DNA from: Thermodesulfobacteriota bacterium
GTDB taxonomy: Bacteria > Desulfobacterota_D > UBA1144 > Nemesobacterales > CSP1-2
Reading direction: 5' to 3'
Length of the DNA stretch: 41,374 nt
NCBI GenBank assembly: GCA_036397855.1
Contig: DASWID010000181.1
Coordinates: 1 to 41,374, forward strand
Shown: piece by piece, positions 1-41,374 of the stretch
Numbering within the stretch: position 1 is the first letter of the stretch
How the letters are laid out: each line of letters starts with the position of its first letter
Made by a program: the position numbers and the translations under genes
Notes under the pieces: model-generated
Seen by the model: only the letters and a program-made list of their open reading frames with translations
The model's database searches: none
Told to the model about the DNA's origin: nothing

Positions 1-1566
1 TTTGATTATGGATTTCCTTCTTAAGAGACCTATGAGTTGGTCAACCTCGTCTATCTTTAAAAGTTTTGATATTATAAGATAGACCGCTGATGAGCCTAAT
101 AAGGACATTGTCAGGAATAGGATCTTTTCGATTGAGGTTTCGCTACCCGTCCAATTCCCGCGTTTAGATATTTCCCATGCGAGCAGCCCCATTAATATAG
201 ATGCTACTGCAATCTTAATGCAAAGGATAATGGCTTCATTTATATCTATTTTCCCGACTCGCTTATTGAGGATTATGAAAAGAACGGCGAAATTAAACAT
301 AGATGATATTGAGCTTGCCAGCGCGAGTCCGGTGTGTCTCAATCCAAATGTAAATCCAAGCAGATAACCTATGATGGCATTAATGATAAATGCCAAAAAA
401 GCTATTATGACAGGGGTCTTGGTATCCTGCATAGAATAGAATGTTGGGGCAGTAATCCGAATCCCTCCTACGGCCCAAATTCCCACGGCGTATCCTAAAA
501 GGGCCTGGGAGGTATTTATAGTAGACAGATAGGTGAACTCACCCCTCTGGTATAAAAGGTTGCAAATAGGAACTCTGAGGACGATTAGTCCCACCAGGGC
601 CGGAACCATTACAAAGAGCATGAGTCGTAGAGCGTAGGAGTAATTTTCTTTAAAGAGTTCTGTCTCTCCTTTTGATATATGAGAAGAAAGGCTGGGGAGC
701 AAGACCGTAGCGATGGATACTGCAACTATTCCAAGAGGAAATTCAATCAGCCTTTCGGAAAGATAGAGATAAGAGACTGTCCCCTCTGGCATGTAGGATG
801 CATACTGGGTGTTTACGATTATGTTAAGGTTATACACGGCGAGACCGAAGAGCTGAGGTACCATTAGTAATCCAATCCTTTTTACTGCAGGGTGTCGAAA
901 GTTTTTTCTAAATTTGAAAAGAAAATCTCTCTGCTTTAGGAATGGGAGCTGAAACACAAGTTGAATGACTCCGCCAATGATCACTCCTATTGCAAGGGAT
1001 GTAATGGGGACGTTGAGGCTTGTGTGAATAAGGATGACTGTCATCACAATAAATACATTAAAGATCACTGGTGAAAATGCCGGGGCGAAGAAATGCCTGA
1101 GGGAGTTTAATATCCCCATGGAGAGCGCGGACAGGGAAATAAGAAAAATGTATGGGAACATTATGCGGTTCAGCGTGACCGCAAGATGAAATGTTTCACC
1201 CTTAAACCCAGAGGCAAAAAGCTTAATTATGAGAGGAGAAAGTATTATTCCAGCTATTGACACAAGGGCTAGAACAAAAAAGAGCAACGTGAAGGTTATA
1301 TCTGAGATCCTCTTTGTCTCTTCCCTTGACTTGGTTTCGAGATAACTCGTGAAAACCGGTATGAATGAGATAGTTAAAGAGCCTTCCGCAAAAAGCCTTC
1401 TGAGAAGATTTGGTATCCTAAAGGCGACATAGAAGGCGTCTGTCTGGGCTTCTGCCCCGAAGAAATACGTGATTACCATATCCCTTACCAATCCCATGAT
1501 GCGACTCATGAATGTAAGGGACCCTACCAATCCGGCTGAGCGTGTGATCTCGTGTTTGTGACTCAC
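1..1566 (-). CDS. murJ: Lipid II flippase MurJ (MviN family), 3' end cut by window edge
   Basis: The reverse strand is open from a GTG at 1566 to the window edge, about 522 residues, so only a short C-terminal tail is missing compared with the usual 500-530. The N-terminus (ITRSAGLVGSLTFMSRIMGL followed by VRDMVITYFFGA) is the typical MurJ first helix, and PNLLRRLFAEGSL with an upstream AFR is the family signature. The rest is a string of hydrophobic segments, as expected for a 14-helix inner-membrane protein. MurJ moves lipid II across the membrane and so acts directly after MraY and MurG, which are encoded in the nearby dcw cluster. The GTG start is chosen because the next ATG, inside SLTFMSR, would cut into the conserved first helix. 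No convincing ribosome-binding site is visible. The gene is divergent from the metallo-hydrolase gene. Confidence 0.95.
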   Translation of the reverse strand, partial: MSHKHEITRSAGLVGSLTFMSRIMGLVRDMVITYFFGAEAQTDAFYVAFRIPNLLRRLFAEGSLTISFIPVFTSYLETKSREETKRISDITFTLLFFVLALVSIAGIILSPLIIKLFASGFKGETFHLAVTLNRIMFPYIFLISLSALSMGILNSLRHFFAPAFSPVIFNVFIVMTVILIHTSLNVPITSLAIGVIIGGVIQLVFQLPFLKQRDFLFKFRKNFRHPAVKRIGLLMVPQLFGLAVYNLNIIVNTQYASYMPEGTVSYLYLSERLIEFPLGIVAVSIATVLLPSLSSHISKGETELFKENYSYALRLMLFVMVPALVGLIVLRVPICNLLYQRGEFTYLSTINTSQALLGYAVGIWAVGGIRITAPTFYSMQDTKTPVIIAFLAFIINAIIGYLLGFTFGLRHTGLALASSISSMFNFAVLFIILNKRVGKIDINEAIILCIKIAVASILMGLLAWEISKRGNWTGSETSIEKILFLTMSLLGSSAVYLIISKLLKIDEVDQLIGLLRRKSIIK

Positions 1567-1674
1567 TAAGGGGTGTAGTTTATATTAGATGGATGAAAAC
1601 AATCAAGAGAATGTGTTTATTAAATAGTACGCCGTGTTAAGATTTTAGGGCTCAGTAAATTACGGTTCGGGTCA

Positions 1675-2613
1675 ATGTTATATTCGATAAAAGAGGAAAT
1701 GCCGGGTCTTTGGTTCATCGACCTCAAGGTAGACGGGGAGCGCGAATATACCGGTGCTTACGTGTTAAAATCGGGGAAGGGAGTCGCCTTAATTGAAGTC
1801 GGTCCGGCGTCTACATATAAAAAAATACTTGGCGCCTTAGAAGATATTGAACTGGCATTCGAGGACGTGAGATTTATTTTCCTCACACACATACATCTTG
1901 ACCACGCTGGTGCCCTGGGAAATTTAATAAGGCATTTTCCAAATGCAAGCGTCATAGTCCATAAACGGGGGAAAGAGCATCTTATTGATCCTGAAAGTGT
2001 CCTTTGGAATGCATCTAAAAGGGTTCTAGGCTTTGTAGCAGACATATATGGGAAACCCGAGCCAGTCCCGGAAAATAGAATTATCCCCGTGGAAAAAAGG
2101 ATGGACGTTAAGCTTGGCAAAATCTCGTTCGAGATTGTTCCGACGCCGGGACATGCAAGTCATCACGTTTGTATATTTCTTGAGAAAGAAGGAGTTATAT
2201 TCTCCGGTGATGCTGCGGGTATATACATCCCGAGCCTTGATGTTCTCCTTCCGATATCTCCGCCTCCATTCAAACTCGAACTCGCTATAAAATCCATCGA
2301 AACCATGATTTCACTCAACCCCCAATTGATAGGATTTACTCATTTTGATGTTTCGAAAAATGGGTCGCAATTACTTCGGAAGTATCACCGTCAATTAATG
2401 ATATGGTATAGGGAGATTAACCAGCTCGTCGTTAAGGGCACCGAAGATAGAGAAGAGATGTTTGATTTTATCTCAAAAAGAGATAAGGACTTGAAAACGT
2501 TTCTTGAAAGATCCAAATCATTTCCTGGTATAAGGAGAGGGGTCGAGTCAGGGCTAGAGGGGTTTTTGCAACTTGTAAATGAAGAGAAAAACAAGGGTCA
2601 ATTATCGCTATAG
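1675..2613 (+). CDS. Metallo-beta-lactamase-fold hydrolase
   Basis: A protein of 312 residues. The metal-binding motif THIHLDHAG lies near residue 71, a second histidine motif GHASHHV near 161, and the third-site Asp in FSGDAAG near 182. FTHFD near 223 supplies a later histidine. This is the glyoxalase-II/flavoprotein-like branch of the MBL fold, which usually binds two zinc or iron ions and hydrolyses thioesters, lactones or similar bonds. The C-terminal 80 residues are helical and charged, with no further domain I recognise. It stands alone: murJ is divergent on the left, and a repeat region follows on the right. No clear ribosome-binding site precedes the ATG. The substrate cannot be deduced. 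Confidence 0.85.
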   Translation: MLYSIKEEMPGLWFIDLKVDGEREYTGAYVLKSGKGVALIEVGPASTYKKILGALEDIELAFEDVRFIFLTHIHLDHAGALGNLIRHFPNASVIVHKRGKEHLIDPESVLWNASKRVLGFVADIYGKPEPVPENRIIPVEKRMDVKLGKISFEIVPTPGHASHHVCIFLEKEGVIFSGDAAGIYIPSLDVLLPISPPPFKLELAIKSIETMISLNPQLIGFTHFDVSKNGSQLLRKYHRQLMIWYREINQLVVKGTEDREEMFDFISKRDKDLKTFLERSKSFPGIRRGVESGLEGFLQLVNEEKNKGQLSL

Positions 2614-2681
2614 GGTATTACGGAAATTTAACTAGCGAATTCCCTGTTGCTTGGTACATTGTTTCCGTTCTCATTGCGAGC

Positions 2682-2793
2682 GGAAACCTTTAGGTTTCCA
2701 TTCCTTATCTTTTATCTATGCGGGGTTGGAAAACCCCGCCTATCGTTGTTGATGACAGTATTTATTATGGATAGTCGGGACATTCTTGTCCCG
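2682..2793. repeat. Array of three tetraloop hairpins in a repeat-rich gap
   Basis: Three perfect short inverted repeats, each with a 4-nt loop, follow one another. They are GGAAACC/GGTTTCC at 2682-2699, GCGGGGTT/AACCCCGC at 2720-2739 and CGGGACA/TGTCCCG at 2776-2793. None is followed by a run of T, so they are poor terminator candidates. They open the 2614-3157 gap, which otherwise holds the composite repeat at 2831-3033. Small reading frames across this stretch look incidental. Confidence 0.7.
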
Positions 2794-2830
2794 ATAGATT
2801 TCCATGTTATCGATCTTACGGACGACTTAA

Positions 2831-3033
2831 ACGGCATTCCAAAAATTGCGTTAAGAAATTCAGAAACGGAGACGTGAAAAAAAATTTGTGGGTTGCGGCT
2901 GGATTAAATTTTTCAGTCGGAGTTTATGATTTTTAGCAAATTTTTGGGCAGCCTTGATTTTTGCTTCTTTGTATCAAGACAAAGAAGTTAGAAAGGAAAG
3001 TACGATAAATGAAGAAAATACTTTCAAAGATTC
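2831..3033 (+). repeat. Composite dispersed repeat, copy A (inverted relative to 33025-33277)
   Basis: Block 1, 2831-2880, matches the reverse complement of 33228-33277 at 46 of 50 positions by eye. Block 2, 2971-3033, matches the reverse complement of 33025-33089 with a few substitutions and a one-base indel. The order and relative orientation of the blocks are the same in both copies; only the spacer differs. Block 1 reads in frame as a short peptide tail GIPKIALRNSETET and then a stop. A 9-bp-stem hairpin (CTTCTTTGT/ACAAAGAAG, 2964-2987) sits at the start of block 2. Confidence 0.75.
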
Positions 3034-3157
3034 TGCCGTCGAATTACGAGATGCTCTGCCAGTGTTGAAGGAGATTGCTTCGGAACTTTTTCAGTCCGCC
3101 GCAATTGCTCAAGAGTCTGTTTGTTTATGTGCTGATACCCTGCAGCTTTCTGCAGGG

Positions 3158-3367
3158 TTATTTAATTTCGTCAAATTCTATTTCGGACTTCAACTCTTGG
3201 AGTATGCGACTTGCTTCGGAAATCGTATCGTCTGTTGCGGCAACCTTAATTATTCCCTCCTCAGCGTTTTCTGTTCGGGTCCAGGCAATATGAGTGTATG
3301 TGCCGATAATTGATTGAAAATAAACTGTTTGGCTTGGGTTTTTCAGCTTTATAAAGATGTTTGGCAT
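3158..3367 (-). CDS. Small DUF4911-like protein
   Basis: A protein of 69 residues. The core, a hydrophobic start (VYFQSIIGTYTHIAWTR) followed by EEGIIKVAAT and an amphipathic helix ending LQELKSEIEFDEI, resembles the DUF4911 family: about 70 residues, function unknown, found in deltaproteobacteria and Firmicutes. The family assignment is from memory of the pattern. A longer frame on the opposite strand (2954-3313) is judged to be a shadow because it starts inside a repeat and shows no protein-like pattern. The ATG at 3367 is preceded by A/T-rich sequence without a clear ribosome-binding site. The gene is divergent from the mraZ promoter. Confidence 0.5.
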   Translation of the reverse strand: MPNIFIKLKNPSQTVYFQSIIGTYTHIAWTRTENAEEGIIKVAATDDTISEASRILQELKSEIEFDEIK

Positions 3368-3585
3368 ATTTTATATTAAAGGATAAAGGTGTGCAATAAT
3401 CGTCTCAATCATTGTGTTACTAATATTGATTCTGTCAATCTATTGAAGAAATATATAATAATCTTAGCATATTGTAAATAACACTTAATATAAAGTATGT
3501 ATATTGATAGTGCTTCCCATCTGCGGAAATCATCAAAAACCGCTAATAGTTATTAAAAAAATTTTCAAAAATGTCAAGAAGTTAC

Positions 3586-3614
3586 TTGACAAAGTTTATG
3601 GTTTTTTATATAGT
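3586..3614 (+). promoter_or_regulatory. Sigma70-type promoter of the dcw operon
   Basis: TTGACA at 3586-3591, a 17-bp spacer and TATAGT at 3609-3614 make a near-consensus promoter. The transcript should start near 3620, about 54 bases before the mraZ ATG. The first MraZ-type repeat overlaps the last base of the -10 element, so repressor binding here should block RNA polymerase. Confidence 0.8.
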
Positions 3615-3662
3615 GGCATTGTATTGGTATAAAAGTGGTAAGAAGATGGTATAGAGTGGCAT
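3613..3662 (+). promoter_or_regulatory. Probable MraZ operator: five TGG repeats on one helix face
   Basis: TGG triplets occur at 3614, 3625, 3636, 3647 and 3657, spaced 11, 11, 11 and 10 bp. The units are GTGGCAT, TTGGTAT, GTGGTAA, ATGGTAT and GTGGCAT, consensus DTGGYAW. MraZ proteins of Escherichia coli and Mycoplasma bind tandem G-rich direct repeats (TGGG or AAAGTG type) in front of their own gene as oligomeric rings. The array covers the -10 edge to about +40, so negative autoregulation of the cluster is the natural reading. Binding itself is inferred. Confidence 0.75.
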
Positions 3663-3673
3663 AAGGGCCTATC

Positions 3674-4120
3674 ATGTTTCGTGGAAGATTTGGGCATTCA
3701 GTAACCGACAAGGGGCGAGTCAGCGTGCCTTCGAAGTTCAGGGAGGTGGTAAGGGAGAAGTATAACGGTGAGACCCTTATAATTACTAATTTCGATAAGT
3801 GCTTAATCGCGTATCCCCTGAGGGAATGGAATGAGCTTGAGAGGAAGGTTTCCGAGCTTCCCCAGTTTAGACAGGAGGTAATATCATTTCTGAGGTATCT
3901 GATGGGAGGGGCGATAGATTGCTCAGTCGACGGCCAGGGAAGGATACTAATACCACAATCCCTAAGAATCCATGCTCGTATTAACCGGGAGGTAGTGATG
4001 GTTGGTATGCTGACGAAGTTTGAAATATGGGCCAGGGAAGTGTGGGAGGAAGAAGAGTCTATAAAGGCGTATGATGAATTTAAAAGAAGCAGAGAGATTC
4101 TAGCGGCGGAGGGACTATAA
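3674..4120 (+). CDS. mraZ: Transcriptional regulator MraZ
   Basis: 148 residues with two SpoVT/AbrB-type swapped-hairpin halves. Each has the family DxxGR motif: DKGRVSVPSKFRE near residue 12 and DGQGRILIPQSLR near 86. MraZ forms a ring that binds repeats in its own promoter and tunes expression of the dcw cluster. It is the first gene of the cluster, as usual. An AAGGG ribosome-binding site lies about 6 bases before the ATG. Five candidate operator repeats stand just upstream. rsmH follows after 4 bases. Confidence 0.96.
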   Translation: MFRGRFGHSVTDKGRVSVPSKFREVVREKYNGETLIITNFDKCLIAYPLREWNELERKVSELPQFRQEVISFLRYLMGGAIDCSVDGQGRILIPQSLRIHARINREVVMVGMLTKFEIWAREVWEEEESIKAYDEFKRSREILAAEGL

Positions 4121-4124
4121 GAAA

Positions 4125-5084
4125 ATGGAGAGTGCTCTGTTGGAAAGGGAGAATTTGTTTCACAAGTCGGTTATGTCTCAAGAGGTGATCAGTTTCCTCA
4201 ATCCCGGTGCCAATCGCATTTATGTTGATGCGACATTAGGTCTGGGTGGTCACACTGAGAAGATTTTGGAGCATTCTGAACATAGTGCCAGAGTCATCGG
4301 ATTCGATACAGACGCCGAGTCATTGTCGTATGCGAAGAATCGCCTTTCAAAATTTGGTAGCCAGGTGATATTTGCGAATAAAAACTTCATTCAGGTAGAC
4401 AGGGAACTTGAAGCTCTGGGTATTTATAAGGTTGATGGAATTATCGCGGATTTGGGGATTTCTTCTTATCAGATTGAGTTGGGTGGAAGGGGAATGAGTT
4501 TTCTAAGGGATGAACCACTTGACATGAGAATGGATGCTGGACTTAGGTTCACTGCATATAACCTGGTTAATGAATTGGATGCAGAAGAGATCTCAAAGAT
4601 CATAAGAGTTTACGGTGAAGAAAAGTGGGCAAAGAAGATAGCTAGAGAGATAATCAGATCTCGCCACGTAAATCCGATTCGTACCTCTGATCAACTTGCA
4701 AGAATTGTCTCAGATGCTATCCCCAAAAAATTTCATCCCTCTAGAATTCACCCCGCAACAAAAACCTTCCAGGCGCTCAGGATAGTGGTGAATAATGAAT
4801 TGGAAAATCTGAGCATTTTCTTGGAAAAGGCTGTCAATCTTCTTAATGTCGGGGCTCGAATAGTCGTTATTTCATTTCACTCACTTGAGGATAGGATTGT
4901 GAAAAAAACCTTTAAGAGGTTGTCCAATCCTTGTATTTGTCCACCGGGATTGCCCAGGTGTGGATGTGGAAAAAGGTCTTGTATTAAAGTATTGACTCAT
5001 TCTCCTTTAGCTCCAACTATTGAAGAATTAGTCAAAAACCCAAGGGCACGTAGCGCAAAAATGAGAGTAGGAGAGGGTATTTAA
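4125..5084 (+). CDS. rsmH: 16S rRNA (cytosine-1402-N4)-methyltransferase RsmH
   Basis: 319 residues, normal for RsmH (formerly MraW). HKSVMSQEVISFL opens the conserved part, the SAM-binding motif is DATLGLGGHTEKIL near residue 36, and DGIIADLGISSYQ near 104 is the family signature. ALRIVVNNELENL and VVISFHSLEDRIVK are the other characteristic segments. The C-terminal RARSAKMRVGEGI is also typical. It methylates C1402 of 16S rRNA in the decoding centre. Placement between mraZ and ftsL is the standard dcw order. Confidence 0.97.
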   Translation: MESALLERENLFHKSVMSQEVISFLNPGANRIYVDATLGLGGHTEKILEHSEHSARVIGFDTDAESLSYAKNRLSKFGSQVIFANKNFIQVDRELEALGIYKVDGIIADLGISSYQIELGGRGMSFLRDEPLDMRMDAGLRFTAYNLVNELDAEEISKIIRVYGEEKWAKKIAREIIRSRHVNPIRTSDQLARIVSDAIPKKFHPSRIHPATKTFQALRIVVNNELENLSIFLEKAVNLLNVGARIVVISFHSLEDRIVKKTFKRLSNPCICPPGLPRCGCGKRSCIKVLTHSPLAPTIEELVKNPRARSAKMRVGEGI

Positions 5085-5086
5085 TC

Positions 5087-5413
5087 ATGACAAAAACGAG
5101 GAGAGGAAAATCAAAATTAGAGAAGTTCATTTTCTCTACAAAATTCGTGATCTTAGTTGTTTTTATAATTATGCTGTTTCTAGGGTATCTACGTATCAGC
5201 CTTGAGGGAACAAAAATAGGGTATGAGATATCAGTCAACAAGAAAACAGAAGACGAGATCATAGATCAAAAGAGCTTTCTTGAGGCTGAGTACATGACAT
5301 TGAGATCACCCCAAAGGATTGAGGATTTAGCTCGTGAACTAGGATTTAAATATCCTACTCAGGACGATGTTTTCTATATCGAACATGCCACGGTAGTTGG
5401 GGAAAAGAGATAA
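5087..5413 (+). CDS. ftsL: Cell division protein FtsL
   Basis: 108 residues: a basic cytoplasmic head, one membrane helix (FVILVVFIIMLFLGYLRISL, about residues 24-43) and a periplasmic coiled-coil-like part ending in LRSPQRIEDLARELGFKYP, which is the family's C-terminal pattern. FtsL pairs with FtsB and FtsQ and activates FtsWI at the septum. Sequence conservation in FtsL is low, so the call rests on topology, the C-terminal motif and its position between rsmH and ftsI. Its TAA overlaps the ftsI ATG (TAATG). Confidence 0.9.
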   Translation: MTKTRRGKSKLEKFIFSTKFVILVVFIIMLFLGYLRISLEGTKIGYEISVNKKTEDEIIDQKSFLEAEYMTLRSPQRIEDLARELGFKYPTQDDVFYIEHATVVGEKR

Positions 5414-7323
5414 TGAGAAAAAAAAATTCTAAAAGAATCTCCCTAGGAAAAGATTTAACAAAACCTACATCGAAAATATTAATTATTGGGACTTTAATTC
5501 TAATTCTCTTTGCAGTTGTTTCTGTAAAGGCTTTAGACCTTCAAGTTTTGAGTCGTGAGAGGGCGGTTAACCTAGCAAAAAAACAGCACCAAAAGAGTTA
5601 TACCCTGCTTCCAAAAAGGGGGATGATATATGATATAAATAAAAAAGAGCTTGCGATAAATATTGACACTCAATCTATATACGTTAATGCAAAGGACATA
5701 AAAGATCCTGAGGTGTTTTCAAAAAAATTGTCTGAATATCTAAAACTTTCACAAGAAGCTATACTTGATAAAATTAATACAAGAAAACCGTTTGTTTGGA
5801 TAAAAAGGCTCGTCGAGCCAAATATAATAGCAAAAATCAAGAGTGACAATTTCCCAGATTTGGGATTTATTGAAGAGCCAAAGAGGGTGTACCCAAACGG
5901 AACGCTTGTAGGGCAGGTTTTAGGATTCACTAATATTGATTCAAAGGGAATAGAGGGGATAGAGTTCAAATATGATGAGCTACTAACCGGAAAACCAGGG
6001 AAGATTAACGTAAAGAAGGACGCCAGGGGAAGAAAGATAATGAGCACTCCATACTTTCTGGAACCTAGCATATCTGGTTACGATCTTGTACTTACCATAG
6101 ATTCCCAAATTCAGCATATCGTCGAAAAAGAGCTGAAAGAAGGGGTAGAGAAGGCAAAAGCAGATCGAGGAATGGCATTGCTAATGAATTCGGAAACAGG
6201 TGCAATCTTGGCGATGGCTTCCTATCCGTTTTTCGATCCAAACTCTTACAAGGATTCCAATTCTGAGACGAGGAGGAACTTACCCATCTGGTTTTCATTC
6301 GAGCCTGGTTCTACCATGAAGGTTTTTATATTAGCTTCCGCAATGGAGGAGGACAAAGTAAATCCAGACACAAAATTTGACTGCGAGAACGGAAGAAGAA
6401 AGGTTGGACCAGCTATCATAAGAGACGTACACCCCTATGGTGTACTTACCGTGGCTCAAATCTTAGAGAAATCCAGCAATATTTGCGCTTCGAAGATAGG
6501 TGAAACCTTGGGAAGAGAAAAGCTCTATGATCGGCTTAGCAGTTTTGGTTTCGGAAGACAGACTGGAATAGATCTTTCCGGCGAATCTAGCGGAATGATG
6601 ACAAAGTCAAATAGGTGGGGCCCTGTGGAACTTGCCACAATTTCATTTGGTCAAGGGATTGCTGTAACCTCAATCCAGATTGCGGCTGCTCTTTCCGCGA
6701 TCGCAAACGGTGGATATTTAGTTAAGCCGTATATCGTAGAACAGCTTATTAGTCCCGGTGGTAAAGTGGTTACGAAAAATAAACCAGAAGTGCTAGGTAA
6801 GGTGATTTCCTATGATACAGCAGAAAATATTACCCAAATGATGGAGAAGGTTGTAGAATCCGGTACAGGTAAAAACGCTGCAATATCAGGCTACAAAGTG
6901 GCTGGCAAGACGGGTACCGCTCAGGTACCGAATCCCAAGACAGGCGGATACTATGGAAATCGTTTCATGTCTTCTTTTATCGGATTTGGTCCAACCGATG
7001 ATCCAAAGGTTACCCTTGTTGTCATCGTAGAAAATCCTAAAAATGGTTCTTATGGCGGGACGGTGGCGGCGCCCATTTTCAAGGGTATTGTTGAAAAGGT
7101 TCTCTTCTACCTCCGTGTCCCTCCGAGAACTGAGTTTGTAGGGACGAAGGTAATGCCAGATCTACAAGGAAAGAGTCTGAGAGAGATTCTAATATGGTCT
7201 GAGAATGAAGGGGTAGAGGTTAGGATTAAGGGAACTGGTTATGTAACATCTCAGGAACCTAAAGCAGGAGAGGCAATTAAAGAAGGCACGGTTTGCAGAG
7301 TAGATTTTAAGCAATCGATATGA
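5413..7323 (+). CDS. ftsI: Septal transpeptidase FtsI (PBP3) with C-terminal PASTA domain
   Basis: 636 residues. One N-terminal membrane helix (about 23-44) precedes a PBP dimer domain and a transpeptidase domain. The active-site motifs are present: STMK (nucleophile Ser near residue 300), SSN near 353 and KTGT near 499. The last 65 residues (VMPDLQGKSLREILIWSENE and onward) form one PASTA domain, which E. coli FtsI lacks but many Firmicutes and some deltaproteobacterial FtsI proteins have. It cross-links septal peptidoglycan with its partner FtsW, encoded further down the cluster. It overlaps murE by four bases (ATGA). Confidence 0.97.
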   Translation: MRKKNSKRISLGKDLTKPTSKILIIGTLILILFAVVSVKALDLQVLSRERAVNLAKKQHQKSYTLLPKRGMIYDINKKELAINIDTQSIYVNAKDIKDPEVFSKKLSEYLKLSQEAILDKINTRKPFVWIKRLVEPNIIAKIKSDNFPDLGFIEEPKRVYPNGTLVGQVLGFTNIDSKGIEGIEFKYDELLTGKPGKINVKKDARGRKIMSTPYFLEPSISGYDLVLTIDSQIQHIVEKELKEGVEKAKADRGMALLMNSETGAILAMASYPFFDPNSYKDSNSETRRNLPIWFSFEPGSTMKVFILASAMEEDKVNPDTKFDCENGRRKVGPAIIRDVHPYGVLTVAQILEKSSNICASKIGETLGREKLYDRLSSFGFGRQTGIDLSGESSGMMTKSNRWGPVELATISFGQGIAVTSIQIAAALSAIANGGYLVKPYIVEQLISPGGKVVTKNKPEVLGKVISYDTAENITQMMEKVVESGTGKNAAISGYKVAGKTGTAQVPNPKTGGYYGNRFMSSFIGFGPTDDPKVTLVVIVENPKNGSYGGTVAAPIFKGIVEKVLFYLRVPPRTEFVGTKVMPDLQGKSLREILIWSENEGVEVRIKGTGYVTSQEPKAGEAIKEGTVCRVDFKQSI

Positions 7324-8810
7324 TTTTGAATGAGCTAACCGTAGGGGTGAAAATTAAAAAGTTACTCGGGTCCGAAAATGTAAGAATTTTAGGGATTACG
7401 CATGATTCTAATCAAGTGAGTGAAGGTTTCTTATTCGCGGCGATCAAAGGTGAAAGTACCGATGGCCATAGATTCATAGGACAGGCCGTCGATAGAGGGG
7501 CAAGGGCGCTTCTGGTTGAAACTATAGATGGGATTGATTTGAGGGATGTTTCTGTAATTCTGGTCGAAGATTCTAGATCTTCACTCGCTCAAATATCCTC
7601 AAACTTTTATGATCATCCTACAAAGGAACTTAAACTCGTAGGAATTACCGGTACGAACGGAAAGACGACGACAACATATCTCCTCGAATCAATATTACAG
7701 CAGGAGAAGAGGAACGTAGGTGTAATCGGGACAGTTGAGCACAGATATCAAGGGGAAAAGATTACATCTAATATGACTACTCCAGAATCCATCGACTTGA
7801 TGGCGTTGTTAAGAGATATGCGAAAAGCAGGCGTCGAATATGTGGTCATGGAGGTATCCTCACATGCATTGGACAAGAAAAGGGTTTTAGGTTGTCATTT
7901 CGATGCAGCCGTGTTCACTAATCTATCTCAGGATCATCTTGATTATCATAAGACATTAGATAATTACTTTATGACTAAGAAGAGTTTATTTACCGAAGTA
8001 CTTAAAAGAAGTGATAAGAGGCCGATTAGCTCTGTTATTAATGTCGATGATCCATACGGGAGGAAGCTCATTGAAGAGTCAGCAGGTAACATTATTTCAT
8101 ATTCCATTGAAGATAGACATGCAACCGTTTTTGCGGATGAAATAAAATTGACAAATGAGGGGATTGTGTCACGAGTAAGAACGCCCTGGGGAAGGATTGA
8201 TATAAAATCCAATCTTCTAGGCAGGCATAATCTTTCTAATATCCTTGCTGCGACAGCGAGCGCTCTTTCTCTAGGTGTGTCTTCAGGTTCGATTGAGAAG
8301 GGGGTTTCAAGCTTATCGTCGATTCCAGGTAGACTCGAAAGGGTGGATAACAAACTTGGGATTACCATCCTTGTAGATTACGCACACACGCCGGATGCCC
8401 TAAAGAACGTTCTCCAAGTCGCAAGACCCCTCACGAAAGGTAAACTAATACTCGTATTTGGATGTGGCGGTGACAGGGATCCCATGAAAAGACCGATAAT
8501 GGGGCGGATTGGTAGAGAGCTTTCAGATATACTAATTGTGACATCGGATAACCCTCGAACCGAATCTCCCGAGAAGATAATAGAAGATATTGAAATTGGC
8601 TTGTTTGAAGAAGGATTCAGAGAGAAAACATATTTCAGAATGATTGATAGGCGCAGTGCAATAGAGAAAGCGATTGAAATTGCATCTGAAGGCGATAGTG
8701 TGCTTATAGCGGGCAAGGGACATGAGAACTACCAGATTGTTGGGAAAAAGAAAAATCCGTTTGATGATAGAGAAGTCGCAAGAAATAAGATTAAAGAAAT
8801 GATTGGGTGA
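7320..8810 (+). CDS. murE: UDP-MurNAc-tripeptide synthetase MurE, meso-DAP adding
   Basis: 496 residues with the three Mur-ligase domains. The ATP loop GITGTNGKTTTTYLL lies near residue 110, and VMEVSSHAL and FTNLSQDHLDYH are characteristic central-domain segments. TSDNPRTESPE near residue 406 contains the DNPR motif that marks ligases adding meso-diaminopimelate rather than lysine, so this cell should have Gram-negative-type A1-gamma peptidoglycan. It acts in the cytoplasm after MurD. The start codon overlaps the ftsI stop. Confidence 0.97.
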   Translation: MILNELTVGVKIKKLLGSENVRILGITHDSNQVSEGFLFAAIKGESTDGHRFIGQAVDRGARALLVETIDGIDLRDVSVILVEDSRSSLAQISSNFYDHPTKELKLVGITGTNGKTTTTYLLESILQQEKRNVGVIGTVEHRYQGEKITSNMTTPESIDLMALLRDMRKAGVEYVVMEVSSHALDKKRVLGCHFDAAVFTNLSQDHLDYHKTLDNYFMTKKSLFTEVLKRSDKRPISSVINVDDPYGRKLIEESAGNIISYSIEDRHATVFADEIKLTNEGIVSRVRTPWGRIDIKSNLLGRHNLSNILAATASALSLGVSSGSIEKGVSSLSSIPGRLERVDNKLGITILVDYAHTPDALKNVLQVARPLTKGKLILVFGCGGDRDPMKRPIMGRIGRELSDILIVTSDNPRTESPEKIIEDIEIGLFEEGFREKTYFRMIDRRSAIEKAIEIASEGDSVLIAGKGHENYQIVGKKKNPFDDREVARNKIKEMIG

Positions 8811-8821
8811 ACTATTAAATT

Positions 8822-10192
8822 ATGCTAAAGCTGAGTTTTGTCTTGAATTCAATAGAAGGTTGCAATGTATCAAAGCACAAAGATGTTGATTTTTCAGGAG
8901 TTTCGACCGATTCAAATAAGATATTGGGCGATGAGCTATTCTTTGCCCTTAGGGGTGAAAGGCTAGATGGGCATAACTTTATTTCAGAGGCACTCGACAG
9001 AGGGGCGCAGGGAGCAGTGGTGGAAAAAGATGGCTATGAGTCCAAGAATGGAAAGATAATAATAAGGGTACCTTCAACCTTTAAAGCACTAGGGGATGTG
9101 GCACGCGCATGGCGAAATAAATTCCAAGGATTAAAACTTGCTGCTATAACCGGATCAAACGGCAAAACAACGACAAAAGAGATGGCTTCTAGCATACTGT
9201 CACTACGGTATTCCGTCTTAAAGAACTCTGGCAATTTCAACAATCTTATCGGTCTTCCTCTCACATTACTAAAGCTTACCGAACACCACAATGCTGCAGT
9301 CGTAGAGCTAGGAATGAATGATTTCGGCGAGATAAAGAGAATGACCGAAATTTCCAATCCTGACATTGGGGCAATTACAAATATCGGTAAGGCTCATCTG
9401 GAAAGGCTGGGGAGCATAGAAGGGGTTGCAAATGCCAAGGGAGAGCTCATAGAGGGATTTGACGAATCAAACTCTTTCGTCGTTAATATGGATGATCCAT
9501 TAATTCGGAAGATGGCCGCCGGCGTTAAGTGCATAAAGATTTCCTACGGTATTAAGTCGCACGGAGTCATTATATCTGCAAGAGATGTAGTGACAGACGG
9601 GTTTTCGGCAATTAGTTTCATGATGAACATAGATGGTAAGGAATTTCCAGCCAGAATGAGAGGGATTGGAATTCATAACGTTATGAACGCCCTGTGCGCA
9701 TCAGGTATTGCCCTGGCGTTTGGGTGTAGCGATGAAGAAATTCAGGCTGGTTTAGAAAGGTATAGTCCTGTGTATATGCGGATGGAGGTCTTAGACTCTC
9801 CTTTCGGCTTTAAGATCATAAACGATACGTACAATTCTAATCCGGATTCGGTGAGAAGGGCGATAGAAGAGCTAATTAGATTAAAATCCGACGGAAGGAC
9901 TATAGCTGTTCTAGGTGATATGTTAGAGCTGGGTAGCGAAAGCATGACCGAACATAGAATGCTTGGCGAGTTTCTTCGAGAACTCGAGGTTGATTATGTA
10001 ATTGCGTATGGGGAATTTGGATGGTGTGTCTTAGAAGGATTCAGGTGGAAATCAAGGAGCATTTATGCTGAAACACATGAAGATGCTGCTGAAAAACTCA
10101 AAAATTATGCGGGACGCGGGGATCTAGTTTTGATAAAGGGTTCTCGTGGAATGAAAATGGAAAATATTATTCAAAGGCTTTTTAAGGAGTAG
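8822..10192 (+). CDS. murF: UDP-MurNAc-pentapeptide synthetase MurF
   Basis: 456 residues. The ATP loop AITGSNGKTTTKEM lies near residue 109, followed by NSGNFNNLIGLPLTLL and VVELGMNDFGEI, which are specific to MurF. INDTYNSNPDSVRRAIEEL and AVLGDMLELG in the C-terminal part are further family signatures. MurF attaches D-Ala-D-Ala to complete the pentapeptide. The D-Ala-D-Ala ligase that supplies it is not in this cluster. The gene follows murE after 11 bases. Confidence 0.97.
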   Translation: MLKLSFVLNSIEGCNVSKHKDVDFSGVSTDSNKILGDELFFALRGERLDGHNFISEALDRGAQGAVVEKDGYESKNGKIIIRVPSTFKALGDVARAWRNKFQGLKLAAITGSNGKTTTKEMASSILSLRYSVLKNSGNFNNLIGLPLTLLKLTEHHNAAVVELGMNDFGEIKRMTEISNPDIGAITNIGKAHLERLGSIEGVANAKGELIEGFDESNSFVVNMDDPLIRKMAAGVKCIKISYGIKSHGVIISARDVVTDGFSAISFMMNIDGKEFPARMRGIGIHNVMNALCASGIALAFGCSDEEIQAGLERYSPVYMRMEVLDSPFGFKIINDTYNSNPDSVRRAIEELIRLKSDGRTIAVLGDMLELGSESMTEHRMLGEFLRELEVDYVIAYGEFGWCVLEGFRWKSRSIYAETHEDAAEKLKNYAGRGDLVLIKGSRGMKMENIIQRLFKE

Positions 10193-10199
10193 TTTGTAA

Positions 10200-11309
10200 A
10201 TGCTTTATCTTCTATACTTGCTGAAAGAAGATTTTATTCTTTTCAATGTCTTTAAATACATAACGTTTCGCTCTTTTGGTGCAGGAGTAACAGCTTTTTT
10301 GATAAGCGTGGTTTTAGGAAAAACGTTTATTAACTATTTGGTGCGAAAACAATTTAAGGAAAATATTCGGTCAGATGGTCCGCCAGAGCACAAGAACAAA
10401 GCTGGTACCCCAACGATGGGGGGGGCATTTATTGTCATGGCCATTGCAATATCCTCTTTTTTTTGGGTGAACTTTTTGAGTGAATCGGTATGGGTTGCCC
10501 TACTGTTTACGTTTACATATGGACTCATAGGACTGATAGACGATAAACAAAAACTGATTAATGGGAAGGGCATGAGCGCAAGAGTAAAATTTTCCTTACA
10601 GATTTTTTTTGGTGCTTTTTTCATTTTGTTTCTCATAACCGAGTACAAAGGGTTCACTATGTCACTCAGGGTAAATGAGATAGCGTATTTCCCATATACT
10701 TCGGTAATTATCCCGTTTTTCAAACAGGCTGTTATCAATTTGAGCTGGTTTTATATACCCTTTGCAATTTTGGTAGTTGTGGGCGCTTCAAATGCCGTTA
10801 ATTTAACGGATGGACTCGACGGTTTAGCCATCGGTTCAATAGCCGTCGCTACCGCAACATACGTCATATTCTCATATCTTTCAGGAAATTTTGTATTTGC
10901 CAGATATCTTCAAATCCCGTATATCCCAGGCGGAGGAGAATTGGCGGTTTTCCTTGCAGCGGTGGGCGGTGCATGTCTCGGATTTCTTTGGTACAATTCC
11001 CATCCTGCCCAAGTATTTATGGGAGATGTGGGCTCACTTTCCCTTGGTGCTGCAATCGGGTCAGCAGCGTTGATAATTAAACAGGAAGTCCTTTTAATTT
11101 TGGTGGGTGGAATCTTCGTAATGGAGGCAATGTCGGTGATAATCCAGGTTGTCTCGTTTAAGATCACCGGAAAGCGGGTATTCCGCATGGCTCCTCTTCA
11201 CCACCATTTTGAATTGAGCGGCTGGTCCGAATCAAAGGTGGTAATCAGATTCTGGATAATTTCCCTTGTTCTGTCTCTTCTGGCGCTTTCAACACTAAAG
11301 TTGAGATAA
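10200..11309 (+). CDS. mraY: Phospho-MurNAc-pentapeptide translocase MraY
   Basis: 369 residues with about ten membrane helices. The N-terminal MLYLLYLL with FNVFKYITFRS, then GTPTMGG, LIDDKQKL, NLTDGLDGLAIG, MGDVGSLSLGA and PLHHHFELSGWSE, are all classical MraY motifs, including the catalytic and metal-binding aspartates and the histidine triplet. It moves phospho-MurNAc-pentapeptide from UDP onto undecaprenyl phosphate to make lipid I. An AAGGAG ribosome-binding site at 10184-10189 lies at the end of murF. Confidence 0.97.
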   Translation: MLYLLYLLKEDFILFNVFKYITFRSFGAGVTAFLISVVLGKTFINYLVRKQFKENIRSDGPPEHKNKAGTPTMGGAFIVMAIAISSFFWVNFLSESVWVALLFTFTYGLIGLIDDKQKLINGKGMSARVKFSLQIFFGAFFILFLITEYKGFTMSLRVNEIAYFPYTSVIIPFFKQAVINLSWFYIPFAILVVVGASNAVNLTDGLDGLAIGSIAVATATYVIFSYLSGNFVFARYLQIPYIPGGGELAVFLAAVGGACLGFLWYNSHPAQVFMGDVGSLSLGAAIGSAALIIKQEVLLILVGGIFVMEAMSVIIQVVSFKITGKRVFRMAPLHHHFELSGWSESKVVIRFWIISLVLSLLALSTLKLR

Positions 11310-11348
11310 GAGTGTTTTATGGTTGATTAACAAATTTGTGATGTAATC

Positions 11349-12680
11349 ATGGAATTAGAGAAAAGAAAAATACTCGTTGTCGGTTTGGGAAGAACAGGGC
11401 TCGAGACCGTGAAATTTTTGCTTGGCAAGGGTGCGCAAATTCGTGTTAGTGATATTATGCCGCTCGAAAACCTTCCAAACGAGATAAAAGAATTCGAGAA
11501 GAAGGATGTGAGAATCGAAACGGATTTCCATAGGAATGAGACATTCCTGTGGGCAGACACCGTTGTATTGAGTCCAGGCGTATCTTTCAATATACCACCT
11601 GTTCAGGAAGCGGTAGCTCATGGAATTGAAGTAATGAGCGAGATAGAGCTTGCCTCTAGATTTATTAAGACCCCGGTGATAGCCGTGACTGGATCCAATG
11701 GTAAAACTACGACATGTAATTTAATTGCTTCTATTTTAGAGAAGGGAGGAAGAAAGGTTTTTCTTGGTGGCAACATTGGGACTCCTCTTATAGAAGTGGC
11801 AGAACGGGATCACGGCTATGATTTTCTCGTTCTTGAGCTGAGCAGTTTTCAAATTCAGGGTATAGATGAATTTAAACCGTACATAGCTACGATTCTGAAT
11901 CTATCCCCTAATCATCTGGATCATCATGACGATTTTCAAGAATATTCGGAATCGAAGATGAAGCTATTTTTAAACCAGGACAGTGGAGATTGGGCCATAT
12001 ACAATGCGGATGACGACATCATTGCCGGGTATCTGCCAACGATAAAGTCAAAAAAAATCCCCTTCGGAAAGGAGCGAATGGAAAATGGTGTTTTCTACGA
12101 TGGGAGATGCGTCAGGTTTGGCGAGGATGCGTACGATCTAACCAATATGAAATTATTGGGTGCTCATAACATAGAAAATGCGATGGCGGCAGTAGCTGTA
12201 ACTAGAATTGTAGGATGCCGCCCGGAACAAATAGAAAAGCAAATTTCAGAATTCAACCCTCTTCCACACAGGATTGAGTTTGTGCGTTTGTTAAGAGGTG
12301 CAGAGTTTTATAACGATTCGAAATCAACCAGTCCTGGTGCAACTCTAAGGGCTCTCGAATGTTTTGCGAATCCAATAATCCTTATATCCGGTGGGAAAGA
12401 TAAGGGTTTAGAGTACGATATTTTGAAAGATGAGATCAGAAACAAGGTTAAGCTACTCGTTTTGTTTGGGGAATCTCGATTCAGGATGCAGAGCCAGTTG
12501 GGTACCTATTCTGATACATCGTTAGCTAGTTCGCTTGAAGAAGCTTTGGAAGCGGCAGTGGCAGGGATAAACAGTGGTGACACGGTTTTGTTCTCTCCTG
12601 CGTGCTCAAGTTTTGATATGTATTCATCATATGAAGAAAGAGGGAGGGTATTCAAGGAACTTGTTCAAAGACTTTCTTAA
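11349..12680 (+). CDS. murD: UDP-MurNAc-L-Ala:D-Glu ligase MurD
   Basis: 443 residues. The N-terminal Rossmann segment KILVVGLGRTGLETVKFL is typical of MurD. The ATP loop is AVTGSNGKTTTCNLI near residue 113, and LELSSFQIQG and ILNLSPNHLDHH follow. NDSKSTSPGATLRAL and ILISGGKDKGLEY mark the C-terminal domain. It adds D-glutamate to UDP-MurNAc-L-Ala in the cytoplasm. The 39-base gap before it is one of the larger gaps inside the cluster. Its end overlaps the likely start of ftsW. Confidence 0.97.
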   Translation: MELEKRKILVVGLGRTGLETVKFLLGKGAQIRVSDIMPLENLPNEIKEFEKKDVRIETDFHRNETFLWADTVVLSPGVSFNIPPVQEAVAHGIEVMSEIELASRFIKTPVIAVTGSNGKTTTCNLIASILEKGGRKVFLGGNIGTPLIEVAERDHGYDFLVLELSSFQIQGIDEFKPYIATILNLSPNHLDHHDDFQEYSESKMKLFLNQDSGDWAIYNADDDIIAGYLPTIKSKKIPFGKERMENGVFYDGRCVRFGEDAYDLTNMKLLGAHNIENAMAAVAVTRIVGCRPEQIEKQISEFNPLPHRIEFVRLLRGAEFYNDSKSTSPGATLRALECFANPIILISGGKDKGLEYDILKDEIRNKVKLLVLFGESRFRMQSQLGTYSDTSLASSLEEALEAAVAGINSGDTVLFSPACSSFDMYSSYEERGRVFKELVQRLS

Positions 12681-13773
12681 TAAAGGCATGGGCTATGATT
12701 GGGGCATTTTTATAGCCGTGACGTTTCTTATATCAATGGGTACGCTCATGGTTTACAGTACGAGTTCTGTTTTCGCTCTAGAGAAATTTGGGGATCCTAA
12801 CTACTTTCTAAAACGCCATGCTATTTATCTGTCTATTGGGTTGCTTCTTATGTTTGCGTTGATGAAGATTAATTATGTCTATCTGAGGAAGATAGTTTAC
12901 CCAGCTTACATATTTGGGTTACTGATCCTGGTATTAGTGCTCATTCCTGGTATTGGGAAAGAAGTGAGTGGTGCTAGGCGATGGCTGGAGCTTGGTTCAT
13001 GGACCTTTCAGCCATCCGAGATCGCAAAATTTATTCTGGTTTTGTATCTTGCCCATTCCCTCACCAAGAAGAAGGACAAAGTGGATTCATTTGTTGTAGG
13101 ATTTCTTTCACATCTCTTATTCGCGGGTATCTACATATTACTGGTTTTACTGGAGCCGGACTTTGGGATGTCTGTAACGCTAATAATAATGCTGTTTGGA
13201 ATGCTTTTCATTGGAGACGTGAAGCTAAAGTTTATGGTTCCATTGGGAGTATCCTCGGTGTTTGTTGTTGTACTCGCTGTGATTACAGAAGGTTATAGAA
13301 TGAAAAGGGTTGCTTCATTTCTGGATCCGTGGAAGGACCCACTCGGATCTGGCTATCAGGCTATCCAATCATTTGTTGCCCTTGGGATGGGAGGGGTTAC
13401 GGGAACTGGCCTCGGTGATAGCACTCAGAAGCTATTTTTTCTTCCCCAGGCTCACACAGATTTTATATTCTCGATAATTGGGGAGGAGCTTGGATTTATT
13501 GGTGTGCTGTTCGTCATAATTGGTTTCGGGTTTTTGCTAGTACGGAGTCTAAGGGTATCAATCAGGGCAAAGGACCTGTTCGGTTGCTATCTCGTGTTCG
13601 GTTGTATCTTGCTCATATCTTTCCAGGCAGGGATTAACATGGCTGTCGCCGTTGGTCTATTTCCTACAAAGGGTTTGACTCTACCCTTTATCAGTTATGG
13701 TGGAACCTCTCTTGTGACAAATCTTGCGGCGATGGGTCTAATTCTTAGTGTTTCTAAGTCTGGTAGAAAATGA
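12661..13773 (+). CDS. ftsW: Septal peptidoglycan polymerase FtsW (SEDS family)
   Basis: A polytopic SEDS protein of about 370 residues. Motifs seen are GTLMVYSTSS in helix 1, GARRWLELGSWTFQPSEIAKF, LEPDFGMSV, SGYQAIQSFVALGMGGVTG, LPQAHTDFIFSIIGEELGFIG and FPTKGLTLPFISYGGTSL. These include the catalytic Asp region and the FtsW/RodA signature. The start is uncertain. ATG 12631 has no ribosome-binding site. TTG 12661 has GGGAGG about 12 bases upstream and AAGGA closer. ATG 12688 would also leave an intact first helix. I chose 12661; any of these overlaps or abuts murD. FtsW polymerises lipid II and works with FtsI. Confidence 0.94.
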   Translation: MFKDFLNKGMGYDWGIFIAVTFLISMGTLMVYSTSSVFALEKFGDPNYFLKRHAIYLSIGLLLMFALMKINYVYLRKIVYPAYIFGLLILVLVLIPGIGKEVSGARRWLELGSWTFQPSEIAKFILVLYLAHSLTKKKDKVDSFVVGFLSHLLFAGIYILLVLLEPDFGMSVTLIIMLFGMLFIGDVKLKFMVPLGVSSVFVVVLAVITEGYRMKRVASFLDPWKDPLGSGYQAIQSFVALGMGGVTGTGLGDSTQKLFFLPQAHTDFIFSIIGEELGFIGVLFVIIGFGFLLVRSLRVSIRAKDLFGCYLVFGCILLISFQAGINMAVAVGLFPTKGLTLPFISYGGTSLVTNLAAMGLILSVSKSGRK

Positions 13774-14840
13774 GAGTTATAATAGCCGGCGGTGGTACAG
13801 GAGGTCATATTTTCCCAGCAATTTCAATTGCCGGAGAAATCAGAAGAAGGGATCCGGCTAATGAGATACTCTTTATTGGTACAAAAAGTGGATTTGAGGT
13901 GGATAGGATTCAGAAGGAGGGATACAATCTTAAGTTTATAAATTCTGGTGGCATAGTGAGTATGGGTTTCGTTAGAAGTTTAAAAGGGGTACTATCTGCT
14001 ATCAAAGGAATATTTGATTCTTTCAGGATTATTATGGATTTTGAACCGAACGTGGTTATCGGTGTAGGTGGATACGTCTCGGGTCCCGTCGTACTTGCGG
14101 GATTTATACTATTTACCCCGTCTGTAATCTGTGAGCAAAATGCGGTACCCGGATTAACAAATCGAATCCTTGCCAGGATTGTAACGAGGGTGTTCGCGAC
14201 ATTCCAGACCAGTACAAGGTACTTCCCGAATGGTAAAACAATTGTAGTGGGTAATCCCGTGAGGCCTGAATTCCTAACTGTGAATAGGACTTATAAGAAT
14301 CATAGAGGAATAAAAATCCTTGTGTTGGGTGGAAGCCAGGGTGCCCATAAACTCAACGTTTCTGTCCCTAAAGCAGTAGGAATGCTGGGAAGGAATGATC
14401 TATCTGTTATCCATCAGACAGGCAATAGGGATATCGAAGATGTAAAGAAAACATACGAATGGTACGGAATCAAAGCAGACGTATTACCTTTTATAGATGA
14501 TATAGCAAATGTCTATAGCGAAAGCGATCTGGTCATCGGAAGGTCAGGGGCCGGAACAATAGCTGAGGTTACGGTCCTTGGAAAGCCTTCAATTCTAATT
14601 CCTTACCCTTTTTCGGCAAATAATCACCAATTGGAGAACGCAAAAGTGCTTGAGAGGGAAGGTGCGGCGGTGATTATAGAAGATAGACTCGCTTTTCCCG
14701 AGAAAATTGCTGAAACTATAAGTGATTTGTTGAATAACAACAAACTTGATCGGATGACGATTCAATCTAAGAATCTAGGAAAGCCAAACGCCACAAAGGA
14801 TATAGTGGATGAAATCGATAGAATTGTCGAGGTGGGTTGA
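13770..14840 (+). CDS. murG: UDP-GlcNAc:lipid I transferase MurG
   Basis: 356 residues. The N-terminal GGGTGGHIFPAISIA loop contacts lipid I and the membrane. GGYVSGPVVLAG, EQNAVPGLTNR and VGNPVRPEF follow, then the second GT-B domain with LGGSQGAHKLN and GRSGAGTIAEVTVLGKPSILIPYP, which binds UDP-GlcNAc. It completes lipid II on the cytoplasmic face. The start overlaps the ftsW stop (ATGA), and the stop overlaps the murC start. Confidence 0.97.
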   Translation: MRVIIAGGGTGGHIFPAISIAGEIRRRDPANEILFIGTKSGFEVDRIQKEGYNLKFINSGGIVSMGFVRSLKGVLSAIKGIFDSFRIIMDFEPNVVIGVGGYVSGPVVLAGFILFTPSVICEQNAVPGLTNRILARIVTRVFATFQTSTRYFPNGKTIVVGNPVRPEFLTVNRTYKNHRGIKILVLGGSQGAHKLNVSVPKAVGMLGRNDLSVIHQTGNRDIEDVKKTYEWYGIKADVLPFIDDIANVYSESDLVIGRSGAGTIAEVTVLGKPSILIPYPFSANNHQLENAKVLEREGAAVIIEDRLAFPEKIAETISDLLNNNKLDRMTIQSKNLGKPNATKDIVDEIDRIVEVG

Positions 14841-16207
14841 TGTACGGAAGAATTAAGAACATTCATTTTGTAGGGATAGGTGGTATAGGCATGAGCGGGA
14901 TAGCCGAGGTACTTCTCAACTTGGGCTATGGGGTCACGGGATCAGATATCAAATCAACAGAGATTGTGGAAAGGCTAAAAAGACTGGGGTCCCATTTCAC
15001 ATTAGGACATCGAATCGAAAATGTTAGCTCTGCGGATGTTGTAGTGATTTCATCGGCGATAAAAGAAGACAACCCCGAAGTTATAGCGGCGAAATCTAGA
15101 AACATTCCGGTAATTAGGAGAGCGGAGATGCTATCGGAGTTGATGAGGCTTAAATACGGCATAGCGGTGGCAGGAAGTCATGGCAAGACTACAACCACAT
15201 CTATGATCTCAACCGTTTTGGCGTACGGAGGCTTTGACCCTACTATCGTTGTCGGTGGTCGGGTGAGGTCCCTTGGAACTAATGCCCACCTTGGAAATGG
15301 AAAATTTATGGTAGTGGAAGCGGATGAGAGCGATGGGTCGTTCTTAATGTTATCACCTGTTATCGCTGTTGTGACAAATATAGACGAAGAGCATCTCGAT
15401 CATTATCAAAGTATCGAAAGGTTGGAATATGCCTTTTCTGAATTTTTGAACAAAGTGCCATTTTATGGACTCGCAGTTATTTGCCTTGATTCTGAGCGCA
15501 TTAGATCAATAATTCCGAGGTTTAAAAAGAGAGTTGTTACGTATGGGTTTTCAAACGAGTCAGAGTTCAGGGCAGACGACATCGGTGTTTCTGGATTCCA
15601 CACCGATTTTAAGGTCTTATTTAAGAATTCATTGCTGGGGTGTGTAGGGCTGAATGTTCCTGGAAGACATAATGCTCAAAATGCTCTGGCCTCTTTTGCT
15701 GTCGGTATGGAGTTAGGCATGAGCTTTGAAGATGTTAAAGAGGGTCTTCATGAATTCAAGGGTATTGATAGGAGAATACAGCTTAAGGGAGAGATCAATG
15801 GGGTGCGAATCATAGATGATTATGCGCATCATCCGGAGGAAATCAGGGTCACGCTCAATACTCTTAAAGAATCATTTTCTAGCAGGGTTATATTAATTTT
15901 CCAGCCACACAGATTTACTAGGACAAGTATTTTATTTGATGAATTCGTGCGGGTACTTAGTGATGTTGATATGCTTTTTCTGCTTGATATATATCCTGCC
16001 GGAGAAGAACCGATTGAAGGTGTGTCGTCTGCCAAGCTAGCTCGGGCAATAAAGGATAAGGGAAATAGAAATGTGTCTTACGTAGAAAATGCAGAAGGGG
16101 TTATAGATGATTTAACCAGTGTAATTAGGTCGGGCGATATTGTTGTAACAATAGGCGCTGGTAATGTCTGGATGATCGGGGAACAACTATTAGAGGAGCT
16201 TTCGTGA
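14840..16207 (+). CDS. murC: UDP-MurNAc:L-alanine ligase MurC
   Basis: 455 residues. HFVGIGGIGMSGIAEVLL is the N-terminal nucleotide fold. GSHGKTTTTSMI near residue 113 is the ATP loop. EADESDGSFLMLSP, NIDEEHLDHY and DDYAHHPEEI, then FQPHRFTRT, are MurC-specific. It adds the first peptide residue, L-Ala, to UDP-MurNAc. The ATG at 14840 shares its A with the murG TGA and has GAGGTG five bases upstream. An in-frame TTG one codon earlier is less likely. Confidence 0.97.
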   Translation: MYGRIKNIHFVGIGGIGMSGIAEVLLNLGYGVTGSDIKSTEIVERLKRLGSHFTLGHRIENVSSADVVVISSAIKEDNPEVIAAKSRNIPVIRRAEMLSELMRLKYGIAVAGSHGKTTTTSMISTVLAYGGFDPTIVVGGRVRSLGTNAHLGNGKFMVVEADESDGSFLMLSPVIAVVTNIDEEHLDHYQSIERLEYAFSEFLNKVPFYGLAVICLDSERIRSIIPRFKKRVVTYGFSNESEFRADDIGVSGFHTDFKVLFKNSLLGCVGLNVPGRHNAQNALASFAVGMELGMSFEDVKEGLHEFKGIDRRIQLKGEINGVRIIDDYAHHPEEIRVTLNTLKESFSSRVILIFQPHRFTRTSILFDEFVRVLSDVDMLFLLDIYPAGEEPIEGVSSAKLARAIKDKGNRNVSYVENAEGVIDDLTSVIRSGDIVVTIGAGNVWMIGEQLLEELS

Positions 16208-17106
16208 ACAGGGTTATAACAGAGCTTGATAAAATTGGATGTGAATATTATCGAAAGTATTCTATGAAACGCTTCACCTCTTTGCGTGTCGGAGGTCCCG
16301 CAGATTTAATCGTTTATCCTCGGATTCCGGATGAGTTATTAAAGATTCTTGATGTTCTCTCCTCTTATGATATGAAATGGATTGTTCTAGGTGGAGGATC
16401 AAACACCGTAATCGGTGATATTGGATTTAGAGGAGTTGTGATTGTAACAAAGAAGTTAAGGAACATAAGCTTCTTAGACGGCGGCGGTGTATTAGCTGAA
16501 ACGGGTGCGGTGATGGGCACGATTTTGAACACAACCATACGAGCTGGATTAACCGGTTTCGAGTTTGCGGCAGGAATACCGGGGACCGTGGGAGGGGGTG
16601 TATTCATGAACGCTGGAGCGAATGGAGGAGAAATAAAGGACGTTGTCGATAGGGTATGGATTTGGGGAAAAGGCAAAGAATATGTTTTATCTAGAGATGA
16701 TTTACAATTTGAATACCGTAAGAGTAATCTTCCAGAGGGGAGTGTTGTGACAAAGGCTTTGTTCAAGCTGAATCAAGGCAATCAGGACATGAGCGGAAAA
16801 ATGGTAAAGGAGTTCCTAGATAAAAGGAACAAGACACAACCAATAAAGATGTCTAATACCGGTTCTATATTTAAAAACCCCCCTGAAATACCGGCGGGTA
16901 AACTTTTAGATGAGCTTGGTTTCAAAGGTCTGAAAGTGGGTGGGGCAAAGTTCTCCGAAATTCATGCAAACTTTATCGTTAATTCAGGGCAAGCGAAGAC
17001 GTCTGATGTCCTGAGGCTTATAGAAATCGCGACGCAGGAGGCCTTTTTGAAAAGGGGAATCAACCTGGAGACTGAGGTTAGAATTATAGAGGGGGATCTA
17101 AATTGA
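16204..17106 (+). CDS. murB: UDP-N-acetylenolpyruvoylglucosamine reductase MurB
   Basis: 300 residues, the short type II form. FTSLRVGGPADLIVYP and LGGGSNTVIGD are the FAD-binding segments. GFEFAAGIPGTVGGGVFMNAGANGGEI is the family signature. FEYRKSNLP, NTGSIFKNP with the proton-donating serine, and GLKVGGAKFSEIHANFIVN follow. It uses NADPH to reduce the enolpyruvyl group to give UDP-MurNAc. The GTG start overlaps the murC stop, and its own stop overlaps the ftsQ TTG. In many clusters ddl would come next; here ftsQ follows directly. Confidence 0.97.
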   Translation: MNRVITELDKIGCEYYRKYSMKRFTSLRVGGPADLIVYPRIPDELLKILDVLSSYDMKWIVLGGGSNTVIGDIGFRGVVIVTKKLRNISFLDGGGVLAETGAVMGTILNTTIRAGLTGFEFAAGIPGTVGGGVFMNAGANGGEIKDVVDRVWIWGKGKEYVLSRDDLQFEYRKSNLPEGSVVTKALFKLNQGNQDMSGKMVKEFLDKRNKTQPIKMSNTGSIFKNPPEIPAGKLLDELGFKGLKVGGAKFSEIHANFIVNSGQAKTSDVLRLIEIATQEAFLKRGINLETEVRIIEGDLN

Positions 17107-17819
17107 CAGAAAAGGGATTAAGGCCTCTGCATGCTCTAATATTACTAGTATTTATATTGTCTTTATCCACGGTGATTGTTCTGATATGTTTACATCTAAG
17201 GATATTTGACATAACTGAAATCGAAGTAACGGGGACGAAAAGGATTACCGAGAAAGAAGTACTTAAAAGATCTGGGCTCAGAAAGAATGAATCAACTATT
17301 TTCTTTAGAGAGAAAGAAATTAAGGAAGAGATAAAGAAATGTCCGTGGATATCCGAGGTGGCCATAAAAAGGCATCTTCCACATAAGGTCACTATACAGA
17401 TAACTGAAGCGGCCCCGTTCTGGCTTGCAGTAGGAGAGGACGGGGAGTTACTGTATATGACTGTCACGGGAGAGATTCTAGGTAAGGCTAATTTTGAATA
17501 TGGACTGGATTTTCCTGTACTTGTGGGAGACGGTGTATCCAATGACGACCTATTGGAAAAAGCACTTGAGATTCGAAGATTAGCGATAAATAGCGAAGTC
17601 TTGAACCTTAAAGAAATTTCAGAAATTCACGTTGATGCGGTATATGGAATTTCGGTGTTCACAATAGACAAGAGACGTGTAGACTTTGGCGGCGGTAACA
17701 TCACGGAGAAATGGTATAAAATGGAAAAGATCATTAAATATACGAGGAAGATTAATCTCATGGAGCAGTATATAAATATAAGTTCAGAAAAACAGGGAAT
17801 CGTTGAATTTAAGTTATAA
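17103..17819 (+). CDS. ftsQ: Cell division protein FtsQ
   Basis: 238 residues from a TTG start overlapping the murB stop, with AGGGGG just upstream. A short cytoplasmic part leads into one membrane helix (about residues 10-32). Then comes a POTRA domain (DITEIEVTGTKRITEKEVLK to IKRHLPHKVTIQITEAAPFW) and a beta domain ending in EKQGIVEFKL. FtsQ links FtsA/FtsK with FtsLB and FtsWI in the divisome. The family is divergent, but the POTRA pattern and position before ftsA are convincing. A 25-base gap separates it from ftsA. Confidence 0.92.
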   Translation: MTEKGLRPLHALILLVFILSLSTVIVLICLHLRIFDITEIEVTGTKRITEKEVLKRSGLRKNESTIFFREKEIKEEIKKCPWISEVAIKRHLPHKVTIQITEAAPFWLAVGEDGELLYMTVTGEILGKANFEYGLDFPVLVGDGVSNDDLLEKALEIRRLAINSEVLNLKEISEIHVDAVYGISVFTIDKRRVDFGGGNITEKWYKMEKIIKYTRKINLMEQYINISSEKQGIVEFKL

Positions 17820-17844
17820 GCTTGATGGCTAGGGAATAATTGTG

Positions 17845-19074
17845 ATGGGAAAGGAATCAAATTTGGTGGTAGGACTTGATATTGGAACGACGAAGGTGTG
17901 TGCTATTGTCGGAGAAGTAAACAGTAATAATGATATCGATATCATAGGTGTTGGAACCTATCCTTCTTACGGTCTTAAGAGAGGCGTTGTTGTAAATATT
18001 GAAAATACGGTTCAATCCATAAAGAACGCCGTTGAAGAAGCAGAGCATATGGCCGGATGTGAGATAAGGACTGTCTTTGCGGGTATTGCAGGGGGTCATG
18101 TCAAGGGTATGAGTGGACACGGAATGATAACATTAAGAAATCGCGAAGTCACAGATCATGATGTAGAGAGGGTCATTGAGTCTGCAAACGCATTATTGAT
18201 TCCTGCTGATAGGGAAATTATTCACGTTATACCACAAGAATTTATAGTTGATGGTCAAGGAGGTATAAAAAATCCTATTGGAATTTGTGGAATAAAGCTT
18301 GAAACAAGGGTTCATATTATAACTGGTCAGATCACCGCTGCCCAAAACCTTGTAAAGTGTATTCACCGTGCAGGCATGGACGTCGCAGATATCGCATTGG
18401 AGCAATTGGCGTCCAGTCAAGCTGTACTTACGCAAGACGAGAAAGAAATTGGAGTTGTCTTAATCGACTGTGGTGGAGGAACGACTGATATCGCAATTTT
18501 TGTCGGGGGCAGCATCAGATACACGGAAAATCTAACGCTTGGAGGAGATCATATCGATAGGGATTTAGCTCTTGGCCTTTCAACTCCTCTGGGAGAGGCA
18601 AGAAAGATCAAGGAAAAATATGGTGTAGCACTATCGGATCTTGTATCTCTAGATGAGAGTATTGAGATCCCAAGTGTGGGGGGGCGCAGGCCAAGGCGGA
18701 TTCCAAAAGCGGATTTGGCGATGATTATAGAACCGAGAATGGAGGAAATCTTCAGCCTTGTCAGGAGTGAGATAATAAAGTCTGGGTATAGGGATCTTAT
18801 TCCTGCTGGTGCGGTAATCACTGGGGGGACTGTTATAATGGAGGGAACGGATGACCTTGCGGAAAAGATACTTGGCGTCCCGGTGAGAAGAGGAATTCCG
18901 ACTGAGTTGGGTGGCTTGAATGATATTATCGCAAATCCTGTTTATTCCACAGGGGTAGGGCTTGTGCTTTATGGTACAAATTACAACGGGGAGAATAAGC
19001 TCCGTATAAGAGATGAAAATGTTTTTAAAAAGGTTTTTGATAGTATGAAAAATTGGTTTCAGGAGTTTTTTTAG
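17845..19074 (+). CDS. ftsA: Cell division protein FtsA
   Basis: About 409 residues of the actin/Hsp70 ATPase fold. VVGLDIGTTKVCAIVGE is phosphate-1, and VVLIDCGGGTTDIAIF near residue 205 is phosphate-2. GAVITGGTVIMEGTDDLAEK is the adenosine motif. The C-terminal FDSMKNWFQEFF is the amphipathic helix that ties FtsA to the membrane. It anchors FtsZ filaments and recruits later division proteins. An in-frame GTG sits one codon upstream of the chosen ATG; AGGGA at 17831-17835 could serve either. Confidence 0.97.
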   Translation: MGKESNLVVGLDIGTTKVCAIVGEVNSNNDIDIIGVGTYPSYGLKRGVVVNIENTVQSIKNAVEEAEHMAGCEIRTVFAGIAGGHVKGMSGHGMITLRNREVTDHDVERVIESANALLIPADREIIHVIPQEFIVDGQGGIKNPIGICGIKLETRVHIITGQITAAQNLVKCIHRAGMDVADIALEQLASSQAVLTQDEKEIGVVLIDCGGGTTDIAIFVGGSIRYTENLTLGGDHIDRDLALGLSTPLGEARKIKEKYGVALSDLVSLDESIEIPSVGGRRPRRIPKADLAMIIEPRMEEIFSLVRSEIIKSGYRDLIPAGAVITGGTVIMEGTDDLAEKILGVPVRRGIPTELGGLNDIIANPVYSTGVGLVLYGTNYNGENKLRIRDENVFKKVFDSMKNWFQEFF

Positions 19075-19118
19075 GTTAAAATCTGATGAGCGGTATTCGA
19101 CTTAAGGAGGATTAATTA

Positions 19119-20183
19119 ATGGCAAATTTTGAAATCGAGGATTTTGGCCCTGAACAAAAGGCAAGGATAAAGGTCGTCGGTGTAGGGGGATCAGGGGGTA
19201 ATGCTGTAAATACAATGATTGATAAAAACCTAGGTGGAGTGGAGTTTATTGTTACAAACACCGATTCGCAGGATCTAAAGAAATCAAGAGCGTCAACCAA
19301 ACTTCAGATTGGATCAAGAACTACAAAGGGTCTTGGCTCTGGCGGTAATCCCGTTCTTGGAAGGGAGGCCGCTCTTGAAGACCAAGCAAAGTTAGCGGAA
19401 TCGCTGGAAGGAGCCGATATGGTATTTATTACTGCCGGTATGGGTGGAGGCACCGGCACCGGGGCATCTCCGATTATAGCCGCAACTTCTAAGGAACATG
19501 GTGCACTCACCATAGGGGTTGTTACGAGACCATTTGGGTTTGAGGGTACCAAGAGAAACAAACAGGCAATAGAGGGCATAGAAAACTTGGAGAAGGAGGT
19601 TGACACTCTTATCATCATTCCCAATGACCGTCTCACGGCTGTGCATAAAATAAGCATAATTGAAGCATTCAAGAAAGCTGATGAAGTTCTCTATAATGCT
19701 GTTAGAGGTATTTCGGACATAATCAGTGGAACTGGATATATAAACGTAGATTTTGCAGACGTAAAAGCGATAATGGGTGAAAATGGCGGGAAGGCATTGA
19801 TGGGGTCCGGCTATGCCGAAGGAGAGAATCGCGCAAGGCTTGCAGCTGAAACAGCAATAACTAGCCCATTACTTGAAGATATATCAATAGATGGATCACG
19901 AGGGATTCTAATAAATGTAACAGCTTCTCATGACTTCGGTATCGAAGAGCTAAATGATGCCTGTAATTATATAAGAGAGCGTGCTCACGAAGACGTCAAT
20001 TTGATTTTCGGACTTGTATTTGATGAGGCGTTAAAAGGAGCCGTTCAGATTACGGTTATCGCAACGGGAATACAGAGTATAAAGGAAGAGAGTGTCAGTG
20101 AGATAGTGACCAAGTTGCCCACACAAACTCTAGATGACGAGTTTGAAATCCCTGCCTTCGTAAGGAGAAGGGGTATTAAATAA
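19119..20183 (+). CDS. ftsZ: Cell division GTPase FtsZ
   Basis: 354 residues. KVVGVGGSGGNAVNTM is loop T1, and the tubulin signature GMGGGTGTGASPIIA lies near residue 106. NPVLGREAALE, NFADVKAIM with its catalytic T7-loop-type Asp, and the C-terminal FEIPAFVRRRG peptide that binds FtsA are all present. After the globular core only about 20 residues lie before that peptide, so the intrinsically disordered linker is very short. A full TAAGGAGG ribosome-binding site stands 8 bases before the ATG, the best in the cluster, fitting the high FtsZ level cells need. It is the last dcw gene. Confidence 0.98.
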   Translation: MANFEIEDFGPEQKARIKVVGVGGSGGNAVNTMIDKNLGGVEFIVTNTDSQDLKKSRASTKLQIGSRTTKGLGSGGNPVLGREAALEDQAKLAESLEGADMVFITAGMGGGTGTGASPIIAATSKEHGALTIGVVTRPFGFEGTKRNKQAIEGIENLEKEVDTLIIIPNDRLTAVHKISIIEAFKKADEVLYNAVRGISDIISGTGYINVDFADVKAIMGENGGKALMGSGYAEGENRARLAAETAITSPLLEDISIDGSRGILINVTASHDFGIEELNDACNYIRERAHEDVNLIFGLVFDEALKGAVQITVIATGIQSIKEESVSEIVTKLPTQTLDDEFEIPAFVRRRGIK

Positions 20184-20767
20184 GTTTTTTAACCTAAGGG
20201 CTATCTTAATAAAACACCTAAACTCAGAACCCGTTCGCTGGCGTGCAAGTGTATTGCCCGATTACGGCACTCGAGTGGATGTATTATTGGGCATCCATTC
20301 CTACCCTTATGTTACCACGGCATGTAGTTGGCACTTCGACCCTGCCCTTCGTTATGCTCGGTGTGATCGGGTTTTTCTAAACGCGGATTTTTGTAAGAAA
20401 CAAACGTTCCGCGTGTCATCCTGCGATGAATGGATTTGACGACCTTCAAAAACGTTGACACCGAATAAAATCCGTGCATCCTGAGCCCTGAGTAGTGAGC
20501 TTTTCGAACTATCGAAGGGTCGAAGGATGATTCCTTGTCATACCCGAGGACTACCAATTAAAAACTTACGGGCGGGAGTTTTATCGGGAAGCCATTATTC
20601 TGTCATACCCGAACGAAATCGATTGTCGATCAAAGGTTGCATCTTGGAACCTTCGTTATTGTTACAGAAAAATACTTATTGTTTAATAAGTAACCAGTTA
20701 ATCAACCGCCTTTCCCCAACGAATTCGGATATCTACGCCAAATTACCTCTGGTATGTTTATTGCAAC
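20184..20767. repeat. Repeat-rich gap after ftsZ
   Basis: No gene is supported here. The stretch is a mosaic of dispersed fragments. Position 20471-20552 is a direct copy of 33403-33484 (82 bases each, aligned without gaps, with roughly ten to fifteen substitutions by eye). It carries the CCTGAGCCCTNAGTAGTGAG core and the TCATNCCCGAGGACT tail. Further GTCATACCCGA and GGGCATCCAT-like pieces lie at about 20250-20300 and 20600-20620. Small reading frames across it are products of the repeats. No clear terminator for the dcw operon was found. Confidence 0.7.
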
Positions 20768-21295
20768 ATGTATTCCGAACAGAGGCAAATGCTCATGAGT
20801 GTTATCGACGAGGTTCTAAGCGCTAATAGGGCGTATGGCAAGAAATTTAAGCTTGGCAAGCTGCCTATTCCGCCATCTCGTATGCTCGCTGTGGTTGCGT
20901 GTATGGATGCTAGGCTAACAATCGAGGAGATGCTAGGATTAAAGACAGGAGAGGCCCATATAATTCGTAATGCAGGAGGGATAGTATCTGAAGATGCCAT
21001 AAGATCATTAATAATTTCTCATCATCTCCTTGGTACAAGAGAAATTATGATTATAAATCATACTGATTGCGGAATGCTTACATTTACCGATGAAAAACTT
21101 AGAAAAAATCTTTTAAAGAAAACCCGTACCGCAACCGTAGCGCCCCTTTTGTTCCACTCTTTCAGCGATATTTGGGAGAATGTACGACAGCAGATTCAAA
21201 AGGTGAAATCTCATCCATGGGTGCCCAAAGATATCCCTGTTAGGGGATTCGTTTATGATGTCAAGACCGGTAAGCTTGACGAGGTTTTTGCTTAA
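20768..21295 (+). CDS. Beta-class carbonic anhydrase
   Basis: 175 residues, a short beta-carbonic anhydrase similar in layout to mycobacterial Rv1284. Zinc ligands are Cys45 and Asp47 in CMDARL, with Arg49 completing the Asp-Arg dyad, and His98 and Cys101 in HTDCGM. IIRNAGGIV near residue 65 is the other family motif. The C-terminal VRGFVYDVKTGKLDEV is also typical. It interconverts CO2 and bicarbonate in the cytoplasm. The gene is isolated between a repeat region and the convergent nadD-rsfS pair. No good ribosome-binding site precedes the ATG. Confidence 0.9.
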   Translation: MYSEQRQMLMSVIDEVLSANRAYGKKFKLGKLPIPPSRMLAVVACMDARLTIEEMLGLKTGEAHIIRNAGGIVSEDAIRSLIISHHLLGTREIMIINHTDCGMLTFTDEKLRKNLLKKTRTATVAPLLFHSFSDIWENVRQQIQKVKSHPWVPKDIPVRGFVYDVKTGKLDEVFA

Positions 21296-21376
21296 ACGAT
21301 TTAAGGATTGTTTCAGAAAAGATTGTGAAAATTGTAAGAATAGAAAAAAAGTAACCATATCCTACCAATCCTAAGT

Positions 21377-21766
21377 CTAGGCAAATTCTTCCAAGTCTTC
21401 TGCAGGGATTGGGAATTCCTCAATAAACGGAATCCCTATACGAGGGGAGTCGATCCACAGTCCTTCTAAATCGTAAAATTTCCTTAAGGGTTCATAGAAC
21501 ACATGGACTACCACATCCAGAGCATCAATTAGGACCCATTTGCCTTCTGTGTATCCTTCGACACCAATAACCCTTTGTCTGAGCTCTTTTAGTTTTCTTT
21601 CAATATGGTCAACAATCGTTCTTACCCCTCTATCCGAGTTGGCACTGCAGATGACAAAATAATCTGTAATGTTACTAAGCGCCTTCATCTCGAGCAGTCT
21701 TATATCTTGCGCCTTTTTTTCCCAGGCGGCGCGTGCAATGACTAAAGCCTTTTCTTTGGATTCTAT
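21377..21766 (-). CDS. rsfS: Ribosome silencing factor RsfS, apparently with a non-standard ATA start
   Basis: The recognised part, KALSNITDYFVICSANSDRG and on to GYTEGKWVLIDALDVVVHVF, is RsfS (Iojap/RsfA). The protein binds ribosomal protein uL14 and blocks subunit joining during starvation. An ATG at 21688 would give only 103 residues and lose the conserved N-terminal helix. That helix is encoded upstream in the same frame (ESKEKALVIARAAWEKKAQD and onward), back to an ATA at 21766. Before the ATA is TAA, and no ATG, GTG or TTG lies between. AAGGAGG at 21774-21780 lies 7 bases upstream of the ATA. From the ATA the protein is 129 residues, a normal length. The ATA overlaps the nadD stop (ATAG). 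See findings. Confidence 0.85.
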   Translation of the reverse strand: MESKEKALVIARAAWEKKAQDIRLLEMKALSNITDYFVICSANSDRGVRTIVDHIERKLKELRQRVIGVEGYTEGKWVLIDALDVVVHVFYEPLRKFYDLEGLWIDSPRIGIPFIEEFPIPAEDLEEFA

Positions 21767-22443
21767 TTAGCGGCCTCCTTCTTGTACATACTGTGCTCTA
21801 GTATATAGGCTTCGACACTCGACGGGACAAGATATTTTATGGATTTGAATTTTCTGATTAGTTCTCGTATCTTTGTTGACGATATTTCCAATCCGTCTAT
21901 TTTAACGAGACTCAAAATCTTGGAGTTTTTATTTATGTAAAGAGTCAAATTGTTATACCGCTTATAATATCGAAAATCATCCCTAATTTCAAGTGGAAGC
22001 ATTTCGGGGAAATCAAAACCAAATCCAGGCCTCTCTATTACGGCAAAATTCGACGCCCTGAATATTTTCTTATAATCCTTCCAGCTATCTATTTCAGAAA
22101 ATAGATCGGATCCTGCTATAAAGTATAAGTCAAACGGTGGAAATGCATCGGAAAAATATCGCAGCGTATCGATAGTATAGGACTTTCCACCTCGTTTTAT
22201 TTCTATATCCGAAATTCCAAAAAAATTGTTATCATTCAATGCGAGCTCAAGCATCTTCAGACGGTCATGAGGTGAAGCCATCCCTGGAGTGGTCTTATGA
22301 GGGGGCACGGAGGTTGGAACGAAATAGATTTTCTCAAGATCCAATATTTCTCTGATCTCTTCGGCGGCCCTCAGGTGACCAAAATGGATAGGATCGAATG
22401 TTCCACCGAAGAGCCCTACCTTTGTGAGTCGAGTTTCATTCAT
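21763..22443 (-). CDS. nadD: Nicotinate-nucleotide adenylyltransferase NadD
   Basis: 226 residues. VGLFGGTFDPIHFGHLRAAEE is the nucleotidyltransferase motif with the HxGH-type signature. FVPTSVPPHKT follows, and ISSTKIRELIRK is the C-terminal ISSTxIR motif that binds ATP phosphates. It adenylates nicotinate mononucleotide in NAD synthesis. Pairing with rsfS is a common bacterial arrangement. AAGGA directly abuts the ATG, an unusually short spacing. The stop TAG is created by the same bases as the rsfS ATA codon. Confidence 0.95.
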   Translation of the reverse strand: MNETRLTKVGLFGGTFDPIHFGHLRAAEEIREILDLEKIYFVPTSVPPHKTTPGMASPHDRLKMLELALNDNNFFGISDIEIKRGGKSYTIDTLRYFSDAFPPFDLYFIAGSDLFSEIDSWKDYKKIFRASNFAVIERPGFGFDFPEMLPLEIRDDFRYYKRYNNLTLYINKNSKILSLVKIDGLEISSTKIRELIRKFKSIKYLVPSSVEAYILEHSMYKKEAAK

Positions 22444-22619
22444 TCCTTAATTCTCATATTATAATATCTTTTATGTGGGAGGAATATAATTTCATGTCCT
22501 ACTTCTAATGATTGATTATTCGATTTTAAAATTTGATTAGGGATATTAATATTTTGAAAAGGGCGCATTGTTCATAGAAAAGGAACAAGCAATTTTTCGA
22601 TCATCTTATTGATGATTGC

Positions 22620-23726
22620 TTATATATAACCTTCGATCATTAGTTCCTCTCCAAAAACCTTAACCTTTAATCCTCTGATCGCCAGTGCTTCTTTGACTTT
22701 TAGAATATTAAGGTCTCCTACCATACTAACACCCTCCGCTCCAATAATTTTTGGCGTATAGAAAAGAACAATCTTGTCAACCACTCTTTGACTCAGCGCC
22801 GAAGCCGCCACTCTGCTCCCCCCTTCTATAAGAATGCTTGTTATCTCCAATTCTCCGAGCTTCTTGAGTAAACTAGGTAAATCTATTTTTCCATTTTTAT
22901 CGCTATCAAAAATTAGGACTCTTGACCCCATATCTTCTAGATTATTTTTCTTTTCTACGTCTGCTTTATGTGTGGTGATTATTAACGGTGATTTATGAAT
23001 CTTAAGCAATCGTGACTCGATTGGGATCCTGAGTCTGGAGTCAAGTACTATCGGGATGGGTTGATCTGTAGCCCTCTTCCCCAGCCTGACATTAAGCTGC
23101 GGATCGTCATGTAGAACGGTTTCTATTCCTACCAGAATAGCATCGACTTTTTTCCTCAGCCTGTGTGCGAAATTTCTTTGACTTTCGCTCCCTATCCATT
23201 TTGCATCTCCTGTCATGGTTGCTATCTTGCCATCGAGGGTGCAGGCGAGTTTAAGAGTAACAAAGGGAATCCCAGACCTTATATACTTGAAGAATGCCTC
23301 GTTTACGATTTTACAAGCCTCCTCAACTACACCTACTCTTACATTTACGCCCCTTTGTTTAAGGAGTTCTATTCCGTTCCCCGAAACTTTGGGATTTGGA
23401 TCGAGGGTTCCGACCACAACATTTGATATACCCTTTTTGATGATTGAATCGACGCATCGCGGTGTCCTTTTATCTCCGTGGCAGCATGGCTCCAATGTTA
23501 CATAGAGGGTCGAGCCATTGACAACGTTCCCCTTGTTTTCAGAATCGAATATGGCTTCTATCTCTGCGTGAGGAAGCCCCGCTTTTTTATGATATCCCTT
23601 GCCGATGATTCTTCCTTCTTTAACCAGTACGGCTCCTACAAGGGGGTTCGGACTGGTCATTCCCTCGGCTCTCTTCGCAAGACTGATTGCGAGAGACATA
23701 TATTTGGTGTCTGAGTCCTTGGGCAT
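22620..23726 (-). CDS. ribD: Bifunctional riboflavin biosynthesis protein RibD (deaminase/reductase)
   Basis: 368 residues. The N-terminal zinc deaminase domain has HAEIEAI near residue 49 and TLEPCCHGDKRTPRC near 76, supplying the His, Glu and two Cys of the active site. The reductase domain begins near residue 145 (PFVTLKLACTLDGKIA) and has ITSILIEGGSRVAASAL near 296. It carries out the second and third steps of riboflavin synthesis from GTP. No other rib gene and no FMN riboswitch is visible next to it, so the pathway is scattered in this genome. It is oriented with ftsY and starts 55 bases after that gene ends. Confidence 0.95.
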   Translation of the reverse strand: MPKDSDTKYMSLAISLAKRAEGMTSPNPLVGAVLVKEGRIIGKGYHKKAGLPHAEIEAIFDSENKGNVVNGSTLYVTLEPCCHGDKRTPRCVDSIIKKGISNVVVGTLDPNPKVSGNGIELLKQRGVNVRVGVVEEACKIVNEAFFKYIRSGIPFVTLKLACTLDGKIATMTGDAKWIGSESQRNFAHRLRKKVDAILVGIETVLHDDPQLNVRLGKRATDQPIPIVLDSRLRIPIESRLLKIHKSPLIITTHKADVEKKNNLEDMGSRVLIFDSDKNGKIDLPSLLKKLGELEITSILIEGGSRVAASALSQRVVDKIVLFYTPKIIGAEGVSMVGDLNILKVKEALAIRGLKVKVFGEELMIEGYI

Positions 23727-23781
23727 ATATTTTTTGCGAAACCCAAAAATTATTAGTGAAAGTTAAGTTATGACGGAAATC

Positions 23782-25191
23782 CTAATGTATGGTTTCCTCA
23801 CCAGTAACGAATAAAGCCTCTACAAATTCTTCGGCATTAAATTCTCTTAAGTCTCCCAGGCTTTCACCGATACCTATGAATTTAACGGGGATATTTAACT
23901 CATCGGCAATAGCCAAAATCACGCCTCCCTTGGCAGTACCGTCCAGCTTAGTGAGGATGATGCCAGTGATGTCGATTGCTTCATTAAACATCTTTGCCTG
24001 CTGAATTGCGTTTTGTCCAGTTGTTGCGTCGAGGACTAGTAAGGTTTCGTTGGGAGCTCCATCGAGTTCACGTGATATGACCCTTCTCAACTTTTTAAGT
24101 TCTTCCATTAGATTTGTCCTTGTGTGCAATCTTCCTGCCGTATCAACAATGAGGATATCGGTATCCCTTGCTTGGGATGCTTTCAGTGCATCAAATGCGA
24201 CGGCCGACGGGTCTGAACCGCTCTGGCCTCTTAAGAAGTCGCTGCCGACCCTTTTTGCCCAAATTTCAAGTTGCTCTACAGCCGCGGCCCTAAAGGTATC
24301 TGCGGCAGCAACCATTACGGTTTTACCTTCGTTACTGAATTTGTATGCAATTTTCCCGATTGTGGTAGTTTTTCCCACCCCATTCACTCCTGCGATAATT
24401 ATTACAAATGGTTTTGATTCTATTTTAAGGGGTTTCCCCTCGGACTTTTTCAGCATTTCCAAACATTCTTGTTTAAGGGTGTCCATTATCGCCTTTGAGT
24501 CTCTAAGCGATTTCTTCGATAGCTTTTCCTCAATCCTTTGCCTGAGCTTCAAGGTTGTACCAACCCCAAGATCCGCCGTAATTAGTGCCTCCTCAAATTC
24601 ATCCCATAGATCCTCATCTATTTCCCTTTTTGAGAGTATTTGGTCTAATTTGCCAACCAGGCCAACTTGAGTTTTCGAAAGACCCGACCGGAGTCTTGAA
24701 AAAAGGCTTTCCTTGGTTTCAGGCATTTCCTGCACCCTTTTTTCTGCAACGTCATACGGTTCTGTTGTATCGACCATTGCTTTTTCAAATGCATAGCGGT
24801 CTTCGTCAATGACGGCTTCTGGCTTTATCCTAAGCTCTTCTTCCACTGCCAGTTCTTTGGTTCCTTGTGTAGATTCATCGGGTCGCGTTTGCTCTAGTAC
24901 GTCTTGTTGTACCGATTTATTCAATATACGATCAGTCTCAGTGTATTTATCTACTACTGGTTCTTCATGAGGAATATCTTTATGAGGTTCAATGGCTGAT
25001 TTAACAGGTGAAACATCATGTCTAGGTGTCTCCTCGGGTAAGGAATCCTCTTTTTTGGGTTCCGGTTTTTCTTCGAATAAATAGGTCAGAATTAATGAAA
25101 TAATTACAATGCCCGCGATCAATATGATAATCCATATTGGTCCGTGGAGGTCGGTGTAAAAATTATTCAAAAGGGGGATTAATTTCTCCAT
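23782..25191 (-). CDS. ftsY: Signal recognition particle receptor FtsY
   Basis: 469 residues. An N-terminal membrane helix (PIWIIILIAGIVIISLILTY, about 19-38) is followed by about 110 acidic, Glu- and Asp-rich residues and then the NG GTPase domain. GVNGVGKTTTIGKIAYKF (G1, near 269), DTFRAAAVEQL, DTAGRLHTRTNLMEELKKL (G3, near 350) and TKLDGTAKGG (G4, near 415) are canonical. FIGIGESLGDLREFNAEEFV closes the protein. It receives SRP-ribosome complexes at the membrane. The explicit membrane anchor differs from E. coli FtsY, which binds peripherally. It is divergent from dnaE. Confidence 0.95.
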   Translation of the reverse strand: MEKLIPLLNNFYTDLHGPIWIIILIAGIVIISLILTYLFEEKPEPKKEDSLPEETPRHDVSPVKSAIEPHKDIPHEEPVVDKYTETDRILNKSVQQDVLEQTRPDESTQGTKELAVEEELRIKPEAVIDEDRYAFEKAMVDTTEPYDVAEKRVQEMPETKESLFSRLRSGLSKTQVGLVGKLDQILSKREIDEDLWDEFEEALITADLGVGTTLKLRQRIEEKLSKKSLRDSKAIMDTLKQECLEMLKKSEGKPLKIESKPFVIIIAGVNGVGKTTTIGKIAYKFSNEGKTVMVAAADTFRAAAVEQLEIWAKRVGSDFLRGQSGSDPSAVAFDALKASQARDTDILIVDTAGRLHTRTNLMEELKKLRRVISRELDGAPNETLLVLDATTGQNAIQQAKMFNEAIDITGIILTKLDGTAKGGVILAIADELNIPVKFIGIGESLGDLREFNAEEFVEALFVTGEETIH

Positions 25192-25529
25192 AACTCTATA
25201 GCGGTATTACAGAAATTAGTAGCTTTAAGTATTACTTAAATAAGAATCAGATTATTATTACATTCCTGTCTGCTATTATATGATACCATATGATTTGTGG
25301 AAAACCTTAATTCCGGTTTTCATCATTAAGCTTTGTGTCTTTTCCAATTAATAGCTTTTACACACAATCCTCATCGGAGATTTTCAGAGTCTTCATCCAA
25401 GGCTATTGTCGGGTACATCATGTAGTGATCGATGAGCAATCCGGATTGGCAAAACGAAGGCTATTTGATATGTTATTTGGCGCCCCCTATAATCTAACAT
25501 TCCAATATCATTGTATTATATTTTAAAAC

Positions 25530-25559
25530 TTGCGGAGATCAAAATTTCTGATATATAAT
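25530..25559 (+). promoter_or_regulatory. Probable dnaE promoter giving a leaderless transcript
   Basis: TTGCGG at 25530-25535, an 18-bp spacer and a perfect TATAAT at 25554-25559. A start site 6-8 bases downstream falls at about 25565-25567, immediately before the dnaE ATG at 25569. The rest of the 25192-25568 gap is A/T-rich and holds one weak inverted repeat (GAAAACC/GGTTTTC near 25299-25320) and nothing else I can name. Confidence 0.55.
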
Positions 25560-25568
25560 ACGTTGTAA

Positions 25569-28500
25569 ATGGCACATGGTTTTGTTCACCTCCATCTACA
25601 TTCTCAATATTCCCTGCTCGATGGCGCAATAAAATTTGAAGAACTTTTCTCTAAATTACATGAGTTAGGAATGAATTCAGTGGCGCTCACCGACCATGGG
25701 AATCTCTTTGGCGCTTTTGACTTTTATAAAAAGGCGAAACAGTTTTCGATTAAGCCCATTATAGGTTGTGAAGTGTACATTACTCCGAAGTTAAAATCGG
25801 ATAGTACAAACCATGAGAGAAACAATCATCTCATCCTTCTTTCAATGAATCAGCAGGGCTATAAAAACCTATCTAATCTGGTCACCAAGGCATATTTTGA
25901 AGGATTTTACAGGAAACCAAGAATAGATCATGAGCTTCTAGAAAAGCACAGTGAAGGGCTCATTGTACTGAGCGGCTGTCTTAATGGCGAGGTTTCCAGG
26001 AGCATTCTGAATAATGATATGAAAGAATCGTTAAGCATTGCGGCAAAATACAAGGAGATGTTTGCGGATCGATACTACCTTGAGATTCAGGCAAATAGAC
26101 TTTCGGACCAGGAACTCGTGAATGAAAAGGTCAAAGAGCTCGGTAAGAGACTTAAAATACCGATTGTTGCTACTAACGATTGTCACTTTTTAAGGCGAGA
26201 GGATTCTAAACCACATGATGCTCTTTTATGCATACAGACCGGGACGACATTGGCGGATAAAAATAGGTTTAGATTTCAGGGCGACGAATATTATGTTAAG
26301 TCTCACGAGGAAATGCTTGAATCTCTCAGGGGACACGAAGAGGGGATCGAGAGGACGTTAGAAATTGCGGATCGGTGCAATTTTGATTTCGAAACCAATG
26401 GTTACAAGTTGCCCGTGTTCGAACTAGAAGATGGGAGATCACACGATGAATATTTAGCTGGACTAGCTAGGGAGAAGCTCGGCAAAAAATTAATGGAAAA
26501 TGACGTCCCTTCAAACATGATTCCCGTTTACAGAGAGCGTCTCGAGAGTGAAATCAGTACGTTGAAGGATATGGGGTTTTCCGATTATTTGCTGGTTGTT
26601 GCAGATTTCATTGATTTTGCAAAGTCACACGGCATACCCGTTGGACCTGGGAGAGGAAGTGCTGCTGGTAGCCTGGTTGCTTATGCACTCGGCATTACTG
26701 AAATTGATCCGATACCATACAATCTCATTTTTGAAAGGTTTCTTAATCCCGAGAGAGTAAGTATGCCCGACATCGACGTTGATTTTTGCGGAGATCGAAG
26801 AGATGAAGTTATAGGGTATGTTACCGGAAAATACGGGTCCGATAAGGTTGCTCAGATCGGCACTTTTGGAACAATGTCTGCAAAGGCTGTAATAAAAGAT
26901 GTTGGCAGAGTTCTTGGAATTCCCTATGCGGACGTTGACAAGTTTACCAAACTAATCCCGTCATTCAGGGGCAAGGTTTTTAGCATTGATGACTCAATCG
27001 CTCAAGTCCCGCAAATAAGGGACCTGATTGAAAAATCACCCGCACTTAAAGAACTGGTTGAACTCGCTCGACCTCTCGAGAATATGGTGAGGCACTCCTC
27101 TACACATGCAGCTGGTGTCGTGATATCTAGTGAACCGCTTGCCGACTATATTCCGTTGTATCGGGGATCAAACAATGAAGTTGTAACACAGTATGATATG
27201 AATTCGATTGAACACTTGGGATTTGTGAAATTTGATTTCTTAGGATTAAAGACTCTAACAGTAATAGATAGAACCATTAAATTAATAAAAGAGGGTCGAA
27301 ATTCCACAGATAGTCTTGATTTTGACATCTCAAAAATTCGTCTCGACGATCCCGATGTTTTTAAACTTCTTTCAAGCAATTATACAAGAGGAATTTTCCA
27401 AATTGAGTCATCTGGCATGAAGGAGCTTCTTCAAAGCCTTCAAGCGACGAATTTTGAAGATATCGTTGCCGTGCTCGCGCTTTATCGCCCCGGACCACTC
27501 GACAGTGGTATGGTAGACGAATTTATTAAACGAAAACATGGGGAGAAGGATATAGAGTATCCTCTCCCTGAACTGGAAGGAATCTTAAAAGACACATATG
27601 GACTTTTTGTCTACCAGGAGCAGATAATGAAGACGGCCAGCTTAGTGGCTGACTACAGTCTTGGCGAGGCGGATCTTCTCAGGCGCGCTATGGGAAAGAA
27701 GAAGTCGGCTGAGATGAAGGCTCAGAGACAGCGATTTCTAAGTGGGGCGAAGAAAAATGGAATAAGCCATAAAAAGGCCAAAGAGATATTTGACACGATG
27801 GAAAAATTCGCCGATTATTCGTTCAACAAGAGTCATAGCACCGCTTACGCATTATTAACATATCAAACCGCTTACCTCAAGACTCACTTCCCGGCTGAAT
27901 TTATGGCTGCCCTGCTATCTGCCGAATCAGGAAACAGCGATAAAGTTATATCAAGCATTGCGGAATGCAGGGAAATGGGGATTGAGGTACTCCCACCCGA
28001 TGTGAAAGAGAGCATGTCGGGATTTACGGCTCAGGCTGGAAAAATTAGGTTTGGTCTTTCCGCGATTAAGCATGTTGGTCAGTCGACGGTTGATGCAATA
28101 ATAGAATCGAGAAACGAGGGTGGAAAATTTAATTCAGTATTTGATTTCTGTGAGCGGGTGAGTTCGAGAAAAGTAAATAGGAGGACCATCGAGAGCCTGA
28201 TAAAGAGCGGTGCTTTTGATTCATTGGGAAATCATAGGGCACAACTCATGGAATCGGTAGATACACTCTTGACTTATACATCAATCAAGCAGAAATGCTC
28301 TCCTGAGGGCCAGAGCACTCTTTTTACAATGAATGAATCGCTTTCCCAACCCAGATTACCAGAGGTTGAAGAATGGAATGAGAAAGAGATACTGAAAAAT
28401 GAAATGGAGGTGTTGGGGTTTTTCGTCACTAATCACCCAATGGCAAAATACGTCTCTGAGATAGAAGAGTATACTTCGAACATTGATACAGAGCATATAT

Positions 28501-29006
28501 GTGAAATAAAGGAAAGGAGCGAGGTCACGATAGCAGGTGTCGTACGATCAATGACTGTAAGGCACACAAAAAATGGATCTGGTATTTTTGGGAATCTAGT
28601 ACTCGAAGACATGAAAGGATCGGTGGAAGTTTTGATATTCAATGACCTACTTAGAAAATCACTTCCTTTGTTAGAAGAAAAAGTAGAGCCCATTATTGTG
28701 AAGGGGAGGTTAGAAACCACTGAAGAAAGGGTAAGAATAAGGGCGAATAACATATTATCACTTAGAGAGGTTAGGAACAATTCAAAGGTTCATATCAGGC
28801 CAAGGGATAGTGTTAAGAGAGATGATCTTCATAGATTAATGGAAATAATTAAATACTACCCAGGTGAATCTTTGGTACATCTTCATTTTGAAACAAGCCT
28901 AGGGGAGGCTGTCATTGAAATCGGTGAATCAAGGGTTGAAATTCAGGATAAGTTTATTGAAGATGTTGAGGGGCTTTTTGGTAAGGGTACTTTGAGGTTC
29001 GGATAG
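25569..29006 (+). CDS. dnaE: DNA polymerase III subunit alpha
   Basis: 1145 residues, the DnaE1 type. The N-terminal PHP domain has HLHLHSQYSLLDG at residue 7 onwards and ALTDHGNLFGAFDFY. The polymerase core has GPGRGSAAGSLVAYALGIT near 359, PDIDVDFCGDRRDEV near 399 with two catalytic aspartates, and VKFDFLGLKTL near 553 with the third. LYRPGPLDSGMVDEFIKRKHG and NKSHSTAYALLTYQTAYLK are typical. A C-terminal helix-hairpin-helix and OB-fold region (EVTIAGVVRSMTVRHTKNG) follow. It is the replicative polymerase. No Shine-Dalgarno sequence precedes the ATG, and the -10 box lies 9 bases upstream. Confidence 0.97.
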   Translation: MAHGFVHLHLHSQYSLLDGAIKFEELFSKLHELGMNSVALTDHGNLFGAFDFYKKAKQFSIKPIIGCEVYITPKLKSDSTNHERNNHLILLSMNQQGYKNLSNLVTKAYFEGFYRKPRIDHELLEKHSEGLIVLSGCLNGEVSRSILNNDMKESLSIAAKYKEMFADRYYLEIQANRLSDQELVNEKVKELGKRLKIPIVATNDCHFLRREDSKPHDALLCIQTGTTLADKNRFRFQGDEYYVKSHEEMLESLRGHEEGIERTLEIADRCNFDFETNGYKLPVFELEDGRSHDEYLAGLAREKLGKKLMENDVPSNMIPVYRERLESEISTLKDMGFSDYLLVVADFIDFAKSHGIPVGPGRGSAAGSLVAYALGITEIDPIPYNLIFERFLNPERVSMPDIDVDFCGDRRDEVIGYVTGKYGSDKVAQIGTFGTMSAKAVIKDVGRVLGIPYADVDKFTKLIPSFRGKVFSIDDSIAQVPQIRDLIEKSPALKELVELARPLENMVRHSSTHAAGVVISSEPLADYIPLYRGSNNEVVTQYDMNSIEHLGFVKFDFLGLKTLTVIDRTIKLIKEGRNSTDSLDFDISKIRLDDPDVFKLLSSNYTRGIFQIESSGMKELLQSLQATNFEDIVAVLALYRPGPLDSGMVDEFIKRKHGEKDIEYPLPELEGILKDTYGLFVYQEQIMKTASLVADYSLGEADLLRRAMGKKKSAEMKAQRQRFLSGAKKNGISHKKAKEIFDTMEKFADYSFNKSHSTAYALLTYQTAYLKTHFPAEFMAALLSAESGNSDKVISSIAECREMGIEVLPPDVKESMSGFTAQAGKIRFGLSAIKHVGQSTVDAIIESRNEGGKFNSVFDFCERVSSRKVNRRTIESLIKSGAFDSLGNHRAQLMESVDTLLTYTSIKQKCSPEGQSTLFTMNESLSQPRLPEVEEWNEKEILKNEMEVLGFFVTNHPMAKYVSEIEEYTSNIDTEHICEIKERSEVTIAGVVRSMTVRHTKNGSGIFGNLVLEDMKGSVEVLIFNDLLRKSLPLLEEKVEPIIVKGRLETTEERVRIRANNILSLREVRNNSKVHIRPRDSVKRDDLHRLMEIIKYYPGESLVHLHFETSLGEAVIEIGESRVEIQDKFIEDVEGLFGKGTLRFG

Positions 29007-29009
29007 CAA

Positions 29010-29303
29010 CTATTTAACCCCTAAATCTCTAAGCACATCTTTAAGCTTATCAGGGAATCTCGTCACAACAAAGATTTCTTGAATCGAAGTTCCGCTCTTT
29101 GCAATAAGCTTCGCACCACTAATGGTGTTATATTTGTATTTTACGATAAGTTTCTCACCGGTGGCGTTACTAACTTTTATCTCACCTGGCAATATTCCCT
29201 CGACAAATTCAAGGGTCGAGATGTTTTCTTCTAGAAATTTCTTTAGTCCCTTTATCATACTATGTTGTCTTTTGATTTTGAGTTTTCTGTGTCTCATTGT
29301 CAT
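29010..29303 (-). CDS. Small basic protein, DUF2103-like
   Basis: 97 residues, convergent with dnaE and separated from it by 3 bases. The sequence opens with a basic RHRKLKIKRQHSMIKGLKKF. It continues with GILPGEIKVS, KLIVKYKYNTISGAKLIAKS and GTSIQEIFVVTRFPDKL. This resembles DUF2103, a small family described as putative metal-binding, but I recognise it only from the pattern. The basic N-terminus and KH-like alternation suggest a possible nucleic-acid contact, which is inference. The start at 29303 or two codons later cannot be decided. The 29304-29516 gap that follows shows nothing notable. Confidence 0.5.
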   Translation of the reverse strand: MTMRHRKLKIKRQHSMIKGLKKFLEENISTLEFVEGILPGEIKVSNATGEKLIVKYKYNTISGAKLIAKSGTSIQEIFVVTRFPDKLKDVLRDLGVK

Positions 29304-29516
29304 CGGGTTTCCTGTTTGTGGATTGCTACAACAAACTAAAGAAACAAATTAACATCGGAAGAATTTCACGACTCGAAATAACTCTTCATTCAAGAAATTT
29401 TTAATTTATAAATATAGTATTACTGGCCAATAAAACACCTGATCTCGATATAAATAATTATTGTTAAAATCAATTTGGATTGTCTTGAATATCTTTTCGG
29501 AAGCGTGAGACCAATT

Positions 29517-29984
29517 TCAAGTATTTATATCGATTTGTTTAACGTGGGGCCCAAAGGCATATTCTTGGGTTATTTCGAGCTGGTATTTCAATTCATTAAC
29601 CAACCTTTCCTTGAGATCTTTCAAGGATAGCATTCCGTAATATTTTCCGTCCTCATCGAGAATTATCAGGTGAGAGATGTTGTTAGTGTTCATCAGTTCC
29701 AGACATTCATAGAATGAAGAGTCGAGACCTACTGTACGCAGGTCTGTTGTCATAATATCTTCTACCTTTAATTCACACGGATTCCTGCCCATGGCAACAA
29801 CCATGTTCGAGAAGTCACTCTGGCCCACAACCCCAACTATTTGTCCCTTTCTTCTGACACCGATGGTTCTTACCTTAAAGTTCTTTAGCTTAAGGGCTGC
29901 AACATCAGTGGTGTCTTCAGCATCCACAAAGTAGACCCTTTCCCTTTTTCCTATCAAGTCTCTGACTTTTAGATTTTTTAACAT
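29517..29984 (-). CDS. CBS-domain pair protein
   Basis: 155 residues made almost wholly of two CBS motifs: residues about 7-65 (VRDLIGKRERVYFVDAEDTT onward, with VGVVGQSDFSNM) and about 73-135 (VEDIMTTDLRTVGLDSSFYE, then ISHLIILDEDGKYYGMLSLKD). Such pairs form a Bateman module that binds adenine nucleotides. No effector domain is attached, so it probably regulates a partner protein. Both strands are empty between it and the sulfurtransferase promoter. AGGAGGG stands a few bases before the ATG. Confidence 0.85.
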   Translation of the reverse strand: MLKNLKVRDLIGKRERVYFVDAEDTTDVAALKLKNFKVRTIGVRRKGQIVGVVGQSDFSNMVVAMGRNPCELKVEDIMTTDLRTVGLDSSFYECLELMNTNNISHLIILDEDGKYYGMLSLKDLKERLVNELKYQLEITQEYAFGPHVKQIDINT

Positions 29985-30204
29985 GGATGCCCTCCTATGT
30001 TGTTATTACAGACTTTTACTTAAAGATACATATGTCTATACCTTTTATCTTAGCATAAAATTTAAAAATAAAGAACCCAGATCAATTATTTTCTTAGATG
30101 CCCGATTCTGTTCGTAATAGAATGAGATTTTTATGATTGTTATTTCATCATATTAGTAATTTGATTAAAATTAATACAAGAAGGCATTAATCCTGGAATT
30201 ATTG

Positions 30205-30233
30205 TTGATTTTGTCTGGGATAATGTCTATAAT
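30205..30233 (+). promoter_or_regulatory. Sigma70-type promoter of the sulfurtransferase gene
   Basis: TTGATT at 30205-30210, exactly 17 bases, then consensus TATAAT at 30228-30233. The start site should lie near 30240, about 60 bases before the ATG at 30302. A terminator-like hairpin begins a few bases after it. Confidence 0.65.
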
Positions 30234-30244
30234 CTTATATTTTG

Positions 30245-30264
30245 AAACCCGGTTAGGGTTTTTT
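30245..30264 (+). terminator. Terminator-like hairpin at the very start of the sulfurtransferase leader
   Basis: AAACCC (30245-30250), a GGTTA loop and GGGTTT (30256-30261) form a 6-bp stem that runs into six consecutive T (30259-30264). It is terminator-shaped but lies only about 5-25 bases from the predicted start site, with no gene upstream on this strand for it to end. It could be an attenuator, a 5' stabilising stem or the end of a very short RNA. Confidence 0.4.
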
Positions 30265-30301
30265 CTTCTAAAATCAATCAAAATATAAAGGAGGTACGTA
30301 T

Positions 30302-31147
30302 ATGTCCGATTACGCTCATCCAGAGGTGTTGGTTAGCACTCAGTGGGTTGAAGATCATGTAAATGATCCTAACATCAGAATTGTAGAATCTGATGAGGAC
30401 GTACTGCTTTACGATGTTGGTCATGTGCCAGGTGCTGTGAAGATTGATTGGCAGACTGAGCTGCAAGATCAATTGATAAGGGATTATGTAAGCAAAGAAA
30501 ATTTTGAGAAACTGATGTCAGATAAGGGAATCACGAATGACTCCACGGTGGTATTCTACGGTGACAAGAGCAATTGGTGGGCCTGCTACGCTTTTTGGAC
30601 ATTCAATGTGATGGGGCACGATAAGTGTTTGATCATGAATGGTGGAAGGCAAAAATGGATTGAAGAGAAACGCCCTTTATCAAAGGACTTGCCAAGTGAT
30701 CCTAAAACTGATTACAAGGTTACTAAAACCAATGAATTTATAAGAGCATTTCGTGACGAGGTAATGAAACATATGGGATCTGGAAATCCTCTAATCGATG
30801 TTCGTTCACCAAAGGAATTTACTGGAGAGCTTCTTCATATGGAAGCCTATCCCCAAGAGGGGGCATTGAGGGGAGGGCACATACCAAGTGCGAAAAATGT
30901 TCCCTGGGCACGCGCAGCTAACGAGGATGGAACATTTAAATCACCGGATGAACTAAAAGCGATTTATCAAGGGGAAGTCGGTCTAAAACAAGGCGATAAC
31001 GTAATCGCATACTGTCGAATAGGAGAAAGGTCCTCTCACACCTGGTTTGTCTTGACTTATCTACTGGGCTTCAAAAACGTGAAGAACTATGATGGGTCAT
31101 GGACGGAGTGGGGCAACCTTGTCAAGGCTCCAATTGAAAGACCGTAA
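30302..31147 (+). CDS. Two-domain sulfurtransferase (rhodanese, thiosulfate sulfurtransferase type)
   Basis: 281 residues with two rhodanese domains. The N-terminal, inactive domain carries [19 protein letters not shown] near residue 39. The C-terminal domain has [14 protein letters not shown] near 163 and [15 protein letters not shown], and the catalytic Cys lies in [12 protein letters not shown] near residue 238. The CRxGxRSS loop fits thiosulfate rather than mercaptopyruvate transferases. [12 protein letters not shown] is the usual ending. It passes sulfane sulfur from a donor to cyanide or to a thiol acceptor. A strong AAAGGAGGT precedes the ATG. A SufU-type scaffold gene follows 103 bases downstream, suggesting a role in sulfur supply, which is inference. 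Confidence 0.93.
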
Positions 31148-31250
31148 TTGGTCCAAATGGTGCTGGCGGTGTAAAGACTTAAATACGCAGCCTAAATAGA
31201 ATTGTACGTATTTTTTTTATTAAAGAAATTTCTAGGTTATATTTTCAGTT

Positions 31251-31682
31251 ATGGAAATGGATCGTGAAGAGCTCATGCAAGTTATATTGGACCATTATGA
31301 GAATCCCAGGCATTATGGGGCTCGTGAGGATTCGTATGTAGTTCAGAAGGGTGGTAATCCTGGATGTGGTGACATTATTACGATTTATCTCAAACTCGAT
31401 GATGACGGAAGAATCAGAGATGTTTCTTTCGATGGAGAGGGTTGCATAATAAGCCAAGCTACTACGTCTATGATTACCGATATTGTTTTGGGTAAAACCG
31501 CTGAAGAGGTGGAGAAGATGAATCCGGATGTTATCACAGATTTGATTGGCAAGGACCTGGCATTAACACGTCCGCGCTGTGCTACTCTTGGCATTACAAC
31601 AATAAAGCAAGCAATACAGGAATGGCGTAAGCAAAAGACGATAGCCGAGATTGAGAAGGAAAGAAGCTTAGCAAACAATTAA
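31251..31682 (+). CDS. sufU: SufU/IscU-type Fe-S cluster assembly scaffold
   Basis: 143 residues. Conserved Cys39 with Asp41 (GNPGCGD), Cys65 (GEGCIISQA) and Cys110 (RPRCATLG) are the metal ligands. The RxxCATL pattern points to the SufU branch rather than IscU, which has HCSxLA. SufU binds zinc and takes persulfide from the cysteine desulfurase SufS. No sufBCD or sufS gene is in the window. The start may be this ATG or the one two codons later; neither has a clear ribosome-binding site. It is convergent with the gene at 31814. Confidence 0.9.
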   Translation: MEMDREELMQVILDHYENPRHYGAREDSYVVQKGGNPGCGDIITIYLKLDDDGRIRDVSFDGEGCIISQATTSMITDIVLGKTAEEVEKMNPDVITDLIGKDLALTRPRCATLGITTIKQAIQEWRKQKTIAEIEKERSLANN

Positions 31683-31813
31683 CAAACATACTTTAGCAAG
31701 GCTATTTTTTGTTATTGCAATTAATTACAAGGTATAACTAGCTTGTTCTACCCATCAGCAGGAGTCTGATTTTTCATCTTGCTGAAGAAATCTCAAAAAT
31801 CAAATTCCCTGGG

Positions 31814-32278
31814 TCAAGCATGGATTACGTACATATTTGGATTTTGTGACCTGAGTGATCGTAGTCTCTGTTCTATTATCTTGGCAAATCTCTTCATCAG
31901 TTCGTAGCCAAGATCATGATCCTCCTCGCATTGTTTCCTGATTTTATCACCGTCGATCGAAATCGCTTTAGTCAGTCCTATAGCTCGGGCGTCAAAATGC
32001 CATCGGTGTGGAGGAAACAGCCAAGACCACCCAAGTACGTCGCCTTCACCGAGGTTAAGGACTACAATGGGATCTCTTTCTGGTGCCATTAATGCCTCTA
32101 TAGCAACATTGCCTTGCAAAATGATATAAAACGTATTTGCTCTTTCATTTTCACGGAAAATAATTTCACCAGGATCAAATCGCGCTTCGGATGCACATGC
32201 TAAAATTAAATCGAGGTAGGTTTTGCTCAGGCCCTTAAAAAAAGGGTGTTTCGAAATAAATGACTTAAGTTTCTGCAC
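31814..32278 (-). CDS. Stand-alone cyclic nucleotide-binding domain protein
   Basis: 154 residues beginning at GTG with GAGGAG upstream. It folds as one cNMP-binding beta-barrel: HPFFKGLSKTYLDLIL, then FDPGEIIFRENERANTFYII and LQGNVAIEAL, then LNLGEGDVLGWSWLFPPHRW. That last segment takes the place of the phosphate-binding cassette, which in CRP is GELGLF...R.A; here the R and A appear as FDARAIG. The C-terminal helix (LMKRFAKIIEQRLRSLR) is a dimerisation-type helix. No helix-turn-helix follows, so it is not a CRP-type DNA-binding regulator. It may signal through a partner protein or be a half-receptor. Confidence 0.8.
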   Translation of the reverse strand: MQKLKSFISKHPFFKGLSKTYLDLILACASEARFDPGEIIFRENERANTFYIILQGNVAIEALMAPERDPIVVLNLGEGDVLGWSWLFPPHRWHFDARAIGLTKAISIDGDKIRKQCEEDHDLGYELMKRFAKIIEQRLRSLRSQNPNMYVIHA

Positions 32279-32426
32279 CTAATTTCTCCTCTTGTTTACA
32301 ACGAAATTGTAACATAGAATTCTGAACGCCATATGGTTAATAATTGCCTAGAATTGTATGAATACTACTCGACTTATTATACCATGGTTCAAAAAGATTA
32401 GAGTTTTCAGGTCGCGTAGAGTATCG

Positions 32427-32466
32427 GTTTATTCTGTTGAGCAGTTAACTGCTCAACAGAATAAAC
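32427..32466. repeat. 40-bp perfect palindrome without a loop
   Basis: The two arms, 32427-32446 and 32447-32466, are exact reverse complements. The centre is CAGTTAACTG and the outer ends are GTTTATTC and GAATAAAC. It lies downstream of the helix-hairpin-helix gene and 149 bases upstream of the cNMP-binding gene, both on the minus strand. It has no T-run, so it is not a classical terminator. The remaining bases of this gap show nothing else. Confidence 0.9.
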
Positions 32467-32546
32467 GTCTTGTGAAGGAATTTAATAAAATCCCTTTTGA
32501 TTATATTGGGTGAGAATCATATGTTGATGATTCTTATGTTAATCGC

Positions 32547-32819
32547 TTAATTACTCACCGTAATCAAGTCTTTCAGTGTCTCGTATTTCTTTTCGCCTAT
32601 GCCCTTTACATTCATTATGTCTTCAGTCGTTTCGAACTTGCCATTCTGCTCTCTGTATTCGATTATCTTTTTTGCAGTAGCCTCACCTATTCCGGGCAGT
32701 TCGGCGAGTTGCTCAACTGAAGCTTCATTTAAATCGACGGGCGCGGCTTGTGACAAGCCGTATGAGGTGAAAAGAAAGATCGACAAAGAAACTAAAAGAA
32801 ACAATCTGAGTTTCTTCAT
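32547..32819 (-). CDS. Small exported helix-hairpin-helix protein (ComEA-like)
   Basis: 90 residues from the ATG at 32819, with GGGAGG about 10 bases upstream. A longer frame starting at 32918 would put basic and hydrophobic residues in front of the signal peptide and is less likely. Residues 1-23 (MKKLRLFLLVSLSIFLFTSY) are a signal peptide. Next come VDLNEASVEQLAELPGIGEATAKKIIEYRE and DIMNVKGIGEKKYETLKDLI, two helix-hairpin-helix motifs as in ComEA. ComEA binds incoming DNA in the periplasm during natural transformation. A single short HhH protein without ComEC nearby could have another DNA-related role. Confidence 0.85.
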   Translation of the reverse strand: MKKLRLFLLVSLSIFLFTSYGLSQAAPVDLNEASVEQLAELPGIGEATAKKIIEYREQNGKFETTEDIMNVKGIGEKKYETLKDLITVSN

Positions 32820-33024
32820 GGTGTTCCTACCTCCCTTGAATTTGATTTCTGGTGAAAAGTATACGGCTATTTTTATTTTGTTGTTGAAATTTATTTTAAT
32901 AGAATTTAAAAATCCCATCCATTCAAGTAAAGGTAGTTAGATATGTGAAAGTATTTTCAATTTCAGGCTTCCTCTAGGACCTTTCAAAATTGTCGGTGAT
33001 GTAAAGTCCATATATTTCAGGGAC

Positions 33025-33277
33025 AAGATCTTTAAAAGTATTTTCTTCAATTATCCTATCTTTTCTTTCTAACTTCTTTGTCTTGATACTGAATAGATCC
33101 TGACCTTTCATCAGGACATGGTTCAGCACAGGTACAGAGAAGAAACCTATGTCCTCGTTCGCACGTGAAAAGTCCCTCTTTTTTAAAGAGCCTGTCCTGA
33201 GCTAGGTCGAAGGGGGATTTAGGGAGATTTTTACGTCTTCGTTTCTGATTTTCTTAACGCAATTTTTGGAAGGCCGT
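33025..33277 (-). repeat. Composite dispersed repeat, copy B (inverted relative to 2831-3033)
   Basis: Read on the minus strand, 33277-33228 matches 2831-2880 and 33089-33025 matches 2971-3033, in the same order. The spacer is longer than in copy A and contains a foreign fragment (AGCCTGTCCTGAGCTAGGTC around 33190) that resembles the other dispersed repeats of this genome. Block 1 ends in frame as GLPKIALRKSETKT and a stop. The frame extends upstream to an ATG near 33324, giving a 31-residue peptide (MNRFILINPFQNVKDSN and onward). Whether that peptide is made is unknown. Confidence 0.7.
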
Positions 33278-33402
33278 TCGAATCCTTTACATTCTGAAAA
33301 GGATTAATCAAAATAAATCTATTCATGAAATTCTGAGTATTTTGTGCACGAAATATCTAACATCTACAGGTGATGCTTAACAGTTCACTAAGTCAACCAA
33401 AA

Positions 33403-33600
33403 CCCGTGCGTCCTGAGCCCTCAGTAGTGAGCTTGTCGAACTATCGAGGGGTCGATGGACGAATGTTTGTCATGCCCGAGGACTCCCCGCCAACGACATG
33501 CGGGGACAAGCGTAATCGGGCATCCATGAAGAATTACGTTGAAGAATGACATCGTAGATCCCCGATAAATGCTTTCGGGGATGACATGTTTCAGAGTTAC
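33403..33600. repeat. Dispersed repeat cluster
   Basis: Positions 33403-33484 are a direct copy of 20471-20552. They are followed by a CCCCGC/GCGGGG hairpin (33485-33507), a CGGGCATCCAT fragment and a second hairpin ATCCCCGA/TCGGGGAT (33558-33583). The last hairpin recurs in degenerate form at 38180-38205. The whole 32941-33739 gap is composed of copy B of the composite repeat and these fragments; no gene is supported in it. Confidence 0.7.
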
Positions 33601-33739
33601 CTATATCGTATGTTGGAATGTCTCCATTAAAAGATTAGACCATAAAACTAAAATTAAATGTGAACAGATGCGATGGTTGATAACATGTATCTTTTTTTAT
33701 AGAATAGGGATCTTAAATAAATATTAAAGGACAAACAAA

Positions 33740-34150
33740 ATGGAAAGATGGGTTATATTTGCACTCACCGCTACTATGATGTGGGGGCTTGGAAGCTTTT
33801 TTGGAAAGGTCGCATTGATGAGGGATATTCCATATCGTGTCTATTTTTTCGAGGGGATCGGAACTATAACTGTATTAACCTCGTTGATCATCTTTAAAAG
33901 GCACGAAATCTTTACGGGCTTCGCTGTAAACCCCTACGCTTTGCTAATGGGGCTAACATGGGGAATAGGGACAATAATTTTTATTATTGCCTTACAACCA
34001 GCAAAACTCTCTGCTCTTGTTCCTTTAACAGCGGTGTATCCAGCGGTCACAGTGATACTGGGCGTTATTGTTTTACATGAACGATTAGACTTGAGAGAGA
34101 TTTTAGGAATTGTTTTTGCCATCCTAACAGTAGTGTTGCTATCTAAATAA
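33740..34150 (+). CDS. Half-size EamA (DMT superfamily) membrane protein
   Basis: 136 residues with four to five membrane helices: residues about 4-24, 34-52, 66-84, 92-110 and 115-134. ATMMWGLGSFFGKVAL and LTAVYPAVTVILGVIVLHERLDLREILGI are the hallmark segments of one EamA repeat. Most DMT transporters have two such repeats in about 290 residues. Single-repeat proteins of this size act as dimers, as EmrE does. The substrate is unknown. AAGGA lies 7 bases before the ATG. The gene is isolated among repeats. Confidence 0.85.
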   Translation: MERWVIFALTATMMWGLGSFFGKVALMRDIPYRVYFFEGIGTITVLTSLIIFKRHEIFTGFAVNPYALLMGLTWGIGTIIFIIALQPAKLSALVPLTAVYPAVTVILGVIVLHERLDLREILGIVFAILTVVLLSK

Positions 34151-34158
34151 TGCTTCAA

Positions 34159-34546
34159 TTAATAACTTAGGAGATGTAGAATCGAAAAGTCAAATGGCGC
34201 TCAAATAAATAAAGCCAAAATGCCGCCTGTGACAAATTGGGGGGGGTGTGCTTTGTATGAAAGTTTCAGCGAATCCTGCTTTCAGATTTAGAATTTTTAA
34301 ATTCAACAAGTTATAAATTTAGCTCTAATTGGCTAAAGATTTGAACATTGGTTATATTAACATTTATTTTAATTTGGAATATTTTAATGCCTCACTTAGA
34401 GGAAATTTCAAGTTTTTACAAAACCATTTATCATACCAAGTATAAACTGTGTAAATGGTGTTAGCCGGTTTTATCTAAATTGATTTTTATATTTTGTTAT
34501 TTTAAATTCTGTTTTAATCAAAGTATACATAGTTTGAGGAGGTAAG
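34159..34546. other. Intergenic stretch with no gene
   Basis: A/T-rich sequence with no supported frame, RNA or repeat. The one peculiarity is a run of eight G at 34239-34246. The end carries the GAGGAGG ribosome-binding site of the next gene, with a possible TATACAT -10 box about 20 bases before it. Confidence 0.5.
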
Positions 34547-35938
34547 ATGGGAAAAAGAGGCAATTCTAATTCTATTCTGAACAAGGGCTATGAAGAAGCC
34601 CTAAAATATCCCTTTTTTGAAGCAGTATTTAACAGGCGCTCACGCCGATTCGGATTAGGCATGGAGCTGAAAGATTCCACCCTTGAATTTACATCTGACT
34701 ATGACCCTATTCCACTGGATGAATTGGAGGAGGCATTATTAGTATGGTCTGGAACAGGTCTAACAGGACTTTGCCTTGCGGACCTCCCACCTGAAACTGG
34801 TATTGATCTACTGTGTCAGTGGACCGGGCGTACATGGCCTTCGGCTTGTAATAACCATGGTACAGAGTTGTTTTTTACAAATGATAAGGGTCTTTATTAC
34901 ATTGATGTTAAGAGAATGCTCCCCCAACATCATGAACTCGATATGTTCTTTAACATGAGCCGTGATGAAAAGATCCAGCGAGTGCTTGAACTTTACCGCG
35001 AAAGTTTGGTTAAGATCGAAGACGGGCGGGCAAATCTTCCTGATAAGATGCCGGGTTTATTTAATTTCAATCAGTGGAATACAAACAAACCGGGAACATC
35101 TGTTTTCATACCGGTGACTGACATAACGGAAGAGTATATAAATCTGCTTCTTTTATATTGCAGTAGTACTTATGGATTTACCATTATCGATGATCTAACC
35201 GGTAAACCGGCGGGAATTGAAAAATGGGTTAAGATGGGGAGACTCAAGGAGCAGGTTAAGCTATCCCTTTTTGATCTTGAAGTGAGAATCCTCACAGGAC
35301 TAAATGTTGAGCAGGCATTTATATGTCAGAATATGAGCCTGGCGCTTCAGGCGCTGGGCCTTGCGGGTTGGACGTTTAGCGGATTTATTCCAAGATTTGC
35401 GATGGGCGCTGCACCTCAGTTATTCAAGGGATTAGGTTTTAGGTTTATTCAACCCAAAAAGGGGCCAATAGATCCCCCAACAACAGTGCCTGTGGGAAGG
35501 GATGGTGTTTTGGAAGGGTATTGTCCTCCGTATTACAAGGATATGGGCGAGGCTATTGAGGCTTTCTTTGAGCACAAGAATGAAGCCTGGAAACCAGAGA
35601 AGCCATTTCCTTATGCCGAACCCGATAAACATCTGATGAAAGCCCCAAAGCCCACTGAGAGGACAATCCAGATTGTAAAAGACGTCGCTAATTACATATA
35701 CGACACATATGGAAGATTCCCTGCATTTGTTGATCCAATGTACATGCGTCTAGTTTTTCAAGCAATGCATCTAGACCTCGAATTCTACGATAAGTATTAT
35801 CCGCCTGGCTCTTATTCAGACATGCACGTAAACCACTTCAAGCTCTTTCATCCAGACATGAAGGATCCTTTTGCTTATAAGACCGAAAAGAAGAGGGTTA
35901 GGGCCAAACAACCCGGAAAGAAGAAGATTAAGGCCTGA
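34547..35938 (+). CDS. Large nitroreductase-like protein, function unknown
   Basis: 463 residues. The N-terminal AVFNRRSRRFGLGMEL (about 26-41) and the LDELEEALLVWSGTGLTGL segment (about 57-75) resemble the RRSxRxF and active-site helix of FMN nitroreductases. ILTGLNVEQAFICQNMSLALQALGLAGWTFSGF (about 252-284) resembles their C-terminal helix. Ordinary nitroreductases have about 200 residues. Here a long insert separates the two halves, and a C-terminal extension of about 150 residues is rich in Pro, Tyr and aromatic residues (FPAFVDPMYMRLVFQAMHLD). No cysteine metal motif or signal peptide is seen. The last 25 residues are very basic. The homology is suggestive only. GAGGAGG gives strong initiation. 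It is convergent with the SDR gene. Confidence 0.6.
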   Translation: MGKRGNSNSILNKGYEEALKYPFFEAVFNRRSRRFGLGMELKDSTLEFTSDYDPIPLDELEEALLVWSGTGLTGLCLADLPPETGIDLLCQWTGRTWPSACNNHGTELFFTNDKGLYYIDVKRMLPQHHELDMFFNMSRDEKIQRVLELYRESLVKIEDGRANLPDKMPGLFNFNQWNTNKPGTSVFIPVTDITEEYINLLLLYCSSTYGFTIIDDLTGKPAGIEKWVKMGRLKEQVKLSLFDLEVRILTGLNVEQAFICQNMSLALQALGLAGWTFSGFIPRFAMGAAPQLFKGLGFRFIQPKKGPIDPPTTVPVGRDGVLEGYCPPYYKDMGEAIEAFFEHKNEAWKPEKPFPYAEPDKHLMKAPKPTERTIQIVKDVANYIYDTYGRFPAFVDPMYMRLVFQAMHLDLEFYDKYYPPGSYSDMHVNHFKLFHPDMKDPFAYKTEKKRVRAKQPGKKKIKA

Positions 35939-35953
35939 CCCCTTTTTTATTTT

Positions 35954-36688
35954 TTATATTCCCCAGCCACCGCTAAGGTGAATGTTGGTACCGTTTACAT
36001 ACCTCGCTTCGTCTGAAAGAAGGAAGGTTACCGCTTCAACAGCGTCACTTGTACTACCTAAATAACCCGCCGGGATTCGCTTGACCATAGCTTCCAGCTC
36101 TTCTTTCGGCGCACTCCCTGAGTCGATAAAACCCGGCGAGATTGCATTTACGGTTATTCCATGAGGGGCCAGCGTGCGTGCTAACGATCGGGTAAGTATC
36201 AGAACGCCCGCCTTTGCGATATAATGCGCCGTTAGGTTCGGTTGAGCAACCATTTGATCTGCGTTTGCCATGCTGAAGTTCACAATACGTCCCCAATTTC
36301 GGCCGATCATTCCCGGTGACACAGCTTTACTAAGGTAAAAGATCGGATGCAGGTTATTGTCAAACATGGAATGCCAACCTTCAAGAGTTTCTTCTAAAAG
36401 ATTTACACGATGATATGGACCGGCACAGTTTATTAATGCATCAATATGTCCCCATTCACTCTCTACTTTTTTGACAAATTCCTCAGCTGCCTTTGGGTTC
36501 GAAACATCGCACTGAATTGAAATGCATTTGCTACCCAATTCCTCAATCTCTTGTTTTGTTTTCTCGGCTTCAGCGCTAGATTTCCTATAACAAATAGCGA
36601 CAGACCAACCCTGCTCCGCAAGTCTAAGTCCTATGGCTCTTCCAATACCCTTTGCCCCACCCGTTATTAATGCAACCTTTTTATTCAT
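35954..36688 (-). CDS. Short-chain dehydrogenase/reductase with atypical active-site spacing
   Basis: 244 residues of a classical SDR. VALITGGAKGIGRAIG (about 5-20) binds the dinucleotide; CYRK after the second strand favours NADPH; INCAGPYH and the Asn near 111 are normal. Ser139 is in VNFSMAN. The usual YxxxK is changed: the sequence TAHYIAKAG has Lys159 with Tyr at minus 3 and His at minus 4. SPGFIDSG and the C-terminal VNGTNIHLSGGWGI are typical of FabG-like enzymes. The ATG at 36688 is chosen because AAGGG stands 8 bases upstream. An upstream TTG at 36742 would add 18 residues encoded by a repeat palindrome. The substrate is unknown. Confidence 0.9.
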   Translation of the reverse strand: MNKKVALITGGAKGIGRAIGLRLAEQGWSVAICYRKSSAEAEKTKQEIEELGSKCISIQCDVSNPKAAEEFVKKVESEWGHIDALINCAGPYHRVNLLEETLEGWHSMFDNNLHPIFYLSKAVSPGMIGRNWGRIVNFSMANADQMVAQPNLTAHYIAKAGVLILTRSLARTLAPHGITVNAISPGFIDSGSAPKEELEAMVKRIPAGYLGSTSDAVEAVTFLLSDEARYVNGTNIHLSGGWGI

Positions 36689-36706
36689 TTCCGAACCCTT
36701 TATTAT

Positions 36707-36726
36707 AGACATGCCATGGCATGTCT
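36707..36726. repeat. REP-type palindrome P1 beside the RAYT gene
   Basis: A perfect 20-bp palindrome, AGACATGCCATGGCATGTCT, between the transposase stop and the SDR start. It shares the GCCATGGC core with P2, but one base in each arm is changed (C to T and G to A), so pairing is kept. Confidence 0.8.
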
Positions 36727-36738
36727 CTACAATGATGA

Positions 36739-37284
36739 TCAAAAATCTGGATTGTATTTGTCAAATTCCCATTTTAGAGGATTATATTTTATATATTCCC
36801 TGATTTTATTTAGTGATTTCTCATTACGAATAATGTGCTCATAGAAACGTCTCTGCCATCCAAAATTATTATAACCATTGTTTCTACACCACCGCGTCAC
36901 ACTGGATTTATATTGATTAATGATAACGGATAGTGAACCAGAGATTGGTTTCGAGAATTTGTTTGTAAAAGTACCATCTTGTAGGGACACGCCATGGCGT
37001 GTCTCTACAGTTGGATTATCTATGATTAGTATCCCATGAATGTGATTAGGCATTATAATGTATTCATTTAATGTAGCATTTCTGAAATGTTTTGGTATTT
37101 CAGACCAGTATGAATTACATATCTCGCCGATTTCCGATAACTCAATATTTTCTCGTACCACCCTACCTAAGAATACTTTCCGGTATTTAGTACAAATTGT
37201 TATAAAGTAATACGCACTAGACGAATAATCCCATTCTTTCAACCTAGTTGAATCTGTGCGATGCTTAGTGTTGAAGAAATTCAT
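36739..37284 (-). CDS. REP-associated tyrosine transposase (RAYT, Y1/HUH family)
   Basis: 181 residues, a normal RAYT size. The metal-binding HUH motif is in IIMPNHIHGILIIDN (His81, His83), and the likely nucleophile is Tyr149 in RRFYEHIIRNE. SSAYYFITICTKYRKVFLG near residue 22 and IREYIKYNPLKWEFD near 161 are family signatures. RAYTs are single-copy relatives of IS200/IS605 transposases that nick at palindromic REP sequences and spread them. Residues about 92-102 (TVETRHGVSLQ) are encoded by palindrome P2. P1 lies just downstream. A broken relative is at 39434-39696. Confidence 0.92.
   Translation of the reverse strand: MNFFNTKHRTDSTRLKEWDYSSSAYYFITICTKYRKVFLGRVVRENIELSEIGEICNSYWSEIPKHFRNATLNEYIIMPNHIHGILIIDNPTVETRHGVSLQDGTFTNKFSKPISGSLSVIINQYKSSVTRWCRNNGYNNFGWQRRFYEHIIRNEKSLNKIREYIKYNPLKWEFDKYNPDF
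36980..37009. repeat. REP-type palindrome P2, inside the RAYT reading frame
   Basis: A 30-bp palindrome with one mismatched pair (G-T in RNA), core GACACGCCATGGCGTGTC, ends TGTAG and CTACA. It is read in frame by the transposase gene. Confidence 0.85.
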
Positions 37285-37346
37285 GCGTATGATTCAGATG
37301 AAGTTAAACATATGAGTAAACATAATTATATTGTAAAAAGTTTCAT

Positions 37347-37688
37347 TTAATAACTGAAGACGAGACCCTTCAAAATCATATTTAAAATAGCAAGGACAAT
37401 TGCTCCAAAGAACGCAGACCAGAACCCATTTACTGCGAAGCCAGGAACAAAAAAAGTCGCGAATTTAAGCATTAGTGCATTTATAACAAAAAGAAAGATC
37501 CCGAAGGTAAGGATTGAGATTGGGAGAGTAAGGATTTTTAATATAAATCCGAGTGTCGCATTAATTAGACCAATCACAACTGCTGCTAGCAGGGCAGACC
37601 AAAAGTTTTTGATTTCAAACCCCGGGATTAGGTGAGCCACTATCACCAGGCTTAAGGCACTTAAAATCCAACTGATAATCAATACCAT
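37347..37688 (-). CDS. Small membrane protein of the phage holin 4-2 / YvlD family
   Basis: 113 residues with four membrane helices. Two internal repeats, IPGFEIKNFWSALLAAVVIGLINATL and VPGFAVNGFWSAFFGAIVLAILNMIL, show the PGF...FWSA pattern of the YvlD/mycobacterial holin-4 family. Despite the family name these are ordinary bacterial membrane proteins of unknown role and not evidence of a prophage. The gene stands alone, upstream of the RAYT gene on the same strand. Confidence 0.88.
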   Translation of the reverse strand: MVLIISWILSALSLVIVAHLIPGFEIKNFWSALLAAVVIGLINATLGFILKILTLPISILTFGIFLFVINALMLKFATFFVPGFAVNGFWSAFFGAIVLAILNMILKGLVFSY

Positions 37689-37901
37689 AGTGGATACTCC
37701 TTTGGAGATGAAGAAGTTATATCAGTATTTTAAAGAACGGGATTTATTGAAAATCAAGATAAATGAACAGATAACCTTAAATAATCCCAGAAAACTAAAG
37801 CGCTTAACATTACAATTACCCCGTTTAAATTGGTTTTAAATTAAAAGATCGTCTTAAATTGACACAATGTTTCAGTACTTATACTATTCATCTAAAGTTG
37901 A

Positions 37902-38123
37902 TTTTCTCAAGTTACTCATTGCTATAAAGAAAAATCCGGACGGTCGAGGTCATTTACTGATAAAGGTGCTCTAGAGACCATTATGGACAGCACAGTTACG
38001 AGACAGGTCGGTCGAACAGTTGCGAGAGAGCTAAGTCGTGGGATCTTGGGTGTATTCGGGCTTGGAGGTAGAACGCGCGGCACCGGGACAAGACGAACTA
38101 CAAGAAGGCCCTCCTGGTTCTGA
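37902..38123 (+). pseudogene. C-terminal remnant of a HerA/YjgR-like ATPase (DUF853)
   Basis: An open frame without a credible start encodes KEKSGRSRSFTDKGALETIM, then DSTVTRQVGRTVARELSRGI and LGVFGLGGRTR, and ends at TGA 38121-38123. This matches the C-terminal tail of DUF853 (YjgR-like) ATPases, which have a basic RSRQS-type linker followed by a helix of the type SxxRxxGxxxxRxxxRGxLG. Everything before residue 1 of this tail is missing: an in-frame TGA lies just upstream, and no ATPase motif is found in the preceding 200 bases. The assignment is from memory of the family tail. Confidence 0.5.
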
Positions 38124-38246
38124 CACCTCTTTGTCATTTCCGCGGACGGTCAGGGGGAATCCATGTCATTTAGATCCCCGATAACTATGCTCCTGGATGA
38201 CAAAAGAGGCGCCATTCCCAAATACCTTTATTGGGAATCCATGTGG
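38124..38246. repeat. Dispersed repeat fragment
   Basis: Pieces related to those at 33555-33590 (AGATCCCCGATAA then GGATGACA) lie here, with two GGGAATCCATG segments (near 38154 and 38231) of the kind common in dispersed intergenic repeats. The gap 37689-37901 to the left shows nothing recognisable. Confidence 0.5.
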
Positions 38247-39332
38247 TTAACCGAGATCCTTCAACCTCGGCATTACCTCTTCAACCAGTAGCTTCATGCA
38301 GTGAACCCATTTGTCTTTGGGCTTCCACTCGTGACCCATTACAAGCAACACACCAAATCCCCCAACGTGATCGTAGAGTTCCTTTATTCGCTCCACTACA
38401 TCATCGGGGCTCCCGACCAACCATATATTGTCGATCATATAATCCGGTGTTACGTCGGAATCAGCCATGGATTTATCAACTTTAAAGATATCTAGGTTGC
38501 CCCTAATTTTTGGGACTATTTTGAAAAAGTAATCAGTAAAGTCTCTCGCTAGGGTTCCTTCCTTAACCTCCTTTTTTGCCTCTTCAGTGGTGTCGGCTAC
38601 ATAAACGTCTCTTGCAATTCTCCACTTTGAACGATCGGGGGTTTTGCCTGACTTTTTAGCTCCTTCTTCAACAGACGACCAATGAGTAATTAAAATATCT
38701 TTAGGTATAAAGTTAATGCTCATGGGTATCCAGTTCCTCTCCCCTGCTATACTCAGTGTCCCCGATGATTCTGTTAGCCCCGCAACTGCGATTGGTGGAT
38801 GGGGAGTTTGATAAGGTTTAACATGCACACCTAGACCTACGTCATTTTGCCGCTCCGGAACGCGAAACTTCCATCGCTTGTTTCCATAAGGACCAGGCCT
38901 TGGGTTATTCCATAGATTAAGGATAAAATCCAGTGACTCATTTGTTAAATCCCTTTGCTCCCCTGTTTTTGGGTCAATCCCGAATGCTTGAAAGTCACCG
39001 ATAAATGTCCCCGATCCGACACCCCAGTAGAATCTCCCTTTAGCCAAATGGTCAAGAACAGCTATTCTGTGGGCGAGGACGAAAGGATCATGATTTGGTA
39101 GACACGAAACGCCCGTGCCAAGTATTATGTTTTTAGTTAGGGGAATAGCTTTAGCAATAAACAGGTCGGGTGCGGGTATATTCTCCCATTCTGCGGTGAA
39201 GTGCTCCCCAATCCAAGCCTCTTTGAAACCAAGTTGGTCGAGTATGATTATCTGCTCAAGGTCCTCATCAAGACTCTGAGTATAATCGGAACCTAGGGGA
39301 TGAAGAGGCATTGTAAAATAGCCAATTTCCAT
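38247..39332 (-). CDS. LLM-class flavin-dependent oxidoreductase (luciferase-like)
   Basis: 361 residues from the ATG at 39332, which has AAGGAG 6 bases upstream; a TTG seven codons earlier is less likely. MEIGYFTMPLHPLG is the first beta strand. LGFKEAWIGEHF, ILGTGVSCLPNHDPFVLAHRIAVLDHLAKGRFYWGVGSG and VGSPDDVVERIKEL are classical features of bacterial luciferase-like monooxygenases of the TIM-barrel type. It uses FMNH2 or F420H2; the sequence does not settle which. The substrate is unknown. Neighbours are repeats and pseudogenes, so there is no operon context. Confidence 0.92.
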   Translation of the reverse strand: MEIGYFTMPLHPLGSDYTQSLDEDLEQIIILDQLGFKEAWIGEHFTAEWENIPAPDLFIAKAIPLTKNIILGTGVSCLPNHDPFVLAHRIAVLDHLAKGRFYWGVGSGTFIGDFQAFGIDPKTGEQRDLTNESLDFILNLWNNPRPGPYGNKRWKFRVPERQNDVGLGVHVKPYQTPHPPIAVAGLTESSGTLSIAGERNWIPMSINFIPKDILITHWSSVEEGAKKSGKTPDRSKWRIARDVYVADTTEEAKKEVKEGTLARDFTDYFFKIVPKIRGNLDIFKVDKSMADSDVTPDYMIDNIWLVGSPDDVVERIKELYDHVGGFGVLLVMGHEWKPKDKWVHCMKLLVEEVMPRLKDLG

Positions 39333-39433
39333 TCGAATCTCCTTACCAATCAATTAGAAGATAGCGTGATGATATTATCACGTAGAATGTGTTTCTTGCA
39401 ACTCGGTAATTGATGAATGGGCAATTATTCCGT

Positions 39434-39696
39434 TAGGAAATATTTTTTTCTATATTCAATTTGTAAATTTTTGTAATTGTCATAGTCCAATTCCCATTTC
39501 AGTGGATTCTTTAAAACGTATTCCCTTATTTAATTTAGATCATATTCATTTCGAATTATGTGTTCATAGAAATTTCCTTGCCAAACAGGCATTCCACGGG
39601 TTCCAAGCATTTTATTGATTCGTTTGGTTGCAGAGGATTAAATAATCGAATGATAGTTGGAATCGAATTTTGTACGGGTTTTTCACAATGTTCAAA
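39434..39696 (-). pseudogene. Broken RAYT transposase remnant
   Basis: The minus strand reads FEHCEKPVQNSIPTIIRLF, then after a frameshift MLGTRGMPVWQGNFYEHIIR followed by NEYDLN, an in-frame TAA, and then IREYVLKNPLKWELD. These segments align with the second half of RAYT proteins, including the catalytic-Tyr motif FYEHIIRNE seen in the intact copy at 36739-37284. The N-terminal half with the HUH motif is gone. The remnant begins directly at palindrome P3. At least one frameshift and one stop make it non-functional. Confidence 0.85.
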
Positions 39697-39697
39697 C

Positions 39698-39727
39698 GTA
39701 GGGGGCACGCTGCAGCGTGCCCCCTAC
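39698..39727. repeat. REP-type palindrome P3 at the truncated edge of the RAYT remnant
   Basis: A perfect 30-bp palindrome with ends GTAGGGGGCACG and CGTGCCCCCTAC around a CTGCAG centre. It shares the GTAGGG...CCCTAC-type ends with P2 but has a different core. The rest of the 39333-39875 gap holds only the remnant and A/T-rich sequence. Confidence 0.9.
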
Positions 39728-39875
39728 TTGAAATAAATACCTCAAATATTTTATAATTCTTTCTGTTTTATGTTACGCTCTTTGCGAAATACATAAAAAA
39801 TCGCCTAATCATAAGCATTACGTTTCTCAGGTTAAGTGAGTTCATTGGTAATTAAACGTAGAAAAGGAGAACGAT

Positions 39876-40862
39876 ATGGGTTATACGAAAGATGCCTTCC
39901 GCGCTTGGGGACGTATCCTTACAGGATATTATCCTTTCTTAGCTATCGAGATCACACGCGCATGCCCTCTCAGTTGCCCTGGTTGTTATGCGTATGAGCC
40001 TCAGCATCTTCATCAGCTTGGGCCGTTGATAGAATTATCTGACTACAAGGGTCAAAGGTTGATAGACGGCGTTTTAAACCTCGTGCAACAATACCGTCCA
40101 GTTTATGTCTCAATTGTCGGGGGTGAGCCTCTGGTGCGATACAGGGAATTGGATGCTATACTCCCGGAGATAAGTAAACAGGGCATCACAACCATGGTCG
40201 TAACCAGTGCTGTCCGCGAGATTCCCAAATCATGGAGTGGCATTGAGCGATTGCGTTTGGCTGTCTCCATAGATGGGCTGCAGCCTGAGCACGATGTAAG
40301 AAGAGCGCCCGCAACCTATGATCGTATCCTTAAAAGCATTTCGCACCATACAATCACAGTTCATTGCACAGTGACAGGCCAGATGGCTAGAAGGCCAAAT
40401 TACCTTGAGCAGTTTTTAACGTTCTGGTCTGAAAGGTCGGAGGTTAATACGATTTGGTTTAGCCTTTTTACACCCCAAAAAAATGCTCGGGCAGAAGAGA
40501 TTCTTACGCCGGAGGAACGGGCAAGAGTAGTGAACGAGCTTGCCGGGTTACGAGATCGATTTCCGAAACTGGATATGTCGGATTCAGTGGTTGAAGGATA
40601 CCTTGATCCCCCAAGATCACCGAGTGAATGTGTTTTTGCTCGAGCTAACCTTAGCGTCACAGCAGATTTAAGAAACAGAATAACACCCTGTCAGTTAGGG
40701 GGAGAACCCGATTGTTCTCAATGCGGGTGTATGGCGTCGGCCGGCATGAAATCGGTAGGTGAATACCGAGTAATGGGATTCGTACCTTTGAGATCAATTT
40801 TTGAAGTATCTGAACGCATAGGAAAGGGCGTTAAAAAAGTTATGGGGAGGGAACTTTATTGA
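39876..40862 (+). CDS. Radical SAM protein with C-terminal SPASM-like cysteines
   Basis: 328 residues. The cluster-binding motif is CPLSCPGC (Cys at about 30, 34 and 37) in EITRACPLSCPGCYAYEPQ. SIVGGEPLVRYRELDAIL near 88 is the SAM-contacting GGEP segment, and LRLAVSIDG and TVHCTVTGQ continue the barrel. Late cysteines occur at ECVFARANLSVTADLRNRIT and then PCQLGG, PDCSQCGC (about 250-288), a spacing that could hold an auxiliary Fe-S cluster. The substrate is unknown. I cannot assign it to HpnH-type or peptide-maturase families. No precursor-peptide gene is evident. AAGGAGAA precedes the ATG. An EthD gene follows after 183 bases. Confidence 0.88.
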   Translation: MGYTKDAFRAWGRILTGYYPFLAIEITRACPLSCPGCYAYEPQHLHQLGPLIELSDYKGQRLIDGVLNLVQQYRPVYVSIVGGEPLVRYRELDAILPEISKQGITTMVVTSAVREIPKSWSGIERLRLAVSIDGLQPEHDVRRAPATYDRILKSISHHTITVHCTVTGQMARRPNYLEQFLTFWSERSEVNTIWFSLFTPQKNARAEEILTPEERARVVNELAGLRDRFPKLDMSDSVVEGYLDPPRSPSECVFARANLSVTADLRNRITPCQLGGEPDCSQCGCMASAGMKSVGEYRVMGFVPLRSIFEVSERIGKGVKKVMGRELY

Positions 40863-41045
40863 GCGCTGTAACTGCATATTGGGCGACGCGCGTGATAAAT
40901 CGCAGCCCAGGAAAGGTCTTCTCAAACCGTACGCCGGACTTGACTGGTAGTGTTCCTAGGATCTAATGCGATTGGTCGTACGAAGAAAGGCAAAAAGCGT
41001 TTGCATGTTGGCCAAGTAAACATCTTAATATAGGGGGAAGAAATA

Positions 41046-41357
41046 ATGATAAAAATTAGCGTCTTTTATCCGAATGAGGAAGGGAAAGGATTTGACATGG
41101 AGTACTACTGTAAAAAGCATATACCCATGGTGCAGGAGAAGTTAGGAGCTCAGTGCAAGGGTGTGGCTGTGGAGCAAGGTCTTGGTGGCGCGGAACCCGG
41201 ATCACGAGCGACTTTCGTCGCCATGGGCCATCTATATTTCGATTCGGTAGAGGCATTTCAAGCGGCCTTCGGGCCACACGCTGAAGCGATTATGGGAGAT
41301 ATCCCTAACTACACCGATATTCGCCCCACGATTCAGATCAGCGAAGTGAAAATATAG
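41046..41357 (+). CDS. EthD-family small protein
   Basis: 103 residues of a ferredoxin-like dimeric alpha-beta barrel. IKISVFYPNEEGKGFDMEYY, then HIPMVQEKLG, GGAEPGSRATFVAMGHLYFD, SVEAFQAAFGPHAEAIMGDI and PNYTDIRPTIQISEV are the EthD pattern. EthD was first found with a P450 that degrades ethyl tert-butyl ether; its exact role is unclear, and most members are unlinked to that pathway. AGGGGGAAG provides a good ribosome-binding site. The gap 40863-41045 before it shows no supported gene. Confidence 0.92.
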   Translation: MIKISVFYPNEEGKGFDMEYYCKKHIPMVQEKLGAQCKGVAVEQGLGGAEPGSRATFVAMGHLYFDSVEAFQAAFGPHAEAIMGDIPNYTDIRPTIQISEVKI

Positions 41358-41374
41358 AAAATATAGTAACCTGA

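Follow-up and report, generated by a model that had tools for sequence, protein, structure and literature searches.

The window, a 41,374-nucleotide stretch that forms one contig of a MAG of 195 contigs, carries on its minus strand the overlapping genes nadD and rsfS, with the following features.

21763-22443, minus strand: nadD (NF000840, 206.5 bits), opening with an ATG at 22443 and closing with a TAG at 21763-21765 that is shared with the rsfS start as ATAG
21774-21780, minus strand: Shine-Dalgarno (SD) sequence AAGGAGG of rsfS, duplex dG -11.9 kcal/mol
21767-21769, minus strand: in-frame TAA that abuts the ATA and closes the rsfS frame, read from the sequence and found also in relatives
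21764-21766, minus strand: ATA, the near-certain start codon of rsfS, read from the sequence; the aligned codon 1 is ATA in 40 of 43 genomes of the order
21377-21766, minus strand: rsfS coding sequence (ribosomal silencing factor, which shuts down idle ribosomes; 129 aa, ATA to TAG), supported by Pfam PF02410, TIGR00090 and alignment to 6sj6/6sj5
21686-21688, minus strand: internal ATG at rsfS codon 27, the likely pick of a gene caller, and unsupported (dG -0.4, no SD)

The rsfS product matches PF02410 over 21455-21739 (E 5e-31, 108.4 bits against a cut-off of 21.6) and TIGR00090 over residues 9-104 (111.6 bits, cut-off 56.9), and judged by these curated models, whose cut-offs it exceeds, it is a member of the RsfS/YbeB/Iojap family. 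Residues 4-109 of the solved S. aureus RsfS (6sj6) pair with residues 4-109 of the window protein at an offset of zero, so that the ATA falls on residue 1 of RsfS. On sequence evidence, the codons 5' of the internal ATG are genuine RsfS protein; across the order, codons 2-26 show the third-position variation of coding sequence (mean entropies by position 0.79, 0.35 and 1.57). The first-pass annotation of this DNA had placed the conserved N-terminus upstream of ATG 21688, back to the ATA at 21766, and the Pfam, TIGR00090 and 6sj6 results bear this out.

At the start of the gene the minus strand reads AAGGAGG CCGC TAA ATA GAA TCC AAA GAA. The strong SD, GAAGGAGGC, lies 6-7 nt 5' of the ATA (spacing 6 in the duplex computation), and random 20-mers from the window, which served as background, place the 1% tail at -9.3 kcal/mol. 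The sole ATG, GTG or TTG in the N-terminal part of rsfS is ATG 21688, whose duplex energy of -0.4 kcal/mol compares with -11.9 for the ATA. The same annotation had remarked on the lack of any usual start from this ATG back to the ATA, on the TAA directly 5' and on an AAGGAGG without counterpart at the internal ATG, all of which the sequence and the duplex energies confirm. Translation of rsfS almost certainly begins at the ATA. A start at ATG 21688, which has no SD and is not conserved, was rejected, and mRNA structure around the rsfS start showed nothing out of the ordinary (z 0.39). Gene callers restricted to ATG, GTG and TTG trim 26 residues off RsfS in the window genome, or lose the start elsewhere. 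Converging on rsfS from the plus strand is an ORF at 20768-21295 that appears beta-carbonic-anhydrase-like, named by eye from its translation.

Forty-three genomes of the window's order (G000-G042) were sampled for conservation. Besides the 40 with ATA at the aligned first codon of rsfS, two of family f7 have ATC and one has ATT. In 39 of the 43 (37 with ATA, 2 with ATC), the stretch from the upstream in-frame stop to codon 1 is free of ATG, GTG and TTG. The exceptions carry a TTG immediately 5' of the ATA (G035 and G041), an ATG at -6 (G009) or an ATG at -9 (G042), and in G042 the SD is still positioned for the ATA despite that ATG. In G035 (L127) and G041 (L121), the start has apparently shifted one codon 5' to the TTG (cTTGATAG), with the nadD TGA overlapping; these two genomes have likely lost the ATA start. 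Six genomes with ATA (G017, G020, G025, G029, G031 and G039) lack a usual start in the first 45 codons of rsfS as well, and the TAA-ATA junction recurs in G004, G007, G029, G031 and G033. Under the identical test, nadD has a usual start in all 43 genomes of the order, and over all sets this control gave a canonical start in 167 of 169. Two Syntrophaceae nadD genes (L034 and L035) are without ATG, GTG or TTG near the expected start, L035 having an ATA after AAGGGGAGGATTGAGAA.

At the third base of rsfS codon 1 the entropy is 0.43 bit; the median of 122 rsfS columns is 1.63, which puts silent sites in this gene near saturation. ATA makes up only 45% of the isoleucine codons in the bodies of rsfS and nadD, and the chance of obtaining the observed set of first codons from each genome's own isoleucine usage is 10^-13.7, phylogeny being ignored. 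A strong SD at near-constant spacing accompanies rsfS throughout the order, with a median dG of -9.5 vs -2.8 for nadD. Like an infC-type start, rsfS thus combines the lack of a usual full-length start (in the window and 36 other ATA genomes), a conserved near-cognate codon and a strong SD. The weak start is probably a selected brake and not a sequencing error. The earlier proposal that the ATA is the start of rsfS and plausibly keeps RsfS low is supported.

Were position 21764 a G, nadD would run on through TGG AAT CCA AAG AAA AGG CTT TAG, gaining 7 codons, exactly as had been noted, and the first-pass annotation had seen in this single base both the removal of a normal start and the making of the nadD stop. 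As a description of the window this holds; as an explanation it fails. A nadD stop (TAG or TAA at +1) overlaps the rsfS ATA in the window and in 31 of the order's 38 ATA genomes, but in the other 7 the stop lies elsewhere (-14 in four, otherwise -5, -3 or +8), and ATA conservation therefore does not stem from the shared base. In 9 further ATA genomes codon 2 of rsfS starts with A, and an ATG would therefore still give nadD a TGA stop. In two other lineages, nadD ends 17-435 nt away from unusual rsfS starts. The reading frame of rsfS relative to nadD is not constant among relatives (0, 1 and 2), which excludes a conserved programmed frameshift producing a NadD-RsfS fusion.

In the first of these lineages, the class of GWB2_55_19 (G064; L312-L339), 22 of the 29 genomes that could be read appear to start rsfS with CTG, preceded by SDs of the AAGGAG type; infC in this class has an ATA start in the genomes checked. 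In the second, the class of Omnitrophota bin17 (G075), rsfS has ATA in 12 of 30 genomes (L341, L343-L346, L348, L351, L359-L361, L363 and L370) and ATT in 1 of 30. Since other members of that class have usual starts, the trait seems to have been switched often there. One Omnitrophota relative, L369, may start rsfS with ACG (ataggaggtcaagcaaACGACT), no usual, ATH or CTG start having been found. Where nadD was located, its stop lies 5' of rsfS by 17-188 nt in the G064 class and by 87-435 nt in the Omnitrophota class; overlap with nadD is thus not required. Usual rsfS starts prevail in the comparison groups: 12 of 12 in the sister family f8, 12 of 12 in the phylum sample G060 and 28 of 30 in the Desulfobacterota sample. 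An RsfS tree (122 columns, 206 rows) contains at least 18 switches between usual and unusual starts and is too weak for counting origins; recurrence was judged by group membership instead.

A second gene of the window genome shares the codon. Its infC, the gene of initiation factor IF3, has an ATA start after GGAGGGAGGTAGAGCAAAA, with the TAG of the upstream frame overlapping as ATAG. In this infC (L249, G000:C24, start at about 41,900 of the record), the ATA follows GGAGGGAGGT, and with its ATAG overlap the junction has the layout of nadD-rsfS. All through the order, in f8 and in almost every one of the outgroup Deltaproteobacteria sampled, infC opens with ATA, which makes infC-AUA class-wide or older and rsfS-AUA a trait of the order. 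For specificity within the genome, conserved non-overlapping ORFs in 556 kb of the window genome (about 18%) were screened against the nearly complete G010. Among 216 conserved genes, only rsfS clearly has a conserved N-terminus many codons 5' of every usual start, the other cases listed being apparently rRNA shadows or frames that run on a little by chance. Genes whose N-termini vary escape this screen; infC is one of them and was checked separately. The infC codon, invisible from the window alone, points to IF3.

RsfS binds uL14 on the 50S subunit and blocks subunit joining (PMC3400551), while IF3, acting on the 30S subunit, keeps the subunits from joining too early (PMC11497404). In vitro, IF3 selects against start codons whose third base pairs weakly (PMC10158994), and precedents for starts that it disfavours are the autocontrolled AUU of infC and the AUU of pcnB (PMC1780047, PMC9410913). 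The AUA starts of infC and ccpN in S. aureus belong to a set of conserved AUA/AUU starts with extended SDs that yield about 10% of AUG (PMC13009471). On balance, we favour the reading that a selected, IF3-disfavoured start holds RsfS at a low level and links it to IF3. The data show that rsfS has this conserved start codon with a strong SD and no alternative start, that infC shares the codon and that G010 has one ordinary initiator tRNA; the IF3 control, the low level and the physiological sense are inferred. The AUA of rsfS would be decoded by the ordinary CAU initiator tRNA through a third-base A:C mismatch, and the unusually strong SD would recruit ribosomes to it and keep the gate usable. 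As IF3 turns away starts with a third-base mismatch, selection would retain the weak one. RsfS output would then be low, falling when IF3 is plentiful and rising when 30S subunits exceed IF3, and rsfS would stand under the same gate as infC.

Alternative accounts of the codon itself fare poorly. The source is a draft MAG of 195 contigs, and an assembly or mutation artefact, with a true G and an ATG-started rsfS, had been raised by the first-pass annotation together with the question of ATG or ATA in close relatives. ATA is kept in those relatives, including G003, G004 and G006, and recurs in some 40 species genomes (40 of 43) from several families, each assembled on its own; conservation refutes an assembly error, and the chance of any such artefact is practically nil. 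It is also highly improbable, if slightly less so, that AUA means methionine in this lineage, through an altered code or a special initiator tRNA, and is hence a normal start. ATA at both infC and rsfS would suit that idea, but nadD has a usual start throughout the order and ATA is common among internal isoleucine codons. TilS is encoded in the window genome, so that a loss of AUA-isoleucine decoding was not encountered. Of the three CAT tRNAs in the near-complete relative G010, one is an ordinary initiator, with a C1:A72 mismatch and three G-C pairs in the anticodon stem. TilS and this single CAU initiator largely refute recoding and a special initiator tRNA; because of them, AUA stays isoleucine internally, and at the start it is most probably the CAU initiator that reads AUA, via a third-base mismatch.

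Two other accounts accept the AUA start and differ on what it does. Under termination-reinitiation, ribosomes ending nadD at the ATAG would restart on the AUA with the help of the SD, which would make a poor codon good enough and tie RsfS to NadD synthesis. The stop-start overlap in 31 of the order's 38 ATA genomes, the strong intragenic SD, which is often important for reinitiation (PMC6728339), and the overlap of the infC ATA with an upstream stop in the window genome are in keeping with this. However, ATA is retained where the nadD stop is displaced, though still close; the CTG and ATA starts of the two other lineages stand 17-435 nt from it; ATGA, equally good for coupling, is possible in 9 ATA genomes; and in f8, rsfS adjoins or overlaps nadD yet begins with ATG or GTG. 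Reinitiation as the explanation therefore seems unlikely to us, and to a similar degree we doubt a static throttle, in which too much RsfS is harmful and the weak start does no more than lower its output, with no feedback from IF3. In S. aureus reporters, AUA and AUU starts reach about 10% of the AUG level (PMC13009471); this, the block of subunit joining by RsfS (PMC3400551) and the weak UUG of E. coli rsfS would all fit a throttle. A pure throttle has no need of the very strong SD that is kept, and ATA, CTG and ATC are near-cognates beyond the GTG/TTG set, as at infC. Against the IF3-gated reading, the frequent overlap with the nadD stop means that coupling could contribute; f8 and a few order members use ATG, GTG or TTG, so that the weak start is dispensable; and the UUG of E. 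coli rsfS, weak as it is, is among the usual starts.

If rsfS is gated by IF3 as proposed, IF3 on the 30S subunit and RsfS on the 50S subunit, both anti-association factors, would be made from near-cognate starts. IF3-disfavoured starts kept by selection are known in very few bacterial genes: infC, pcnB and the recent cases of ccpN and cvfC1. That another subunit-joining factor has such a weak start, order-wide and again in further lineages, suggests that the availability of IF3 may control ribosome silencing as well as IF3's own synthesis. A broader proposal, to which we give slightly less than an even chance, is that rsfS and infC form an IF3-sensing gene group in many uncultured bacteria, the IF3 level setting both supplies, and that this arrangement has arisen several times (AUA, CUG, AUC).

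Conserved near-cognate starts are of a known kind. In the open literature searched, which took in few subscription papers, no report was found that describes an AUA or CUG start at rsfS, that places rsfS in this kind or that notes its recurrence with different codons. The closest likeness is to the AUU or AUA of infC: a conserved near-cognate start with a third-base mismatch and a strong SD, at the gene of an anti-association factor, with ATA in the same genome. The two differ in that IF3 control of rsfS is a proposal, and in that ATA is order-wide at rsfS but class-wide at infC. The AUU of pcnB in E. coli and, in Staphylococcus, the AUA of ccpN and the AUU of cvfC1 are likewise conserved, inefficient starts that limit output, with extended SDs in the S. 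aureus cases; these are known from E. coli or staphylococci, whereas rsfS recurs in three lineages with ATA, CTG and ATC. E. coli rsfS (ybeB) starts with UUG (PMC10917681), a minor start codon at the same gene, but one of the three usual bacterial starts and a first-base change, unlike the third-base mismatch of the window's AUA. With the ATGA pairs of termination-reinitiation the nadD-rsfS junction shares the 4-nt stop-start overlap; it differs from them in being ATAG or ATAA, and in a weak start that persists without the overlap.
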